From Lachnospiraceae bacterium (GTDB taxonomy: Bacteria > Bacillota > Clostridia > Lachnospirales > Lachnospiraceae), in NCBI GenBank assembly GCA_028693165.1, contig JAQUVX010000013.1, positions 1 to 64,000 on the forward strand: a DNA stretch of 64,000 bases, given 5' to 3'. The notes beneath the pieces were generated by a model. It was not told where the DNA came from and searched no databases. It saw nothing but the letters and a program-made list of their open reading frames with translations. The translations under genes were made by a program, and so were the position numbers. Positions within the stretch are counted from its first letter, which is position 1. The number at the start of each line of letters is the position of its first letter. Of the stretch, positions 1-64,000 are shown piece by piece.

Positions 1-84
1 CAATATATAGTATCTAACTATCTAAAGTATATCACATAGTACGACAGTACGCAAGATATAAAAATATATTTGACATAAAAAAAT

Positions 85-100
85 AAGCCTGGCAAGGCTT
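85..100. terminator. Short hairpin, possible terminator of an upstream gene
   Basis: AAGCCT-ggca-AGGCTT forms a perfect 6-bp hairpin preceded by an A-run and followed by TT. It could end a gene left of the window, but the T-tract is weak. The rest of bases 1-200 is AT-rich and I see no gene in it. Confidence 0.3.
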
Positions 101-200
101 TTGAGACTTTAGGGTGTCAAACATCCGTATCCGCAAGCGATATATCGCCCTAGTAAATGGATTTGATTTCTTAATTTTTTATAAAAAGCATACATAGGAA

Positions 201-230
201 TTGCGTTTTCCCTATATTATATACTATAAT
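201..230 (+). promoter_or_regulatory. Predicted mecA promoter
   Basis: TTGCGT (201-206) and TATAAT (225-230) are separated by 18 bp, a vegetative-type promoter lying 65 bp before the mecA start. Confidence 0.5.
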
Positions 231-294
231 TAAATTAGGAAATTAGAATCTTTTTCAGTTTCCAATATGATTGCATATAGAAAGGAGTGATCTT

Positions 295-1062
295 ATGAAG
301 ATTGAACGGATTAATGAAAGCCAGATACGCTGCACACTTACCAGCTTTGACTTGAGCGTGCGCAACTTGAATCTGGGGGAACTTGCTTATGGGAGCGAGA
401 AGGCGCGTAATCTGTTTCGTGAAATGATTCAAAAGGCCTCCAATGAAGTTGGGTTTGATGCAGAGGATATTCCTCTGATGGTGGAAGCGATTCCGCTTTC
501 TAATGAAAGCGTGATGCTGGTGATCACCAAGATAGAAGATCCGGAAGAACTGGATACCCGTTTTTCCAAGTTTTCTCCATCCTCTGATGAGAATCAGGAG
601 GGCTTTTTCGGCGGGCTGACCAGTGAACTTCTGGAGGGTGCCGACGGGCTGATGGATTTTTTAAAGAAAGATATGCTTGGTCTTCCGACCGAAGCCTCGG
701 AGACGGATGCCGCTGATTCGGCCGACACCGAACCTTCGCCGAATGTCTCCAACGCAGAACCTGCCGCCGTGCAGACCCGGATCTATCGGTTTGACAGTCT
801 GGATCAGGTAAGCGATGCCGCCAAGGTCACCGCCTCTGTCTGTCAGGCCTCCAACACGCTGTATAAGAAACCTGGGACTTCACAGTATTTCCTGGTGCTC
901 TCCAGTGCCGATACCGATCCGCTGACCTTCAGCCGTCTCTGCAACATCCTTGCAGAATACGGGGACAAGGTTCGTCAGGAGGCCGCCAGCGAGGCGTATT
1001 ACCGGGAACATTACGAGGTGATTGTCCGCAGCGAGGCGCTGCAGAAGCTGGCACTGATCTGA
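295..1062 (+). CDS. mecA: MecA-family adaptor protein
   Basis: Encodes a 255-residue adaptor of the MecA/YpbH family. Such proteins deliver substrates to the ClpC unfoldase for ClpP degradation, as with ComK in Bacillus. The N-terminal 85 residues carry the family pattern (MKIERINE start, later GLTSELLEGADGLMDF-like acidic linker), and the C-terminal half is a second folded domain that would bind ClpC. An acidic, proline/alanine-containing linker sits at about residues 140-165. The start at 295 follows AAAGGAGTGATCTT; an ATG 24 bases upstream has no ribosome site. The gene stands alone, between its own promoter and a strong hairpin. The family call is firm; the substrate in this organism cannot be told from sequence. 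Confidence 0.88.
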   Translation: MKIERINESQIRCTLTSFDLSVRNLNLGELAYGSEKARNLFREMIQKASNEVGFDAEDIPLMVEAIPLSNESVMLVITKIEDPEELDTRFSKFSPSSDENQEGFFGGLTSELLEGADGLMDFLKKDMLGLPTEASETDAADSADTEPSPNVSNAEPAAVQTRIYRFDSLDQVSDAAKVTASVCQASNTLYKKPGTSQYFLVLSSADTDPLTFSRLCNILAEYGDKVRQEAASEAYYREHYEVIVRSEALQKLALI

Positions 1063-1101
1063 TTCTTGATTCTGTCATAGGGCGCAATTTCCTATGATGG
1101 C

Positions 1102-1153
1102 AAAGAAGTGCCGCACATGATGTCTGCTTCAGAACCATGTACGGCACTTCTTT
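1102..1153. terminator. Bidirectional terminator between convergent mecA and DUF1858 genes
   Basis: AAAGAAGTGCCGCACATG and its near-perfect inverted copy form an 18-bp stem with one mismatch. The stem is flanked by A and T runs on both sides, so it can end transcription from either direction. Just upstream (1075-1096) is a short CATAGGGCGCA...CTATGATG inverted repeat, related to the dispersed element at 48844-48871. Confidence 0.8.
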
Positions 1154-1164
1154 GAACGTTACGC

Positions 1165-1365
1165 TTATGCGTTGGCCAGAACTTCGTTGATACCTGCAAC
1201 CAGAGTATCACAGTCGATTCCGTGAACCATGCATGCCTCTTCCAGACTCTCGCCCTGAGCGGACGGGCATCCCAGGCAATGCATCCCTGCGCGCATCAGC
1301 ATCGGTGCGATCAACTCATGCTGCTGAACCAGGTCACCAATCAACATATCTTTACTAATCTGCAT
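1165..1365 (-). CDS. DUF1858 domain protein (hybrid-cluster-associated redox disulfide type)
   Basis: A 66-residue protein consisting of one DUF1858 domain. It has the family's paired cysteines in HCLGCPSA and a third cysteine seven residues before the ACMVHG stretch. Proteins of this kind occur in anaerobes, alone or fused to hybrid-cluster or redox proteins, and are thought to act as small thiol-redox modules; their true role is unknown. The start at 1365 follows AAGGAGGAAAATAAT; an ATG further upstream would place the ribosome site inside the gene. It is transcribed away from the pyruvate formate-lyase operon, so the two share a 216-bp intergenic region and possibly redox control. Confidence 0.8.
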
Positions 1366-1411
1366 ATTATTTTCCTCCTTAATGCACATACTATTTACAT
1401 ACCCTCAGTCT

Positions 1412-1440
1412 ACTATAATACTTTTCCGGAAAATTGGCAA
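1412..1440 (-). promoter_or_regulatory. Predicted DUF1858-gene promoter with palindromic spacer
   Basis: On the minus strand TTGCCA (1435-1440) and TATAGT (1412-1417) are 17 bp apart. The spacer contains the perfect 12-bp palindrome TTTTCCGGAAAA (1422-1433), which looks like a repressor site. Confidence 0.5.
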
Positions 1441-1496
1441 GCCCAAGCATATTGTGTATTTTTTAACAAACAAGAAAAACATTCTCAATAAACCTA

Positions 1497-1526
1497 TTGA
1501 CGTGAACATTGTATACAATATATAAT
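1497..1526 (+). promoter_or_regulatory. Predicted pfl promoter with palindromic spacer
   Basis: TTGACG (1497-1502) and TATAAT (1521-1526) are 18 bp apart. The spacer holds the perfect 12-bp palindrome ATTGTATACAAT (1508-1519). A protein bound there would block RNA polymerase. The motif resembles operators of GntR/FCD regulators (TTGTATACAA type), though a different regulator is possible. Confidence 0.6.
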
Positions 1527-1581
1527 CAGTTTGCAAATAAAAACCTATTCACATAAATTCATTACACAGGAGGCAGCATTT

Positions 1582-3675
1582 ATGAAAAACGAATGGAGAA
1601 CATTCAACGCTGGTGTGTGGGAGCGCGAGATCAACGTGCGCGACTTCATCCAGAAAAACTACACCCCTTATGATGGCGACGATACATTTTTAGCAGGCCC
1701 AACCGCCAACACCACGGCTCTGTGGGAGCAGGTTATGGAACTGAACAACAAAGAGCGTGAGGCCGGCGGAGTGCTGGATATGGATACCAAGATCGTTTCC
1801 GGTATCACTTCTCATGGCGCAGGCTATCTGAATAAAGACAAAGAAACCATTGTCGGTTTCCAGACAGATAAGCCGTTCAAGCGTTCCCTGCAGCCTTACG
1901 GCGGCATCCGCATGGCTGAGAAGGCATGCAGCGACAATGGCTATGAGGTTGATCCTGAGGTTGTCGACTTCTTCGTAAAGCACAGAAAGACACACAACGC
2001 CGGCGTATTTGATGCTTACACCCCTGAGATGCGCGCATGCCGTTCCAGCCACATCATCACCGGTCTTCCGGATGCTTATGGCCGCGGCCGTATCATCGGT
2101 GACTACCGCAGAATCGCTCTGTACGGTGTTGACCGTCTGATCGCGGACAAGGAAGAGCAGAAAGCAACCACCCGCAGCACCATGTACTCCGAGATCATCC
2201 GTGACCGCGAAGAGCTGTCCGAGCAGATTCGTGCACTCAAGGAGCTGAAAGAGTTGGGCAATATCTATGGCTGTGACATTTCCAAACCGGCAGCGGATGT
2301 AAAGGAAGCAATCCAGTGGACCTACTTCGGCTACCTGGCTGCTGTCAAGGAGCAGAACGGTGCGGCTATGTCTCTCGGACGTACCTCCACCTTCATCGAC
2401 ATCTACGCAGAGCGCGATCTGGCTGAGGGCAAATACACCGAGGATCAGGTTCAGGAGTTCATCGACCACTTCATTATGAAGCTGCGTCTGGTAAAATTTG
2501 CACGTACCCCTGAGTACAACGCACTGTTCTCCGGCGATCCGACCTGGGTAACCGAGTCCATCGGCGGCGTTGGCATTGACGGACGTCACATGGTAACCAA
2601 AATGTCCTACCGTTATCTGCATACCCTGCAGAACCTGGGCACTGCTCCGGAGCCGAACATGACCGTACTGTGGTCTACCAGACTTCCGGAAAACTTCAAA
2701 CGTTTCTGTGCAAGAACCTCGATTGAGTCTTCCTCCGTACAGTACGAGAACGACGATCTGATGCGCGTAACCCACGGTGATGACTATGCGATTGCCTGCT
2801 GCGTATCTTCCATGAGAGTCGGCAAGGAAATGCAGTTCTTCGGCGCCCGTGCAAACCTGGCGAAATGTCTGCTGTACGCAATCAACGGCGGTATCGACGA
2901 AGTGAGCAAGAAGCAGGTTGGACCGAAGTATCGCCCGATCACCTCCGAGTATCTGGATTACGATGAGGTTGTGGAGCGTTATGAAGACATGATGCAGTGG
3001 CTGGCTGGCGTTTATGTAAACAGCTTAAACATCATTCACTATATGCATGACAAATATTCTTATGAGAGACTGCAGATGGCTCTGCACGATCACAAGGTAA
3101 CCCGTTGGTTCGCAACCGGTATTGCCGGACTTTCCGTTGTTGCTGACTCCCTGTCCGCAATTAAGTACGCAAAGGTAAAAGCAATCCGTGACGAGGACGG
3201 CATTGTCGTTGATTACGAAGTTGAGGGTGATTTCCCGAAATACGGCAACGACGACGACCGTGTTGACCAGATCGCTGCTGATCTTGTTCACACCTTTATG
3301 AACTTTGTAAAACGCAACCACTGCTACCGCGGCGGTATTCCAACAACCTCCATCTTGACAATCACTTCCAACGTGGTTTATGGTAAGGCTACCGGATCTA
3401 CTCCGGACGGACGTAAGAAGGGTCAGGCATTTGCACCAGGTGCAAACCCGATGCATCACCGCGATACCCACGGAGCAGTCGCTTCTTTAGCTTCTGTAGC
3501 AAAGCTGCCATTCAAGGATGCACAGGACGGTATTTCCAATACCTTCTCCATCATCCCGGGCGCACTGGGCAAAGAAGATCAGCTGTTCATGGGCGATATC
3601 GATGTGGATCTGGAGTGCGGCATTGACAGCGCATGCGCAATCCCGAACCTGACAGAAGGACTTGACAGAGAATAA
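1582..3675 (+). CDS. pflB: Pyruvate formate-lyase catalytic chain lacking its glycyl-radical domain
   Basis: Converts pyruvate and CoA to acetyl-CoA and formate. The 697-residue chain aligns with PflB from its start through the adjacent active-site cysteines Cys406-Cys407 (in ACCVSSM) and up to [13 protein letters not shown]. coli PflB is about 760 residues and goes on to the RVSGYA glycyl-radical loop. Here the chain instead ends in an unrelated tail of about 31 residues (with two cysteines) and a TAA stop. The radical domain is encoded separately 37 bases downstream. The start at 1582 follows ACAGGAGGCAGCATTT; an upstream ATG at 1531 has no ribosome site. It is first in an operon with the radical protein and activase. 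The identity is firm; that both chains form one enzyme is inference. Confidence 0.93.
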
Positions 3676-3712
3676 AGCAAACTGACAAAAAGAAAATAAG
3701 GAGGAATTTACT

Positions 3713-3958
3713 ATGGCACATGCAAGCGCAGCTCAAATTGATAACCTGGTTTCCCTGTTGGACGGATATGCGTCTCAGGGCGGACATCATTTAAATGTAA
3801 ACGTATTTACCAAAGAAACTCTGCTGGACGCACAGGCTCATCCGGAGAAATATCCGCAGCTGACCATCCGCGTATCCGGCTACGCAGTGAACTTTATCAA
3901 GCTGACCAAAGAGCAGCAGGATGAGGTGATCTCCCGTACATTCCACGACACGATCTAG
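3713..3958 (+). CDS. grcA: Stand-alone glycyl-radical domain (GrcA/YfiD-like) of pyruvate formate-lyase
   Basis: An 81-residue protein equivalent to the last part of PflB. It carries the radical motif RVSGYAV with the radical-bearing glycine at Gly56, preceded by HHLNVNVF and EKYPQLTI as in full-length enzymes. Residues 10-19 ([10 protein letters not shown]) match the loop that precedes this domain in PflB. It has its own AAGGAGGAATTTACT ribosome site, so it is a planned separate protein, not a frameshift product. E. coli GrcA/YfiD (127 residues) is a spare radical domain that repairs oxygen-cleaved PflB. Here there is no radical domain in PflB itself, so this protein must supply it in every turnover if the enzyme works. 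The activase gene follows after 12 bases. Confidence 0.92.
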
Positions 3959-3970
3959 GAGGCAGATCAT

Positions 3971-4729
3971 ATGGTTGGACGAGTCCACTCCATAGAAAGT
4001 TTCGGCACAGTAGACGGACCAGGGGTCCGTCTAGTTGTGTTTTTGCAGGGGTGCCCGATGCGCTGCCTGTACTGCCACAATCCGGACACCTGGAAGATCG
4101 GCGGTGGCACCGAGATGACGGTTGACCAGATCATGGCTCAATATGAAAAGAACCGTTCCTTCTACAGCCGCGGCGGCATCACTGTGACCGGCGGCGATCC
4201 GCTGGTGCAGATCGGATTTGTGACCGAGTTATTCACCGAGGCCGTCCGGCGCGGGATTCACACCTGTCTGGACACCTCCGGGATCACCTTCCAGCCGGAT
4301 AAGCCGGAGGTCATTGAGCGCTTTGACAAGCTGATGGCCGTGACCGATCTGGTCATGCTGGATATCAAGCACATTGATCCGGAAGGCCATCGAAAGCTGA
4401 CCGGCCAGCCGTTGGAACCGATTCTCGCCTTTGCCCGCTATCTGGATGCCAAATCCATCCCCGTGTGGATTCGCCACGTCGTAGTACCCGGCATCACCTA
4501 TGATCAGAACGAGCTATACCGTCTGGGACATTTCATCGGCACCCTGACCAATGTCAAAGTGCTGGATGTTCTCCCTTATCATGACATGGGCAAGGTGAAA
4601 TATCAGAATCTCGGCATGGATTACCCGCTGAAGGACACACTGCCGCTCACCCGCGAGCAGGCGGTTGCAGCGAAAAAGGTGATTTTAAAAGGAATTCGGG
4701 ATGAAAGAAATCTTAATGAGAAAAGTTAG
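3971..4729 (+). CDS. pflA: Pyruvate formate-lyase activating enzyme (radical SAM)
   Basis: A 252-residue radical-SAM protein of usual PflA length. Cys28, Cys32 and Cys35 in GCPMRCLYCHN bind the [4Fe-4S] cluster that cleaves S-adenosylmethionine and abstracts hydrogen from the target glycine. The following CHNPDTW is the PflA-type signature, and GGDPL is the SAM-binding GGE-like motif (D replaces E). The start ATG has GGAGGCAGATCAT in front. It is co-transcribed with the split PFL genes, and its substrate should be Gly56 of the 81-residue protein. An external one-electron donor, flavodoxin or ferredoxin, is needed; a ferredoxin gene lies 130 bases downstream. Confidence 0.93.
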   Translation: MVGRVHSIESFGTVDGPGVRLVVFLQGCPMRCLYCHNPDTWKIGGGTEMTVDQIMAQYEKNRSFYSRGGITVTGGDPLVQIGFVTELFTEAVRRGIHTCLDTSGITFQPDKPEVIERFDKLMAVTDLVMLDIKHIDPEGHRKLTGQPLEPILAFARYLDAKSIPVWIRHVVVPGITYDQNELYRLGHFIGTLTNVKVLDVLPYHDMGKVKYQNLGMDYPLKDTLPLTREQAVAAKKVILKGIRDERNLNEKS

Positions 4730-4784
4730 GGTGAGCTAACTGTCAATTGTACCTTATTTTATCCAAATGTGCAACATTTTCCAC

Positions 4785-4813
4785 TTGAAGTTTTGGAAAA
4801 GATAGTATAGAAT
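4785..4813 (+). promoter_or_regulatory. Predicted ferredoxin promoter
   Basis: TTGAAG (4785-4790) and TAGAAT (4808-4813) are 17 bp apart. A TTTTCCA/TGGAAAA inverted repeat overlaps the -35 region. No terminator is clear between pflA and this promoter. Confidence 0.5.
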
Positions 4814-4857
4814 AAAGGAACAACGAAATGTTATAGAATATTAAGGAGGACTTTATC

Positions 4858-5028
4858 ATGGCATATGTAATTTCTGACGCTTGTGTTAGTTGTGGAACCT
4901 GCGAGGGCGAGTGCCCAGTAAGCGCTATCTCTCAGGGAGACAGCCAGTACAACATCGACGCTGATGCTTGCATCTCCTGCGGCAGCTGTGCAGGTGTTTG
5001 CCCGACCGGCGCTATCAGCGAAGGCTGA
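4858..5028 (+). CDS. 2[4Fe-4S] ferredoxin, clostridial type
   Basis: A 56-residue ferredoxin too short for many gene finders. Two CxxCxxCxxxCP motifs are visible: CVSCGTCEGECP near residue 9 and CISCGSCAGVCP near residue 38. They bind two low-potential [4Fe-4S] clusters. The start follows TTAAGGAGGACTTTATC, and a strong terminator follows the stop. Such ferredoxins carry electrons for pyruvate:ferredoxin oxidoreductase, hydrogenase and radical-SAM enzymes. Its place directly after pflA makes it a fair candidate for the reductant of the activase, but a general role is equally possible. Confidence 0.92.
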   Translation: MAYVISDACVSCGTCEGECPVSAISQGDSQYNIDADACISCGSCAGVCPTGAISEG

Positions 5029-5046
5029 TTTTAAGACATTTACATA

Positions 5047-5090
5047 ACGCCCCCTACGTGTTGTCGCACGGAGGGGGCGTTTGTGTTTTG
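5047..5090 (+). terminator. Rho-independent terminator after ferredoxin
   Basis: ACGCCCCCTACGTG pairs with CACGGAGGGGGCGT (one mismatch) around a short loop, followed by TTTGTGTTTTG. Confidence 0.85.
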
Positions 5091-5143
5091 ACCGGGGTTG
5101 GTTTGTTTGTTTTGTTTGTTTCGTTTTCTTGGTTTGTCTTCTT

Positions 5144-5376
5144 TGGACATTTGTGCTTATATCCGGGTCTTAAATGTCCAAAACCAGCCCCTTTAAGCAA
5201 ACCAATTTGTCCCTTTGGACAATTTTATATTCAATTTCAATACAATGATCCAACGATTCGCCTAATCATGGACAATGCTCTCCGTTTTGACACTGAGTTG
5301 TCCAAAACCAAACTTTTCCCCTCGAAAACCGGCGATGATTGGATAATCAGTTTGGCTTGAATCATATAATTGTCCA
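5144..5376. repeat. Cluster of TGTCCA/TGGACA half-sites in noncoding DNA
   Basis: Seven copies of TGTCC(A) or its complement lie in 233 bp: near 5144, 5175, 5207, 5217, 5269, 5299 and 5371. Two of them form the inverted pair TTGTCC-cttt-GGACAA (5207-5222). The 12-mer TGTCCAAAACCA occurs twice (5175-5186 and 5299-5310). No gene is convincing between 5029 and 5467. This may be an operator region for the downstream gene, or the remains of a repeat element. Confidence 0.45.
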
Positions 5377-5467
5377 AACGTTCCCAGCACGCAGCTGCAA
5401 GAGGAACTGAACCGTTACATATCAAAATGGTTACCCAAACTATCATCTATCCAAGGAGCACAATCAA

Positions 5468-6226
5468 ATGTCTAATAAAAAACCAGTCATTGCATTGACC
5501 CCATATTTCAACATCGATCAGGATGAGCCCTACATGCGCCCTGCCTACTTAAAGGCGATCCGCGCCGCCGGCGGCATCCCGGTGATCCTTCCGCTGGATC
5601 TTGCAGAATCAGACTTAGCACAGCTTGTAGATACCGTTGACGGCATCCTCTTCACCGGCGGTCCTGATGTCCATCCCTTCTACTTTGGCGAAGAAACGCA
5701 GATCCACTGCGGCAATGTCTGCCTGCGCCGCGACCGGATGGAACTGGCGCTTTTAAAGCTTGCCATGGACGAAAAAAAACCGATCTTCGGCATCTGCCGG
5801 GGCGTTCAGCTTCTGAACATCGGTCTGGGTGGAGACATCTATCAGGATATCCCAAGCCAGTTCCACGAGGAATTTCCGATTGCGCACACCCAGCCATTTG
5901 CTTATGACATTCCGGCTCACAAGGTGTCCGTTGTCCAAGGCACACTGCTGGATCGACTGACGCATCTCCAGGCGACTGCCAGCAACACCTCTGAAGCCGT
6001 TTTCATGCTGAATGTCAACAGCATGCACCATCAGGCTGTCCGCCGCCTGGCACCAGGTCTTATCGCCTCCGCCTATGCTCTAAACCAGCTAATCGAAGCC
6101 ATCGAGAAGCCAGACTACCCCACCTTCTTCCTCGGCGTCCAGTGGCACCCGGAATATCTGTGGGAGAATGACCCGGCAATTAAGCAGGTGTGGGAGGCGT
6201 TTGTGGGGGCAGCAAAGGGCGAGTAA
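5468..6226 (+). CDS. Gamma-glutamyl-gamma-aminobutyrate hydrolase family protein (peptidase C26)
   Basis: A 252-residue class I glutamine amidotransferase-like hydrolase of the PuuD type. It cleaves gamma-glutamyl amide bonds, classically in putrescine breakdown. The nucleophile is Cys110 in GICRGVQ; the catalytic His and Glu are in QWHPEYLW near the C-terminus. FTGGPDVHP at 63-70 is the usual oxyanion-loop region. The start has CCAAGGAGCACAATCAA upstream. It stands alone, after the TGTCCA-rich region and before a minus-strand gene. No other putrescine genes are in view, so the substrate could be another gamma-glutamyl compound. The family is certain, the exact substrate is not. Confidence 0.85.
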   Translation: MSNKKPVIALTPYFNIDQDEPYMRPAYLKAIRAAGGIPVILPLDLAESDLAQLVDTVDGILFTGGPDVHPFYFGEETQIHCGNVCLRRDRMELALLKLAMDEKKPIFGICRGVQLLNIGLGGDIYQDIPSQFHEEFPIAHTQPFAYDIPAHKVSVVQGTLLDRLTHLQATASNTSEAVFMLNVNSMHHQAVRRLAPGLIASAYALNQLIEAIEKPDYPTFFLGVQWHPEYLWENDPAIKQVWEAFVGAAKGE

Positions 6227-6382
6227 GCCCGTCCCCTGCCTTACTCCACAAAAACGTTGCATCTGCATCTTAATACAATAAACACACATGAACCAGCCCA
6301 TTTTATTCTGTATCATAGATCTATTTTTTGAATGATGTGGTTGAATACCTGTCAAATTTCCGAAAAACACAATGAAAAGATA

Positions 6383-6412
6383 CTGCAATCCAGACCTTCA
6401 TCTGGATTGCAG
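6383..6412 (-). terminator. Hairpin terminator after the Rpn fragment
   Basis: CTGCAATCCAGA and its perfect 12-bp inverse flank a 6-base loop. On the minus strand it runs into TATCTTTTC. It also faces the convergent gene ending at 6226. Confidence 0.65.
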
Positions 6413-6436
6413 AACATAGACTTTAAAACAAATTCA

Positions 6437-6781
6437 TTAAATCAAATGGTACTTACTCAACATCTCCGTGCAGAATTTCTCGTCTTCTTTCAGCCTTGAA
6501 ATCTCCGCAGTCAGACCATCCCGAAGCATGAAATTGACTAAGTCCAGCATTAGCTGACTGCCTTCTGCTTTGCCTTCTTCCTTGCCCTGTTTCTTCTGAT
6601 CATCCAACATTTCCTGCATTGTCATATACGCTTCCTCCAGTCTACGGCTATTTTTCAGCGCCGTCACTTTTCGGTTCAGACTTCGAATCCGTTCGTCCTG
6701 CATTTCCTCTCCCGTCTCCACACACGTGCAGATGAAAAACGCAAAGCTCTCCAGCAGATCCTGAAACTTCTTCCGTGCCAT
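6437..6781 (-). pseudogene. C-terminal remnant of an Rpn/PD-(D/E)XK nuclease-transposase family protein
   Basis: A 114-residue reading frame that resembles only the tail of Rpn-family proteins: a helical stretch, then the K/E/G-rich repeat QGKEEGKAEG, then a short helical end. The nuclease core (an ExQ motif like that of the full-length gene at 58428-59414) is missing. An in-frame stop lies seven codons before the ATG and the ribosome site is poor. It is most simply a leftover of a longer gene. A short functional protein cannot be excluded, since the frame is intact and a terminator follows. Confidence 0.5.
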
Positions 6782-7015
6782 ATTTCTGCCTGCCGATCCT
6801 ATGATTCTGGCTGGTTTATGCGTTTATTATAGATGATATATAACTGTAAAACAAGATAGATTTCCAGGATCTCTTTCACAGTAAACATCGTCAGTTACTG
6901 TTCGCGCAACGACCCTCTTTACCAACAAACCGGGCACACCAGTGCCTGTATTAACCTTCTTATGAAACTTTTCATTTTGAGACAATTTTACCGTCTGGAT
7001 ATGCACAGTAACCCA

Positions 7016-7909
7016 TTACCCATGTATTCGCAAAAAATTATCCACCTCTATTTTTTTCGGGATCGATACTGCCGCGCCTCTCTTTGTGACGGCAATCGCT
7101 GATGCCGCCGAGGCCTGTTTTAATGCATCCGGTATGGACTTCCCGTCTACAATTCCGGCAATATAATATCCCAGGAATGTATCTCCTGCCGCAGTTGTAT
7201 CAACCGCTTTTACAGAATAACTGTCGCATTGATATCTGCTTTTGTTTCCGGAATAGATGGAGCCATCGATACCCAATGTAAGAACCACTTCCGCACAGGG
7301 ATACTGTTGTTCCATCTTATCCAGAATATCTTCCGGGTCTTTCTTTCCTGTAATCTGATTTCCCTCAATCTCATTGACTACAAACACGGATACTTTCTCC
7401 AGATGGCATTGATGAAGCACATCATTGAACGGCGAAGGATTTAAAACGATTTTCATCTTCCTCTCATAAGCCAAATCAATAATTGTGGCCAATTCATTGA
7501 CTTCATTCTGCAGGATGATCATATCCCCTGCCTCAAACGAACCCAAGACCCGTTTGATCTGCTGCATCGAGATCTGCCAATTGGCACCGGCGTAAAGCAA
7601 AATACAATTTTCTCCCTGCTCATTCACCTGAATCATCGCGTGACCACATTTGGTGTCACAGCTTCCAACAAATCTGGTGTCAATCTGATCCTCCCGGCAC
7701 ACCTTCAGCAGTTCCTCGCCATCATTTCCGATCATCCCTGCATGATATACAGGAACTCCGGCCCGCGACAAAGCAATGGATTGATTTAACCCCTTTCCGC
7801 CACAATGAAGTTCCATCCTCTTTGCAGATAAAGTCTCGCCCGGCCGAACCATATGGTCGACAATATAAGTATAATCATAATTAAGGGAACCGAAGTTTAA
7901 AATCTTCAT
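7016..7909 (-). CDS. rbsK: Ribokinase-like PfkB-family sugar kinase
   Basis: A 297-residue PfkB-family kinase. The N-terminal substrate motif HCGGKGLNQ (GGKG at 37-40) and the C-terminal DTTAAGDTFLG, with the catalytic aspartate and anion hole, are both present; the usual GAGD reads AAGD here. Ribokinase phosphorylates ribose to ribose 5-phosphate. That fits the neighbouring nucleoside hydrolase and nucleoside transporter, which would release ribose in the cell. The start at 7909 has GGAGGAGTGCT; an in-frame ATG upstream lacks a site. It lies 50 bases behind the amidohydrolase gene, apparently co-transcribed and divergent from the LysR gene. Deoxyribose or another pentose remains possible. 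Confidence 0.8.
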   Translation of the reverse strand: MKILNFGSLNYDYTYIVDHMVRPGETLSAKRMELHCGGKGLNQSIALSRAGVPVYHAGMIGNDGEELLKVCREDQIDTRFVGSCDTKCGHAMIQVNEQGENCILLYAGANWQISMQQIKRVLGSFEAGDMIILQNEVNELATIIDLAYERKMKIVLNPSPFNDVLHQCHLEKVSVFVVNEIEGNQITGKKDPEDILDKMEQQYPCAEVVLTLGIDGSIYSGNKSRYQCDSYSVKAVDTTAAGDTFLGYYIAGIVDGKSIPDALKQASAASAIAVTKRGAAVSIPKKIEVDNFLRIHG

Positions 7910-7959
7910 AGCACTCCTCCTCTTAATCTCTATTCTAGCACAATTCACAGTTCATTCCA

Positions 7960-8826
7960 TCACAATTTCAAGATACGTTCCGCATTTTTATGTAACAATA
8001 ATTCCAATATCTCTGGCTCAAATCCAAGCGTCATGAAATAATCCAGACTCTGCTTCAATGGTCGAACCGGATAGCTCGTTGCAAAAAGCATTCTATAACG
8101 CATATAGGAATTTGCTGCCTGGATAAACTCGTTAGACATTGGCATATTCGGTATATTGCAAAAGAAATCCGGGTAAAAATAAATATTTATACACTGCAGT
8201 GCAACGCCCAAAAATTCCTCTACATACGGCCAGCATCCATGTGATACGGTAAATGTTACCTTGGGGAATCGCAGTGCCACTTTCTGCAGGTTGATTGGAT
8301 TGCAAAACGATAGATCTTCCCCCGCCAGTACGCTTAAAGTAAATGCACAGATCAGACCATATTCTTCGCACTTCTCATAGATTGGATTTAACTCCTTGTC
8401 ATCCACATATTTGGGTGGCATCGCCCATCCCGGCTCCATGGCAATTCCCTTGATTTGATATTTATTTACATAATAATTGATTTCCCGAACCGCCGCCGGA
8501 ACATCCGCTGGATCTACCGCCGGAAACGCAATAAAACAATCCGGAAACTCCTGCTGAAGCTGACATACATCCTCATTACTGACGCAGGCCATGCCCGGGC
8601 GCACTTTTCGCCCTTGAACAACCTGCATATCGATACCAGATGATTTCAGTTCCTCCATATATAGCTCGAAATTACCAACTCTCGCTGATTCAATTCCTTC
8701 GCTTCCCATATAAATGCCCGGAACCTCTTCTTTCTTTGCATACGCGTCTTCCATCGGGCGCGGAAAAAAATTTCCCTCTGTTATAAAACTTTTATATGGT
8801 GGCCTTGTTCTAAAATCAATTACCAT
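7960..8826 (-). CDS. Amidohydrolase-2 family TIM-barrel protein
   Basis: A 288-residue protein of the amidohydrolase_2 family (metal-dependent hydrolases and decarboxylases). The N-terminus MVIDFRTRPP stands where most members have a metal-binding DxHxH, so one metal ligand set looks altered. A later SHGCWPYVEE matches the usual strand-6 H motif, and the end NAERILKL is the family's typical NAxRLL close. The start has AGAAGGATCAGGATC before it. It sits divergent to the LysR gene and before the ribokinase-like gene. It may act on the base or on a modified sugar from nucleosides, but nothing in the sequence fixes the reaction. Confidence 0.7.
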   Translation of the reverse strand: MVIDFRTRPPYKSFITEGNFFPRPMEDAYAKKEEVPGIYMGSEGIESARVGNFELYMEELKSSGIDMQVVQGRKVRPGMACVSNEDVCQLQQEFPDCFIAFPAVDPADVPAAVREINYYVNKYQIKGIAMEPGWAMPPKYVDDKELNPIYEKCEEYGLICAFTLSVLAGEDLSFCNPINLQKVALRFPKVTFTVSHGCWPYVEEFLGVALQCINIYFYPDFFCNIPNMPMSNEFIQAANSYMRYRMLFATSYPVRPLKQSLDYFMTLGFEPEILELLLHKNAERILKL

Positions 8827-8915
8827 GATCCTGATCCTTCTTTCTATATTATTGAACTTACCGCAAAACAATTGAAAAAATCTGTCCCTTAACGTATTAT
8901 TATAACAACAACTTT

Positions 8916-8937
8916 AATAATGATTTTATTATCAATT
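8916..8937. promoter_or_regulatory. Candidate LysR-regulator site, shared with the bmp promoter
   Basis: The minus-strand 22-mer begins AATTGATAA and ends ATTATT. It matches bases 16455-16476 at 18 of 22 positions. It lies between the divergent amidohydrolase and LysR genes, where a LysR regulator would normally bind. Confidence 0.45.
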
Positions 8938-8953
8938 ATAGAAAGGACATGTC

Positions 8954-9838
8954 ATGACACTTCGCAATCTCAAAATATTTGTTACCGTCGCAGAAACCGG
9001 CAATATGCATACCGCCGCACAGCAGCTTTATATTGCTCAGCCTGCAATCAGCCATGCCATCGCTGAAATTGAAGAAGAATATCACATCAAGCTTTTTGAA
9101 CGATTTTCCCGAAAACTTTACATCACAGCTTCAGGTAATCAATTCCTGTATTATGCAAAACATGTCCTTTCTCTGCTCAACGAACTGGAACAGCAGATGA
9201 GCGATACCACCGCCTATACCATGATTAAAATCGGTGCAACCATTACCATCGGTACCTGCCTACTGCATCACATTTTACAGGAATTCAAACAATCTTACCC
9301 ACACGCAGACATCCATGTCTATTTAAATACTCCAGATTACCTTGGTTCCGCCCTGGTAAACAATGAATTGGATATCGCCCTGGTGGAAAGTCTTCCTACC
9401 AATATTGAACTGGTGAGTGAAGATTTTCTGGACGATGAAATGGTATTGGTTGTCAGCCCCAACCACCCCTTTGCCCAAAAGCGCTGCGCGGCACTGGAAG
9501 AAATCAGCAAAGAAAACTATATTGCCAGGGAACCCAGTAAAACGCAGGAACTTTTTGTACACTTCATGGAGGTGCACAATCACACACTGCACAGCACCTG
9601 GTTTTGCAACAATTCCGAGACCACAAAAATGGCCGTCATGAATAATTACGGGATCACCGTCATCTCCAAACGCATCGTGGCAAAAGAACTGGCACAGGGT
9701 TCACTGATTGAAATCGCTATTGAAAACGGACCTATACTCCGAAAGTTTCACATGGTCTATCACAAAAGCAAATATTTTTCCAATGCCCTGCTTGATTTGA
9801 AGGATATTTGTCACAATCTGGAAGTGACACTACCATAA
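8954..9838 (+). CDS. LysR-family transcriptional regulator
   Basis: A 294-residue LysR-type regulator. Residues 1-60 form the winged helix-turn-helix (MTLRNLKIFVTVAETGNMHTA onward, with AQPAISHAIAEIEE as recognition helix). Residues 90-290 form the periplasmic-binding-protein-like effector domain, with the usual VKIGAT-like start. The ATG follows GAAAGGACATGTC. It is divergent from the amidohydrolase-kinase pair and convergent with the last gene of the nucleoside operon. The likely inducer is a nucleoside, base or pentose; this is inferred from position and from the shared 22-bp site. Confidence 0.88.
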   Translation: MTLRNLKIFVTVAETGNMHTAAQQLYIAQPAISHAIAEIEEEYHIKLFERFSRKLYITASGNQFLYYAKHVLSLLNELEQQMSDTTAYTMIKIGATITIGTCLLHHILQEFKQSYPHADIHVYLNTPDYLGSALVNNELDIALVESLPTNIELVSEDFLDDEMVLVVSPNHPFAQKRCAALEEISKENYIAREPSKTQELFVHFMEVHNHTLHSTWFCNNSETTKMAVMNNYGITVISKRIVAKELAQGSLIEIAIENGPILRKFHMVYHKSKYFSNALLDLKDICHNLEVTLP

Positions 9839-9845
9839 TCCATGC

Positions 9846-10565
9846 TTACACTGCGGGAGACAGATTAAAAACTCCTCCAACAAAAAGCAGTACATAGATG
9901 ACATATAAAAATACTCTCTGACTCAATTTTCCGCAAAGCCTTCCGCCCACTATGATGCCCGCCAATACCGCAGGTGCGCCGATTGCAGCCATCCTGACCG
10001 CCTCCCACCGCAGCGTCCCCAGAACAGCATATTGGATTGCTGCTATCACACTGACTGCAGTCCACAAAAGCGCCAGTGTACCTCGAAATTGTCTCTTTCC
10101 GCCCAACTCCTGCTGCGCGTACATCACGACAAAGCTTCCGCCGGAAGAGATTGCTCCCTGCACCACGCCGCCCAAAAACAACAACGTGGCCAGCATCGTT
10201 TTCGAAAAAAATAATTTCTGCATACATGGCAGTTTCAGTTTCAGGAATCCATATACACTCATGAAAATCATGAAAATTCCCAAAGCGTGTTTCAGTACCA
10301 CGACATCCATCATTTTCATCGCGTAAATCCCTACCGGAAGCCCAAGGCACATATGCCCTATGATCTCCCATAATTTTCGAAATTCGATCTCGCCCCAACA
10401 GCGAATTGCGATCCAAAGATTCAGAATGCAAGTCAGTGTCGATGCCATAATGATCATCTTTGGCTCAAACAACTGCGTGAGAAACGGAATGCTGATCATC
10501 CCTGCACCGAATCCTCCAATTGATCCCACTACATTTGACAAAAACAAAATTATCAGATATATCAT
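9846..10565 (-). CDS. TSUP-family (TauE/SafE) membrane permease
   Basis: A 239-residue integral membrane protein of the sulfite exporter TauE/SafE family, with about seven to eight hydrophobic segments. The two-fold GGFGAGMISIP near the start and GAISSGGSFV in the second half are the TSUP repeat motifs. Its start overlaps the nucleoside hydrolase stop by 4 bases (ATGA), so the two are translationally coupled. TSUP members move sulfonates, sulfite or organic anions across the membrane. In this operon it might export or import a product of nucleoside breakdown, a guess from context only. No terminator is evident before the convergent LysR gene, whose stop is 7 bases away. Confidence 0.82.
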   Translation of the reverse strand: MIYLIILFLSNVVGSIGGFGAGMISIPFLTQLFEPKMIIMASTLTCILNLWIAIRCWGEIEFRKLWEIIGHMCLGLPVGIYAMKMMDVVVLKHALGIFMIFMSVYGFLKLKLPCMQKLFFSKTMLATLLFLGGVVQGAISSGGSFVVMYAQQELGGKRQFRGTLALLWTAVSVIAAIQYAVLGTLRWEAVRMAAIGAPAVLAGIIVGGRLCGKLSQRVFLYVIYVLLFVGGVFNLSPAV

Positions 10566-11515
10566 GTCAAGTTCCCTGCCGAAACAAGGATCAGATCAAA
10601 AAAGCGATCCTGATTCAGTTCAAACACCACAGTGACATTGTCCGGAAGTTCAGAGCGATGCGCATAGTCACACACGGTTGCCCCTGACAGATATCCAGAC
10701 TCCGTCGGTATTTCCACATGCATTTTTTCACTCTTCACAATCAGGGACGGATCGATCACACCCGCGACAGCGCAGGCGTCATGAACCGGACATCCACCAA
10801 GATCAATCCATGTACGGTTGTGCAGAACCCAAAATTCTTTTAATAATGAGGACATCATGTATCCCGTCTTATTACCAAGTGCCAACAGGCGATCAATAAA
10901 CGATTGCCCGAATAACGTTCTGTATGTCACATCATATCCGTACATCGTTATGGGAATCCCACTTTCAAATAGAATTTTCGTCGCCTCTGCATCCAGAAAC
11001 GTATTAAACTCCATAAACGGTTTTGTCAAAACGAACTGACAGGTTCCTCCCATAATTGAAAACTGTTTTATTTTTTTTCGACAAAGTTCCGGAAATGCCC
11101 GGATCAACAGCCCTATATTGGTAAGCGGCGCGGTGCAGATTATGGTAACCGGCTCCTCGCTGCTGCGCAGTACATCTGCCATAACTTCGATTGCCTTTCT
11201 CTCCGACACCTTCAATGAATTGTCCTTCGGAAATTCAAAGCCATCCAGGCCACTAACCCCATGACAGCCATCCGCATCGGTTCTTGTGTACGCTCTGACA
11301 AGCGGCCGCTCAGCCCCGGCAGCAACTTCTCGCTCGACACCACAGTAATGAAGAATATTAAGAGTGTTTTTTACGACCTTTTCCATACGCTTATTTCCAG
11401 CCACATTGGTAACTGCCTTTACGTCCAAAGCAGAGCTTCCAAGTGCCAGAACCAGCGCCACCATGTCATCATGGCCCGGATCACAGTCAAGTATTACTGG
11501 AATCTTTTTTTCCAT
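10562..11515 (-). CDS. Inosine-uridine preferring nucleoside hydrolase
   Basis: A 317-residue nucleoside hydrolase. DCDPGHDD at residues 10-17 supplies the calcium-binding aspartates, and VHDACAVAGV near the C-terminus carries the second HD set that completes the site. It cleaves the N-glycosidic bond of ribonucleosides to base plus ribose. The start at 11515 is chosen because GGAGG (11521-11525) lies 5 bases upstream; an ATG at 11527 would overlap that site. It follows the ABC permease genes by 15 bases and is coupled to the TSUP gene. Together with the ABC importer and ribokinase-like gene it completes a nucleoside-to-ribose-phosphate path. Confidence 0.9.
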   Translation of the reverse strand: MEKKIPVILDCDPGHDDMVALVLALGSSALDVKAVTNVAGNKRMEKVVKNTLNILHYCGVEREVAAGAERPLVRAYTRTDADGCHGVSGLDGFEFPKDNSLKVSERKAIEVMADVLRSSEEPVTIICTAPLTNIGLLIRAFPELCRKKIKQFSIMGGTCQFVLTKPFMEFNTFLDAEATKILFESGIPITMYGYDVTYRTLFGQSFIDRLLALGNKTGYMMSSLLKEFWVLHNRTWIDLGGCPVHDACAVAGVIDPSLIVKSEKMHVEIPTESGYLSGATVCDYAHRSELPDNVTVVFELNQDRFFDLILVSAGNLT

Positions 11516-11530
11516 CGCATCCTCCATCCA

Positions 11531-12490
11531 TCAATTTATAGAAGCGGATTGTTTTGCTTCCATGATTTCACGTCTCATCCTGCTATCTTTTTTGTGCTGC
11601 TCAAGAACCGAATAGATGATAATTCCCATGATAGAGGCAACATATGGAATCGCCATAACTACATCGGTCGAGAAGGCATTGATCTGCAATACGTTGGCAA
11701 CCGCGTTTGCTGTACCAAACAAAAGTGCTGAAAACATAGCACCGATTGGATTTCCACGTCCCATTGCATCTGCCGCAACACCGATAAAACCACGCCCTGC
11801 TGTCATATTTACGATAAATACCTGCATGTTTCCCATGGACATATACATACCGCCAAGGGAGGCGAACAGACCGCTCAATCCCAACGCAATCAGCTTTACT
11901 CTCGTTGGATTTTCGCCGACCGATTTTGCTGCACTGGCATTTTCACCGACTGCCCGTATATGAAGCCCCAGCGGTGTCCGATACATCAAAAACCAGCATA
12001 CAACCACGAGCACAAAGGCAACATAGGTAAATAGGTTATGCCCGGAAACAACCTGCCCGACAAACGGAATATGCTCCACAATCGGGATGTTCGCATTTGG
12101 CACACTTAAACTTTTGATCATAGAGGAGGAACCCTTGTCACCGGTAAATGCATAAAGAATCATGATAGCCGCACCATTTGTAAACGTATTAATGGCTACA
12201 CCAGTCAAGATCATGTTGGTGTTCATCATAATATGGAAGTACCCCATAAAGATTCCCATCACAACACCAACAAGCATTCCGCAAATCAGTGCAAGGCCGA
12301 GATTTTTCGTAAATGCACTCACAAGCACTCCCGTCAGTGCCGCCATAATCATGGTGCTGTCGATCGTAATATTGGTCACACCTCCCTTTCGTGCCACAAG
12401 AGAAGAAAGGCTTGCAAAAATCAGCGGTGTTGACACTCGGATAATGGTATAAAAGAAATCAGCAGTCAGAAAATTTTTCAACAATTCCAT
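11531..12490 (-). CDS. nupQ: ABC transporter permease, NupQ type (nucleoside/simple sugar)
   Basis: A 319-residue membrane permease of the BPD_transp_2 family, with about eight to ten hydrophobic helices. The cytoplasmic loop GLHIRAVGENASAAKSVGEN is the usual contact with the ATPase, and AGRGFIGVAADAMGRGNP is characteristic of NupQ/YufQ-type subunits. The start has AAAGGTAGGGCGAAT before it. It sits 7 bases after the partner permease gene. It should form the heterodimeric channel with the NupP-like protein for nucleosides delivered by the BMP lipoprotein. Confidence 0.88.
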   Translation of the reverse strand: MELLKNFLTADFFYTIIRVSTPLIFASLSSLVARKGGVTNITIDSTMIMAALTGVLVSAFTKNLGLALICGMLVGVVMGIFMGYFHIMMNTNMILTGVAINTFTNGAAIMILYAFTGDKGSSSMIKSLSVPNANIPIVEHIPFVGQVVSGHNLFTYVAFVLVVVCWFLMYRTPLGLHIRAVGENASAAKSVGENPTRVKLIALGLSGLFASLGGMYMSMGNMQVFIVNMTAGRGFIGVAADAMGRGNPIGAMFSALLFGTANAVANVLQINAFSTDVVMAIPYVASIMGIIIYSVLEQHKKDSRMRREIMEAKQSASIN

Positions 12491-12497
12491 ATTCGCC

Positions 12498-13559
12498 CTA
12501 CCTTTCCTTCGCGCTGTACTTCACACGCAGTTTTTGCTGCGTTCCTGCAAGGAACGCATTCGCGCCAATAAACAGAATCATAATTGCCTGAATGATCATT
12601 ACGATCTCACTTGCCACATCAGAAGAACGATTCATGATATCTGCACCGGTTCGAACATAACCCAAAAAGAATGCGGAAAAAATGATATATTGGGGTTTGT
12701 ACTTTGCCAGCGTTGCCACCATGATACCATCCCAGCCCATATTGGTAAGCGAGAACCAGGAAAATCTCGGGTTTCGTCCAAACATCTCCATTCCACCGCC
12801 AAAACCACTGATTCCGCCGCCAATGAACTGTGCCAGAATACACACGGCAAATACGTTGATTCCAATATATCTGGCATAACTCGGATTTAATCCAACCAGG
12901 CGAATACGGTATCCCCATTTTGTTTTATATAAGAAAAACCATACCACAACGATCGCAAGCAGCGCCACGATCAAATTGGCATTTACTTTTGTCCCAGGAA
13001 TCAGAACTGGGAGAAAACTATCCTTTGGCAACGGATAAGATCCGGAGGAAGTCGATGTGATATCCATCAAAAATTTACTAAAAATAAAATTGCCGACATA
13101 AAAAATCACATAGTTAAATAACAGGGAAACGACAAAAGCATCCGTGTTATATTTCAAGTTTACGATCATCGGAAGCAGCGCCATCAAGCCGCAGACAAAA
13201 AAAACAACGATCATAGAAAATACGGTCGATTTGTATCCGTGAAGTGCGATCATCTTGATGGATACGGTTGCCGCCATCAGACCGCCAAAATAGTAACAGC
13301 CTTCCCCGGATAGTGTCCTCTTTCCTGTTGCCCAGAGAATGCAGACCCCCAATCCCACATAGATCAACGGAATCGTGTTCTCGATCAGGTTTCCAATTCT
13401 GCGCGTGGAGCTGAACGGCCCCAAAAGAAATGCATTCAGCGCAGTAAGCGGTTCCTCGCTCACAATCAGAATAATCATAAAAGCAACAATCATCGCTATA
13501 AAAATCGCCAGAATTGTTTTTATTACAGAAAACAACTGGTTTAACTGTTTATTGTTCAT
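12498..13559 (-). CDS. nupP: ABC transporter permease, NupP type (nucleoside/simple sugar)
   Basis: A 353-residue membrane permease of the BPD_transp_2 family. The loop GYRIRLVGLNPSYARYIGIN is the ATPase-contact loop, and GGGISGFGGGMEMFG and LAGTQQ are typical of the YufP/NupP subunits. The start at 13559 has AGGAGG six bases upstream; an earlier ATG would remove it. The gene begins 11 bases inside the end of the ATPase gene, so the two are coupled. It is the partner of the downstream NupQ-like subunit. Confidence 0.88.
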   Translation of the reverse strand: MNNKQLNQLFSVIKTILAIFIAMIVAFMIILIVSEEPLTALNAFLLGPFSSTRRIGNLIENTIPLIYVGLGVCILWATGKRTLSGEGCYYFGGLMAATVSIKMIALHGYKSTVFSMIVVFFVCGLMALLPMIVNLKYNTDAFVVSLLFNYVIFYVGNFIFSKFLMDITSTSSGSYPLPKDSFLPVLIPGTKVNANLIVALLAIVVVWFFLYKTKWGYRIRLVGLNPSYARYIGINVFAVCILAQFIGGGISGFGGGMEMFGRNPRFSWFSLTNMGWDGIMVATLAKYKPQYIIFSAFFLGYVRTGADIMNRSSDVASEIVMIIQAIMILFIGANAFLAGTQQKLRVKYSAKER

Positions 13560-15108
13560 ATACAGCCTCCTTGATTTCATCGGGAGTTTGCTTTTTGATT
13601 CCCAGCATGTATTCCCCTATCTCTTCCTCCGTAATGCCCGCCAGATTTTTGATATAGGCTGCAATCTGCCCATCGTACATGATAATCAGAGAATCACTCA
13701 GTTCCATGATTTCCGACAGATCCGCCGAACTTACCAAAATAGCAGTATCCGCATCACGCAGTTCAATGATTTTTTTCTGTATAAATTTCGTGGCACCAAC
13801 ATCAATGCCGCGAGACGGCTGATCGATGATAATCAGATCACGAGGCATCGACAATTCTCTGGCTACCACCACCTTTTGAATATTTCCACCTGACAGCATT
13901 GTTACGGTCTGTGAAGACTCGTCACATTTGACCGCAAACTCCCGAATCAGTTCATTTGCCTTTTCATTTAAGTGTTTTTCATTGATGACTCCGCCCTTAG
14001 AAAATTGTGGCTCAGACAGGCGGTTTGCCAGCATATTCTCCTTGATGGTCGCCTCGGCAGCCACACCTACCTTCAGTCTATCCTGTGGAATATAAGCACA
14101 TTTTCCCTTGTCTCGAATCTCCTGAATCGACATACCGACAACGGACAGGTCCTTGATGGTAATACTGCCGCGTTGGATCTTTCTCATTCCTACAATACTT
14201 TCCAGCAGCTCTCGCTGGCCGTTTCCTTCTACGCCGGCAATTCCAAGGATTTCCCCACTTCGAACGGTAAAACTCACATCATCAACTTTTAGTTTTCCTT
14301 CGCCATACCCATTGTAAAGATGCTCCACACGCAAAACTGTGGTTTTGGGTGCCGCCGGTTTTTTATCAATATGCATTTTCACTTCATGACCGACCATCAG
14401 TTTGGAAATGTCCGACTCCGAAATATCTTTTACCGAATATACTCCCATTGACAGTCCATTTTTCAAAATTGTAATGCGATCACAGATCTGCTTTACTTCC
14501 CGAATTTTGTGTGTGATAAAGATCACCGTGTGGTCATGCTGCCGCAGAATCTCCAACTGACGAAACAGTTCTTCCGTTTCCTGCGGCGTCAGAACCGCGG
14601 TCGGTTCATCGAGGATCAGAATTTTAGCTCCACGGTAAAGTGCCTTTAGAATTTCAACCCGCTGTTTCATTCCCACTGGCAGGTCCTCCACCCTTGCACG
14701 AGGATCGATTGGCAGGTTATACAAATCCGATATTTTCCGAGTTTCCTCCAGTGCTCTGGTACGATCAATAAACAATCCTTTTCTCGGCTCCGCACAGAGC
14801 ATCATATTTTCAGCTACCGTCAGAGAAGGCACCAGCATAAATTCCTGGTGCACCATTCCGATTCCCAGGGCGATCGCCTCGGACGGATTGTTGATGTGCA
14901 CCGTTTTTCCCTCAAACAGGATTTCTCCCTTATCCACCTTTTCCAATCCAAAAAGCATTTTCATCAAGGTGGATTTCCCGGCCCCATTCTCTCCCATAAC
15001 CGCATGGATTTCACCATAATTCACGCTAAAATCCACATCCTTATTTGCTACTACGCCATTGGAATATATCTTGGTGATACCCTTCATCTTAATAGCGGGG
15101 GTCTGCAT
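13549..15108 (-). CDS. nupO: ABC transporter ATP-binding protein, NupO type (two nucleotide-binding domains)
   Basis: A 519-residue protein with two fused ATPase domains, as in the RbsA/NupO group. The first has Walker A GENGAGKST near residue 40 and the Walker B LILDEPTAVL region near 165. The second starts near 255 with the degenerate GVEGNGQREL P-loop, and has LSGGNIQK and LIIDQPSRGIDVGA. Degenerate second P-loops are normal here. It powers uptake of nucleosides through the two permeases. The start follows AAAAGGAGTGAGCCATAT. A stem-loop lies between it and the binding-protein gene. Confidence 0.9.
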   Translation of the reverse strand: MQTPAIKMKGITKIYSNGVVANKDVDFSVNYGEIHAVMGENGAGKSTLMKMLFGLEKVDKGEILFEGKTVHINNPSEAIALGIGMVHQEFMLVPSLTVAENMMLCAEPRKGLFIDRTRALEETRKISDLYNLPIDPRARVEDLPVGMKQRVEILKALYRGAKILILDEPTAVLTPQETEELFRQLEILRQHDHTVIFITHKIREVKQICDRITILKNGLSMGVYSVKDISESDISKLMVGHEVKMHIDKKPAAPKTTVLRVEHLYNGYGEGKLKVDDVSFTVRSGEILGIAGVEGNGQRELLESIVGMRKIQRGSITIKDLSVVGMSIQEIRDKGKCAYIPQDRLKVGVAAEATIKENMLANRLSEPQFSKGGVINEKHLNEKANELIREFAVKCDESSQTVTMLSGGNIQKVVVARELSMPRDLIIIDQPSRGIDVGATKFIQKKIIELRDADTAILVSSADLSEIMELSDSLIIMYDGQIAAYIKNLAGITEEEIGEYMLGIKKQTPDEIKEAVYEQ

Positions 15109-15135
15109 ATATGGCTCACTCCTTTTCCCTTTTTC

Positions 15136-15173
15136 AAAAAAGGGGAAGGGCTGTTTTGCAACGCGCCTTCCCC
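15136..15173 (-). terminator. Intra-operon attenuator hairpin between bmp and nupO genes
   Basis: On the minus strand GGGGAAGGC(g) pairs with GCCCTTCCCC around an 11-12 base loop and is followed by TTTTTT (15136-15141). It would partially stop transcription after the lipoprotein gene, giving more binding protein than ATPase. Confidence 0.7.
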
Positions 15174-15195
15174 GTATAATCCCTATGACTGCAGT

Positions 15196-16356
15196 TTACT
15201 GTGCTGAGTTAATTACCTTGTCAATCTGTGCTGCGTCCATGCCAATAGCCGTTGGAACAGTAATCTCACCGCTGCTGATTTTGCTTTCATACTCGATAAC
15301 TGTTTTCTTTACATCCTCTGGAAGCTGCGCCTCATAAAATTCATTTTTGACAACACCGGCCCCATCTTCCTTTACACCTACTGTTTCCTGCGAGCCGAAC
15401 GGAAGTTTTCCCTTTACATACCTCTCATAGGCTGAAGAAACCGCATTGTCCACTTTCTTCATGACGGATGCAAGGATAACATTCTGGATGCTCTCATCGC
15501 TCTTCGAATACTTTGTGGCAACATCCTGATCGTCTCCGATTGCCCATACTTCCTTATCGCGTGCTGCTTCATACACCCCTGCTGCAGCATTGCCGCATGC
15601 CGGAAATACTACGTCTGCGCCATCACTGATCTGCGCCAGAGCAAGCTCTTTTGCAAGTGTTGCATCATTAAAATCATTCGTAAATGCCACAGCAACCTTG
15701 ATATCCGGTTTGACTGCCTGTGCTCCGTTGATGAAGCCTACCATAAAATCATAGATAACCGGAATCTTTGTGGCACCAACAAAGCCAACGTAATCTGTTT
15801 TTGTCATACTGGCTGCGATTACCCCTGCCATAAAGGCCGCTTCATTCTGATGAAAATCCATGGCATATACATTCGGCATTTCAACAGCATCGAAATCCAG
15901 ATTAACATCGTAACAAATAAACGGAACATCCGAATACATCGGAGCTACTGCCTGAATGGTGTCTTTCATCAGAGATCCGCCCGTAATGATCAAATCATAG
16001 TCTTCTTCACAGAGATCACTCATTGCCGCTTCCCATTTTGCAGAATCAGTAACTGCAGTTCCAAGTTCAATAATGTCAAGGCTTGCACCCAGCTGCTTTG
16101 ATATCGCCTCAGAAGCTCTGCATGCAAGATCATGCGTTCCGCCATCACCGCGCACATTTGGAAGCACTGTTACAATTTTTTTAATTTCCAACGGATTCTC
16201 ACTATTTGCCGCCACTGTTTCTGAAACGGCGGCGGTCTCTTCCTGCTTTGTTGTCGCGGTGGCCGCTGTCGTTTCCGCAGCGCTTCCACCGCCACACGCC
16301 GTCAACATAGACACTACAGAAGCCACCATAACTACTGCTAACAATCGTTTCTTCAT
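15196..16356 (-). CDS. bmpA: BMP-family nucleoside-binding lipoprotein
   Basis: A 386-residue extracellular substrate-binding lipoprotein. The signal peptide MKKRLLAVVMV... ends in a lipobox LTAC with Cys21 as lipid anchor, followed by a T/A/E-rich tether (about 22-55) and the BMP fold. It has the family's DGGTHDLA..., YDLIITGG and GFVGATKIP patterns. BMP proteins such as PnrA and NupN bind purine or pyrimidine nucleosides. The start at 16356 has GGGGAGGTATTCAG. It is the first gene of the nucleoside operon and is followed by an attenuator hairpin. Confidence 0.9.
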   Translation of the reverse strand: MKKRLLAVVMVASVVSMLTACGGGSAAETTAATATTKQEETAAVSETVAANSENPLEIKKIVTVLPNVRGDGGTHDLACRASEAISKQLGASLDIIELGTAVTDSAKWEAAMSDLCEEDYDLIITGGSLMKDTIQAVAPMYSDVPFICYDVNLDFDAVEMPNVYAMDFHQNEAAFMAGVIAASMTKTDYVGFVGATKIPVIYDFMVGFINGAQAVKPDIKVAVAFTNDFNDATLAKELALAQISDGADVVFPACGNAAAGVYEAARDKEVWAIGDDQDVATKYSKSDESIQNVILASVMKKVDNAVSSAYERYVKGKLPFGSQETVGVKEDGAGVVKNEFYEAQLPEDVKKTVIEYESKISSGEITVPTAIGMDAAQIDKVINSAQ

Positions 16357-16408
16357 CTGAATACCTCCCCTGTTCTGGCATTGTACACAAGCTAACTTTC
16401 TATTCATT

Positions 16409-16476
16409 ATCATAGCATCATATATTGATAATGTAAAATATCAATACTTTATCGAATTGATAACAATTTTATTATT
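16409..16476 (-). promoter_or_regulatory. Predicted bmp operon promoter and regulator site
   Basis: On the minus strand TTACAT (16431-16436) and TATGAT (16409-16414) are 16 bp apart. Upstream lies a TATTGATA...TATCAATA inverted repeat (16423-16446) and the AATTGATAA 22-mer (16455-16476) shared with the LysR intergenic region. This fits activation by the LysR protein. Confidence 0.45.
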
Positions 16477-16639
16477 AATTGATTTTAATTTTGTTTGTTT
16501 TTCCTTTATTTATTTTAATTTCTTTTTTATCATTGTGTAAATAGACAAAAAACCAGCATTGCGCAATCACTATTTGATCTATAGAACAATCCCATTTAAC
16601 GTGTATATAACTATATTCATGCTATGCCCTAACAAAATA

Positions 16640-16670
16640 GGGCATTACCACAACAAACATGGCAATGCCC
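16640..16670 (-). terminator. Terminator of the TRAP-HD-cupin operon
   Basis: On the minus strand GGGCATTGCC pairs with GGTAATGCCC (9 of 10) and runs into TATTTTGTT. A competing perfect 8-bp hairpin, ATGCCCTA/TAGGGCAT (16624-16645), shares one arm. Confidence 0.7.
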
Positions 16671-16676
16671 CTTTTA

Positions 16677-17030
16677 TTATTCCGTATACAATATCAAAGC
16701 AATCATTTCGATTGGTTCGTTTCCGATTGCTTCGATCCCATGTCCTTCTCCTGATCCGGTCATGGTCACGTCCCCTGCCGAAACCTTCACAACATTGCCG
16801 TTGTCATTATATCTTCCTTCACCGCTCAAAATATAATAGATTTCAGCATCGTTCTCATGCACATGATAACCGATTTCCGAGCCGGGATAGACTGTCGTGT
16901 GTGCAAAAACCCGCCCCTTCTGATACATTTCATCTGAGCCTTCAAGCAGGTTCCTTACATTGATTTCTCCAACCCCATGAAAAGGTGATGGCTTTTTTTC
17001 AAATGTAATACTCTCTCTTTTTCTTACCAA
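16677..17030 (-). CDS. Small cupin-domain protein
   Basis: A 117-residue single cupin. The two motifs are visible: GSEIGYHVHENDAEIYYILSG with the H-x-H and E metal ligands, and later GDVTMTGSGEGHGIEAIG with the last His. It begins at a TTG codon with GAGAGGTGTCGC before it; no ATG is available nearby. Cupins of this size are sugar isomerases, lyases or sensors. It is the last gene of the TRAP operon, 15 bases behind the HD-domain gene, so it may act on the imported compound, for example as an epimerase or isomerase. The substrate is unknown. Confidence 0.78.
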   Translation of the reverse strand: MVRKRESITFEKKPSPFHGVGEINVRNLLEGSDEMYQKGRVFAHTTVYPGSEIGYHVHENDAEIYYILSGEGRYNDNGNVVKVSAGDVTMTGSGEGHGIEAIGNEPIEMIALILYTE

Positions 17031-17045
17031 AGCGACACCTCTCTA

Positions 17046-17645
17046 TTAAAGTTTTGGAATATTCAAGTCTAGCAGGCTGGCCAGTGAGAACCACGAACCA
17101 TCATCTGCGTAATGTACAATTGTACCATAAGCACTTCTGGTAACAAATCTTCCTTCCGGAGAGTGATTCGCACATACATGAACAACTTCCTCCGGCAGTT
17201 CTGCAGTTAAGGCAATGTAAGCCCCATAGGCCGGATGTCTCAAATTCGGCTTCCCTGTCTTTTTATATTCTATTGCCCATCTTGCTCGATTTTCCGGGTT
17301 GTATTCATATGGTTTTCCTATATCGTGGCAGATGGCACAGGCAAGCAAAATATCTCGATCTAACCCCAAATCCATCTTATAAGCCTTTTCCAAATTATCA
17401 TAAATACTCATGGCCGTCAGTGTGACAACGATCAAATGCATCGATTGATCACCAAGTCCCTCTGCTTCCGGCATACCAGACCCCGGCATTTCTTCAATTT
17501 TTGCATAACCATTGGCCTGCAGAGAAAAGGTCCAGGCATCTACTACTCTTCTGCGGAGCTCCTCATCCTTAATGTCATTAATCATGGGAAGTGTTTTTAA
17601 AACACCGGCTTTAATATCGTGATTCAATTCAATTGGAAACATCAT
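17046..17645 (-). CDS. HD-domain hydrolase
   Basis: A 199-residue HD-domain protein. CHDIGK carries the His-Asp pair, with an upstream His in DQSMHLIVV and later His residues in RHPAYGAY and CANHSPEG as further metal ligands. HD proteins are metal-dependent phosphohydrolases or oxygenases acting on nucleotides, sugar phosphates or inositol. The start is 20 bases behind the TRAP large permease gene. Its place between the transporter and a cupin suggests it processes the imported acid or a phosphate derived from it, but the sequence does not fix the substrate. Confidence 0.75.
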   Translation of the reverse strand: MMFPIELNHDIKAGVLKTLPMINDIKDEELRRRVVDAWTFSLQANGYAKIEEMPGSGMPEAEGLGDQSMHLIVVTLTAMSIYDNLEKAYKMDLGLDRDILLACAICHDIGKPYEYNPENRARWAIEYKKTGKPNLRHPAYGAYIALTAELPEEVVHVCANHSPEGRFVTRSAYGTIVHYADDGSWFSLASLLDLNIPKL

Positions 17646-17665
17646 TTACACCTCTTTCCTTTTAT

Positions 17666-18931
17666 TTACATCAGCAACCCTGGCAAAAATGTTACCAGTG
17701 GCGGACAAAATGTTACGATGATCAATGCAATGATATTGATCGCCAGCAGCGGCATCATAGCCTTTGTAATCTGTTCGAAGGACCTGCTGCTTACACCTGT
17801 TAAGGTAAACAGAACCATTCCAACTGGTGGAGTCAGCATTCCGATTGTAATGTTTAAGATCATAATAACGCCAAAATGCAGTGGGTCAATCCCTACGGCC
17901 GTAATAACCGGCATAAGAATTGGAACCAGAATGACAAGCGCCGACAGTGACTCCATCAGCATGCCGACCAACAGCAGGAACAGGTTGATCACAATCAGTG
18001 CCACATATTTGTTTGTAATAACTCCCAAAAATGCAGTTGCCAACTTCTGCGGAAGCTGTGCCGTTGTGATAATATACCCAAATGAATTGGCGCAACTTAC
18101 AATAAACAATACTCCCATGGTTAAGACAACTGTATCATCCAAAATACCGGGCAAATCTTTCCATTTCAGTTCTTTTGACAAAAGGCCTAATACCATCGCA
18201 TATACCACTGCCACGACAGAAGCTTCTGTCGGTGTACAAAAGCCAAGTGTGATGCCGCCCAGAATGATAACCGGGGTTAAAAGTGCAGGGAATGAAGAAA
18301 TAAAAGATTTTCCAAGCTCCCTGGCTTTCGGAAATTTACTGCAGGGATAGTGACGCTTTTTGCTGACAATGTAGATGTACACCATCAGACACAATGCCAT
18401 AACCAGCCCCGGGATAATTCCACCCATGAACATTTTCCCTACTGACACGCCACTGGCCACTGCAAATACAACTGCTGAAATACTGGGCGGAATAATCGGT
18501 CCAATACAGGAGGATGCCCCCGTTACCGCTACCGCAAAATCCTCATCATAACCCGCATCCGTCATCGCCTTAATTTCAATTGCTCCGAGGCCACCGGCAT
18601 CTGCAACGGCAGACCCTGACATTCCCGCGAAGATAACCGATGCGGCCACATTCGCATGCCCCAAACCACCCGGTATCCAGCCAACCAGCTTCTCGCAAAA
18701 TCCAAAAATTTTGTCTGTCACACCACCTCTGTTCATGATATTGCCAGCTAAAATAAAGAATCCCAGCGCCAGAAGCGTAAAGGAACTTGATCCCGCAACC
18801 GCTCTTGACAGAATCATATTCAAACTTTCACCATGTACCATGGAATAAATCATGGAACTGCACAGCATACAAAAAGCTACCGGCATCTTCATTAAAAGAA
18901 ATGCAAAAAACAAGGCAAATAAAAGTGCCAT
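17666..18931 (-). CDS. dctM: TRAP transporter large permease (DctM)
   Basis: A 421-residue membrane protein with about 11-13 hydrophobic segments, the driving subunit of a TRAP transporter. It uses an ion gradient to import organic acids. GMSGSAVADAGGLGAIEIKAM and GASSCIGPIIPPS are the family's conserved loop motifs, and GMLTPPVGMVLF is the second-half counterpart. The ATG shares one base with the stop of the small permease (TGATG), so they are coupled. It is the third gene of the operon dctP-dctQ-dctM-HD-cupin. Confidence 0.92.
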   Translation of the reverse strand: MALLFALFFAFLLMKMPVAFCMLCSSMIYSMVHGESLNMILSRAVAGSSSFTLLALGFFILAGNIMNRGGVTDKIFGFCEKLVGWIPGGLGHANVAASVIFAGMSGSAVADAGGLGAIEIKAMTDAGYDEDFAVAVTGASSCIGPIIPPSISAVVFAVASGVSVGKMFMGGIIPGLVMALCLMVYIYIVSKKRHYPCSKFPKARELGKSFISSFPALLTPVIILGGITLGFCTPTEASVVAVVYAMVLGLLSKELKWKDLPGILDDTVVLTMGVLFIVSCANSFGYIITTAQLPQKLATAFLGVITNKYVALIVINLFLLLVGMLMESLSALVILVPILMPVITAVGIDPLHFGVIMILNITIGMLTPPVGMVLFTLTGVSSRSFEQITKAMMPLLAINIIALIIVTFCPPLVTFLPGLLM

Positions 18932-19419
18932 CAGTTCTCCTTTCTTGTGCTCTCAAAGATTGTCTGCAAAAGGTGCAAAACCCTTGCTGTAAGGTAGATA
19001 ATTGCAATTACGAATCCAACCGGAATAAACATATAGAAATAGCTTTTGTTCAGCCATGAGATCGTTCCTAATGCAATATTCTGTTTTGCAACATAGCCAA
19101 TACTGGCTATCGTTATTTTATAAAGACAGAAGATCATAACCGAATTGGTAATTAAATCAAAAGTCCACTGTACAACCTGAGGCACTCTGTCATATAAAAG
19201 GGATAGTTCAGTATGCTGTTTTCTCATAAAGCAATATCCTATTCCCAGGAAAGCGATCGTTCCCTGCAAAATCGTTGTTACTTCATCGGTCCAAATTAAG
19301 GGCTTATTAAACAAATACCTCATCGTAACATGAAGAACAAGAATCAGCAACATGGCAGCCATTATAATTGAGAAAACTATTTTGCAAATTTTTTCCATTT
19401 CATCTGCAATTTTTTTCAT
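18931..19419 (-). CDS. dctQ: TRAP transporter small permease (DctQ)
   Basis: A 162-residue protein with four predicted membrane helices, the small subunit of the TRAP transporter. The LIWTDEVTTILQGTIAFLG segment contains the conserved W-x-[DE]-E stretch between helices 1 and 2. It holds DctM and docks the DctP binding protein. The gene lies 63 bases behind dctP and overlaps the start of dctM by one base. Confidence 0.88.
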   Translation of the reverse strand: MKKIADEMEKICKIVFSIIMAAMLLILVLHVTMRYLFNKPLIWTDEVTTILQGTIAFLGIGYCFMRKQHTELSLLYDRVPQVVQWTFDLITNSVMIFCLYKITIASIGYVAKQNIALGTISWLNKSYFYMFIPVGFVIAIIYLTARVLHLLQTIFESTRKEN

Positions 19420-19482
19420 GGTAATCTCCTTCTAAGCATCCGTGGGAAAGAATTTCTTCCTCCCCACCCCGCTCAATCATTT

Positions 19483-20559
19483 TTACTGAATTGCCTGGAT
19501 ATCCTCGTACATTCCTTCAATCCAGTCGGATTTAAACTTCTCGTACATAGGCTTCATCTTTTCAGCAAATGCAGCTTTGTCAGTATTCACAATTTCCATA
19601 TGGGTTCCCAATTCTTCGATTGCTTTTTGTTCCGCATCAAGTGCTTTCTCATTATGCGCATCAGATACTTCTTTTGCCGCCTCATATAACAGGTTAATCT
19701 GATCCTCTGATAATTTTCCCTTTACCACATCACTCATGAAAATGTTCATCATCTGATACTGATGGTCTGTGATATTCAAATATTTCTGTACCTCATAGAA
19801 TTTCATCGCCAGAATGGATAATGGTGGATTTTCCTGTCCATCTGCAACCCCCTGCTGCAGAGCGAGGTATGTCTCATTATAAGCAACTGGTGTCGGAGTA
19901 CCACCTAATGCTTCAATCGCTGCAATCGGCATCGGTTCGTTGGCTGCTCTCATTTTTAATCCAGCGAAATCATCAGGCGTATTTAACGGAACCTTCGCCG
20001 TGGTCATCTGACGAGCGCCATAATAGACCGGAGCAAGAATCGTCACGCCACAAGTTTCATCCAACCCCTCTACCAACTGCTTATAGCTATCGCTTTCATA
20101 GAATTTAAAAAGATGATCCGTATCCCGGAACATATAAAATGCTTCAATAATGGAAAATGGCTTATAACGCTGCGTGTACTGTCCTGTCGCCGCAATGTAA
20201 AAATCCACATCTCCGTTGGAACAGGCATCCGCCATCTCTGCACTGGTCCCCAACGTCTCCGCGGGATATACATCAATTTTGATCGCTCCATTTGATTTCT
20301 TCGCAACTGCATCCGCAAAATTTAATGCTGTCTCGTGGATCAAATGCTCTGTGGATTGAGAATGTGCCAGTCGAAGTGTAACTGTCTCTCCCTGCGCCTC
20401 TGCTGCTGTCTCTGCCAATGCCGCTTCTGCTGTCTTACTCTCAGTAGCCGGTGCTGCTGTCGTGGAAGCATTCGTGTTTCCACCCGAACATGCAGCCAAT
20501 GACATCCCCATGATTGCAGCCATTGTTAAACCCATTGTCTTTTTAACGATTTTCTTCAT
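19483..20559 (-). CDS. dctP: TRAP transporter substrate-binding lipoprotein (DctP)
   Basis: A 358-residue extracellular solute-binding protein. The lipobox SLAAC has the lipidated Cys24, then a T/A/E-rich tether to about 55, then the DctP domain with LRLAHSQSTEH and ALGGTPTPVAYNETYLALQQGVADGQENP. The last motif is the family's ligand-binding and dimer strand; its Arg in MRAANEPM should pair with the substrate carboxylate, so the ligand is an organic acid (sugar acid, sialic acid or dicarboxylate type). The start at 20559 has AAAGGAGAAAAAAGT. It heads the operon behind a promoter that overlaps a GntR-type operator. Confidence 0.9.
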   Translation of the reverse strand: MKKIVKKTMGLTMAAIMGMSLAACSGGNTNASTTAAPATESKTAEAALAETAAEAQGETVTLRLAHSQSTEHLIHETALNFADAVAKKSNGAIKIDVYPAETLGTSAEMADACSNGDVDFYIAATGQYTQRYKPFSIIEAFYMFRDTDHLFKFYESDSYKQLVEGLDETCGVTILAPVYYGARQMTTAKVPLNTPDDFAGLKMRAANEPMPIAAIEALGGTPTPVAYNETYLALQQGVADGQENPPLSILAMKFYEVQKYLNITDHQYQMMNIFMSDVVKGKLSEDQINLLYEAAKEVSDAHNEKALDAEQKAIEELGTHMEIVNTDKAAFAEKMKPMYEKFKSDWIEGMYEDIQAIQ

Positions 20560-20612
20560 ACTTTTTTCTCCTTTTTTGTTTTGTGTTTCGTGCATTTTTC
20601 TTGTGTGTCTGT

Positions 20613-20641
20613 AGTATACAACATGTTGGAAAGATTTTCAA
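20613..20641 (-). promoter_or_regulatory. dctP promoter with overlapping operator
   Basis: On the minus strand TTGAAA (20636-20641) and TATACT (20613-20618) are 17 bp apart. The -10 lies inside AGTATACAACA (20613-20623). The same 11-mer occurs inverted before the gntR gene at 20807-20817. Binding there would block the promoter. Confidence 0.65.
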
Positions 20642-20760
20642 CTATATTTTTATATTTTTAATAAAATAAATTTCGATTAACTTTAATTGCCCATAACTTT
20701 GCACAAAAAACTCATTTTATTACCTTGTAATTCAACAAGTTGCACTTTTTTAAGAAACCA

Positions 20761-20817
20761 TTGACAAAGTATGGAAATCTCTGCTAATATGTCTAAGTAA
20801 CGTTATTGTTGTATACT
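20761..20817 (+). promoter_or_regulatory. gntR promoter with downstream operator
   Basis: TTGACA (20761-20766) and TAATAT (20785-20790) are 18 bp apart. TGTTGTATACT (20807-20817) lies just downstream of the likely start point, and is the inverse of the dctP operator. It fits autorepression by the GntR protein. Confidence 0.65.
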
Positions 20818-20842
20818 TCTGTTTCCAACCTGGGGGCCTTTT

Positions 20843-21553
20843 ATGAATTCATCTAGAACTACAAGCAATAAGGATTTAAAAAATCATGTTTATACAATAT
20901 TAAAGGAACGGCTCATCGACTGCGTCTATCCGCCAGATTCTATGCTGAACGAAGCACAACTGGCTTCTGACCTAAACCTCAGCAGAACCCCGGTTCGAGA
21001 AGCCATCAGTCGCCTGGAAATGGATGGTTTCATTAAAATCATCCCTAAAAAGGGGATTTATGTGACCAATATTGATTTTCACGATGTTATTCAAATATTT
21101 CAAACACGCCTGGAAGTTGAACCGATTGCATTAAGGCTTGCCGCACCGAATCTTCCAATTGAAGAATTAATTAATTTCCGCAATAAATTTCAGGCTGATG
21201 CGCCCAATATCCGCAACAGCTTTCGTTTAGATACTGCGATGCATCTCTTTATTATTGAACACTGCGGAAACAAATACATTATTGATATGATGCGCAAACT
21301 GTTTGATGACAATACTCGTGTTATTATTGCCAGCAAGCAAAACGAAACCAATATACATGATGCAAGACAGGAGCATCTCGATATTCTCAACGCTCTGATC
21401 GATACAAACTCTAAACTTGCAGAACAGTTAATGCGTACACACATTGAGACTTGCCGTCGCGCTGCGTTAGATTACTTCTATTCCAAGCCGGCCTATTCCT
21501 CCCCAAATTCCGAGCAATACAAGCAGGAACTTGCCAAGATTGATTTTGAATAA
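20843..21553 (+). CDS. GntR-family regulator with FCD domain
   Basis: A 236-residue regulator. Residues 10-78 are the GntR winged helix (YPPDSMLNEAQLASDLNLSR then TPVREAISRLEMDGF), and residues 85-215 the all-helical FCD ligand domain, with the His/Asp metal ligands likely in DTAMHLFIIEHCGN and RQEHLDILNAL. FCD regulators sense organic acids such as sugar acids. It is divergent from the TRAP operon, and both promoters carry an AGTATACAACA site, so it is most likely the repressor of dctPQM-HD-cupin and of itself. The ribosome site (GGGGGCC) is modest. Confidence 0.9.
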   Translation: MNSSRTTSNKDLKNHVYTILKERLIDCVYPPDSMLNEAQLASDLNLSRTPVREAISRLEMDGFIKIIPKKGIYVTNIDFHDVIQIFQTRLEVEPIALRLAAPNLPIEELINFRNKFQADAPNIRNSFRLDTAMHLFIIEHCGNKYIIDMMRKLFDDNTRVIIASKQNETNIHDARQEHLDILNALIDTNSKLAEQLMRTHIETCRRAALDYFYSKPAYSSPNSEQYKQELAKIDFE

Positions 21554-21697
21554 TCTTTATAGATAGAGCAAAGTGTCTTTGGCTGCCTTCATCGTGGCAA
21601 CCTTAAATTTGTTTCCTCCTTAACTGTCTGTTCCATTCTGTCAGGAATTTCATCATGCGCATGGTCTTCAAACTTATTTTGATTATGATTTCCTGAG

Positions 21698-22140
21698 TCT
21701 GCCTTTTGCAAAGTCCTTTTAGATAACACCTCTTTCAAACGGGGAGACTCCTTTAAAATACTTAAAAATCAGTTCCACAAAGATCATCCCAAAGGATTTT
21801 ATATCAGAGGCAGACCTAGCTTATGTTCTCCTGATATCACCATTAAGTACATCAGCAGATACCTCGGAAGGCCTGTCATTGCCACTTTCAGGATTAATAC
21901 CCATGGTAGAGATTGCCTCAGAAGCAGAAATGTCTTTTCAGGCCACTGGATTGGCACAATCCAATCAGTCCGACTTTCGGCTATGATCTGCTCAAACGCC
22001 CGGGGTGTGGCACTTCTATATTGGCTTTAGAAGTTTATCAGAAAAAATACATCCTAAACCAAAAGCAAAAAGCTACATAGACAATGTCATGGCGAAGTCG
22101 CACCTTGGCTCTTTTTCTATACCATTTTTTAGTTCTGATC
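21698..22140 (+). pseudogene. Decayed IS91-family transposase (C-terminal part)
   Basis: Conceptual translation from 21698 gives SAFCKVLLDN... and later IKYISRYLGRPVIAT, a hallmark of IS91-type transposases (the KYI-x-RYLGRP stretch). Further on, RKN and KKLHRQC and then MSWRSRTLALF match the usual end of these proteins but in shifted frames and with internal stops. The gene is therefore broken by substitutions and frameshifts. No terminal ends typical of an intact element were recognised. The rest of the 21554-22228 gap holds no other gene. Confidence 0.75.
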
Positions 22141-22183
22141 TATTATACACCTCTTTGCGGATTTGCTAAGTTTTCTGAAAATC

Positions 22184-22215
22184 AAAAAAACAGAGCCGGA
22201 TCTCCCAGCCCTGTT
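22184..22215 (-). terminator. Terminator of the SLC13-hydrolase operon
   Basis: On the minus strand ACAGGGCTGG pairs (with wobbles) with CCGGCTCTGT and is followed by TTTTTTT. Confidence 0.8.
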
Positions 22216-22228
22216 TCTTTACTAGATA

Positions 22229-22960
22229 TTATATATCTCGAACCATTTTCAAAAGTAAATCAAACGCTTTTTGCCATTCCGCTGTGTTCTCCACCACGGA
22301 AGTATGTCCAGCCTCCATGTAGAACACTTTTGTCTGCGGCATAGCTTCCACAATCATCTTAACGTGTTCTACTGTGCGTCCCTTGTCAAGTGTTCCATGG
22401 GCTACCACTACCGGTTTATGAAAATTTCTCAGTCCGTCTCTAAAGTCGACAGACCTCACCGAAGTTGTGATCTGATAAGCGCACTCTTTTTCAATTCTTC
22501 CCATATATTCCAACAGTTCCAGTCTCAAAAGCGGTGGAACCGGGCGGGAAAACCAGCCACGAAGCAGACTGTCAAAAAATTCCCTGTCGCCCCATTTTTC
22601 AAGGACGCGCTTCGGAAGATCCGGATTTCCATGCCCAATTGCACACGGTCCTGTATTGGAAAGCATCAACCCGGAAAGTAGCTCCGGATATCGTCCCGCC
22701 ACTCCCATAGAAATCACTCCTCCAGCTGACCAACCAGCCAGAATCACGGGGCCGAGTTCTGCTGCCCTCAAAAATTCTGCAAGTCGGTCTCCCACAGACG
22801 TCACATCCCACGGTCCGTCAGAATGACAATAATCAACTGCTCCAAATTGAAATGTGCCATCCGACTCAATCTGATTAAATACACAAGGTGAAACATTTCC
22901 TCCCGACAGGAAAAGCACAGTAGGTTTTCCTCGCTCTAAATCACCAATGATTTTCAACAT
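22229..22960 (-). CDS. Alpha/beta-fold hydrolase
   Basis: A 243-residue alpha/beta hydrolase. The nucleophile elbow is GWSAGG (Ser near residue 98), the oxyanion strand region is FLSGGN near 18, an acid is likely in VVAHGTLDKG, and the catalytic His is in EAGHTSV near the C-terminus. AGGAGG lies 11 bases before the start, with 16 bases from the SLC13 permease stop, so both are in one operon. The family covers esterases, thioesterases and lyases. Next to an organic-anion permease it may hydrolyse an ester or thioester in the same pathway. Confidence 0.82.
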   Translation of the reverse strand: MLKIIGDLERGKPTVLFLSGGNVSPCVFNQIESDGTFQFGAVDYCHSDGPWDVTSVGDRLAEFLRAAELGPVILAGWSAGGVISMGVAGRYPELLSGLMLSNTGPCAIGHGNPDLPKRVLEKWGDREFFDSLLRGWFSRPVPPLLRLELLEYMGRIEKECAYQITTSVRSVDFRDGLRNFHKPVVVAHGTLDKGRTVEHVKMIVEAMPQTKVFYMEAGHTSVVENTAEWQKAFDLLLKMVRDI

Positions 22961-22976
22961 AATATCGTAATCCTCC

Positions 22977-24239
22977 TTATAGTGGCATAATAATCGGCAA
23001 CCAGATAACTGCTACAACTGTCATTATAACCGCAAGTGGTAAACCACATTTCATAAAATCTTTCACCTTATATGGACCGGCGCTCATACAGATTGCCTCT
23101 GCCGGAGATGCCATGGGTGTCAGAAAGCTTCCAAACGCACCACACACCGCAGCCATAACTGCCGCTCGCGGATCAACGCCGATCCTCAATGCAACCAATG
23201 CAGCCAGCGGTGTGAACAGCGTTAAGCAGGCGGTATTCGACATAAACTGTGTCAAAATCAGCGGTACTACAAAGAACGTTCCAACAATAAAGTACGGGTT
23301 TGTTGTATTTCCAAGCATCTGCACGATATGATCTGCAATAAAATCACCTGCACCTGTGGATGACAAGGCTGAAGAAAGCGGCAGAACACCTGCAAAAAGA
23401 AAAATTGTAGGCAAATGAATTGCTCCCAGCGCTTCATTTACTCCCATAATTCCTGTCAAAATCAAAACCGTACAGCTGATCATCGCAATCACAAATAGAT
23501 CCAAACCGATTACCTGATATGTAATCATCGCAAGCACCGTCACTGCAATAATTGCAATCGCCAGTTTGTTTTTTGACTCACTCAGCTTTTTCCCTGCTAC
23601 ACTTCCTGACATATTCAATTCCTCAAGCTGGTCATTTGGCGTATCCGGAAGTAATTTGTGTCCAACTGTGCACATATACAAAATAATAACGATCAGGAAT
23701 GGAAGCCTGGCGAGTGTAAAATCCCAAATTGTAAACGGAATAGAACCACCCTGCTGCATTAAAATGTCATTGATTGTAAGGTTAATTGCTCCAGACCCCA
23801 TAAATGTCATTGCCGTCGCTACGCTGGCCGCACAGGTAAGCGGAAAATACAGTTTTTGCCTGCTTATAGGCAATGTTGCCAGAATCGGAAACAGAATCAG
23901 CACAGCCGCACTGGAATTGATGATAACACCAATCATGGACGAAACAATACACGACCACAGAATCATCTTCGTTGGTGTGTTTCCGTATTTTAAGACAAGT
24001 CCCTTGATCGAATCCAAAAGCGATGTTTTTTTAATAGCACCTCCCACAATGAACATTGCCCCAGTCAAAATGACACTGCTATTGGAAAACCCGCTCAGCG
24101 CCGCACTCGGAGCGATTACTTTGGTGGCCGCAAGTGCAATGATAATCAGCATAGAAACAACTGGAATCGGTATTTTACCAGATATAAATGCTACCGCAGC
24201 AAATAGTAATATTAAAACCGTAATAATCATAGGACTCAT
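22977..24239 (-). CDS. SLC13/CitM-like organic anion permease
   Basis: A 420-residue membrane protein with about 11-12 hydrophobic segments, of the DASS/ArsB-NhaD superfamily. INSSAAVLILFPI and MSNTACLTLFTPLAALVALRIG are the two matching SNT/NSS-type motifs that bind sodium and the carboxylate in SLC13 transporters. The likely substrates are di- or tricarboxylates. The start lacks a clear ribosome site; an upstream ATG is followed at once by a stop. It is divergent from a LysR gene and precedes the alpha/beta hydrolase gene. Confidence 0.83.
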   Translation of the reverse strand: MSPMIITVLILLFAAVAFISGKIPIPVVSMLIIIALAATKVIAPSAALSGFSNSSVILTGAMFIVGGAIKKTSLLDSIKGLVLKYGNTPTKMILWSCIVSSMIGVIINSSAAVLILFPILATLPISRQKLYFPLTCAASVATAMTFMGSGAINLTINDILMQQGGSIPFTIWDFTLARLPFLIVIILYMCTVGHKLLPDTPNDQLEELNMSGSVAGKKLSESKNKLAIAIIAVTVLAMITYQVIGLDLFVIAMISCTVLILTGIMGVNEALGAIHLPTIFLFAGVLPLSSALSSTGAGDFIADHIVQMLGNTTNPYFIVGTFFVVPLILTQFMSNTACLTLFTPLAALVALRIGVDPRAAVMAAVCGAFGSFLTPMASPAEAICMSAGPYKVKDFMKCGLPLAVIMTVVAVIWLPIIMPL

Positions 24240-24391
24240 GTTTTCATTTGAATAGTAATTCGCTCAGGAATCACTACCTCCTCCTTTCATCTTTTGCGTT
24301 ACCCCTAGATCATTGTCTTAATCGCGCGATCTTGAACAATCTATACTCTATATATTAACAATTTGAGTCTAAAAAGCAAATGCCAAAAAAT

Positions 24392-24409
24392 GTTATTGCA
24401 TATAACAAA
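24392..24409. promoter_or_regulatory. LysR-type box between permease and regulator genes
   Basis: GTTATTGCATATAAC is an inverted repeat GTTAT-N5-ATAAC, fitting the T-N11-A box of LysR proteins. The overlapping 12-mer GCATATAACAAA (24398-24409) recurs on the minus strand upstream of the MmgE/PrpD gene (27062-27073). Confidence 0.55.
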
Positions 24410-24484
24410 AACACATATCCATTGTTCCCACTTTTGTTTTATAATGAAAAATAAGAAACCTATCCACCATTACAGGAGAAGCCC

Positions 24485-25435
24485 ATGAATAAAACTGACA
24501 TGTACAATATTTCTATTATTGCAGAAGAAGGAAGTCTTTCAAGAGCCTCCAGCAGACTCTTCATCTCTCAGCCCGCTTTAAGTCGATGCCTGCAAAAAGT
24601 CGAAGAAGAGCTTGGGGAAAAACTTTTTCGTCGAACACCAGCTGGACTGACACTAACGTATTCTGGAGAATGTTTTTTGAACAGCGCATATAAGATTTTA
24701 AAGTATTATAATGATTTGGAAATGGAATTTTGTGAAATCAATAATATGCGAAAAGGAACACTCAATTTAGGGTCTGCCGAAAAAGTCGCTACCATGATCC
24801 TTCCGCAGATTCTTCCCGCCTATCAAAAAATATATCCGAGCATTAAGATCAATTTGCTGGAATATAATTCCTATCTCCTTGAAGAAAAGCTGATCAATGG
24901 CTCCATCGATATTGCGACGCTTTGTCTGCCCATCAAGTCGGATAAAATAGATTATGAGATCTTTTACCAGGATCCGTTGTATCTTGCCATTCCAGGAGAT
25001 TATCCGGTACATCAGTATGCTGTTTATAAAGACGGCATTAAAGGTCCTTTCCTGGATATTCGCCATGTTATGGACTATAATTTTATTCTGACAAATAAAC
25101 ATAAAAAGACACGTCAAGCCGCAGAACAAATCATCCAGCAGGCAGGCATCATCCAACCTTATATGGTATCGCAAAGCATAGAAACTGTAATTGGCTTTGT
25201 CGCAAATGGCATGGGGATCTCCATTGTCCCGCAGATCTACACCCGTATTTACAACACGGGCGACCGTATCAAATATTATCATATTGATGGTGTATCTCAA
25301 GCCTATTGGAGTATGGCGGTAGCTTACTGCAAAGATAATTCGCTCACGAAACCGGCGAAGGAATTTCTGAAACTGTTAAAGGAAACCTCTTCTTTGTTTC
25401 CTGATTACATTCGTCCAAATATTTTTGGTGAATGA
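24485..25435 (+). CDS. LysR-family transcriptional regulator
   Basis: A 316-residue LysR regulator. The helix-turn-helix occupies residues 1-62 (IIAEEGSLSRASSRLFISQP then ALSRCLQKVEEELG). The effector domain starts near 92 with GTLNLGS and ends before residue 300. The ATG has CAGGAGAAGCCC. It is divergent from the SLC13 permease and convergent with the MmgE/PrpD gene; a hairpin separates the latter two. The shared 12-mer suggests it controls both neighbours. The inducer is presumably the carboxylate taken up. Confidence 0.88.
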   Translation: MNKTDMYNISIIAEEGSLSRASSRLFISQPALSRCLQKVEEELGEKLFRRTPAGLTLTYSGECFLNSAYKILKYYNDLEMEFCEINNMRKGTLNLGSAEKVATMILPQILPAYQKIYPSIKINLLEYNSYLLEEKLINGSIDIATLCLPIKSDKIDYEIFYQDPLYLAIPGDYPVHQYAVYKDGIKGPFLDIRHVMDYNFILTNKHKKTRQAAEQIIQQAGIIQPYMVSQSIETVIGFVANGMGISIVPQIYTRIYNTGDRIKYYHIDGVSQAYWSMAVAYCKDNSLTKPAKEFLKLLKETSSLFPDYIRPNIFGE

Positions 25436-25467
25436 CTCCTCCACTCGACGGAAAATACGCAAAATAG

Positions 25468-25503
25468 CGGCCATGCGAGATTACTATTACTCCCGCATGG
25501 CCG
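25468..25503. terminator. Bidirectional terminator between LysR and MmgE/PrpD genes
   Basis: CGGCCATGCG and CGCATGGCCG form a perfect 10-bp stem around a 16-base loop, followed by TTCTCTTT on the plus strand. Confidence 0.75.
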
Positions 25504-25537
25504 TTCTCTTTGTGACTTTATTTTTATAATTCTCGAA

Positions 25538-26893
25538 TCAAATAACCGGAAGAACCGGCTGCTTCTCCAACATCATAAACTGTTTTCGTATATTCTCGGA
25601 TAAAAACGTGCTCTTTCCTGATAAAATTGAATCGGATTTTTTCCACATCTGTAATTTCGACAATGGAAAATCCACACTACCGGACGCATCGGGAACTTCC
25701 ACCGAAAATTCCTTCTGGTTTTTGCAGCAAATGCTGATTTTACACCCCCAATGATCCGGATATCTCTCCGTATACTTTTCTTCCGGCTCCACCTTAATTT
25801 TATGCATAAGCGTCCGAATCTTTTTGTCCATCAGACGATCCGGCAAAAAGTCATTCAGCGTCACATTATGATTAATAATTGCACAGGCCACGGTATATGG
25901 CGTCGAAAACTTGGCTTCCGTCGGCTTTTGAGGATTCTGGCTCGGACCGTCTGAACCACATTGTCTATATCCAACCTGATATGTTTTAATCAGAACCCGC
26001 TCAATCTGATCCGGTTCAATACCATACTTCTCACAAAGATCAATCGCTCCATCAATGGCACAATGTGTGCTTCTGCAGCAGGGATATGTTTTTTTATCGA
26101 CATATAATATTTCATACCTCGTTCCAAGTTTCTGTGCTACATATTCATAGTGGAAATCATCCGACATTGCCGGATAAATCCCACCATCCACAGAATCTAA
26201 TATGTGAGATGGACCTTTCATCCCGGCCTTCGCTAAAATCGCCGCATCCATACCATTTAAAGCCGCTTTCCCCGGATGCAGAATCTTGTTAGTCGCTCCG
26301 TCCGGCAGAAAAGCCCATGTACCAAATGACTGTGTTCCTGCCAGACCGAACGCAGAAACTGTCTGGTTCACATCCAACTGTAATAATTTTGCACACGCTG
26401 CAGCTGCGCCAAAGGTTCCCGCGGTACTTGTCACGTGCCATCCTTTTGACCGATGTGAAACGACTCCGAATCCTTTTCCAATTCTTGCCATAACTTCATA
26501 TCCACATAGGATTGCTTCTATCATCCTTTTTCCATCCGAGCCAAGTCGGTTTCCCATTGCCCAGGCCGCCGGTATCACCACAGTTCCGATATGTGCCTTC
26601 GAATCGGTATGAACATCATCCAATTCCAATACATGCCCCATCATTCCATTTAAAAATGCAGCAGTACGCATAGGCACTCTTTTTTTGTGCCCCCACAGAT
26701 ATGCATCATTCCCATTTCCATCATAAGAGAGAAACGTCTGAATGACAGATTCCATCATCGAGTCGTCCGATCCTCCAAGTGCTGCAGAAATATTATCAAT
26801 CATACAATACTTGGCTGCCTCCACTACCTGTTCAGGCAAATGATCAAACGACATATTACAAACAAACTCTGCTAACTCATATAATTGTTTCAT
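25538..26893 (-). CDS. MmgE/PrpD family protein
   Basis: A 451-residue protein of the MmgE/PrpD family, normal in length. The family includes 2-methylcitrate dehydratase and cis-aconitate decarboxylase. HVLELDDVHTDSKAHIG near 87-103 and WHVTSTAGTFGAAAA near 152 carry the conserved Asp, His and Gly residues; KTYPCCRSTHCAIDGAIDL near 268 has the second conserved Lys and His set. The start follows GGAAAGGAACAT. It stands alone behind a 12-mer shared with the LysR/SLC13 intergenic region. With a carboxylate permease nearby, a tricarboxylate-type substrate is plausible; which reaction is catalysed cannot be read from sequence. Confidence 0.85.
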   Translation of the reverse strand: MKQLYELAEFVCNMSFDHLPEQVVEAAKYCMIDNISAALGGSDDSMMESVIQTFLSYDGNGNDAYLWGHKKRVPMRTAAFLNGMMGHVLELDDVHTDSKAHIGTVVIPAAWAMGNRLGSDGKRMIEAILCGYEVMARIGKGFGVVSHRSKGWHVTSTAGTFGAAAACAKLLQLDVNQTVSAFGLAGTQSFGTWAFLPDGATNKILHPGKAALNGMDAAILAKAGMKGPSHILDSVDGGIYPAMSDDFHYEYVAQKLGTRYEILYVDKKTYPCCRSTHCAIDGAIDLCEKYGIEPDQIERVLIKTYQVGYRQCGSDGPSQNPQKPTEAKFSTPYTVACAIINHNVTLNDFLPDRLMDKKIRTLMHKIKVEPEEKYTERYPDHWGCKISICCKNQKEFSVEVPDASGSVDFPLSKLQMWKKSDSILSGKSTFLSENIRKQFMMLEKQPVLPVI

Positions 26894-27061
26894 ATGTTCC
26901 TTTCCAAGAAGGGCTGCTTCTGGATAAGAACATTATAATGCTGTAGTATGGCTTTGCCTATTACCAAAAGCTCATACAACCCATACCTTTTTTGATAAGT
27001 ATATTTCTATGCGATCTTCTTATATCACGCTTTCTAAAAAAGCATTTCCAAAATGCCGCCA

Positions 27062-27073
27062 TTTGTTATATGC
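27062..27073 (-). promoter_or_regulatory. Candidate LysR site upstream of the MmgE/PrpD gene
   Basis: The minus strand reads GCATATAACAAA, identical to 24398-24409 beside the LysR gene. It lies 169 bp before the MmgE/PrpD start. The rest of 26894-27202 holds no gene I can support. Confidence 0.45.
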
Positions 27074-27202
27074 TTTCTGTGACAATGAATTTTAAATAAT
27101 ATAGAAAGAAGGGCTGCTTAAAATTCATTGTTTTAACATAATGACCATTCTTTTCTGGTCAGAATTCATGTGCAAATTTGCAGAACATTTGACCAAAACA
27201 CA

Positions 27203-27228
27203 GGCCGCAGCGCTACCTCGCTGCGGCC
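27203..27228 (-). terminator. Terminator of the dpaL operon
   Basis: GGCCGCAGCG and CGCTGCGGCC form a perfect 10-bp stem with a 6-base loop, followed on the minus strand by TGTGTTTTGG. It ends the four-gene operon to its right. Confidence 0.75.
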
Positions 27229-27254
27229 CCCAACATTCCCTATCCTCAATTCCT

Positions 27255-28862
27255 CTATCGAATCACTTCCGTCCCTTTTTTCCTCAATACCACACCATTC
27301 CGTTTCCCGGTATAGGTGCCCTTTTCAACCGCCAGCTCTCCGCCGACGATCACATACTCGATTCCTTCCGGATACTGGATCGGGTCGATAAAGGTTCCCT
27401 TGTCGATCACGGTGTCCGGGTTGAAGATGCACAGATCCGCGCAGTAGCCTTCCTTAACCTCACCCCGACCCGTCATATTGAAGGTCGTCGCCGGTTTTTT
27501 AGTCATCTTGTAGACTGCCTCCTCCAGCGTCAATGCCTTCTCCTCACGCACATATTTGCCCAGAATTCTTGGGAATGCCCCGTATACACGCGGATGCGGC
27601 TTGCCGCCCAGCAGGCCATCGGTGCAGGCGTTCATTTCCGGACGCTTCATGATGCGGATGACATGCTCCTCGGTTCCGTAGAAATCCACCATGCCGACCG
27701 CATTCTCCTCATCATAGAGAAGATCAAAGATTGCATTGTACGGATCTTTGCCTCTCAGTTTGCCAAGCTCCGTCAGACTTAAGCCGACCGCGTCTTTGTT
27801 CTTCTCGGTCTTTACGCTGGTCACGAAGATCTGGTCGAGTCCTGCGAATTCCACGAAGTTGTCCCAGCCTGGAATGCCGTGCTCGATGTCATAGATCATC
27901 TTCTCACGCAGCTTCGGATCTGCCAGACGTTTCAGCACGTTGTCGGTTCCGCCGTCGTGTACCCACGGAGGAAGGATAACGCCCAGCATGGTGCTTCCTG
28001 CCACATATGGATACTGGTCGAAGGACACGCGGATTCCCTCTTTTTTAGCTTTCTCCAGAAGTTCTACCACCTTGTCAACCTTGTCCCAGTTCTTCTTGCC
28101 GCACACCTTGAAGTGAGAATAATGAATCTTTACGCCGGATTCCCGACCGATCTTGATGACCTCTTCCATGGAATCCAGAATGGTGTCCGCCTCACTTCGC
28201 TGATGGATCACGAAGCTTCCGTCAAACTCTGCAACAACCTTACACATCTCGATAATTTCCTTGGATTCGGAGTAAGCACACGGCATATAGATCAGGCCGG
28301 TGGAGAGACCGATTGCGCCCGCTTCCATCTCCCGTCTGGTGATGGCGCGCATCTTCTCAAGCTCCTCGTCGTTCGGCAGACGGTTCTCAAGTCCCATCGC
28401 CTCCATACGGATGTTGCCGTGCGGAACCAGGTAGCATTCGTTTAAGCCCGGTTTTACCGCATCGATCATCTTCAGATAATTTTCCGTCGTCTCATAGTTC
28501 CAGTCGATCTCGTCACTGTCGCCGTCCAGACCTGCCAGATTCTTTCTCCATGGGCTGATGTACTGTTTGGGAAGCGGTGCCATGGAAATGCCGTCCTGGC
28601 CCAGAATCTCGGTGGTGATGCCCTGCATTACCTTCGGCATTACCTCCGGCTCCACCAGAATCCGCAGATCGCTGTGACTGTGGGTGTCGATAAATCCCGG
28701 TGCCACCACAAGTCCGGCGGCATCGATCACCTCGGCATCCGCCGGTGCATCGATCTTTTCTGCAATTCTCTCAATCATCCCGCCGTTCAGCAGCACATCT
28801 GCCTGATACCCCGGGTTACCGCTTCCGTCAACAACCAAACCATTACGAATTAATTTTTTCAT
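27255..28862 (-). CDS. D-aminoacylase / N-acyl-D-amino-acid deacylase family amidohydrolase
   Basis: A 535-residue zinc amidohydrolase. GFIDTHSHSDL has His61 and His63 of the HxH metal motif. Metal ligands follow in the barrel (HYSHFKVCG), and CTDGLLGGKPHPRVYGAFPR plus ILGKYVRE is the signature end of D-aminoacylases. Family members remove acyl groups from D-amino acids or cleave related amides. The start has AAGGAGAAGAGAACACA. It is the last gene of the sigma-54 operon, 15 bases behind the symporter gene and before a terminator. In this setting it would deacylate the imported compound before ammonia release; the exact acyl group is unknown. Confidence 0.88.
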   Translation of the reverse strand: MKKLIRNGLVVDGSGNPGYQADVLLNGGMIERIAEKIDAPADAEVIDAAGLVVAPGFIDTHSHSDLRILVEPEVMPKVMQGITTEILGQDGISMAPLPKQYISPWRKNLAGLDGDSDEIDWNYETTENYLKMIDAVKPGLNECYLVPHGNIRMEAMGLENRLPNDEELEKMRAITRREMEAGAIGLSTGLIYMPCAYSESKEIIEMCKVVAEFDGSFVIHQRSEADTILDSMEEVIKIGRESGVKIHYSHFKVCGKKNWDKVDKVVELLEKAKKEGIRVSFDQYPYVAGSTMLGVILPPWVHDGGTDNVLKRLADPKLREKMIYDIEHGIPGWDNFVEFAGLDQIFVTSVKTEKNKDAVGLSLTELGKLRGKDPYNAIFDLLYDEENAVGMVDFYGTEEHVIRIMKRPEMNACTDGLLGGKPHPRVYGAFPRILGKYVREEKALTLEEAVYKMTKKPATTFNMTGRGEVKEGYCADLCIFNPDTVIDKGTFIDPIQYPEGIEYVIVGGELAVEKGTYTGKRNGVVLRKKGTEVIR

Positions 28863-28877
28863 TGTGTTCTCTTCTCC

Positions 28878-30356
28878 TTATTCTTCGTCAAATTTAATTG
28901 CAGGTGCAGGTGCCACGCCCATCTTCCGATCCAGATAGGAGAACAGGAAAATAGCGATGAAGGCTGCGATTCCGCCCGGTACCATTGCGCTCAGTCCCAG
29001 TGGTGTGTGCAGAACGTAGATCCAGACTGCCGCGACAACCGTTCCGGTTACGATGGAAATGAAGCCGGCTCTCTGCGTTACGTTCTTGTAGAAAATACCG
29101 CAGATAAATGCTGCGAATGGTCCGGCACTTCTCAGAGCAAATGCGCCCATCATAACGCTGATGATATTGGATGCAGTCAATGCTACCGTCAGGCCAACCG
29201 CTCCAACCACAACCATGGTAACTCTGGATATCCACATTTCTTTCTGGTCATCCTTCTTGCCTTTGTTGATGTAAGGAGTGAAAATATCGTTGGTGAACAT
29301 GGTTGCGGTTCCGATCATGTTTCCGGATGCGCTGCTCATAGTCGCTGCCACGATGGCTGCCAGTACAAGACCTGCCACGATGGACGGTGAGAAGCGGATG
29401 GTTGCCTCAGCCAGAGCGTTTTTCTGTGCACCGCCTGCTGCGAAGCCGTCGATGCAGGTGTATGCCAGAAGTCCGATCACCGCCGGAACGATCGCGTAAA
29501 CTGCGGAAAGAACGCCTGCGATGATAGAACCTGTCATTGCTGCTTTACCGGTCTTTGCGGAACAATAGGTCTGCACGATTTCCTGCCCGGTCGGGAAGGT
29601 CATGAAGTACATGGCAACGTAGCCGATGATGGTCGGGAGTCCGATTTTGGTCATGCTGAGCAGATCCAGCCCGTTTCCGTTCTCTGCGGAAACTGCTTTT
29701 GCTTTCTCAAACAATGCTCCAAATCCGCCGACTGCACTGTTGTTCACCATGATGAACATGGCGATCGTCATGCCGACTGTGATGAAGATAACGTGCATCA
29801 TGTTCGCTGCGGTTACAGACTTAAAGCCGCCGACCATGGTGTAGATGATAACCACCACGGTGGTCACGATCGCTGCCGTCTGGAAGGAAAGTCCCGTAAC
29901 TACGTTAATAATCGATGCGGTTGCAATAATCTGCGCACCCGTCGCCATGAACAGTGCTGCAATCGAGGTAAATGCCGTAAAGATATGAGATGCTTTGCCG
30001 TAACGCTTGCTGATGATCTCCGGAACCGTGTTCGCCTGCGCTTTTCTGAAATACGGCGCGATGAAGGATACCAGTACGAATCCGATTCCTGCCGCGATTA
30101 CATACCAGCAGGCCGAAAGACCGTAGGTATAAACGTTGGTTGCGATTCCGGTGGTGCTGGCGCCGCCCGTATTTGCCGCAAATAAGGTTGCTGCAAGAAC
30201 CACCGGTCCCAAGGATTTGCTCGCCATCAGGAAATCATCGTTACTCTGCTGTGATGCCTTGGACTGCTTCCTGCGTGATACAATCAGGCCGATCGCAACC
30301 GTCGCCGCCATGTATAAGAGTATAATTACCAGTGCTGTTGTTTGTGTACTGCTCAT
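28878..30356 (-). CDS. Sodium:solute symporter family protein (SSS)
   Basis: A 492-residue membrane protein with about 13 hydrophobic segments, of the SSS family that includes PutP and PanF. The N-terminal DDFLMASKSLGPVVLAATLFA leads into TGGASTTGIATNVYTYGLSA, and the R-KAQANTVPEIISKRYG loop is typical. It should import an amino acid derivative with sodium. The start follows GGAGGGGTTTACA. It is the third gene in the operon dpaL, M20 hydrolase, symporter, deacylase, and so likely brings in the substrate for the three enzymes. Confidence 0.9.
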   Translation of the reverse strand: MSSTQTTALVIILLYMAATVAIGLIVSRRKQSKASQQSNDDFLMASKSLGPVVLAATLFAANTGGASTTGIATNVYTYGLSACWYVIAAGIGFVLVSFIAPYFRKAQANTVPEIISKRYGKASHIFTAFTSIAALFMATGAQIIATASIINVVTGLSFQTAAIVTTVVVIIYTMVGGFKSVTAANMMHVIFITVGMTIAMFIMVNNSAVGGFGALFEKAKAVSAENGNGLDLLSMTKIGLPTIIGYVAMYFMTFPTGQEIVQTYCSAKTGKAAMTGSIIAGVLSAVYAIVPAVIGLLAYTCIDGFAAGGAQKNALAEATIRFSPSIVAGLVLAAIVAATMSSASGNMIGTATMFTNDIFTPYINKGKKDDQKEMWISRVTMVVVGAVGLTVALTASNIISVMMGAFALRSAGPFAAFICGIFYKNVTQRAGFISIVTGTVVAAVWIYVLHTPLGLSAMVPGGIAAFIAIFLFSYLDRKMGVAPAPAIKFDEE

Positions 30357-30383
30357 TGTAAACCCCTCCTATGTTCTCTCTGT

Positions 30384-31565
30384 TTATTTCAGAAGCGCTT
30401 CCATTACCCCATAGTAGCACTCCGCCACCTTCGTCAGCTGCTCCACCTCGATGTACTCGTTCAGCGTATGGGCCAGATTCTCTTTGGATGGCCCAAGGCC
30501 GAAGGTCTTGATCTTCGCCTCGCCTGCATAATGGCTTCCGTTGGTGCAGAAATTGTACTGTGTGATCTCCGGTGTAAAGCCTTTCTCCTTAAGCTTTCCG
30601 TAAACCTGCTGCACAAAATCGTCATTCTTGTCATACAGCCAGCCCGGGAAGAATCGTTCCCCTTCGATCTCATTTCCGGTATGGCATTTCTCTTTTCCGA
30701 CTGCATAGGAAACCTTCGCCTTTAACTGCGGATCCTCGGCCATCAGTTTGTCAAGCAGCTCCTGAATCGGTGCCAGCACGCTCTCCTTGGTCTCGCCCAC
30801 CAGCAGACGGCGGTCATAGGTTGCGCGGCAATACTCCGGCACTACCGATGCGCCCGGATACGGAGCCGATTTGATATCTGTAAGCTCCAGAATTCCATCG
30901 CCCAGTGTGTCATGATGGGTCGGCTTTAAGGTGCGGATTGCCTCGATGACCTTCGCCATCTTGTAGACTGCGTTGATGCCTTTTTCCGGGTTTGCAGAAT
31001 GGCACGGTTTTCCAATGGTCTCAAGTACGATCTCCGCACGGCCTCTCTGGCCAATCTTTAAGTTTAACTGAGATGCCTCACCGATCACAACGTAATCCGG
31101 CTGCACGTGTTTGCTGATCTCCCGGGCTGCCACACCCTCGAAGCACTCCTCATGCACAACGCCTGCCACATAGATTTCGCCTGCAAAATCTCTGCCGGTA
31201 TCCTTTGCAAAATTCGCCGCTGCACAGGTCATGGCGGCAACCGCGCCCTTCATGTCGCTGGTTCCTCTGCCATAGATTTTGCCCTCGTGAATCTCCGCTG
31301 CAAACGGCGGGTACATCCACTCTGCTTCCTCGCTAACCGGAACCGTGTCCACGTGTCCGTCAAACAGCAGCTTCTTGCCCGGACGATTGCCCTTGATGCA
31401 TCCGATAATGTTTCCGTAACGGTCCACCCTCACTTCGTCAAAGCCCATCGCTTTCATATTGTCGGAAAGGACAGCCACCACTCCGTCCTCATGGCCGGAA
31501 TAGCTCTTCTGCTGTACCAGCTTCTGACATAATGACACTACCTGATCATTTCTCTCTTTTTCCAT
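30384..31565 (-). CDS. M20-family metallohydrolase (YgeY/ArgE/DapE type)
   Basis: A 393-residue M20 deacylase-peptidase. FDGHVDTVP holds metal ligands His71 and Asp73; RGTSDMKG gives the bridging Asp; VHEECFEG gives the catalytic Glu and its neighbour (139-140); NEYIEVEQ follows the last metal His in LAHTLNE. It most resembles YgeY, the hydrolase encoded next to diaminopropionate ammonia-lyase in E. coli. The start at 31565 has AGGAGG nine bases upstream. It is second in the operon, 19 bases behind dpaL. It should hydrolyse an N-acyl or peptide bond of an amino acid derivative. Confidence 0.88.
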   Translation of the reverse strand: MEKERNDQVVSLCQKLVQQKSYSGHEDGVVAVLSDNMKAMGFDEVRVDRYGNIIGCIKGNRPGKKLLFDGHVDTVPVSEEAEWMYPPFAAEIHEGKIYGRGTSDMKGAVAAMTCAAANFAKDTGRDFAGEIYVAGVVHEECFEGVAAREISKHVQPDYVVIGEASQLNLKIGQRGRAEIVLETIGKPCHSANPEKGINAVYKMAKVIEAIRTLKPTHHDTLGDGILELTDIKSAPYPGASVVPEYCRATYDRRLLVGETKESVLAPIQELLDKLMAEDPQLKAKVSYAVGKEKCHTGNEIEGERFFPGWLYDKNDDFVQQVYGKLKEKGFTPEITQYNFCTNGSHYAGEAKIKTFGLGPSKENLAHTLNEYIEVEQLTKVAECYYGVMEALLK

Positions 31566-31584
31566 GTTTTTCATCCTCCTGATC

Positions 31585-32784
31585 TTAATCTCTCGGGTAC
31601 AAACCGTCCCATACAATCGCTTTGTAATGTTCTTTATCCGTATCTCCCTCGGTGCTGAAGAACAGCACCCGTGAGGTCTCATCCAGCTTCAGCTTCGCTT
31701 TCATCTCTGCAAGCTCTGGATTTCTCATGATCTCTGCCACACAGCCAAATGCCGCCGCGCCGCTCTCACCGGAAACCACCTTCGTGTCGCCCGTTTCCGG
31801 ATTTCCAAGAATCCGCATTCCCTGTGCCGCCGCGTAATCCGGGCAGGAGATGAAGTTGTCCGCGTAGTCCCGCAGCACATTCCAGCCGATGCTGCACGGT
31901 TCGCCGCAGGCCAGTCCCGCCATGATGGTATCCATGGTTCCGGTCACAAAATGAAGCTGGCCGTCCGCCGCCTCTGCCGTTCGGAATACGCAGTCCGCCT
32001 TGTTCGGCTCCACCACGGTGATGATCGGCCGATCCTCGCCGTACACTGCGGAGAAGAATCCCGCAACCGCTCCGGCCATGGAACCGACACCCGCCTGCAG
32101 GAAGATGTGGGTCGGTTTCTGCGGAAGCTGTTTGTATGCCTCATAGGCCATCGTTCCGTAACCCTGCATGATCCACGCCGGAATATCCTCGTAGCCTTCC
32201 CATGCCGTATCCTGAACCATCACCCAGCCCTGATCCTCTGCCTGGCTGTTGGCAAGCCGTACCGCCTCATCGTAGTTCAGTTCTGTGATGGAAGCGTCAG
32301 CACCCTCGGCCTGAATATTGAGCAGGCGTTCCTGGGCACTTCCCTTCGGCATATAAACCACCGATTTCTGCTGCAGCTGCCGCGCCGTCCAGGCAACGCC
32401 TCTTCCATGGTTTCCGTCCGTGGCCGTCACAAAAGTGATCTCCCCAAGCTCCTTCTTCACATCCTCCGAAACCAGCTTGTCATATGGCATTTCCGAAATG
32501 CTCTTGCCAAGACGCTGTGCCAGATAGCTTCCAATCGCGTAGCTTCCTCCCAGCACCTTGAATGCATTCAGACCAAATCGGTAGGACTCATCCTTCACAT
32601 AGACATCGGCAAGTCCCAGCTCCTTTGCCGTGTTCTTCAGCTCGGCAAGGGGTGTCTCCTGATAGACCGGAAAGCTCGCATGGAAGTTCTGAACCTTCGC
32701 CGCGCTCTCAAGTCCCAGGAAATCCAGGTTGTATTTCTCACCTGTTTTCCGTTCGTACTGGACCAGTTTAAATGTTTCCTTCAT
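31585..32784 (-). CDS. dpaL: Diaminopropionate ammonia-lyase (PLP enzyme)
   Basis: A 399-residue fold-type II PLP enzyme that turns 2,3-diaminopropionate into pyruvate and two ammonia; E. coli YgeX acts on both D- and L-forms. The PLP lysine is Lys76 in RFGLNAFKVLGG. The phosphate-binding loop is GVGSMAGAVAG and TATDGNHGRGVAW is the substrate loop typical of the family. The start follows AAGGAGAAGATAAA. It is the first gene behind a sigma-54 promoter. The other genes of the operon (M20 hydrolase, symporter, deacylase) point to growth on acylated or peptide forms of diaminopropionate or related amino acids. Confidence 0.92.
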   Translation of the reverse strand: MKETFKLVQYERKTGEKYNLDFLGLESAAKVQNFHASFPVYQETPLAELKNTAKELGLADVYVKDESYRFGLNAFKVLGGSYAIGSYLAQRLGKSISEMPYDKLVSEDVKKELGEITFVTATDGNHGRGVAWTARQLQQKSVVYMPKGSAQERLLNIQAEGADASITELNYDEAVRLANSQAEDQGWVMVQDTAWEGYEDIPAWIMQGYGTMAYEAYKQLPQKPTHIFLQAGVGSMAGAVAGFFSAVYGEDRPIITVVEPNKADCVFRTAEAADGQLHFVTGTMDTIMAGLACGEPCSIGWNVLRDYADNFISCPDYAAAQGMRILGNPETGDTKVVSGESGAAAFGCVAEIMRNPELAEMKAKLKLDETSRVLFFSTEGDTDKEHYKAIVWDGLYPRD

Positions 32785-32856
32785 TTTATCTTCTCCTTTA
32801 ACCTTGTTCTCCGCAGCAATTCCGTATTCTCATCGCTGCCTCTGCCTATATATTAA

Positions 32857-32872
32857 GCAAGTCCCGTGCCAA
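32857..32872 (-). promoter_or_regulatory. Sigma-54 (-24/-12) promoter of the dpaL operon
   Basis: The minus strand reads TTGGCAC-GGGAC-TTGC, a match to the consensus TGGCAC-N5-TTGC at every fixed base. It lies 73 bp before the dpaL start, and an AAA+ activator with a GAFTGA motif is encoded just upstream. Confidence 0.88.
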
Positions 32873-32969
32873 CTTTGGTTTTGCATCCGGTTTTTCACCC
32901 GATTTTTGCAAACTGCTTTCTGCCGATTTCCCAGCACCCTTCAAGCCATTACAACGGTTTTTCAAACGC

Positions 32970-33009
32970 AAAAAAGCGCCTCAAAATCTTTATTATGATT
33001 TCGATGCGC
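32970..33009 (-). terminator. Terminator of the sigma-54 activator gene
   Basis: On the minus strand GCGCATCGAAATC pairs with GATTTTGAGGCGC (11 of 13) around an 8-base loop and is followed by TTTTTT. Confidence 0.75.
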
Positions 33010-33040
33010 CCTTGCTTTCCCTCGGATGTCCTCTTTTAAA

Positions 33041-33096
33041 TTATCATTTTGAGAATTTATTATCATTTTGAGAATCGTTTGTTCTCACATTGAGAA
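33041..33096. promoter_or_regulatory. Candidate enhancer (upstream activator) sites of the dpaL operon
   Basis: TTATCATTTTGAGAAT occurs twice (33041-33056 and 33060-33075), followed by the perfect palindrome TTCTCA-cat-TGAGAA (33082-33096). The three TGAGAA cores are 19 and 22 bp apart, about two helix turns. They lie 170-240 bp upstream of the sigma-54 promoter, a typical enhancer distance. Confidence 0.65.
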
Positions 33097-33105
33097 TTTC
33101 CCTAC

Positions 33106-34872
33106 CTATTCCGCCGCGGCGTCTTCCATCTTGCGGTACAGCGTCGCCAACCCGATACCGAGCAGCTTCGCCGCCCTCTTCTTTCCCTCCGTATCACTTC
33201 CGCAGACGCGCAGGGCCTTCCTGATCTCCGCCTGCTCCAGCTCCTTCAAGGACTGCACGGTTTCCGTCTGCACCTCCTGCTCCGGTAGCGCCTGCTCCTC
33301 GCTGCCCTTTGGCTCCAGGATATTGGCCGGCAGTGTTTTGGCATCCAGAAGGCCGTCCTCCTCCATCATATTGATCATGAACTCCACGGTATTTTCCAGC
33401 TCGCGGATATTGCCATACCAGGGGTATTCATAAAGCAGAGCCATGGCCTCCTCCGAAATCCGCAGGAGATTCTTGTCAAACAGCTTGGCATAGCGGTTCG
33501 CAAAATAGTAAACCAGATCCCTGATATCCTCCCGGCGCTCCCGCAGCGGTGCGATCTTGAGCGGAATGACATTCAGGCGATAATACAGATCCTCACGGAA
33601 CTTGTTGTTTGCCATCATCTCCTTCAGATTCTTGTTGGTCGCCGCGATGATCCGCACGTCAATCGGGATCAGCTGGTTTGAACCGATTCGGATGATCTTG
33701 CGCTCCTGGATGACCCGCAGAAGCTTTACCTGCAAATACAGCGGCATATCGCCGATCTCGTCCAGGAAAATGACGCCCTTATTCGCAAGCTCAAATTTTC
33801 CCATTCGCCCATTGGGGTCCGCCCCGGTAAAGGCGCCCTTGACGTAGCCGAACAGCTCCGATTCCAGCAGCGGCTCCGGGATCGCCCCGCAGTTGATCGC
33901 GATAAAGCGGTTTTCCCGCCGATCGCTGGCCTTCCAGATGGCCGAGGCCACCAGTTCCTTGCCCGTGCCGCTTTCCCCGGTAATCAGGACCGTGGAGGTG
34001 CTGCGGGCGATCTTCTTGATCTCCTCCTGCATCTGAAAGGTCTGCGGACTGCTCCCGATGATGTTGAAATTGCTCAGCGGATTGACCGTGCTGGTAATCT
34101 CATAGAAGCGCTGCTGCATGGCCCGGGTGCTCTCAAAGATCAGAACCCTGGAATACTGCTTCGGATCTTGATTCAGGTCATACAAATGTCCCATGACAAA
34201 ATATTCTTTTTCATTCAGCATGATCTTGTACTCATGCTGGCGGCTGATGGTGTCGCCCGTGGCCGTGACCACCGCCGGTTTTCCCTCCGGGTGCTCCACC
34301 GAAAGCTGCTTTCGCGCAGGTTCATTCGCCATCGTGATCACATCGTCACGTCCCAGAATCAGGATTCCCCGCTCCACATGATTCGTCACACAGTCCAGCG
34401 CGTCCAAAAGCGCCGCCCGCTGCTTTGCCTCGGTCAGCTCCCCGGCCTTCACCGCGATAAATTCCGCGATCTGTTCCAGCAGCTCCAAATACATCTTTTC
34501 ATTCGAAAGAATTCGCTCCCGCTGCTCCTCACTGCTTCCCACCAGACCAATCACGCCGATGATCTCTCCATCCAGCCGGATCGGCATGGAAATCTCGATC
34601 TTTTCATTACAGCTGTCTTTCTTGGGGCAGCTCTGGCAAAAGCGTTCCTTTCCCGGATTGTAGATGATGACTTCATTGCCGGTGCGAAGCAGGTAATTAT
34701 AGACGTAGCCTTCCTGTGTCATATCCTCATTCACATGCTGCGCAAAGATCCCCGTCCCTGCCACGCGGTAAAGGGTCTCATCCACAACCTCAACCTCGAT
34801 CTGTGCAATCTTGGACATGATATCTGCATATTTCATTACCGTTTCCTGTATCTCCAGAAGTATGCTCGGCAT
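33106..34872 (-). CDS. Sigma-54-dependent enhancer-binding activator
   Basis: A 588-residue sigma-54 activator. Residues 20-150 form a GAF-like sensor with Cys79, Cys82 and Cys88 (in CQSCPKKDSCNEK), a second PAS-like region spans about 165-255, and the AAA+ domain about 275-505. The AAA+ domain has Walker A GESGTGKE, the sigma-54 contact GYVKGAFTGA and DEIGD Walker B. The C-terminal helix-turn-helix ends in RAAKLLGIGLATLYRKM. It is upstream of and co-oriented with the dpaL operon, separated by its own terminator and three TGAGAA sites. It should activate that operon. Its signal is unknown; the cysteines could bind a cluster or zinc. Confidence 0.92.
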   Translation of the reverse strand: MPSILLEIQETVMKYADIMSKIAQIEVEVVDETLYRVAGTGIFAQHVNEDMTQEGYVYNYLLRTGNEVIIYNPGKERFCQSCPKKDSCNEKIEISMPIRLDGEIIGVIGLVGSSEEQRERILSNEKMYLELLEQIAEFIAVKAGELTEAKQRAALLDALDCVTNHVERGILILGRDDVITMANEPARKQLSVEHPEGKPAVVTATGDTISRQHEYKIMLNEKEYFVMGHLYDLNQDPKQYSRVLIFESTRAMQQRFYEITSTVNPLSNFNIIGSSPQTFQMQEEIKKIARSTSTVLITGESGTGKELVASAIWKASDRRENRFIAINCGAIPEPLLESELFGYVKGAFTGADPNGRMGKFELANKGVIFLDEIGDMPLYLQVKLLRVIQERKIIRIGSNQLIPIDVRIIAATNKNLKEMMANNKFREDLYYRLNVIPLKIAPLRERREDIRDLVYYFANRYAKLFDKNLLRISEEAMALLYEYPWYGNIRELENTVEFMINMMEEDGLLDAKTLPANILEPKGSEEQALPEQEVQTETVQSLKELEQAEIRKALRVCGSDTEGKKRAAKLLGIGLATLYRKMEDAAAE

Positions 34873-34956
34873 AGACAGCCATCCTTTCTCAACGTATCCC
34901 CATTCAGTCTTATCATTTGAAGTTTAACCCAAAAATCCATTTATGGCAATTACCTG

Positions 34957-35634
34957 TCACATCTTTTTTCCGCTCCGCCCAAACTTCTTCCGCTTAAAGA
35001 ACGGCAGCTTCGTCGCGGCTGCCTCCGCTTTGCCCTTTCCTTCTCTCTGGTAGGCCCGCAGCGTCTCGTCCAGCATCTTGAACCGTTCTTCCTCCTTCTC
35101 GTCATTGATTCGCATCATGTAATCCAGCTCCTGAATCATATGGTCGCTCACCTGACGGCTGATCTCCTCGCTCATCAGTTCCCGATTCTTGCTCATGGCC
35201 TGTCCGATCGCATTGCCGATGATATGGTTCATGAGCTTCTGAAACTGCTCCATCTTCTCCGGTTTAATCACGGCGACATCCGCATGATCCGCCTGCACGA
35301 TTTTCAGTTTTGTCTCCCCTTCCATCTCGTTTCCCGCACCCTCTTCTTTTAATAGATTGACTGCTGTTTGCTCCAGAACTTCATCGGGGTCCGCCGTCTC
35401 ATCCCCCTCGATCATTTTCTTAAGTACATGCTCGATCGCCTTCAACTGATAACCCTTGTCCTTCAGCTCCCGGATCTTCTGAAACAGACGAATATGTAAT
35501 TCCGTATAGTAACGATGCCCTTTTGCGTTGCGTGGTATCTCCAGCCTAAGCTCGTCCTCCCAGTACCGGAGCACATGGGACTCCACCCCCACCAGTTTTC
35601 CTGCTTCCGATATGGTATAATGTGTTTCTTCCAT
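34957..35634 (-). CDS. MerR-family DNA-binding protein with long helical tail
   Basis: A 225-residue protein. Residues 4-70 are a MerR winged helix (YTISEAGKLVGVESHVLRYW, then RYYTELHIRLFQKIRELKDKGYQL). Residues 100-220 are charged and largely helical, with a basic end rich in K and R (about 205-225), unlike small metal-sensing MerR proteins. The start has AAGGAGAGAAAAC. It stands alone with an inverted repeat at 35671-35697 in its leader. The function could be a nucleoid-associated or developmental regulator; no ligand domain is recognised. Confidence 0.75.
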   Translation of the reverse strand: MEETHYTISEAGKLVGVESHVLRYWEDELRLEIPRNAKGHRYYTELHIRLFQKIRELKDKGYQLKAIEHVLKKMIEGDETADPDEVLEQTAVNLLKEEGAGNEMEGETKLKIVQADHADVAVIKPEKMEQFQKLMNHIIGNAIGQAMSKNRELMSEEISRQVSDHMIQELDYMMRINDEKEEERFKMLDETLRAYQREGKGKAEAAATKLPFFKRKKFGRSGKKM

Positions 35635-35670
35635 GTTTTCTCTCCTTATGCTCGTCAGTCTCTCTTACGT

Positions 35671-35697
35671 GTAACTGCTTTGTACCTTCACAGTTAC
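35671..35697. promoter_or_regulatory. Inverted repeat before the MerR-type gene
   Basis: GTAACTG and CAGTTAC are perfect inverse arms 13 bases apart, 37 bp before the gene. It may be an operator for autoregulation. Confidence 0.35.
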
Positions 35698-35755
35698 TCT
35701 TACGCTTACTTATATCATATGAATGGGGATTCATAATTATGCTTAACCAATAAAA

Positions 35756-35798
35756 ATGGAGCCAAAAAAGCAGTGAAATCTTCGCTCTTTGGCTCCAT
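35756..35798 (-). terminator. Terminator of the gdpP-rplI-dnaB operon
   Basis: ATGGAGCCAAA and its perfect inverse TTTGGCTCCAT are 21 bases apart; the minus strand continues with TTTTTATTGG. Confidence 0.75.
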
Positions 35799-35827
35799 AC
35801 TTTGCATCCTGTTCTGTTTTTCCAAAT

Positions 35828-37165
35828 CTATTTTGCCAGATTCACAAACTTTGTGAACTCCGGCTGCCACAGCAGGTTAACCGTACCGATCGGGCCGTTT
35901 CGCTGTTTGGCAATGATGACTTCTGCAATGTTTGGCATGTCCGTATCCTTGTTGTAATAATCATCACGATACAAAAACATAACCACATCCGCATCCTGCT
36001 CGATGGCTCCAGACTCACGCAGATCCGAAAGCATCGGGCGGTGGTCCGTTCTGGTCTCACAGGCACGGCTTAACTGGGACAGCGTCACAACCGGCGCGTT
36101 CATCTCACGGGCCAGCGCCTTTAAGGAACGGGAAATCTCCGAGATCTCCTGCTGACGGTTGTCGCCGTTTTTGCCGTTGCCCGACATAAGCTGCAAGTAA
36201 TCGATGATAATCATACTCAGGCCGTATTCCAGCTTCATCTTTCTGCACTTGGAACGCAGCTCCGTGATGGAGATACCCGGCGTATCGTCGATGATCAGCT
36301 TGGAATTGCCGATCGTACCGATGCCCTCCACGACTGCATCCCAGTCCGAATCCGTCAGATTACCCGTGCGGAGCTTCTGGGAATCGACATTCGATTCCAT
36401 GGCAAGCATACGGTTGACCAACTGCTCCTTCGACATCTCCAGGCTGAATATCATGCAGGGCAGTCCTTTTCGCACCGCCACGTGATCCACCAGATTTAGT
36501 ACAAACGCCGTCTTACCCATGGAAGGACGCGCCGCAATCAGCACGAAATCCGACGGCTGCATCCCGGAGGTCTTGTAATCCAGATCGATAAATCCGGTCG
36601 GGATACCCGTCACCGTCCCCTGCGTCTTGGAGGCCACCTCGATCTTTTCAAGTACATTTAATGCCACCTGCCGAATCGGTACGAACTCACCTGAATTCCG
36701 GCTCTGAAGCAGATCGAAGATGGATTTCTCCGTGTCTGCCAGAATCTGTTCCAGCGGCTCCTTGCCTACATAGCAGGTGTTGGCGATCTCTTCGTTTACC
36801 TTGATCAGTCTTCTGAGGACTGCCTTCTCACGCACGATGTTCGCATAGGATTTCACATTCGCAGAGGTTGGCACGGTCGTCATGATGTCCCGGACGAAAT
36901 CCAGGCTGCTGACCTCCGGCGGCACATCCTTCTCCTTCAGACGATTCTGAAGAGTGATCAGATCCACCGGCTTGCCTTCATTGAACAGCTCCACCATGGC
37001 CTCATACATCACGCCATACTGCTGCTGGTAGAAATCCGATGCCGTAACAATCTCCGATGCAGAGATAATCGCTTCCTTGTCCATCAGCATGGAACCAATG
37101 ACCGACTGCTCTGCTTCCGGACTGTGAGGAAGCACACGCTTCATCAGGGCTTCATCCATATCCAT
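35828..37165 (-). CDS. dnaB: Replicative DNA helicase DnaB
   Basis: A 445-residue hexameric replicative helicase. The N-terminal primase-binding domain spans about 10-110 (MLPHSPEAEQSVIGSMLMDKE). The RecA-like domain has Walker A ARPSMGKTAFVLN near residue 205, Walker B MIIIDYLQLM near 310 and the FLYRDDYY motif near the end. There is no sign of an intein. The start follows AGGAGATA. It is third in the operon gdpP-rplI-dnaB, an arrangement common in Firmicutes. Confidence 0.96.
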   Translation of the reverse strand: MDMDEALMKRVLPHSPEAEQSVIGSMLMDKEAIISASEIVTASDFYQQQYGVMYEAMVELFNEGKPVDLITLQNRLKEKDVPPEVSSLDFVRDIMTTVPTSANVKSYANIVREKAVLRRLIKVNEEIANTCYVGKEPLEQILADTEKSIFDLLQSRNSGEFVPIRQVALNVLEKIEVASKTQGTVTGIPTGFIDLDYKTSGMQPSDFVLIAARPSMGKTAFVLNLVDHVAVRKGLPCMIFSLEMSKEQLVNRMLAMESNVDSQKLRTGNLTDSDWDAVVEGIGTIGNSKLIIDDTPGISITELRSKCRKMKLEYGLSMIIIDYLQLMSGNGKNGDNRQQEISEISRSLKALAREMNAPVVTLSQLSRACETRTDHRPMLSDLRESGAIEQDADVVMFLYRDDYYNKDTDMPNIAEVIIAKQRNGPIGTVNLLWQPEFTKFVNLAK

Positions 37166-37180
37166 TATCTCCTGTCATGC

Positions 37181-37627
37181 TTACGCTTCGGTTACCTTCA
37201 CTGCCAGCTTCGCAGTTACTTCTTTGTGTAATTTGATCGGAACCTCATGTGTGCCGAAGGTTCGGATCGGCTCCGGAAGCACCATCTTCTTCTTGTCGAT
37301 CTCCAGTCCCACCTGCTCGGCTGCTGCCGCCGCGATCTCCTTGCTGGAAACAGAACCGAACGCCTTGCCGCCCTCGCCGGCCTTCATCTTCAAGGTCACC
37401 GACATCGCTCCGATTCGCTCTGCCAGTGCCTTCGCCTCTGCCAGCTGCTCTGCTGCAAGCTTGTCAGCATTTGCCTTCTGGAGCTTTAAGTCATTTAAAT
37501 TCTTGGAGGTTGCCTCCACGCCCAGCTTCTTTGGCAGAATGAAATTCCGCGCATAGCCGTCATTTACCTTTACAATCTGGCCCTTCTTTCCAAGTGCCTT
37601 TACGTCTTCTAATAATACGATTTCCAT
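37181..37627 (-). CDS. rplI: Ribosomal protein bL9
   Basis: A 148-residue large-subunit ribosomal protein. The N-terminal [21 protein letters not shown] is the rRNA-binding domain signature, followed by the long connecting helix (45-80) and a C-terminal domain. The ATG overlaps the gdpP stop by one base (TAATG) and 15 bases separate it from dnaB. Its length and order are normal. Confidence 0.97.
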
Positions 37628-39669
37628 TATGATATATCTCCCTTCTCTAACATCTCATTGATGACTTCCTTGACGCGCTGTTTTGCCTCATCGATGGTCA
37701 CATGCTCAAGCTGAGCGCCGGCAATCGTTCTGTGGCCGCCGCCGCCAAGCTGTTCCATCATCACCTGTACATTGACTTCGTCAATGGAACGCGCGCTGAT
37801 ATAGATCACGTCATGGTACTGCGTCAGCACTACCGACGCTTTAATTCCACGAATCTCAAGCAGTTCGTTGGCTGCCTGGGCACCCACGATCGTTGGGCTT
37901 TGCAGACCCTCCGACGGGCAGATCCCGATGGAGAATGCCGAGCGGTAAACCTCAGCCGAGGTGATCGCCGCCGCCTTCGCCTTATAATCCACCATATCAT
38001 CCCGGAACAGCTTGCGCACACGGGTCACGTCCGCACCATTGCGCCGCAAAAATGCCGCCGCCTCGAAGGTACGCACACCGGTCTGATTGGTAAAATTCTG
38101 TGTATCGATCACGATTCCGGCATACATGGCATCCGCCTCTGCCGATTTGATCTTGATCCCGTCTGCAATGTACTGCAAGACCTCCGCAACCATCTCACAG
38201 GCCGAGGAAGCATACGGCTCCACGTAGGAGAGTACCGCGTTGCTGATGATCTCGCTGCTCTGACGATGATGATCCAGCACGACGATCGTCTTGACCATGC
38301 GCAGAAGCTCCGGTGCATCGGTGATGCTCGGACGGTTCACGTCCACCACCACCAGCATGGTGTTGGTATCCACCAGCTCCGCCGCCTGCGATCCGGTCAA
38401 AAACAGATCCTCCGGATATTCCGGATTGTCCAGGAACCGATCCATCATCGGCTGCACCGATGTGGTCACTTCATTGATAATAATATGTGATTTCTTGTTC
38501 AGCGCTGTCGCGATCCGGTAAATCCCGATGGACGCACCAAACGAATCGATGTCACTTAACTTATGTCCCATGATCAGCAGCCGGTCCTTGGTCTCCATCA
38601 GCTCACGCAGTGCATGCGCTTTCACGCGCGCCTTTACGCGGGTCGCCTTCTCAAGCTGCTGTGACTTTCCGCCGTAATACTGGATCTTGCTGCCATCCTT
38701 CACGACAGCCTGGTCGCCTCCGCGGCCAAGCGCCATATCGATGGCAATCCGTGCATAGTCATAATTCTGGCTGTAGCCGTCGCCGTTCATACCGATACCG
38801 ATACTTAAGGTCACGGACATCTCATTTCCGATATTCACGGTCTTGACATCCTCCAGGATCGAGAACCGCTCTTCCTGAAGCTGCTCCATGTACTTCTGCT
38901 TGATGATAAAGAAATATTTATCCTTCTCCATCTTCTTCGCAACACCCTCGATGGAACCAATATACTTATTTACCTTGCGATCGATCAGCGCAGTCAGCAG
39001 GGAGCGGCGCACCTCCTCCACACTCTCAAGCGCTTCCTCATAGTTGTCCAGATAAATCAGGCCGGTCACCATCTTCTCATCCGTGATCTCCTGACGATAG
39101 CGAAGAATGTCCGTCTCATCAAACAGATACACTGCCAGCATCTTCTGTCTGCTGACGATGGCCTCCCGCTCCTCCTGCTCCGTGCTGCTCACATACATCG
39201 GCTGCAAATCCAGGCGGAACTTATGCTCACCAAAGGACGTGTGCACCATGACCGGATCATCATCCGTAGCCAGATCTGTCTTCGTTACCTCCGGGAATAA
39301 GGCAAGCAGATTCTTCTTCGCACCCTTCTCCAGCTTCATAACCTCTTCGAATGCGTGGTTTGTCCAAAGCAGGCGCCCCTCTTCATCCGCCAGCGCATAC
39401 GGCAGCGACATACCGGTCAGCAGCTGTTTCTGAACCCAGGCATATTCAGAAGAAAACTCTACCAGACCGCCGAGAATCCGCTTGCGGCTGTAGAAGTAAA
39501 TCCAGGCTGCGATCGCAATATAACACAGCGTAAACGGCAGCATGGCAAACGCCGCAATCCTGTCCGCGAACACCATCACTACGTTGGCACATACCAGGAA
39601 TAAAGAAAGCAGCAGCGGCCACAGCAGATACGTTTCCAGTTGCCCCTTTACTTTCATATTTTCTTTCAT
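37627..39669 (-). CDS. gdpP: Cyclic-di-AMP phosphodiesterase GdpP
   Basis: A 680-residue membrane phosphodiesterase that breaks down the second messenger c-di-AMP. Two N-terminal helices (about 15-55) are followed by a PAS region (80-150), a degenerate GGDEF domain (180-310, no intact GGDEF) and the DHH/DHHA1 catalytic part (from 350). [21 protein letters not shown] and [10 protein letters not shown] supply the metal-binding residues; [12 protein letters not shown] is the DHHA1 motif. The start follows AAGGAGAATAACT. c-di-AMP also controls potassium uptake, so a kdp locus in the same window is of interest. Confidence 0.94.
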
Positions 39670-39744
39670 AGTTATTCTCCTTATTAAGGTGCGCCCTATG
39701 CGCGCCTACACTTCTAGTATACCATATAGCCTGACAGGTTTCCA

Positions 39745-39773
39745 TTGTTTTTTTGCCCCGGATATTATAGAAT
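39745..39773 (+). promoter_or_regulatory. Predicted promoter of the DUF4317 gene
   Basis: TTGTTT (39745-39750) and TAGAAT (39768-39773) are 17 bp apart, 37 bp before the start codon. Confidence 0.45.
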
Positions 39774-39810
39774 AGAAGTCCAGGCTTATGTACAGGAGGA
39801 AAACAAACCT

Positions 39811-40959
39811 ATGATTAAAAAAGAGATTTCCGAGATCAAGCGGCAGTTCACACCGTCCAACTGTTCGATCTCCCGCATCTGCGGATGTTATGTGGACGGT
39901 GAAAAGAATAAGAAAACCGAATTTAAAGAGGCATTTCTTTCTCTTCCCGAGGACGACATGTTTAAATATTTTGAAATACTGAGAAAAAATCTTTCCGGCA
40001 CCTTAGGGAAAAATCTGCTGAATCTGGAGTTCCCGCTCGATTCCGAGATGGAAGGCGGACCTCACGAATTCCTGATGAAGCTGCGCAACAGCAAGCTGCA
40101 GGATGATGACATTCTGGACGCATTCTACGACCGGATTATCGAAACCTATGACTTCGTGGGCAACTACCTGATCCTGCTGATCCACGATGCCTACGACATT
40201 CCGGGCAAGACCTCCGACGGCATCAGCATGGAGGACGCTTCCGACGAGGTGTACAGCTACATCATGTGCTCCATCTGTCCGGTCGATTTGTCCAAGCCGG
40301 GGCTCAGCTACAACGAGCTGCAAAACACCTTCCAGAACCGCATCCGCGACTGGGTCGTGTCCATGCCGGAGCTGGGCTTTCTGTTCCCTGCCTTCAACGA
40401 GCGCTCCACCGATCTGCACAGCACCCTCTACTATTCCAAGGATGCCAATGATCTGCACGATTCGTTCATCGAACAGATGCTGGGCTGCCCGCTTCCGCTT
40501 CCCGCCGAATACCAGAAGGAATCCTTCCAGTCCATCATCGAGGAAACCCTGGGCGAAGCCTGCAATTATGAGACCGTGAAGACCATCCATGAGAATCTCA
40601 GTGAGATGATCGAGGAGCACAAGGATGCCCCGGAACCTCTGGTTCTTGACAAGTATCAGGTGAAATCTTTGCTGGAAAACAGCGGAATCGAAGCAGATCA
40701 GCTTCAGGATTTTGATAAGAACTTCGACGAGACTGCCGGCGAACGCGCCTCGATCTTCGTCAATAACATCGTAAACACCCGGGTCTTCGAGGTGAAGACA
40801 CCGGATGTCATCGTAAAAATCAACCCGGATCGTACCGATCTGGTCGAGACCCGTGAGATCGACGGCCGTCAGTGCCTGGTCATCGCCATCGACGGCGGGA
40901 TCGAGGTCAATGGGATCGTCGTTCACGGAAGTAATACGGAACCTGAACCAGAAGCATAA
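39811..40959 (+). CDS. DUF4317 family protein
   Basis: A 382-residue soluble protein that matches the uncharacterised DUF4317 family, widespread in Clostridia. Starting MIKKEISEIKRQFTPSNCSI, it has a conserved ICGCYVDGEKN stretch near residue 26, with no signal peptide or membrane helix. No catalytic motif is recognised. The start at 39811 follows AGGAGGAAAACAAACCT. It is divergent from gdpP. Its last 53 bases overlap the 3' end of the MATE gene on the other strand. The function is unknown. Confidence 0.82.
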   Translation: MIKKEISEIKRQFTPSNCSISRICGCYVDGEKNKKTEFKEAFLSLPEDDMFKYFEILRKNLSGTLGKNLLNLEFPLDSEMEGGPHEFLMKLRNSKLQDDDILDAFYDRIIETYDFVGNYLILLIHDAYDIPGKTSDGISMEDASDEVYSYIMCSICPVDLSKPGLSYNELQNTFQNRIRDWVVSMPELGFLFPAFNERSTDLHSTLYYSKDANDLHDSFIEQMLGCPLPLPAEYQKESFQSIIEETLGEACNYETVKTIHENLSEMIEEHKDAPEPLVLDKYQVKSLLENSGIEADQLQDFDKNFDETAGERASIFVNNIVNTRVFEVKTPDVIVKINPDRTDLVETREIDGRQCLVIAIDGGIEVNGIVVHGSNTEPEPEA

Positions 40960-42235
40960 CGCTCCACCCGATCGCGCAGGCAAACGCCACACCATAGATT
41001 CCCATCCGCGGCGTGAGGACCCAGGTGAAAATGACCCGCAGACTGGTCTGGATGAACGTCCCCAGCAGCGTCATTTTCATCATCCCCATGCCCCGGTAGA
41101 ATCCCTGCACGCCGTTAGTCATGGCCGGGAACAGATAGAAGAATGCCATCGTTCCCAGATACTGACTTCCGATCGTCACGATCGCCGCCGCACTCTCCCC
41201 CGTCACAAACAGCCCTACAATGGGCCTTCTGAACACCAGGACAAATCCGCAGATACAAATCCAATATAAAAATTCCAGCCTGATTCCCTTCCGAAATCCC
41301 TCATGCATCCGCTCCGTCTTCTTTGCACCGCGGTTCTGTGCCACAAAGGTGGTGATTCCGTGAGAGATACTCTGCCCCGGTGTAAATGCGAAATCGTCCA
41401 TCCGGGTCACTGCGTTGAATGCCGCGATCGTATCTACGCCAAGCGTATTGATCGAGCCCTGGATCAGCAGCTTGCCGACCGGCTGACAGGACTGCTGCAA
41501 CGCGGTAACCGTGCCGTATTGCAGCGTCATTTTCAGGAGCGGGCCATCGATCCGAAACTCCTCCCGCTTCAACTGCAATGCCGGGATCTTGTGATAGACA
41601 TACCAGATCGAAAGTCCCGCCGAAACCGCCTCCGCCACCACCGTCGTCACCGCAGAACACACGATGCCAAATCCCAGTATACCAATAAAAATCAGATCCA
41701 GCACACCGTTTAACACCGAAGAAAACATCAGAAATTTCAGCGGTGTCTTCGAATCTCCGACACTTTTCAGCGCCGAGGCCAGTGCGTTATAAAAGTAGGT
41801 AAAGGGCGCTCCGATGAAAATGATGCGCAGGTAGACCGTCGTCATCCCCATCAGCTCCTCCGGCACATTCAGCGCCCGCAGAAGTCCCGGGGTTCCTGCA
41901 ATCCCAAGCGCAATCACCACCAACGAAAAATACAGACCGAACAGTACCGCGGTCGCCATCTCCCGCTTCAATTTCTCGTACTGCTTCGCCCCGAAGAATT
42001 CGCTCATCAAGACTCCGGCACCCATACAGATGCCGGAGATCCCAAGAATGACAATATTCATAACCGGACTGGCCATGCCTTCCGCCGCCAGCGCCTCTTT
42101 GCCGATGAACCGGCCTGCGATGATCGAATCCACCGCATTGTAAGTCAACTGGAAGAGATTCCCCAGCACCAGCGGCACCGAATACCGGATCAGGTGCCGG
42201 GTAATCTTCCCTTCTGTCATATCTACTGCTGCCAT
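40907..42235 (-). CDS. MATE-family multidrug/toxin exporter
   Basis: A 442-residue transporter with about 12 membrane helices, of the MATE family that exports drugs or metabolites by sodium or proton exchange. The two halves show the pattern (IRYSVPLVLGNLFQLTYNAVDS and later QQSCQPVGKLLIQ). It is third in a row of minus-strand genes, 3 bases after a secreted protein gene. Its end runs 53 bases into the end of the DUF4317 gene, with no terminator seen. Substrate unknown. Confidence 0.9.
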   Translation of the reverse strand: MAAVDMTEGKITRHLIRYSVPLVLGNLFQLTYNAVDSIIAGRFIGKEALAAEGMASPVMNIVILGISGICMGAGVLMSEFFGAKQYEKLKREMATAVLFGLYFSLVVIALGIAGTPGLLRALNVPEELMGMTTVYLRIIFIGAPFTYFYNALASALKSVGDSKTPLKFLMFSSVLNGVLDLIFIGILGFGIVCSAVTTVVAEAVSAGLSIWYVYHKIPALQLKREEFRIDGPLLKMTLQYGTVTALQQSCQPVGKLLIQGSINTLGVDTIAAFNAVTRMDDFAFTPGQSISHGITTFVAQNRGAKKTERMHEGFRKGIRLEFLYWICICGFVLVFRRPIVGLFVTGESAAAIVTIGSQYLGTMAFFYLFPAMTNGVQGFYRGMGMMKMTLLGTFIQTSLRVIFTWVLTPRMGIYGVAFACAIGWSVMLLVQVPYYFRERRSH

Positions 42236-42238
42236 AAT

Positions 42239-42973
42239 TTATCTTTCCTGTACCCCGTAGCTCGGTCCCGGACTTGCATTGAAATAATGATCGCGGCCGT
42301 CGATATTCTGTTCCCCGACTGCCATCACACCATTGCTGTAGAAATAGTAATTCAGTGAATTATCCAGGCACATCCAACCGGTAAACATATAGCCATTGTT
42401 GTCAAAGTAATAGGTGTTGCCGTCAATCGTGCGGAAGCAGTTTGTCACGAACTGACCATTGTTATCCTTCCACAGCCAGAAAAATCCGTCACTGCTGTTC
42501 ACCCAGCCGTACCTGGTCGAACCCGGAGAATAAGGGTTTGCACTCGGTCCCTGCGACTGATTGTGTGACGCGTTTTGGTAGGTTTCCGGATTGTATCCCG
42601 ATACATGATGTCCTGCGGAATAGCCTGACCACTCACTTACCAGATTTTCCCCGGAGATCGCTCTCACGCGGAACGTATATTCCCCCGACTGCTGCATGAT
42701 CGTCTTGTAGCTGATATGGGTGTTGGATGTCGTGTCTCTGGATGCGAAGGCGCCATTGCGCAGAATCTCAATCTCGTACTTCACCGCATTGGCTGATGAA
42801 TTCCAGTGCGCTACATGTCCATCCCAATATGGATTTTGGGGCTGTGACGGATACATCGAATCTCCATACCAGGTGCCGTCCGTCTCTGTCGGCATTGCCT
42901 GCGCAGTAAACACACTTCCGATAGAAAGCACTGCCACCAGTGCTGCTGCGATTGCTTTGCTTCTTGTTTTCAT
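42239..42973 (-). CDS. Secreted protein with fibronectin-like and cell-wall-binding repeat regions
   Basis: A 244-residue exported protein. A signal peptide (about 1-26, ending TAQA) is followed by a fibronectin-III-like region (HWNSSANAVKYEIEILRNG) and a C-terminal series of aromatic repeats (GWVNSSDGFFWLWKDNNGQF, TYYFDNNGYMFTGWM, NYYFYSNGVMAVGE). These aromatic repeats are of the choline/cell-wall-binding type. The ATG at 42973 is preferred; a GTG at 42988 overlaps the upstream stop. It likely attaches to the cell wall. It is between another secreted protein gene and the MATE gene. Confidence 0.75.
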   Translation of the reverse strand: MKTRSKAIAAALVAVLSIGSVFTAQAMPTETDGTWYGDSMYPSQPQNPYWDGHVAHWNSSANAVKYEIEILRNGAFASRDTTSNTHISYKTIMQQSGEYTFRVRAISGENLVSEWSGYSAGHHVSGYNPETYQNASHNQSQGPSANPYSPGSTRYGWVNSSDGFFWLWKDNNGQFVTNCFRTIDGNTYYFDNNGYMFTGWMCLDNSLNYYFYSNGVMAVGEQNIDGRDHYFNASPGPSYGVQER

Positions 42974-42984
42974 TTGTCCTGTCC

Positions 42985-43788
42985 TCACTCCACTTTTACA
43001 TATTCTGCCAGATTCGGTGTCGCAAACTCAACCGGCTGTCCCGGATTTGCATAACCGATATCGCCGTCAAGCTCCATGGTTATACTCTGGTCTTCGATTG
43101 CCATATCCATAGTCATTTTCAGCTTTGCCTTGGTGCAGTATCCCCGCTGGTCGATGATATATTCGCCGCTCAGATCGCGATAGCTGACGGAAGCTGTGTT
43201 TTTTGTAAGTTCGCTCATAGCATTCATTCCCATAAGCTGCCCCAGCAGTTCATTCATCTTGGCTGCATCCATGGTAAAGGTCAAAATCCGGTCGGTTCCC
43301 TCGGTGCGAAGCTTCAAATTCTGGATATACTCCAGAGAAGTCCCCGTGAAACCGGTTGCCGACTGAATCGTCTCCATCACCTCGGCCAGCGGTGCCTCCG
43401 TTTTGGTCTTGTTCCCCATCATATCGATATAGTACATCCCATTCTCATAATAGGTGCTTCCGGTAAGAACAAGATCCTGGGCTTCCTCGCCCGGCTCGAA
43501 TGCTCCCGGCATCGCCATCGTCATCCGCATGTAATTGTTAAAGCGGATCTGGGCCGGATCAGTCAGATGATTTCCCTTCATATTCATCTCAAGCCGAGCG
43601 TTTATCGGTGTCTCCCCGTCGTCGACCTTCGTAGCAAAATCATAATAGCAGTCCATATCCGTCGTCGTCTTGCTGACAGCCTCCATCTCCTGGTAAACTG
43701 CCACCGCATCTGCGTCATTCGCATAAGCCGTCGTAGAAAACGCCAGAATCATCCCCAGTGTTACTGCTGCCATTCGTTTTAACTTCAT
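42985..43788 (-). CDS. Secreted lipoprotein-like hypothetical protein (DUF6612-type)
   Basis: A 267-residue exported protein with a signal peptide (about 1-23, MKLKRMAAVTLGMILAFS then TAYA). The mature part alternates strands and short helices with repeated M/T/N residues, resembling DUF6612-type lipoprotein-fold domains that share similarity with LolA/LppX-type carriers; this is a tentative reading. There is no lipid-anchor cysteine. The start at 43788 has GGGGG six bases ahead. Followed at once by the cell-wall-binding-repeat gene, so probably co-transcribed. Confidence 0.6.
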   Translation of the reverse strand: MKLKRMAAVTLGMILAFSTTAYANDADAVAVYQEMEAVSKTTTDMDCYYDFATKVDDGETPINARLEMNMKGNHLTDPAQIRFNNYMRMTMAMPGAFEPGEEAQDLVLTGSTYYENGMYYIDMMGNKTKTEAPLAEVMETIQSATGFTGTSLEYIQNLKLRTEGTDRILTFTMDAAKMNELLGQLMGMNAMSELTKNTASVSYRDLSGEYIIDQRGYCTKAKLKMTMDMAIEDQSITMELDGDIGYANPGQPVEFATPNLAEYVKVE

Positions 43789-43897
43789 AGGCATACCCCC
43801 TTTTCTCTTTGCTTTAACTTTACCGCATCCGCCATGGTTTGTCTATAGGCTGGGCTGGAAATAAATTTTACTGTTTTCTGTGAAAGAACAAAATACC

Positions 43898-43981
43898 TTC
43901 GGCAAGCCGGACTTGCGCACCCATGACATGCGCATCCTCTCGGAGCGTTTTTGTCTCATAAAACGCAATTTTCTATCATAT
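43898..43981. repeat. Dispersed hairpin element (diverged copy)
   Basis: Shares TGCGCATCC, CGGAG-x-GTTTTTGT-x-TCATA and CGCA...CTAT-x-ATA with the copy at 48756-48871. It begins with the GGCAAGCCGG part. This is a decayed copy: the last hairpin arms match only in part. Confidence 0.55.
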
Positions 43982-44010
43982 AAAAAAGCAGCAGGTCTTA
44001 TCCCACTGCT
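43982..44010 (-). terminator. Second terminator-like hairpin
   Basis: On the minus strand AGCAGTGGG pairs with CCTGCTGCT (two G-U pairs) around ATAAGA and is followed by TTTTTT. It lies downstream of the terminator at 44101-44146. Confidence 0.55.
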
Positions 44011-44100
44011 CTTATCCCATCATCCCTATGCACAGTTTTAATTGATGCTGCTGACCTTTTCTGCATATTTGACAATCACCTTATAAAGTCTGAAATAAAC

Positions 44101-44146
44101 AAAAAACAGGCTGCCCCAAAATTATTCAACAATTTCAGAGCAGCCT
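44101..44146 (-). terminator. Terminator of the repeat-protein gene
   Basis: AGGCTGC and GCAGCCT, with inner AAATT/AATTT pairing, form a long stem; the minus strand continues with TGTTTTTTGTTT. Confidence 0.75.
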
Positions 44147-44158
44147 AAAAGCAAGCTG

Positions 44159-47100
44159 TTAGTTATTCAACAGTTCCGCCGGAACTTCCACGCCCTCAAT
44201 CAGAGCGCCTCTCGTGCCATCAGAAATCTCATTAAAATATTTCCACTCGCCATTCACTTTATTCCAGCCAACATACATTTTTCCGAAGTTACCGTCATGC
44301 TGGTCATGTAAGAAAAACTTATGTCCCTGTGAATCAGTAAACCATCCGGAAATCAGATAACCATTGGAATCAAAGCGATACCACTCGGTTTTACCCTGCC
44401 AAACCAGATCGTACCATCCATCTTTTGCGTAGTTCTTGTTGGTATACTCATACCACCAGCCGGTCTCATTCAAATGCCATGCCCCTCCTGCAATCGTTCC
44501 TTTTGCAGAAGTGCCAGAGCTGCTGGAACCGCCAGAGCCAGAACCGCCAGAGCCACCAGAGCCAGAACCGCTTCCATTAGACCTAAGTTCAATTTCTATT
44601 GATATTTCTTCTCCATATAATACTTTAGTCTCCGGGACAGAACCTTTAATTGCATAACCAGAGGGAACCATCAGCGTCATATTACTGCTGTTAAAGGTAT
44701 AACTTTCTTTCTTCAAGCCTGTCTTTTTGAATGTCTGGCTTCCTTTAACTATATTACTGTATTTGTATGTAACGTGAAGAATTGCATCTGCCTGTTCCTC
44801 CACTACAACCGGTTCTACCTCAACCACAACATCCTTAGACTCTCCATAAACCACAGGGTATCCTGCAAATGCTTTGACAACCACATAACCCTCTGGAATA
44901 ATCAGAGCCTTGGCAGTAAATCCAGCGGTCTCACCTTTCATTCCCGTATCCGATAATGTCTGTTCTCCAATTATATTTTCGCCATGCATATAACGAACAC
45001 GGAGGGTCGCTGTTCCCTTCTCCACCGGAGTAGTGCTCTCTGATTTCTTAACCACTACCTCTGCTGCATTATCCTGAATATCAATATTACCTGCAGCGAC
45101 AATCTCATAGCCCTCTGGAATATCAGTCAACGCGTCTGTATGGAAATAGGTTGTACCCGCTTCCACCATAACCTTGCCTGTTCCAATGACATTGCCTTCA
45201 CTGTCCACATAATTTACAGCGATTGTTACCATTTCCGGACGTGGAGCTTCTTCCTCTTCAAATACAGCTTCAATACTGGCATAGCCTACCTGTGAGCCTT
45301 CTGGAAAATGGCACAAACCGGACACCCCAAAGGTTTTTGTATTCGCATCCCACGCGATATCATCTGCTCCATGTCCTTTCCAGCCTGTAAAACGGTAGCC
45401 TTCTTTGGCTTTCACAACCGGAACATCAAACTGCTCGTCTGAGAATTCATCGATTCCGTCAAAGTGTGCTTCTGCATCTCCATTTTCAAGAGTACCTTTT
45501 TGAGGATCTACCGTAAATACTACGGATACTGTACGGCCCTCTTCCGCCGGAATTTCTTCAAATACCGCCTCAATACTGGCATAGCCTACCTGTGAGCCTT
45601 CTGGGAAATGGCACAAACCGGACACTCCAAAGGTTTTTGTATTCGCATCCCACGCGATATCATCTGCTCCATGTCCTTTCCAGCCTGTAAAACGGTAGCC
45701 TTCTTTGGCTTTCACAACCGGAACCTCAAACTGCTCGCCGGAGAACTCATCGATTCCGTCAAAGTGTGCTTCTGCATCTCCATTTTCAAGAGTACCTTTT
45801 TGAGGATCTACCGTAAATACTACGGATACTGTACGGTTCTCTTCCGCCGGAATTTCTTCAAATACCGCCTCAATGAGGGCACGGCCTACCGATTCGCCTT
45901 CTGGAAAATGGCACAAACCGGTCACTCCAAAGGTTTTTGTATTCGCATCCCACGCGATATCATCTGCTCCATGTCCCTTCCAGCCTGTAAAACGGTAGCC
46001 TTCTTTGGCTTTCACAACCGGAACATCAAACTGCTCGTCTGAGAACTCATCGATTCCGTCAAAGTGTGCTTCTGCATCTCCATTTTCAAGAGTACCTTTT
46101 TGAGGATCTACCGTAAATACTACGGATACTGTACGGTTCTCTTCCGCCGGAATTTCTTCAAATACAGCCTCAATGAGAGCACGGCCTACCGATTCGCCTT
46201 CCGGGAAATGGCACAAGCCGGTTACTCCAAACGTTTTTGTATTTGCATCCCACTCGATAGCTTCTGCTCCTTGTCCTTTCCAGCCTGTAAAACGGTAGCC
46301 TTCTTTGGCTGTCACAACCGGAACCTCATACTGCTCGTCTGAGAACTCATCGATTCCATCAAAGCGTGCTTCTGCATCTCCATTTTCAAGGGTACCTTTT
46401 TGAGGATCTACCGTAAATACTATGGATACTGTGCGGTTCTCTTCCGCCGGAGTTTCTTCCTCAAACAAAGCCGTTATCGTTGCATAACCTTCCAACTCAT
46501 CCCCAAGGAAGAAACATAGCCCTTCCATCGTAAAAGTTTTAATGTCTGCATTCCACTCGATATCATCTGCTCCACTTACTTGCCAGCCCACAAACTGGTA
46601 ACCGTCCTTTGCTATTACTTCAGGGACTTCATGCTCTGTCTCCGAGAGTTCTTCATCTTCATACAATAGCGAATTATCATCATTGCCAGCAAACGTACCT
46701 TTTTCCGGATCTATTATGAAAGTAACTTTTGATATGCGGTTTTCTGATCTCTGAATTTCGCCAGCTCTGGTTAAATCCAGATGCGTTATCTCAGAAACTT
46801 CTGCTTCATCCACTAAATCATTTTTCAGCTCATCTTCTACATTTATTTCCTTCTCCGCCTCGGTTGCTTCCTCCGCCTCGGTTGCTTCCTCTGCCTCGGT
46901 TTCTTCCTCCGCCTCGGTCTCTTCCTCCGCCTCGGTCTCTTCCTCTGCCTCGGTTTCTTCCTCTGCCTCGGTTTCTTCCTCTGCCTCGGTTTCTTCCTCA
47001 ACTTCAGCTTCTTCGACCGTTTTTTCTTCTGCCTCATCAGCGTCTGACTCTCCAGCAAACACTTCTCCGCTTTCATTAACCATTTGAAGTGTCGGTACTT

Positions 47101-47188
47101 GTGCCATTGCAACCGTAACATTGCTTGAGAGCAACGATCCAATAGTAATTGCCGACACTACACGAACTGCAAGCTTCTTCTTATACAT
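44159..47188 (-). CDS. Large secreted repeat protein with InlB/Flg_new-type repeats and cell-wall-binding end
   Basis: A 1009-residue surface protein. Order of parts: signal peptide (about 1-30); an acidic region with eight tandem EETEAE units (about 64-112); five InlB-B/Flg_new-like repeats of about 100 residues (148-647, each with FTVDPQKGTL and GYRFTGWKG); two or three MucBP-like domains (650-870); a Gly/Ser linker (869-893); and a C-terminal aromatic repeat module (GWWYEYTNKNYAKDGWYD..., from about 897). No LPxTG sorting signal is present, so attachment should rest on the aromatic module. The start at 47188 has AGGAGGAAGCAGT. A binding or adhesion role is inferred from architecture. Confidence 0.82.
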   Translation of the reverse strand: MYKKKLAVRVVSAITIGSLLSSNVTVAMAQVPTLQMVNESGEVFAGESDADEAEEKTVEEAEVEEETEAEEETEAEEETEAEEETEAEEETEAEEETEAEEATEAEEATEAEKEINVEDELKNDLVDEAEVSEITHLDLTRAGEIQRSENRISKVTFIIDPEKGTFAGNDDNSLLYEDEELSETEHEVPEVIAKDGYQFVGWQVSGADDIEWNADIKTFTMEGLCFFLGDELEGYATITALFEEETPAEENRTVSIVFTVDPQKGTLENGDAEARFDGIDEFSDEQYEVPVVTAKEGYRFTGWKGQGAEAIEWDANTKTFGVTGLCHFPEGESVGRALIEAVFEEIPAEENRTVSVVFTVDPQKGTLENGDAEAHFDGIDEFSDEQFDVPVVKAKEGYRFTGWKGHGADDIAWDANTKTFGVTGLCHFPEGESVGRALIEAVFEEIPAEENRTVSVVFTVDPQKGTLENGDAEAHFDGIDEFSGEQFEVPVVKAKEGYRFTGWKGHGADDIAWDANTKTFGVSGLCHFPEGSQVGYASIEAVFEEIPAEEGRTVSVVFTVDPQKGTLENGDAEAHFDGIDEFSDEQFDVPVVKAKEGYRFTGWKGHGADDIAWDANTKTFGVSGLCHFPEGSQVGYASIEAVFEEEEAPRPEMVTIAVNYVDSEGNVIGTGKVMVEAGTTYFHTDALTDIPEGYEIVAAGNIDIQDNAAEVVVKKSESTTPVEKGTATLRVRYMHGENIIGEQTLSDTGMKGETAGFTAKALIIPEGYVVVKAFAGYPVVYGESKDVVVEVEPVVVEEQADAILHVTYKYSNIVKGSQTFKKTGLKKESYTFNSSNMTLMVPSGYAIKGSVPETKVLYGEEISIEIELRSNGSGSGSGGSGGSGSGGSSSSGTSAKGTIAGGAWHLNETGWWYEYTNKNYAKDGWYDLVWQGKTEWYRFDSNGYLISGWFTDSQGHKFFLHDQHDGNFGKMYVGWNKVNGEWKYFNEISDGTRGALIEGVEVPAELLNN
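45246..46445 (-). repeat. Four tandem 300-bp units inside the surface protein gene
   Basis: Bases repeat with an exact 300-bp period over four units and differ at few positions. A fifth, more diverged unit lies at 46446-46745. Near-identity at silent sites suggests recent duplication or gene conversion, so copy number may vary between strains and may be mis-assembled. Confidence 0.9.
46855..46997 (-). repeat. Eight tandem 18-bp units encoding EETEAE
   Basis: GCCTCGGTxxCTTCCTCx repeats eight times with an 18-bp period in the plus-strand orientation. The period is a multiple of three, so the frame survives changes in number. Confidence 0.9.
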
Positions 47189-47478
47189 ACTGCTTCCTCC
47201 TAAATAAAAGTATTTTGTGCAATCCCCCCGCTTGTCCATCTTTTAATACCTTTTTAGCGCACATGCAAAAGGAATTAGTAGATATGTGTTTTTCTCATTA
47301 AATATGTTTAGGAAATCACACATAATCTATTTTCTAATTATAACATCATTTGCAGGAATGTCAATTTAAAGTAATCATCAATGATGTTTATTTATTACCA
47401 ATATATGTGTACACTAATTGACAAGCAACGAATCATATTCCTTGCAAATACGGATCAGAAGTAAAATGGAGGCCAGCT

Positions 47479-47787
47479 ATGATTATCAAAACCGCAGAAC
47501 GCATCAAGGAATTACGGCAAAAGAACAATTTAACACAGTCTGAAATGGCACGGCGGCTTTATGTTACACGGTCCAGCGTAAACGCATGGGAAATGTCGAT
47601 TTCAATTCCATCTACAGAAAAAATCACTGAGCTTTGTCAACTGCTGCATACCACCGCAGATTATCTTCTGGGTCTGAGCGAGCAGGAGTCCATTCCGATC
47701 ACAAACTATAATATTGATGAAAAAGAGATACTTTATCGAATGATAAGATATTTTGATTATGTACATTTTGAATTGCCGACATCCTAG
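47479..47787 (+). CDS. XRE-family helix-turn-helix regulator
   Basis: A 102-residue regulator. Residues 6-65 form the Cro/CI-type helix-turn-helix (RIKELRQKNNLTQSEMARRL, then YVTRSSVNAWEMSISIPSTE). The C-terminus (66-102) is short and without a known domain. The start follows ATGGAGGCCAGCT. It is divergent from the large surface protein gene, with 290 bp between, so it may control it. That interval (47189-47478) holds no gene. Confidence 0.85.
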   Translation: MIIKTAERIKELRQKNNLTQSEMARRLYVTRSSVNAWEMSISIPSTEKITELCQLLHTTADYLLGLSEQESIPITNYNIDEKEILYRMIRYFDYVHFELPTS

Positions 47788-47869
47788 CATTTTGAAATGC
47801 CATTTTGAATCAGATTGTTTTAATATCAGGAGTTCTTTGGATTACCAAAAAACAAGCAAAGTGCACTGG

Positions 47870-48105
47870 ACAAACCTCCTCCAGTTGACTTGAAATCCTT
47901 CATTGCACGACCAACCTCAAAACATCGGGGGAAGCGGCTGTATTCTCACCATTCACGTCCACAACCGTGTTGCTTTCAGTGAATAGGAGCATCTCTACTG
48001 TCCTCCCAAGGCTCGCTTACTGCGGTACGGCTTATACCTTACCGCATGGTACTTTTACCCATCGAACTTCAAGCCCCTTGCTTGGGCTTACCCTATTATA
48101 CAAAA
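47870..48105 (-). other. Unassigned region with RNA-like hairpins, possibly a mobile-element remnant
   Basis: No convincing gene spans 47788-48135. The minus strand has clear hairpins: AAGCCC-aagcaag-GGGCTT, and GCGGTAAGG...CCGTACCGC (8 of 9 pairs). It also has a short frame reading MLLFTESNTVVDVNGENTAA and then a stop. The mix of a short C-terminal-looking frame and stable hairpins would fit the 3' end of an IS200/IS605-like element with its guide RNA, but I could not confirm this. Confidence 0.3.
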
Positions 48106-48135
48106 AAAGGACTCCATACCGAAATATGAAATCCT

Positions 48136-48477
48136 TTAATCTAATTTTGTTATTCTTTTTATGATGGACTGCCAATACATTCTATCCTTTAGTACTCTAA
48201 CCACCAAAATATGATTTGCTTCTATAACAAAAAATATCAAGTATGTGCTATATGGCTTATATAGCACCTCCAATCCCTCAATATACATACCCGTACTCGA
48301 ATATGCCTCTGGAAATGGCTGTAATTTATTAATCGCTATTTTTATATTTTTTGAAAAACTTTCAGCTGTTTCTCTATATTTGAATGTTTCCAAAATATAG
48401 CGTTTTGTATTCTTAATGTCCTCTTTGGCATCAAAAGACAATTTTATCTTGTACCTGTCTGGCTGGTGTAAGTTCAT
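48136..48477 (-). CDS. RelE/ParE-family toxin
   Basis: A 113-residue toxin of the RelE/ParE superfamily. The pattern is typical: an N-terminal strand, a helical hairpin (EDIKNTKRYILETFKYRETA), then sheet strands with YRKYI-like end VLYKPYSTYLIFFVIE and final VVRVLKDRMYW. RelE members cut mRNA on the ribosome, ParE members poison gyrase; which applies is not clear. The start follows AGGAGTATGC and lies 8 bases after the antitoxin gene. It forms a two-gene operon with it. Confidence 0.85.
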   Translation of the reverse strand: MNLHQPDRYKIKLSFDAKEDIKNTKRYILETFKYRETAESFSKNIKIAINKLQPFPEAYSSTGMYIEGLEVLYKPYSTYLIFFVIEANHILVVRVLKDRMYWQSIIKRITKLD

Positions 48478-48485
48478 GCATACTC

Positions 48486-48650
48486 CTAAATTTTATCAAT
48501 CTCATCCCATGCTTCTTCTATCGAATAAACATCTCCGTTTTTAATGCTCTTGATACCCTTTTCCAGCTCTTTTCTTAAAGCATTGATAGCATCATTTTTT
48601 GTATATCCTTTTGCGTTACTGCAAGTAGTGCTCTCTGCTACTGGTGCCAT
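48486..48650 (-). CDS. Antitoxin of the RelE/ParE module
   Basis: A 54-residue protein encoded just before the toxin, too short for many gene finders. It begins MAPVAESTTCSNAKGYTKND and ends IEEAWDEIDKI. It is acidic and helical at its end, as in antitoxins that wrap around RelE/ParE toxins; the DUF-type/Phd-like N-terminus is not clearly recognised. The stop is 8 bases before the toxin ATG. Order (antitoxin first), size and acidity support the role. Confidence 0.75.
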   Translation of the reverse strand: MAPVAESTTCSNAKGYTKNDAINALRKELEKGIKSIKNGDVYSIEEAWDEIDKI

Positions 48651-48755
48651 ATTGTTCACTCCTTTGCTTTCTTGCTACTCGTTTCATTCAAACTATCACT
48701 TATATTATATCCGAATCCTCACACAGTAGCAACAAAATCTTTTTTTGAGCAAAGA

Positions 48756-48871
48756 GTCCGGCTTGCCGGACTCCTGCGCCGGAGCGCGGTCGCTTCAGCG
48801 ACCATATACCTTAGCGCGGAGTGCGCATCCCCCGGAGGGTTTTTGTATCATAGGGCGCACCCTATGATACA
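48756..48871. repeat. Multi-hairpin dispersed element
   Basis: Three perfect hairpins follow one another: GTCCGGC-tt-GCCGGAC (48756-48771), GGTCGCT-tc-AGCGACC (48788-48803) and TGTATCATAGGG-cgca-CCCTATGATACA (48844-48871). A diverged copy is at 43898-43981, and a small part recurs near 1075-1096. It ends exactly at the T-tract of the rpsR terminator. Confidence 0.8.
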
Positions 48872-48906
48872 AAAAAAGAACCCCGCACGTTTCCATGCGA
48901 AGTTCT
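48871..48906 (-). terminator. Terminator of the rpsF-ssb-rpsR operon
   Basis: On the minus strand AGAACTTCGCATG pairs with CGTGCGGGGTTCT (including G-U pairs), followed by TTTTTTT. Confidence 0.85.
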
Positions 48907-48918
48907 GTAAGATGCAAA

Positions 48919-49185
48919 TTAATCCATTGTATACGGCATGAGAGAAATGTGACGTGCTCTCTTGATCGCAACGGTCAGAGCTCTCTGATGTTTTGCACAG
49001 TTTCCGGTAATTCTTCTCGGAAGAATTTTACCTCTCTCAGATACATATCTTTTCAGCTTATTGGTGTCCTTGTAATCAATTACGCCGTTCTTTTCGCCGC
49101 AGAATACACAGACTTTCTTTCTTCTACGCATGCCGCCTCTTCTTACTTTAGAGCCGTCAGCCTTATCAGTTCTATTGAATGCCAT
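48919..49185 (-). CDS. rpsR: Ribosomal protein bS18
   Basis: An 88-residue small-subunit protein. The core [21 protein letters not shown] is the S18 signature. The N-terminus carries CVFCG, two cysteines usual in C+ forms of S18 that bind zinc with other residues. The start at 49185 has AAGGAGGCAGTACC. It is the last gene of rpsF-ssb-rpsR, an order conserved in Firmicutes. Confidence 0.97.
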
Positions 49186-49242
49186 TGGTACTGCCTCCTT
49201 CTTCAAATAATCCGTGCCTGTCCAACCAAAGCAAATGTGCGC

Positions 49243-49704
49243 TTAGTTGAACGGCAATCCTTCATCTTCCACACCATCCGGAATGTTCATGAAGCCATCG
49301 CCGATCGCACTGGTCGGAGCCGGTCTGGAGGTCGGCTGATAGCTTCCGCCATCTCCGCCGCCGTTTCCTGCTGAACCCTTGCTGTCTGCAAACTCCTGAT
49401 CATCCGCGATGATCTCCGTGGTATAAACACGCTGACCTTCTTTGTTGGTGTAGCTGCCAGTCTGAATCCGGCCGGATACCAGCACTCTCATGCCCTGACG
49501 GAAATACTTCTCGGCAAACTCGCCTGCTCTGTCAAATGCAACAATGTTGATGAAATCAGCGGTCTGCTCTGCGCCGTCCTGACTTCTGCGTCCTCTGCGA
49601 TCTACTGCAAGCGTATATCTTGCGATCGCCATGGAACGTTCTCCCTGTGAATATCTCACTTCCGGATCTCTGGTCAATCTTCCCATAAGAATTGCTCTAT
49701 TCAT
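49243..49704 (-). CDS. ssb: Single-stranded DNA-binding protein
   Basis: A 153-residue SSB. The OB fold spans 1-105 (MNRAILMGRLTRDPEVRYSQ...), with a Gly-rich linker after 115 and the acidic C-terminal tip EGLPFN that recruits partner proteins (the usual DDDIPF reads EDEGLPFN here). It lies between rpsF and rpsR. Coats single-stranded DNA in replication and repair. Confidence 0.96.
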   Translation of the reverse strand: MNRAILMGRLTRDPEVRYSQGERSMAIARYTLAVDRRGRRSQDGAEQTADFINIVAFDRAGEFAEKYFRQGMRVLVSGRIQTGSYTNKEGQRVYTTEIIADDQEFADSKGSAGNGGGDGGSYQPTSRPAPTSAIGDGFMNIPDGVEDEGLPFN

Positions 49705-49747
49705 ACCATCACTCTTCTTTCTTAAACTGGTCGTCTATAATCTTCTA

Positions 49748-50041
49748 TTATTTCTCGTCCTGTTTAACGCAAAGATATCTGATAACCGGCTCCATGATAC
49801 GAATGTTGTCTTCAACTTCGTTGGAACAATCGGAATTCTCAGACTCAAACTTGATAAAATAGTAGAAAGCTTCTTTCATCTTCTGGATTTCGTAAGCAAG
49901 TCTCTTCTTGCCCCAGTCATCCACACCGGTTACGGTGCCACCGAAGCGGGTAATGTAACCCTGTACCTTCTCCAGTGCTGCAGCTCTCTCCTCATCTTCA
50001 AGTTTTGCGCTCAGAACAACTGCTAATTCGTATTTGTTCAT
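49748..50041 (-). CDS. rpsF: Ribosomal protein bS6
   Basis: A 97-residue small-subunit protein with the S6 pattern (MNKYELAVVL start, DDWGKKRLAYEIQKMKEAFY). It pairs with S18 on the 30S platform. The start has AGGAGGTAAAGCA. It is first in the operon behind a clear promoter. Confidence 0.96.
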   Translation of the reverse strand: MNKYELAVVLSAKLEDEERAAALEKVQGYITRFGGTVTGVDDWGKKRLAYEIQKMKEAFYYFIKFESENSDCSNEVEDNIRIMEPVIRYLCVKQDEK

Positions 50042-50067
50042 TGCTTTACCTCCTTGTGGTCTCTGGC

Positions 50068-50093
50068 CCTTGACTTCAGTATCAAGAGCAAGG
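50068..50093 (-). promoter_or_regulatory. Possible leader hairpin of the rpsF operon
   Basis: CCTTG...CAAGG arms with inner pairing lie in the 5' leader, 27 bases before the start codon. An S6:S18-binding autoregulatory element is known in rpsF leaders of many bacteria; whether this is one cannot be told by eye. Confidence 0.3.
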
Positions 50094-50114
50094 AATTATT
50101 GTGTCACGAATATC

Positions 50115-50143
50115 AATTTTACCAGAAGGCGACAATAAATGCA
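50115..50143 (-). promoter_or_regulatory. Predicted rpsF promoter
   Basis: On the minus strand TTGCAT (50138-50143) and TAAAAT (50115-50120) are 17 bp apart, with TGG before the -10. It lies 15 bp past the tctA stop. Confidence 0.6.
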
Positions 50144-50157
50144 AGCCCTTTTTCCAT

Positions 50158-51654
50158 CTATTGCATGCTTTTTTTCATTTTCAGGCGATCCATCTGCTGC
50201 TTGCACCACGGAATGTTGCTCAAAATCATTCCCAGTGTGCAGATCAGCAGCACAATGGTAATCGGATGTCCAAACAACGCCAGGATTTTGTTGTCTGCCA
50301 CAGAAGCAAGCGACACGGCACGGCGGAAATTGGAATCCATCATCTTTCCCAGCACCAGGGCCAGAACCAGCGGTGCCGCCGGATAGCCGCGCCTGCGCAT
50401 CAGGAAGCCAAGCAGTCCGAATGCAAACATCAGGCCCACATCGAACAGTCGGTTATTGCAGGCAAAAGAACCGACCACGCAGAGCACCGTCACAATCGGA
50501 AGCAGGATGTTCTTCGGAACCGCAATCATCCTGCTGATCTTCGGTGCCACTAAAAGGCCCAGCACCAGCAAGGCCACACAGGCGATCAGACCGGCAATCA
50601 GAATCGCGTGGAACGAACTGATGCTTTCTTTGATAAACATCGGGCCCGGCTTCAGACCGTGCACGTAAAATACCGACAGAATGATCGCCGTCACGGCATC
50701 GCCCGGCACCGCCAGGGTCAGCATGGGAATCAAGGCCCCGCCGATGCAGGCATTGTTGGAGGATTCGCTCGCAACGATTCCTTCCACTGCGCCCTCGCCA
50801 AACGGCACCTCCGGATTCCGGACCAGACGCTTCGCTTCATTATAAGAAAGAAACGCCGCCACCGGACCGCCCGCGCCCGGAAGCGCACCGATCACCGTAC
50901 CGATGGCCGAGGTATAAAGCGCCAGCTTCCAGTGCTTCATGGTCTCCATCAAACTGATCCGCCGGCGTTCCATGTTCTCAACCACCTGTTTCAAATTTGC
51001 ATCATATACCACACTCAGCACCTCGGCAAAGCCAAACAGACCAACCAGCGCCGGAACCGTGTTGATGCCGCCCTTTAAATTTCCGATTCCGAAAACCAGC
51101 CGCGGTGTTCCCACCAGCGGATCCAGTCCGATCATACTGATGATCAGGCCAAGAGCCGCCGCGATCAGACCTTTGGTATAATTTTTCGCCGTCACAGAAC
51201 CAACGGTGGTCAGTCCAAACAACGCCAGCAGGAAATAATCCATCGGGCGGAATTTGAGCGCGATATCCGATACCGGCCCCGCCAGTAGACCCAGGGCTGC
51301 CAGACCGAACACGCTTCCGAAGAAGGAATAGATCGTCGCATAGTACAACGCCTTATAGGCCTGTCCTTTTTTTGACATCGGATAACCGTCCAGTGTGGTG
51401 ACCACGGAGGACGGTGCGCCCGGAATATTGATCAGGATCGCGGACACCGCACCGCTGAAAACGCCCACCACATATACGCCCATGATCATGGCCAGCGCGT
51501 CCGTGGTCTCCCAGGTGTAGGTAATCGACACCAGAAGTGCCGTCGCCATCGACACGGAAAGTCCCGGAATCGAACCGACAAACAGACCCGCCACGGAGCC
51601 TAAGAATACCAGTAATATAAAATGTAAATCTACAATGGATAACATCTCTGCCAT
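50158..51654 (-). CDS. tctA: Tripartite tricarboxylate transporter large permease TctA
   Basis: A 498-residue membrane protein with about 11-12 helices, the large subunit of a TTT transporter. GSIPGLSVSMATALLVSITY near the start and GALPGAGGPVAAFLSYNEAK near residue 255 are the paired TctA motifs; NIPGAPSSVVTTLDGYPM is a third conserved loop. It imports citrate or another carboxylate with an ion gradient. The start at 51654 has GGCGGAGAGAA; earlier starts give no clear site. It is the last gene of tctC-tctB-tctA. No terminator precedes the rpsF promoter. Confidence 0.92.
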   Translation of the reverse strand: MAEMLSIVDLHFILLVFLGSVAGLFVGSIPGLSVSMATALLVSITYTWETTDALAMIMGVYVVGVFSGAVSAILINIPGAPSSVVTTLDGYPMSKKGQAYKALYYATIYSFFGSVFGLAALGLLAGPVSDIALKFRPMDYFLLALFGLTTVGSVTAKNYTKGLIAAALGLIISMIGLDPLVGTPRLVFGIGNLKGGINTVPALVGLFGFAEVLSVVYDANLKQVVENMERRRISLMETMKHWKLALYTSAIGTVIGALPGAGGPVAAFLSYNEAKRLVRNPEVPFGEGAVEGIVASESSNNACIGGALIPMLTLAVPGDAVTAIILSVFYVHGLKPGPMFIKESISSFHAILIAGLIACVALLVLGLLVAPKISRMIAVPKNILLPIVTVLCVVGSFACNNRLFDVGLMFAFGLLGFLMRRRGYPAAPLVLALVLGKMMDSNFRRAVSLASVADNKILALFGHPITIVLLICTLGMILSNIPWCKQQMDRLKMKKSMQ

Positions 51655-51667
51655 TTCTCTCCGCCTC

Positions 51668-52225
51668 CTATGGTAACAGTACGTGCAGCAACGCGCGGAA
51701 TGCCACACTCAAAAATAAGGTCGTGCAGACCGGCACCGCCGCCAGTACCAGTATCTTTCGCACACCGAGGTACAACATCATCGCCACCAGAAATACGAAT
51801 GTGACAATCTCAAAATTCGACACGGTCAGAGACCAGGACAGAATCCCGAAGGTAATATATGGAATCTTCAGCATACCAAGCGCCAGATAGTACAGCAGGC
51901 TCATGCCAACCACAATCACAACCGGCAGCCACTGTCCCTTCTGCGCCTGATCCGGTGTCGAAACAGCCGATGCCGGGGCAGACTGCGCCGCCTGCTGCGA
52001 ACCGCACGCTTTCGCACCTGCCCGCATCCCCTGATACAAAAGGCTGATGGACAAGGCTCCAACCAGCACCGCCACCAGCACCGGAAACAGATACGGCGAC
52101 TGTGACCAGTCCTGATTAAATGCTTTGCTGTTGCTGTCCAGCCCGTGAACCAGCAGCGCACCGCCCAGCAGCAAAAACAGGATTCCCTCCTGTATACTAT
52201 GATTTCGCAGGATGCTTGATTTCAT
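51668..52225 (-). CDS. tctB: Tripartite tricarboxylate transporter small permease TctB
   Basis: A 185-residue protein with four membrane helices split by a Q/A/S-rich loop (about 75-100), the small subunit of the TTT transporter. The pattern FNQDWSQSPYLFPVLVAVLV and the paired helices are typical of TctB despite weak sequence conservation in this family. It lies 13 bases before tctA and 80 after tctC. Confidence 0.82.
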   Translation of the reverse strand: MKSSILRNHSIQEGILFLLLGGALLVHGLDSNSKAFNQDWSQSPYLFPVLVAVLVGALSISLLYQGMRAGAKACGSQQAAQSAPASAVSTPDQAQKGQWLPVVIVVGMSLLYYLALGMLKIPYITFGILSWSLTVSNFEIVTFVFLVAMMLYLGVRKILVLAAVPVCTTLFLSVAFRALLHVLLP

Positions 52226-52249
52226 CTTTCTTTCCTCTCTTATCCAACA

Positions 52250-52277
52250 GACTGCCCGGCTGTTACACCGGGCAGTC
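52250..52277 (-). promoter_or_regulatory. Hairpin between tctC and tctB
   Basis: GACTGCCCGG and CCGGGCAGTC form a perfect 10-bp stem around 8 bases. There is no T-tract, so it is more likely an mRNA-stabilising or processing site that raises tctC levels than a terminator. Confidence 0.6.
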
Positions 52278-52304
52278 CAGATTTCTTATGTTGATATGCC
52301 GCTC

Positions 52305-53435
52305 TTACTCGTCGATCCGCTTGATACCGAAGCCCTCCGGACTGTTCGGCGCCACGCCATTGTCAAACTGCAGCCAGCAGATTACAGACTGGCACTTGTC
52401 ATAGAATGCCTTGATCTCATCGTCTGTAGTGTATTTCTCATACAGCTTTTCTGCCGCATTTTTCTCAACAAAATCGGTCCACTCAGGATCCTCAAATGCC
52501 TTCTTTGTTGCAGCCTTCAGCACATCTACCACTTCCTGCGGCGTGTCGTTGTTCACGCAGAAGGTCAGTGCGGTGTACGGAATATCCAGATATTTCTCTG
52601 CCTCCGGAAGGATCTCGGTGAATGCCGGGATGTCCGGGTAAGCTTCCATTCTCTCAGAAGAGAATACCGCCAGCGGTTTTACTTCGCCGCTCTCGATGTA
52701 GCTCTGCAGCGTGGAGATGTTCGGGTTTGTGAAATCCACCTGCCCGCCAATGACTCCAAGCAGTGCTGCGTTTCCGCTGTCAAAGCTGGTCATGGATACC
52801 TGATAGCCCAGCTCGCCAAGAACCAGTCCCTGATTGTGTCCGCTGCCGCCAGGGCCGGAATGGGACATGGTGATCTTGCCCGGATTTGCCTTGATATCAT
52901 CCAGCAGATCCTGCAGGGTATTGTATTTGGAATCTTTGCTTACGACTACCACCTTCGGGTCGCCTACCAGCGGTGCGATGATGTTGAAATCATCATAGCC
53001 CAGCTCGCTGGTGCCCATGGTGCGATACGTTCCCATGGTCTCTGCACATACCAGCAGGGTGTAACCGTCGGATGCCTGATCCTTCACGTACTGACAGCCG
53101 ATGCTTCCCGATGCGCCGCCCTGATTGGTCACGGTGATGGACTGGCCCAGCTGCTTCTCCAGCATGGCTGCCAGCGTTCTTCCGTAGGTGTCCGTCGTTC
53201 CGCCTGCGCCGTAAGGAATGATCATGTTGATCGGGCGATTCGGGTAATCGGGCGCTGCCGCTGCTTCAGTGGAAGCCGCCTCGGTACTCGCTGCCTCAGA
53301 ACCTGCTGCCGCGGTCTGCGCCTCAGCTGCCGGTGCTGTCGTTGTCTCTGTCGTTTTGGATGTGGTTGATACGCTGCATGCACTCATCGACACTGCCATG
53401 ACTGCTGCCATGACGATTGCAATTTTCTTCTTCAT
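52305..53435 (-). CDS. tctC: Tripartite tricarboxylate transporter substrate-binding lipoprotein TctC
   Basis: A 376-residue solute-binding lipoprotein. The lipobox SMSAC has Cys20; a T/A/E-rich tether follows to about 62. The Bug/TctC fold has PNRPINMIIPYGAGGTTDTYGR and NQGGASGSIGCQYVKD, both ligand-contact loops for a carboxylate. The start follows GGAGGATTTTTATT. First gene of the tct operon, with a strong promoter upstream. The exact acid is not predictable; citrate and tartrate are known for relatives. Confidence 0.9.
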   Translation of the reverse strand: MKKKIAIVMAAVMAVSMSACSVSTTSKTTETTTAPAAEAQTAAAGSEAASTEAASTEAAAAPDYPNRPINMIIPYGAGGTTDTYGRTLAAMLEKQLGQSITVTNQGGASGSIGCQYVKDQASDGYTLLVCAETMGTYRTMGTSELGYDDFNIIAPLVGDPKVVVVSKDSKYNTLQDLLDDIKANPGKITMSHSGPGGSGHNQGLVLGELGYQVSMTSFDSGNAALLGVIGGQVDFTNPNISTLQSYIESGEVKPLAVFSSERMEAYPDIPAFTEILPEAEKYLDIPYTALTFCVNNDTPQEVVDVLKAATKKAFEDPEWTDFVEKNAAEKLYEKYTTDDEIKAFYDKCQSVICWLQFDNGVAPNSPEGFGIKRIDE

Positions 53436-53468
53436 AATAAAAATCCTCCCTTGTTATAAGCGGTTTTC

Positions 53469-53497
53469 ATTATAGCATATACGCCTTTTCACGGCAA
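53469..53497 (-). promoter_or_regulatory. Predicted tct operon promoter
   Basis: On the minus strand TTGCCG (53492-53497) and TATAAT (53469-53474) are 17 bp apart, with an extended TGC before the -10. Upstream GCTTTA-aatcaa-TAAAGC (53507-53524) is a perfect 6-bp inverted repeat. Confidence 0.6.
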
Positions 53498-53535
53498 CCC
53501 TTTTTTGCTTTAAATCAATAAAGCATTTGGGCCGG

Positions 53536-53564
53536 TTGAATATTTTTTTTAACTCTGCTATACT
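53536..53564 (+). promoter_or_regulatory. Predicted aroK promoter
   Basis: TTGAAT (53536-53541) and TATACT (53559-53564) are 17 bp apart, 29 bp before the start codon. Confidence 0.6.
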
Positions 53565-53593
53565 GTAAGAACCAATTTTTCGGAGGATTCTGT

Positions 53594-54109
53594 ATGCAGA
53601 CCCCAATATCCAGCAAAACCAACCTGATTTTATGCGGCTTCATGAGCAGCGGCAAGACTACCATCGGCAAGCCGCTGGCGAATTGTCTCGGCTATGAATT
53701 TATCGATACCGACCAGCTTCTGACCGCCACATACCAGATGACCATCCAGGAGATGTTCGCCAAAGGCGGCGAGGCGTACTTTCGCGACCTGGAACACGAG
53801 ATCGCCCGGAAGGCCGCCGCGATGACACATACTGTCATCTCCACCGGCGGCGGTATGATGACCTTTGAGCGCAATGCCGCTGTGCTGGCTCGAACCGGGA
53901 TTGTCATTTATATCCAGCAGGACTTTGACACCTGCTACCGCCGTCTTGCCTCCCAGCCGAACCGCCCGCTGGTCCGCAATAACACCAGGGAAGACTTACA
54001 CCGCCTCTACCTGTCCCGCGAGGCTTATTACAAAAAATATGCCTCCCTTACGCTGACAAATCCTGGCAGCGTCAAGGAGGCCATTCAAACAATTATTGAT
54101 TTTTTGTGA
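53594..54109 (+). CDS. aroK: Shikimate kinase
   Basis: A 171-residue kinase that phosphorylates shikimate at the 3-hydroxyl in aromatic amino acid synthesis. Walker A is GFMSSGKTT (15-23), Asp and Arg of substrate binding lie in FIDTDQ and FRDLEHE, STGGG is the glycine-rich binding loop and RPLV the lid/adenine region. The ATG follows CGGAGGATTCTGT. It stands alone; no other aro gene is in view. Its last 17 bases overlap the end of the DUF951 gene on the opposite strand. Confidence 0.9.
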   Translation: MQTPISSKTNLILCGFMSSGKTTIGKPLANCLGYEFIDTDQLLTATYQMTIQEMFAKGGEAYFRDLEHEIARKAAAMTHTVISTGGGMMTFERNAAVLARTGIVIYIQQDFDTCYRRLASQPNRPLVRNNTREDLHRLYLSREAYYKKYASLTLTNPGSVKEAIQTIIDFL

Positions 54110-54287
54110 TCGATTTGGTATTCTTCTCCACCATCTTCCGCTCCACCATGACCTGATGGCCGCATCCCATGCATTTCAGCCGGAAGTCTGCGCCGACGCG
54201 CAGGATTTCCCATTCCTGACTTCCGCACGGATGTGGCTTTTTCAGTTTCACAATGTCACCGACTTCATAGGTCCATCTTGCATCCAT
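54093..54287 (-). CDS. DUF951 family protein
   Basis: A 64-residue protein of the DUF951 family, common in Firmicutes. The pattern is YEVGDIVKLKKPHPCGSQEW, then WEILRVGADFRLKCMGCGHQ and VMVERKM, giving three cysteines (CG, CMGC) that may bind zinc. In other genomes such a gene sits near the chromosome-partitioning or mscS/DNA replication region. No biochemical role is known. Its end overlaps that of aroK by 17 bases (convergent). Confidence 0.87.
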   Translation of the reverse strand: MDARWTYEVGDIVKLKKPHPCGSQEWEILRVGADFRLKCMGCGHQVMVERKMVEKNTKSITKNQ

Positions 54288-54336
54288 ATGCTGTCCGCTC
54301 CCTTTTCCTGCACGCCCTTTTGTTATTGCACGGCCT

Positions 54337-55347
54337 TTAGCCTAACAGGCCCGGATCCTCTCCGAGGATTTCGTCGATTCTGCGAAGCTCCTCCTCTGTG
54401 AAATCCAGCCGGTTCAAAGCCGCCACATTATCCTTTAACTGCCCGGTACTGCTCGCACCAATCAGCACGCTGGTCACCTCCGGTCGGCGCAGCACCCAGA
54501 CAAGCGCCATCTGTGCCAGGCTCTGTCCGCGCTCCACCGCAATTTCATTGAGACTGCGGATTTTGCCGAGACGTTCCTCCGACAGATAACGGCCGCCCAC
54601 TGTAGTTCCGGTACGAGATGCGCGGGAGCCTTCCGGGATTCCCTTTAAATATTTGTCCGTCAGAGAGCCCTGAGCCAGCGGACTATACGCAATACAGCCG
54701 ACCCCGGTCTCGTGAAGCACATCCAAAAGTCCGTCCTCCACCCAGCGCTCAAACATGTTGTAGCGCGGCTGGTGAAGCAGGCACGGCGTACCGTTCGCCC
54801 GCAAAAGCTCAATGGCCTTCTTCGCCTCATCCGCCTGATAATTGGAGATCGCCACATACAGCGCCTTGCCCTGTTTTACCATGTCAGACAGTGCTCCCAT
54901 GGTCTCCTCCAGCGGAGTCTCCGGGTCCGGGCGATGATGATAGAAAATGTCCACATAATCCAGCTTCATCCGTTTCAGGCTGGCATCGAGACTGGACATC
55001 AGATATTTGCGGCTGCCCCAGTTTCCATATGGCCCCGGCCAAAAATCAAAGCCCGCCTTGGTGGAGATCAGCATCTGCTCCCGGTAAGCACTCATTTCCT
55101 CATGAAAAATCTTTCCGAAATTCTCCTCCGCAAGTCCCCTTGCCGGTGCGCCATAATTGTTTGCCAGATCAAAATGCGTGATTCCCAGATCGAATGCCTG
55201 GAAAATGATGGCCTTCTGCTCCTCCAACGTCTTCTCCAAACCAAAATTCTGCCACAATCCCAGAGACACCAGCGGAAGCAGGATTCCACTTCTGCCGCAT
55301 CGCTTATATTTCATTTCCTCATATCGATTTTCTGCTGCCTGATACAT
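54337..55347 (-). CDS. Aldo/keto reductase (YghZ/L-glyceraldehyde 3-phosphate reductase-like)
   Basis: A 336-residue NADPH-dependent aldo/keto reductase. The (beta/alpha)8 barrel holds the catalytic tetrad: Asp in HFDLANNYG, Tyr in the same loop, Lys in ISTKAGFD and His in IFYHHRPDP. SPLAQGSLTDKYL and the C-terminal VLIGASSTGQLKDNVAAL form the cofactor site. Closest type is the YghZ/YvgN group, which reduces methylglyoxal or L-glyceraldehyde 3-phosphate. The start at 55347 has AGGAGG seven bases upstream; the ATG at 55353 lies too close. It stands alone after the sirtuin gene on the same strand. Confidence 0.88.
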   Translation of the reverse strand: MYQAAENRYEEMKYKRCGRSGILLPLVSLGLWQNFGLEKTLEEQKAIIFQAFDLGITHFDLANNYGAPARGLAEENFGKIFHEEMSAYREQMLISTKAGFDFWPGPYGNWGSRKYLMSSLDASLKRMKLDYVDIFYHHRPDPETPLEETMGALSDMVKQGKALYVAISNYQADEAKKAIELLRANGTPCLLHQPRYNMFERWVEDGLLDVLHETGVGCIAYSPLAQGSLTDKYLKGIPEGSRASRTGTTVGGRYLSEERLGKIRSLNEIAVERGQSLAQMALVWVLRRPEVTSVLIGASSTGQLKDNVAALNRLDFTEEELRRIDEILGEDPGLLG

Positions 55348-55408
55348 ACACATTCCTCCTTGTTTTGTCGTTGTTCCCGGTTGTTCCGCACCCACTTTTT
55401 GACCGTTG

Positions 55409-56125
55409 CTACACGATCTGCGCGAAGACTTCACCAATCTTTCCGCAGATCACCAGATTCGCCCGACTGTCCATCGGCGTCACGGATCGATTGATCAGAA
55501 CCAGCTTCTTTCCATTATAATAATCAATCAGTCCGGCTGCCGGGTACACCGTCAGCGAAGTGCCTCCGACAATCAGGATGTCCGCCTGCCGAATATAATC
55601 AACGGATCTCTGAATGGTCTTCTGATCCAGTCCTTCCTCATAAAGCACCACGTCGGGTTTGATCTTCCCTCCGCAGGAACAGTGCGGCACTCCGTCCATC
55701 GCCAGAATGTCATCCAGTCCGTAAAATTTCCCACATCGGGTACAGTAATTTCGGTGAACCGAGCCATGCAGCTCCAGCACCTCCCTGCTTCCCGCCGCCT
55801 GATGCAGTCCGTCGATATTCTGGGTGATGACCGCCCGCAGCTTCCCCTGCGCCTCCAGCTTTGCCAGCGCCAGATGCGCCGCATTCGGTTTCGCCTCCGG
55901 AAACAGCATCTTATTCTTGTAGAACCGGTAGAATTCCTCCGGATTTCGCATGTAGAAGCTGTGGCTGATGATCGTCTCCGGCGGATACTCATACTGCTGA
56001 TTATAAAGGCCGTCCACGCTTCGAAAATCCGGTATCCCGCTCTCCGTGGAGACACCCGCCCCGCCAAAGAATACGATATTGTCACTTTCCTGAATCCACT
56101 GTTTCAAACGTTCCAGTTCCTGCAT
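55409..56125 (-). CDS. cobB: NAD-dependent protein deacylase, sirtuin family
   Basis: A 238-residue SIR2-family deacetylase. FFGGAGVSTESGIPDFRS carries the NAD-binding GAGVS (22-26). QNIDGLHQAAG and ELHGSVH include the catalytic His, and CTRCGKF plus CSCGG are the four zinc-binding cysteines. It removes acyl groups from lysines using NAD, and is the bacterial CobB/SrtN type. The start has AGGAGG nine bases upstream. It follows the GNAT gene on the same strand by 14 bases, which may be a real operon of acyl transferase and deacylase. Confidence 0.92.
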   Translation of the reverse strand: MQELERLKQWIQESDNIVFFGGAGVSTESGIPDFRSVDGLYNQQYEYPPETIISHSFYMRNPEEFYRFYKNKMLFPEAKPNAAHLALAKLEAQGKLRAVITQNIDGLHQAAGSREVLELHGSVHRNYCTRCGKFYGLDDILAMDGVPHCSCGGKIKPDVVLYEEGLDQKTIQRSVDYIRQADILIVGGTSLTVYPAAGLIDYYNGKKLVLINRSVTPMDSRANLVICGKIGEVFAQIV

Positions 56126-56139
56126 CCCCGCATTCCTCC

Positions 56140-57261
56140 TTATACCACTTCATCCAGAAATACATCCCGCAGAGTTTCAATCAAGGGATCCCATGATTCC
56201 GCCGCTTTGGGCACCTGATAGCCAAACAGCCAGGCTGTCAGTTCGTCGATCGTGAGGCACAGATCCGCTTGGGCATGAACCGGCTGCGCGTCTTGCCGAG
56301 CATCTTGCCAGGCGTCCTGCTGGTCTTCCTGCCGCAAGTCTGCTCCCGGCTCCACCCACGACGCTTCATGATTCAGATGCCAGATCCACAGACCATGATT
56401 TTCCGCAATCAGAGGATCATCCAGCCACAGGCGAATGGTCAGTTCCTCCTGTTTGGCAGATTCCTTCAGATGAATCACCCGTAAAAATGCGTCCAGTGAA
56501 ATGATCCGCGCCATGATCGCCGGTTTTGCCTCGCCAGCAGCCGCCTGCACATATGCGTCCTCTACATACAAAAGACGCTGTTCCCGCTCGTGCAGTCCCC
56601 AGAAGCTCTGCAATCCGACCATTCTGCCTTCCGCACCGTCATAAAGCAGTTCCAGTGTTCCGTCTTCACTGGCGACCTCATCCAGCAGGCGAAGCAGATA
56701 CGCCTTATCCCGCACCGCAAACACCTGATAACGCCGTGCCAGCCAGTCATTCATCCATGCGGCCGCCTGTGCGATCCTTTGCTGCTCTGTTCCAAAGTGC
56801 TTTACATCCGTTGATGCCAGGGGGTTCAGCGCCCTTCGCTCCAATGACAAGCCTGCTTTTAACGACCACTCCGGCTGCCGGAAAATATAAGTAAATCCAA
56901 ATGGCCGATAGATCGCCTCATCCGCCGGCATCAGAAAGCAAAACGGCATTTTCTCCGCCTTCATATCCGACATCATCTGCAACAGCAACCTGCGCATATA
57001 ACCCTGATGGCGCTTGTCCTTCCGCGTTGCCACGCCCACCAGATAATCCACCCGCCACCTGCGCGCCTTGACCTGAAGCAGGTACGGATTCAACTGTACC
57101 ATGGACTGAATCCGCCCGCCTTCCTCAATCGCCAGAATCCGGTTATCCTTCAATTTTTCCGAGAAATAGTAATCATCAAACGCCTTGGAATCCTCTGGAA
57201 ATGCTTCTTCCCACAAATCCCGGCTCCGTCCCTTCTCCTCCATATCCAGATATTTCAGCAT
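56140..57261 (-). CDS. GNAT N-acetyltransferase, Eis-like
   Basis: A 373-residue protein with an N-terminal GNAT domain: YLVGVATRKDKRHQGYMRRL holds the V-x-x-x-x-x-R-x-x-G acetyl-CoA motif near residue 72-92, followed by FLMPADEAIYRPFGFTYIF. The long C-terminal half is the second GNAT-like plus sterol-carrier-fold region of the Eis family. Eis proteins acetylate aminoglycosides or proteins. A Q/D/A repeat (QDAWQDARQDAQ) near 320 is odd and probably a linker. It is 14 bases before the sirtuin gene. The true substrate is unknown. Confidence 0.8.
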   Translation of the reverse strand: MLKYLDMEEKGRSRDLWEEAFPEDSKAFDDYYFSEKLKDNRILAIEEGGRIQSMVQLNPYLLQVKARRWRVDYLVGVATRKDKRHQGYMRRLLLQMMSDMKAEKMPFCFLMPADEAIYRPFGFTYIFRQPEWSLKAGLSLERRALNPLASTDVKHFGTEQQRIAQAAAWMNDWLARRYQVFAVRDKAYLLRLLDEVASEDGTLELLYDGAEGRMVGLQSFWGLHEREQRLLYVEDAYVQAAAGEAKPAIMARIISLDAFLRVIHLKESAKQEELTIRLWLDDPLIAENHGLWIWHLNHEASWVEPGADLRQEDQQDAWQDARQDAQPVHAQADLCLTIDELTAWLFGYQVPKAAESWDPLIETLRDVFLDEVV

Positions 57262-57310
57262 CGTCTCTTCCTTTCACGGTGCAGCCGTTTTCGCTGCACG
57301 CCCCTGCCGT

Positions 57311-58237
57311 TTATTCTGCTGCCGTAAACCCACGCTGCTCAATCAGATACTTTCGGGCAAATCCACACGGATTGTAGGACATCTTTGCATGGCGCAGTCC
57401 CTCCTGCCCCAGATCATCCTCCCGGTTGATCAGCTTCGCGTCCGGGAATTCATGAATCAAAAACTGCTGATTGATGAACTGATACAAACCGCGAATCTCC
57501 GGATTTGCTTTCTCAATATGAATCACAGCCATCTCTTCGAGCGGATTGTACGTCCCGATCGTAAAGGCCTCCAGCTGTCCGTCAATGTACACACCAGACA
57601 TTTTCACCTGAAGATACGAACAGTTTTTAAGAATCTCATGGATTCCCCGCACCTCATAATCCAGATGGGCTTCCGCCTCCTCGCCCTTCGTCTCTCTCCA
57701 CCGATCCAGGAATTTCCACACATCGCCGCGATCCGAACAGCAGAGTCTGCGGAATTCATAGCGTCCTTCATATTCCTTCAGGAAACCATTCAGGTGGTTT
57801 TTCTTCTTATGCAGCTTCTTGCCGGACAACGCCCGCATGGCATCTCCATCGTACAGGTAATCCTTCAAATCCTCCTGCTCCGTGACCACGAATTCTTCGG
57901 ATTCCCGCAGATGCAGATATTCCACCGCCTCCTCATCTGCCAGATAAATCTTAAATGGAACCTTCAATACCTGATTAAAATAATCCTTCATCTCATTAAA
58001 ATAATACGGCAGATCTTCTTCTTTGCACATCGGCATGGCGCTGTGCTTCACACCATCCTCTTCCATCATCCACTGCAGCGCCTTGCCATCGCTGATCGCA
58101 TACTGCACATGGTAAAATTCCCGCCAGATAAAGCTGTCCAAAAATACACTGTCGCAGGTCTTGTTTGGTCTTAAACAGAAAAACGGTGTCATTTTTTCGA
58201 TATCTTCGACCTCTATTGGTTTAAAGTCTAAACTCAT
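57311..58237 (-). CDS. DUF2156 protein (phosphatidylglycerol lysyltransferase C-terminal type)
   Basis: A 308-residue soluble protein of the DUF2156 family, the GNAT-like catalytic fold found at the end of MprF lysyl-phosphatidylglycerol synthase. LHKKKNHLNGFLKEYEGRYEF near 140-162 and INREDDLGQEGLRHAKMSYNP near 275-295 are the family's two clear motifs. It lacks the membrane part of MprF. Free-standing members are uncharacterised; transfer of an amino acid from tRNA to a small acceptor is one idea. The start has AAGGGAAATAAGAATC. It precedes the Eis-like gene by 49 bases. Confidence 0.83.
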   Translation of the reverse strand: MSLDFKPIEVEDIEKMTPFFCLRPNKTCDSVFLDSFIWREFYHVQYAISDGKALQWMMEEDGVKHSAMPMCKEEDLPYYFNEMKDYFNQVLKVPFKIYLADEEAVEYLHLRESEEFVVTEQEDLKDYLYDGDAMRALSGKKLHKKKNHLNGFLKEYEGRYEFRRLCCSDRGDVWKFLDRWRETKGEEAEAHLDYEVRGIHEILKNCSYLQVKMSGVYIDGQLEAFTIGTYNPLEEMAVIHIEKANPEIRGLYQFINQQFLIHEFPDAKLINREDDLGQEGLRHAKMSYNPCGFARKYLIEQRGFTAAE

Positions 58238-58362
58238 GATTCTTATTTCCCTTCTATTTCTTTCGTTTGTGGGGAGCAGTGACGCTCATCGCTTTCGTGA
58301 ATAGTATACCACAAAACTGGGCTTCTCTGCAAATTTCATATGTAGATCGTATGATTTACAGT

Positions 58363-58410
58363 AAAAAAAGCGCTGCCGCCACCCCTCTTACCCGGAGTCA
58401 ACCACAGCGC
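58363..58410 (-). terminator. Terminator of the full-length Rpn gene
   Basis: On the minus strand GCGCTG and CAGCGC enclose a GC-rich loop that can pair further, followed by TTTTTTT. Confidence 0.7.
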
Positions 58411-58427
58411 CTGCTTCCTCATCGCTT

Positions 58428-59414
58428 CTATTCTTTCTGTACCAGTGCTTTCGCAATCTCTAAATCGGATAGCCCTGGGTCCCGTTCAATCAAATCATAG
58501 ATTTCACGAACCTCAGCCTCATCCAATTCCAATGCCTCCGCGGCATCCGCCGCCGACAACTGCTTATCCCACTTTCTGCGCATCGCACTGATCATTCGCG
58601 CGCGTTCTTCTACACGGCCCTCCGCACGGCCTTCCGCATGACCTTCCACACGCCCTTCCCTGCGTCCATGCGCCTCGGCCTTATCAAACAAATCACACAC
58701 TCTGACATCTCTCCCTTCCTTTTCCATCTCCGCCACCACTTCCATCGTTTCGTTGAATCGTTTATCTCCGGTAAATGCCCGGAAAAAGTCTGTCACTTCT
58801 ACTGGATGCTTTAAGGTTCTCTCGCTGCACCATTGACCTTCTGCTCCGCTTTTCTCGGCAAAATAATCTGCAATCACGCGAAAATCGCTTGTCAGTTTCG
58901 CTCTGACCGATTTGGGCAGGCGCGGCACATCGATGAGATTGATTCGGTAGTCGGCAAATTTGTGCGCCAGCTCCTCCGGGATATCCACAATCTCCTTCAG
59001 CGATGTTCCTACATCCCACTCCTGATCCCCAAAATACAGCACCGCCGTAATCACCGGATAGCGCTGCGCTCCGGCATCCATCTGACTTCGGTAGGACGCG
59101 TAGTCATATCCCATCACCCGAATCGCCATATCCCGGTCTGTCTTCGATTGATTCTCCATTCCGACAAACATCATCTGAATGCCCATATTCTCCACGTACT
59201 TCGCCACGTCGCGGCGCTGCTCTCGGTACCCTGCCTTACCATCCGCCTTGTAAAGGGTTTCTGTCGGTCCGTCCCGAAGCTGATCTTCCTGAATCAACGG
59301 TTTCTCAAAAATAAGAACATTGCTGATGTCAGCAAATACATCCCTGCAGCCCTCCAGCTTCTTCTCCGCCCGATCCTTCTGCAGGCGCGGCACCGTCGCT
59401 TTCTCTTCCGCCAT
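58428..59414 (-). CDS. Rpn-family recombination-promoting nuclease / putative transposase
   Basis: A 328-residue protein of the Rpn PD-(D/E)XK family. An early DVFADISNVLIFEKP is followed by the catalytic-type MFVGMENQSKTDRDM (E-x-Q) near residue 84. A long charged region has EGRVEGHAEGRAEGRVEERA-type repeats (about 260-280) and a helical end. E. coli RpnA-E promote RecA-independent recombination; the in vivo role is unsettled. The start at 59414 has AGGAGG nine bases upstream. It is a lone gene next to kdp. A short relative lies at 6437-6781. Confidence 0.82.
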   Translation of the reverse strand: MAEEKATVPRLQKDRAEKKLEGCRDVFADISNVLIFEKPLIQEDQLRDGPTETLYKADGKAGYREQRRDVAKYVENMGIQMMFVGMENQSKTDRDMAIRVMGYDYASYRSQMDAGAQRYPVITAVLYFGDQEWDVGTSLKEIVDIPEELAHKFADYRINLIDVPRLPKSVRAKLTSDFRVIADYFAEKSGAEGQWCSERTLKHPVEVTDFFRAFTGDKRFNETMEVVAEMEKEGRDVRVCDLFDKAEAHGRREGRVEGHAEGRAEGRVEERARMISAMRRKWDKQLSAADAAEALELDEAEVREIYDLIERDPGLSDLEIAKALVQKE

Positions 59415-59683
59415 ACTCTCAAACCTCCTTATGCAATTATGCGCAGGAGGCTTCTCTCTCTCGTTCGAAAACTCCTGCTTGTTCCATGTGATAATAAGCA
59501 AGAATTTTCTGATAGAAAGATCTGAAATAGCCTTTAGATACTCCCAAACTCGAAGAGCCGGGTGTAAGATAAATTAGAAAATCCGCTTTTGCATTTACCA
59601 TAACACATATGCTCCAAAATAGCAATACCCAAATCATAAATCAAGTACGAGTATGCCATTCTCTGCCCAGGAAGCGTTCCATA

Positions 59684-60382
59684 TTAAAGCTTCAGCATCC
59701 GGTATCCGACACCCACATGGGTTTGAATATATTGCGGTGAATTCGATCTGCGCTCCAGCTTTTTTCGCAGCGTTGCCATAAAGACACGCAGCGAGGCGAT
59801 ATCGTTGTCCCAGGAGCTGCCCCAGATTTCTTTTGTGATATAGGTATGTGTCAATACCTTTCCAATATTTTTGGCGAGCAGACACAAAAGCCTGTATTCG
59901 ATCGGTGTCAAATGCAGCTCTTCTCCTTCAAGATAGGCACAGCCCGCAGCATAATCAAGCTTCAATTCCCCATTTTCAAATATGGTTGGCTGCACCGGCA
60001 TGATTCCCTGTACGGCAGTGAGCCGGCGCTGGGTTACGCGAAGCCGCGCCAAAAGCTCTTCTACGGAAAATGGCTTTGTGAGATAATCATCTGCGCCCGC
60101 ATCCAATGCATCGATCTTGTCGGTATCCTCGCTCCGTGCGCTGATGACAATAATCGGCATTGACGACCACGTGCGTACTTTTCGAATAATTTCTACGCCA
60201 TCCATATCGGGAAGCCCCAAATCCAGCAGAACAATATCCGGGTTATGCGACACTGCTTCCAAAATAGCAGCTTCGCCCGTAGAAGCAGTCAAAAAGCGAT
60301 AATGCTGTGTTTCTAATGTCGTGGTAATTAAATTCCTGACCGCACAATCATCCTCCACGACTAAAATAAGTTGTTTATTCAC
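59684..60382 (-). CDS. kdpE: Response regulator KdpE
   Basis: A 232-residue OmpR/PhoB-family response regulator. The receiver has acidic Asp11 and Asp12, phospho-acceptor Asp54 in LLDLGLPDMDG and the conserved Lys in LTKPFS. The winged helix (about 130-230) shows LTPIEYRLLCLLAKNIGKVL and VRVFMATLRKKLE-type pattern. It should activate the kdp operon when phosphorylated by KdpD. The start overlaps the kdpD stop by 8 bases. There is no clear terminator downstream; bases 59502-59683 hold nothing else. Confidence 0.92.
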   Translation of the reverse strand: MNKQLILVVEDDCAVRNLITTTLETQHYRFLTASTGEAAILEAVSHNPDIVLLDLGLPDMDGVEIIRKVRTWSSMPIIVISARSEDTDKIDALDAGADDYLTKPFSVEELLARLRVTQRRLTAVQGIMPVQPTIFENGELKLDYAAGCAYLEGEELHLTPIEYRLLCLLAKNIGKVLTHTYITKEIWGSSWDNDIASLRVFMATLRKKLERRSNSPQYIQTHVGVGYRMLKL

Positions 60383-63068
60383 GCAAGATTACCTCCTCAA
60401 CAGGTAGTGTAAAACGAAATGTTGTTCCGATGGGCTCGTGATCCAGTACACAAATTTCACCGTCGTGTGCATTGATAATCGATTTGCACAAAGCAAGCCC
60501 CAGCCCCAGGCTCCGGCGGCTGTCTACAATTTTGGTGGCCGAGGTGTAAAACATATCAAAGATACGTGGTTTGGCCTCATCCGGGATACCCGGACCGTCA
60601 TCAGAAATTTCCACGACGACCTGTTTTCCCTGCACCGATGGGACAATCGTAATGTTTGAGCCCGGCGGTGTGTATTTGATTGCGTTATCCACGATATTGA
60701 TGATCACCTGCACAATCAGTCTGGCGTCCATTTTGGCCAGAGCAAGCTCCTCCGACGGACAGACGGTGATGTTATGCTCGGTGCTTTTGCGATTTACATG
60801 GCGCAGCGCCTCTTCAATGACATCATCAATGAGTTCCGGTTTCCGCTGCAAATTCATGCTTCCGTCCTCAATTCTCGTGACAGACAGCAAATTTTCCACC
60901 AGGTTGATGAGCCACAGGGAATCATCGTAAATATCCGTATAAAGCCGCTTCCTTTTTTGAGGCGAAATCGACTCATCGCTTGCAAGCAAAATACCGGCAT
61001 TCCCCGAAATGGAGGTCAGCGGTGTGCGAAGGTCGTGAGAAATGGCGCGAAGCAAATTAGCCCGAAGCTGTTCATTCTTGGCAAGGATGGCTGCCTGCTC
61101 CTTCTCCTTTGCGGTTTGCTCATTTTTCAATGCCATTGCGCATTCACCGAGGATGGAAAGAAGAATGCTGTTTTCGGCTGCTTCTAACGGGGCATCGTTC
61201 ATCACAATCCCCGCAACACCATAAACACAGGGTTCAATCCGCACTGCCAGATAAAGGCATTTTGCACTGGACAGCGTGTCGGTGGTTGCCCCGGCGCGCT
61301 TGTTGTTTTTGAATACCCATGCAGCCACTACCTGCTCATTCTCATTCAGACAATCCACCTCATATTCCTCTTTTGCAGCCGGAAATAACGTCGGCGGCTC
61401 CAATTCTCCCTGCTCTACGGAATAAAACACGACGCTGCGTCCCAGTAAGCGCACAAGCTGATTGGCTGTTACAGAAATGATCTCCGTTTTTCCATTTGCC
61501 CGCTGCAGCGACTGATTGGTGTCAAACATCAGCTTCGTGCGATAGGCTGCCTGTGCGGATTGCTTTGCCTGCTCTTTGATTCGGATTGCCAGATTTCCCG
61601 TGAGAAATGCGGCAAGAAACATGATGAGAAAAGTGGCCGGATATCCGGAATCATAGGCATTTAACGTAAATCGCGGTTCTGTAAAAAAGAAATTGAACAC
61701 CAGAACACTGACGGCCGAGGACACAATGCTGGAAATACGAACCGTGGTCACGACAGAGGTGATCAATACACCGAGTATGTAGACCGTGATGATATTTGCT
61801 TCGCTAAAGCCCAGGGAAGAAAACAGCAGCCCAATACCGGTACAGCCCACGAGGATCAGCAGGCTTTTGACGAGGTCAAAAAGAAGGCTTTTCCCCTGTG
61901 GCCTTTTGATCACTTCCGGACGATAATTCGTTGTCAGACGATCCGGGATAATGTAAATGTCCAGATTTGGCGCATAGACTGTCAGTCTTTCCGTCAGGGT
62001 CTGCTTGCCGAGTATCCCCCTGCGCCTGGCATTATAGCGCCCGACGACAATTTTTGACACCCCGGACAAGCGGGCAAATTCCGCAATTTGAAACGCCACA
62101 TCATCGCCGTAGGTGGTTTCAATCGAGGCGCCAAGCTGCTCGGCTAAATGAATGTTTTCCCGCAAACGGTTCCGATTTTCTTCGCTCATAGAAGAAAAAT
62201 CCGGTGTCTCCACAAATAAAGCGGTGAAGCTTCCGTGAAACGCCTGTGCCATCCTTGCTGCGGTGCGGATGATCTTGGGGTTGGTCGGGGAAGACGAAAG
62301 GCACACCAAGATATGTTCATCGGTATAGTAATCGCTGTTATTCTGGATTTTTGCACTCTCCGCTATCCGCTTGACGCGGTCTGCACAACGGCGCAGCGCA
62401 ATTTCACGCAGGGCGGTGAGATTTTCCACGCTGAAAAAATTGGTAAGGGCGCGCTGTGCCTGCGTTTCCCGATAGATTTTCCCCTCACTCAACCGCTCAA
62501 TCAGTTCCTGCGGCTCGATATCCACCAGTTCAACCTGGGAAGCTTCATCAAATACGCTGTCCGGGATACGTTCCCGTACGGTCACGCCGGTAATGGCGGC
62601 CACCATGTCGCAAAGGCTCTCGATATGCTGTACATTAATTGTAGTATATACGTCAATACCCAATCGCAGTAATTCTTTCACATCCTGGTAACGTCTTTTG
62701 TTGCGGCTTCCCGGCGCGTTGGTGTGCGCCAGTTCGTCAACCAGAATCAGCTTTGGCTTTCTGGAAATCGCAGTCTCCAGATCAAATTCCGAGAGCTGGA
62801 TTCCGTTGTATTGGACGGCGCTGACCGGCAATGCCTCCAGACCATTTAAAAGAGCGGCCGTCTGGGGGCGCGCATGCGGCTCAATATATCCGGCAACGAC
62901 GTCAATGCCGCGCCGTTTTGCAGCGTGAGCGGCTTTGAGCATGGCATAGGTTTTCCCGACTCCCGCCGCATAGCCAAAAAAGATTTTCAAACGTCCTTCT
63001 GTGCTGTTTTCACGTTCTTTTTGAATTGCCCGCAGCAATTGATCAGGGTCAGTCCTTCCCACGTCCAT
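60375..63068 (-). CDS. kdpD: Sensor histidine kinase KdpD
   Basis: An 897-residue sensor kinase of normal KdpD length. Order: KdpD domain with Walker-type GYAAGVGKTY (32-41), the Usp universal-stress-like region (about 245-370), four membrane helices (about 395-500), a GAF-like region (525-640), HisKA with His in ISHDLRTPLTSISG (near 665) and HATPase with DNAIKYTPPGSN and DDGPGIPDEA. It senses low potassium or osmotic stress; in Firmicutes the Usp part of KdpD also binds c-di-AMP. The start follows AAGGAAGGTGACAGA. It is transcribed after kdpC but separated by a terminator. Confidence 0.95.
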   Translation of the reverse strand: MDVGRTDPDQLLRAIQKERENSTEGRLKIFFGYAAGVGKTYAMLKAAHAAKRRGIDVVAGYIEPHARPQTAALLNGLEALPVSAVQYNGIQLSEFDLETAISRKPKLILVDELAHTNAPGSRNKRRYQDVKELLRLGIDVYTTINVQHIESLCDMVAAITGVTVRERIPDSVFDEASQVELVDIEPQELIERLSEGKIYRETQAQRALTNFFSVENLTALREIALRRCADRVKRIAESAKIQNNSDYYTDEHILVCLSSSPTNPKIIRTAARMAQAFHGSFTALFVETPDFSSMSEENRNRLRENIHLAEQLGASIETTYGDDVAFQIAEFARLSGVSKIVVGRYNARRRGILGKQTLTERLTVYAPNLDIYIIPDRLTTNYRPEVIKRPQGKSLLFDLVKSLLILVGCTGIGLLFSSLGFSEANIITVYILGVLITSVVTTVRISSIVSSAVSVLVFNFFFTEPRFTLNAYDSGYPATFLIMFLAAFLTGNLAIRIKEQAKQSAQAAYRTKLMFDTNQSLQRANGKTEIISVTANQLVRLLGRSVVFYSVEQGELEPPTLFPAAKEEYEVDCLNENEQVVAAWVFKNNKRAGATTDTLSSAKCLYLAVRIEPCVYGVAGIVMNDAPLEAAENSILLSILGECAMALKNEQTAKEKEQAAILAKNEQLRANLLRAISHDLRTPLTSISGNAGILLASDESISPQKRKRLYTDIYDDSLWLINLVENLLSVTRIEDGSMNLQRKPELIDDVIEEALRHVNRKSTEHNITVCPSEELALAKMDARLIVQVIINIVDNAIKYTPPGSNITIVPSVQGKQVVVEISDDGPGIPDEAKPRIFDMFYTSATKIVDSRRSLGLGLALCKSIINAHDGEICVLDHEPIGTTFRFTLPVEEVILRE

Positions 63069-63207
63069 TCTGTCACCTTCCTTTTTTACTTATTATAGTC
63101 CATTGTTTTTCAAGAATAAATAAGGATGTTGTTAACGGCATTAAGATTCCATAAAGATTATAGCATATCGTACCCATATCCTGTGCTGTGAATTATTGCA
63201 GAAAAGA

Positions 63208-63253
63208 AAATCGCCGTACGGTTGAGCCAGTCCGGCCAACTACACGGCGATTT
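63208..63253 (-). terminator. Terminator after kdpC
   Basis: AAATCGCCGT and ACGGCGATTT form a perfect 10-bp outer stem with further inner pairing (GTTG...CAAC). The minus strand continues with TCTTTTC. It separates kdpC from kdpDE, which then needs its own promoter in 63069-63207. Confidence 0.75.
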
Positions 63254-63277
63254 CAAAAAAGATGTCTATTTCGTACG

Positions 63278-63886
63278 TTATTTCGAAGGGATTCCGTCCA
63301 GCATTAGATTTACCTTCAAAACATTAACGGTTTCCTCACCAAAGATGCCCAAAAACCGTCCGGTGGTGCATTGCGCAATCACATTTCGCACATCTTCCTC
63401 TGTTCTCCCACTGGCGGCAGCAATTCTTGGCACCTGATATTCGGCTGCAGCAGGTGAGATCGCGGGATCAAGTCCGCTGCCGGATGCCGTAACCAGATCA
63501 ACCGGTATCGGTTCATCCCCGCGCTCCGGATTCGAAGTTCTGATTTTTTCAATACGCTGCGCTATCAGTGCTTCATATTCTTCACTGGCCGGGCTTAAGT
63601 TGGATGGCGCAGAATACATCAGTGTATTGCCCTCTGCATCCTGATAGGTGCTGACATCCAGATTCATCACACGCCCCATCATATGCGCATCATCGGTATA
63701 ATACTGCCCCAGCAGCTCGCTGCCGTATTTCACACCATCCACCTCGATGATGCTGCCGTTTGCCTGCTTGGGGAAGATCAGCTGCGCGATACCCGTCACG
63801 ATAGCGGTGTAGGCTACGCCGCACAAAAGTGTAAATATTACAAACATCGTAGCTGCACGCGGCAGCACATTCTTCATTTCCTTCAT
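63278..63886 (-). CDS. kdpC: Potassium-transporting ATPase subunit KdpC
   Basis: A 202-residue subunit of the Kdp potassium pump. A single N-terminal membrane helix (about 12-35) is followed by the extracytoplasmic part, with the family's VTASGSGLDPAISPAAAEYQ and VPRIAAASG. KdpC stabilises the KdpB-KdpA complex. The ATG overlaps the stop of the upstream gene by 4 bases (ATGA), giving tight coupling. It precedes kdpDE with a terminator between. Confidence 0.95.
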   Translation of the reverse strand: MKEMKNVLPRAATMFVIFTLLCGVAYTAIVTGIAQLIFPKQANGSIIEVDGVKYGSELLGQYYTDDAHMMGRVMNLDVSTYQDAEGNTLMYSAPSNLSPASEEYEALIAQRIEKIRTSNPERGDEPIPVDLVTASGSGLDPAISPAAAEYQVPRIAAASGRTEEDVRNVIAQCTTGRFLGIFGEETVNVLKVNLMLDGIPSK

Positions 63887-64000
63887 TGTATAAAGCCTCC
63901 TATCAGCTCTGTAATCTCAGTTATACTTAAAATCATTGCACACGGAACCAGCGCAATGCCGGCCGCGCGGAAAGCCAGTTCTAAGGGAGACACTTCCCGG
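63883..64000 (-). CDS. kdpB: C-terminal end of the gene upstream of kdpC, probably kdpB (partial)
   Basis: Only the last 38 codons are inside the window, ending LVPCAMILSITEITELIGGFIQ-like and overlapping the kdpC start (ATGA). The position is that of KdpB, and a VP-x(3)-I spacing is shared with its usual C-terminus. Yet the rest of the sequence does not clearly match KdpB from memory, so this may be a diverged KdpB or an inserted gene. The part to the right is cut off by the window edge. Confidence 0.45.
   Translation of the reverse strand, partial: REVSPLELAFRAAGIALVPCAMILSITEITELIGGFIQ

Follow-up and report, generated by a model that had tools for sequence, protein, structure and literature searches.

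Pyruvate formate-lyase (PFL) is a textbook example of a single-chain radical enzyme, and GrcA has been described as its spare part. Y06I of phage T4 is an autonomous glycyl radical cofactor. In E. coli, YfiD/GrcA is a small PFL-radical-domain protein that is radicalised by PflA and acts in trans on PflB, and the available excerpts of two reports (PMC8683613, PMC12338860) present it as repairing complete PFL after oxygen cleavage. Formate producers are common in animal guts: according to a further excerpt, the formate pathway is present in 530 of 830 gut species (PMC9403272). The locus described here encodes a protein similar to YfiD, but its PflB lacks a built-in radical domain.

Gene content of the split locus

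The window analysed in this work is a stretch of 64,000 nucleotides from a Lachnospiraceae bacterium (contig JAQUVX010000013.1), in which three genes of interest lie on the forward strand. The first, pflB (1582..3675), encodes a 697-residue catalytic chain without radical domain, which alone exceeds the cut-off of the PFL family TIGR01255 (1096 bits against 994.2) and contains the catalytic pair Cys406-Cys407 (codons 2797-2802), which does not vary across 47 aligned rows. After a gap of 37 bases (3676..3712), in which the ribosome site AAGGAGG precedes an ATG, grcA3 (3713..3958) encodes an 81-residue glycyl-radical domain protein in a different reading frame from pflB. Another 12 bases separate it from pflA (3971..4729), which encodes the radical SAM activase (TIGR02493, 293.8 bits with a cut-off of 231.75). 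The radical glycine is absent from the PflB chain and is encoded by the next gene as Gly56 of GrcA3 (codon 3878-3880), within the motif RVSGYAV. Of the 744 positions of TIGR01255, PflB covers 2-664, and the 81-residue protein, with its radical glycine, covers 663-743; the glycine-radical domain PF01228 is likewise cut in two (1-50 and 49-106). These complementary profile halves bear out a previous sequence-only reading of the locus, which had described a PFL with its radical domain on a separate gene with its own ribosome site, followed by the activase. A genome of the same genus, G258, repeats the arrangement (locus L075) with a gap of 51 bases.

The sequence-only reading had also guessed that databases might list the small protein as GrcA, and it does match the NCBIfam family NF038360 (GrcA3) with 166.1 bits, above a cut-off of 158 that is strict enough for some true split copies to score below it. 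Against the YfiD/GrcA family TIGR04365 it stays below the cut-off (93.9 bits against 170). Judged by sequence, PflB, GrcA3 and PflA are the parts of a naturally split pyruvate formate-lyase, with pyruvate cleavage as the predicted reaction. When the window PflB, its tail and GrcA3 were modelled as one chain, the mean pLDDT was 72.6, with values below 50 in the tail and linker and low to moderate values in the radical domain. The best PDB match of this model was E. coli PFL (2pfl, with a TM of 0.91 when normalised to the 759 residues of that protein), which suggests that GrcA3 can occupy the normal radical-domain place in PflB.

Distribution, phylogeny and genome content

How far the gene pair is conserved, a check that the sequence-only reading had proposed, was answered by typing 124 distinct split loci from Lachnospiraceae, Ruminococcus and relatives, where loci without a PflB piece or with PflB on another contig were excluded. 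Among 295 genomes of the order, stand-alone GrcA3 was found in at least 53 genomes with four family codes, and in all 53 the pflB frame stops before grcA3, a few of them having a contig break in or after pflB. Only 2 of the 398 genomes sampled across the phylum passed the GrcA3 cut-off, both from the window's own family. In named genomes, grcA3 was a separate gene in all of the best 80 loci; a truncated pflB comes immediately before it in 79 of them, and in the remaining one the contig ends there. These loci come from Lachnospiraceae, Ruminococcus, other Oscillospiraceae and a few Erysipelotrichaceae, a sample biased toward near kin since it consists of the best-scoring 80. A motif filter omitted the split loci L082, L176, L178 and L187 from one set, all four of which carry the third gene described below, as well as the fused loci L214, L230, L235, L247 and L251.

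In phylogenetic trees, every split row whose PflB core is full falls in one clade (91 rows in the larger tree and 37 in a 61-row tree), which also contains two fused genes, L036 and L037. The larger tree holds 127 rows less than 95% alike, drawn from 158 with a core of more than 600 residues among 173 typed loci (unmerged); the smaller one holds rows less than 86% alike, with six long fused rows left out (L218, L231, L245, L248, L249 and L252). Constraining the split rows together without L036 and L037 lowered the likelihood by 77.9 (AU p 0.0123, with a fast model on 61 rows and a group chosen after the larger tree had been seen). Independent fission in each lineage was rejected, as the split rows group together with only the two fused genes among them. 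On the GrcA3 model, L036 scored 162.4 bits, within the range of split copies, and L037 scored 151.5 bits, whereas fused PFLs outside the split clade reached at most 143.5 bits among the matches listed. A single fission followed by one re-fusion (L036/L037) therefore fits these sequences best and is the simplest reading. The split loci L183 and L188, which have no tail, may represent a second fission; their position, based on 168 columns, differs from tree to tree (grouped with two fused rows at 97 in one and with three at 89 in another).

The first survey of PFL content covered 56 mostly draft genomes, 52 of which were at least 90% complete. The split pair was present in 53 of the 56, and the other 3 had a fused PFL; in none of the 53 did a full-length PFL reaching TIGR01255 grade turn up. 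Together with eight named genomes, and with Blautia An81 counted once because it has the same coordinates as G283, this gives 60 distinct genomes, nearly all drafts, of which 59 are without a full-length PFL of this grade. The window genome is one of them, with the split PFL only, plus distant glycine-radical proteins. The second complete pflB that the sequence-only reading had named as evidence against itself is thus absent at this grade from the window genome, but one of the 60 genomes, that of Claveliimonas bilis, has the split pair plus a second, full-length PFL; the other seven added genomes show none. With 59 of the 60 genomes lacking a full-length PFL, the partner looks obligatory, as had been proposed, and we regard GrcA3 as very probably a required part of the enzyme. 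On this gene content, the 59 genomes would depend on the split pair, provided that they use PFL at all.

For Clostridium phytofermentans ISDg, the part of a published yield table available to us has an entry of 0.1 in what appears to be the formate column (PMC3561251), and the same material gives three genes in an apparent PFL column and leaves a split unmentioned. Strain KNHs2131 of this species has only the split pair (L203), and the yield entry fits with a working enzyme of this kind. A search of the CC-licensed PMC literature, which mostly leaves out subscription journals, returned no description of an obligatory split PFL or of GrcA3, in line with the sequence-only reading, whose author knew of no biochemical description. 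The name GrcA3 occurred in none of these papers. As far as seen, the obligatory split had at most been annotated before.

The third gene and the PflB tail

The window PflB ends in a tail of 31 residues (667-697; 3580..3672, forward strand), which begins directly after ALGKED with a stretch containing FMGDI, followed by Cys679 (codon 3616-3618), Cys685 (codon 3634-3636) and the segment IPNLTEGLD. Split loci with such a cysteine-bearing tail (Cys-tail loci) have a median distance of 29 bases between pflB and grcA3 (-20 to 163, 44 distinct loci), whereas in loci with a short tail without cysteines the median is 283 bases (156 to 476, 78 distinct loci). An RNA element or terminator in the long gap was considered and dropped: the gaps were folded first, and the sequence then revealed an open frame. 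The long gap contains a gene, here called MID, encoding 59-110 residues (median 70). Its N-terminal half is similar over 32 columns to the beginning of the radical domain (hhalign probability 95.9, E 5e-9), including the GGHxNV strand but not the glycine loop, and its C-terminal half has in most members the pattern DC-x(4-6)-AC-x-[VIQ]-P-T. At least two cysteines are present in all 85 MIDs, with five or six residues between the pair in 80 and a full range of 4 to 8. Of five sets of MID sequences, four gave a dN/dS of 0.05-0.18 and the remaining one, with saturated dS, a pN/pS of 0.17; MID therefore looks translated and selected.

MID was found in 77 of 78 distinct short-tail loci and in none of the 44 Cys-tail, 40 fused (examined with short flanks) and two tail-less loci; before merging of identical loci, these counts were 80/81, 0/46, 0/44 and 0/2. 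A search of 295 whole genomes gave 42 full-length MID matches in 41 genomes, all adjoining grcA3 in split loci. In the window, only 37 bases lie at the position of MID, and the whole-genome search found no MID gene in this genome; it gave one weak match at 3613-3675, in the PflB tail, to MID positions 47-68 (E 0.018). The four MIDs tested against Pfam and NCBIfam had no family above its curated cut-off, and family-based annotation therefore probably overlooks this gene. NF038360 names only the small radical-domain protein and includes the one in the window, but full-length MIDs are not members (at most 24.1 bits, four tested). A plasmid search with one MID as query gave no match. From its sequence, MID appears to be a previously unnamed accessory unit of a glycyl radical enzyme; judged against the family libraries, MID and its exchange with the PflB tail would be new here.

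The sequence-only reading had described the window tail as 31 residues long and unrelated. The length holds, but the tail has relatives: its F-x-G-[DE]-[LI] motif is common in split PflBs, and its cysteine part scores as a MID C-terminal half, with 27.9 bits, whereas none of 920 shuffled tails exceeded 7.9. This score makes the window tail most likely a MID end that was joined to PflB after loss of the MID N-terminal half. Among all Cys tails, 25 of 46 outscored every shuffle on the same model. The 21 others (e.g. DCACCEPN) retain, with one exception, two or more cysteines and are too diverged to assign, and some of them may not be MID descendants. Of the 44 distinct Cys tails, 43 carry at least two cysteines (L098 has one), spaced by 0 to 5 residues.

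Overall, at least two cysteines were found on either MID or the PflB tail in 120 of 122 distinct tailed split loci, and both forms together in none. L200 has neither part, the split loci L183 and L188 have no tail and no MID, and both are also missing from the fused L036 and L037. On the best tree, MID and the Cys tail each change 11 times, with at least five changes on supported branches. Of the only five independent pairs on these branches, at least four agree with the expectation, and a sign test of MID loss against Cys tail on the five pairs gave p 0.06. The split, the co-occurrence, the alternation of MID with the Cys tail, and the likeness of the window tail to MID can be read directly from the sequences compared. 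We consider MID, or the tail in its place, to be in all likelihood a working part.

Proposed role of the cysteine pair and comparison with known systems

In the mechanism we propose, PflB would supply the barrel and the catalytic cysteine pair, and GrcA3 would serve as the normal, not the spare, radical domain. PflA would place the radical on Gly56 of GrcA3, which would then dock in PflB and hand the radical to the catalytic cysteines in trans. A unit with a second cysteine pair, present as the MID C-terminal half in most relatives and fused to the PflB C-terminus in the window, would belong to the same system; the fusion of a MID end to PflB suggests that MID acts on PflB. This pair may be a flexible thiol-exchange arm that keeps the catalytic cysteines reduced or reduces them again once oxygen has damaged them. 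In that case the split would amount to a design for oxygen repair, in which a cleavable radical domain is cheaply replaced and the catalytic thiols are re-reduced. We lean slightly toward this explanation as a whole, while the thiol-exchange role itself, argued by analogy, is put forward tentatively.

PFL turnover, unlike that of ribonucleotide reductase (RNR), forms no active-site disulfide. A thiol arm would therefore not be needed for catalysis, and a maintenance role after oxygen damage is proposed. Published work on oxygen inactivation reportedly deals with sulfinyl radicals and with Cys419. The excerpt available for E. coli YfiD describes rescue of damaged PFL and no thiol arm (PMC8683613). 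In all 85 MIDs and in 43 of 44 Cys tails, the conserved pair sits on a small separate unit or on a low-confidence C-terminal tail (pLDDT below 50). An AlphaFold model of PflB, MID and GrcA3 of L185 as a single chain had a pLDDT of 64.4 overall and 24-39 in the MID blocks; values below 40 were recorded for tail and MID, and the models give neither of them a site.

A different role for MID, which we hold to be unlikely but in need of weighing, is that of a decoy or placeholder radical domain, whose N-terminal half docks in the GrcA3 site, holds PflB folded or inactive while it is empty, and gives way to activated GrcA3, with the cysteines being secondary. The homology of this half to the radical-domain start, GGHxNV included and glycine loop missing, would suit such a role, as would the proneness to proteolysis of PFL without its C-terminal part and the part played by residues 696-733 as a recognition element, both stated in an excerpt of PMC8683613. 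However, Cys-tail loci have lost exactly this half, yet keep the cysteine pair in 43 of 44 cases, and among 19 MIDs the invariant residues of the N-terminal half are only Asp17 and His26, against Ala61, Cys62 and Pro65 in the C-terminal half.

The sequence-only reading had taken the new tail for the docking surface of GrcA3. This finds no support in general and we think it improbable as the main function of the tail, because the cysteine part is off PflB in 78 of 122 tailed split loci, and in 77 of these 78 it is on another protein, MID. The F-x-G-[DE]-[LI] stretch appears to be a better choice for docking in general, being common in split PflBs (77 of 78 with a short tail, 29 of 44 with a Cys tail) and absent from all 40 fused PFLs.

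Benzylsuccinate synthase and 4-hydroxyphenylacetate decarboxylase, which are also glycyl radical enzymes, have small cysteine-bearing subunits that bind iron-sulfur clusters, and the benzylsuccinate synthase alpha-beta-gamma complex (4pkf) was among the structure matches. By this comparison, the MID or tail pair could bind a metal or an iron-sulfur cluster. A cluster usually takes four ligands, but there are mostly two conserved cysteines here, separated by 4 to 8 residues in MIDs and by 0 to 5 in tails. Such variable spacing is easier to reconcile with a dithiol than with a rigid metal site, and we see little chance for this alternative. That the locus is a broken gene or an artefact of assembly, and that the true PFL lies elsewhere, would agree with the second PFL of Claveliimonas bilis but is almost certainly wrong, because the split recurs across 124 distinct loci, the window genome has no other TIGR01255-grade PFL, and all five sets tested show purifying selection on GrcA3 (dN/dS 0.03-0.06).

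In the most far-reaching form of the thiol-arm explanation, an RNR-like dithiol arm, carried on MID or repeatedly grafted on PflB, would reduce the catalytic cysteines of the multi-part PFL of gut Clostridia (PflB, GrcA3, PflA and MID); this would tie glycyl radical catalysis to the thioredoxin or glutaredoxin pool of the cell, in an enzyme built for oxygen repair. We regard this full version as speculative and rather unlikely in all its details. The MID or Cys-tail element would be a new accessory unit of glycyl radical enzymes with a testable role, and natural two- or three-piece systems make radical installation, docking and oxygen repair separable without engineering.

Among described proteins, the nearest architectural parallel to the cysteine-bearing unit is the split class II RNR of Pseudomonas aeruginosa. 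PFL and RNR share a common ten-stranded barrel, and NrdJa/NrdJb has, within this superfamily, a small separate subunit, NrdJb, with C-terminal redox cysteines, according to excerpts of PMC4520616 and PMC4390871; in the former, NrdJb carries out dithiol exchange and both NrdJ parts are essential in vivo. The cysteine pair on a tail that is modelled with low confidence resembles the swinging cysteine pair of RNRs, and the C-terminus of E. coli NrdA (DDGCESGACKI) is similar to DLDCSNGAC of the L128 locus. However, RNR oxidises its cysteines in every turnover and PFL does not, and the N-terminal half of MID derives from the radical domain. The likeness to NrdJb is one of architecture and would be convergent if real. 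GrcA3, with its 81 residues, is without the long disordered N-terminal part that the partial sources give for YfiD. The spare role of YfiD/GrcA presumes a full-length PFL, and none was found in 59 of the 60 split-pair genomes, the window genome included. In many Lachnospiraceae and Ruminococcus of animal guts, the spare part appears to have been turned into the only part.

Neighbours of the pfl locus and other glycine-radical proteins

In the window, a small two-cluster ferredoxin (NF058577, 92.3 bits) is encoded at 4858-5028, 128 bases after the activase gene pflA, and is a possible source of electrons for the activase. On the other side of the locus, a 74-residue open reading frame with an MHCLGCP motif (1165-1389, minus strand) is divergent from pflB and presumably resembles the DUF1858 group. 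The window genome encodes three further glycine-radical proteins (L002, L003 and L004); judged by eye, two of them resemble anaerobic ribonucleotide reductases, and the third resembles a distant enzyme of the PFL type.

Departures from the common split arrangement

Two split PFL loci, L183 (1-830) and L188 (1-860), contain a PflB that stops directly after LGKED or LGKDD, with neither a C-terminal tail nor MID, the small third gene found between pflB and grcA3 in most split loci. These loci may have arisen by a second fission, independent of the first and related to a different lineage of PFL. The split locus L200 (1793-4234) has neither MID nor the cysteine-bearing PflB tail, and its relatives L181 and L201 carry a CPxC tail; loss or an assembly error would account for the absence of both in L200. 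The complete chromosome of Claveliimonas bilis (L265) encodes both a split and a full-length PFL, a combination seen in only this one of the 60 distinct split genomes.

GrcA3 genes away from pflB and in phages

At least seven genomes (L103, L109, L111, L113, L119, L121 and L124) have an additional gene for the radical-domain protein GrcA3 with no pflB seen adjoining; that of L124 sits at a contig end, with MID present. In L121 (2724-2988 and 3399-3938) and L119 (2384-2641, minus strand, and 3577-4110), a gene judged by eye to be rubrerythrin-like is located within approximately 1 kb of the additional GrcA3, which would fit a spare copy for oxygen stress. A search of a phage collection revealed GrcA3 relatives in 1538 of 50,697 records, mainly from phages of enteric bacteria, as expected from Y06I of phage T4.
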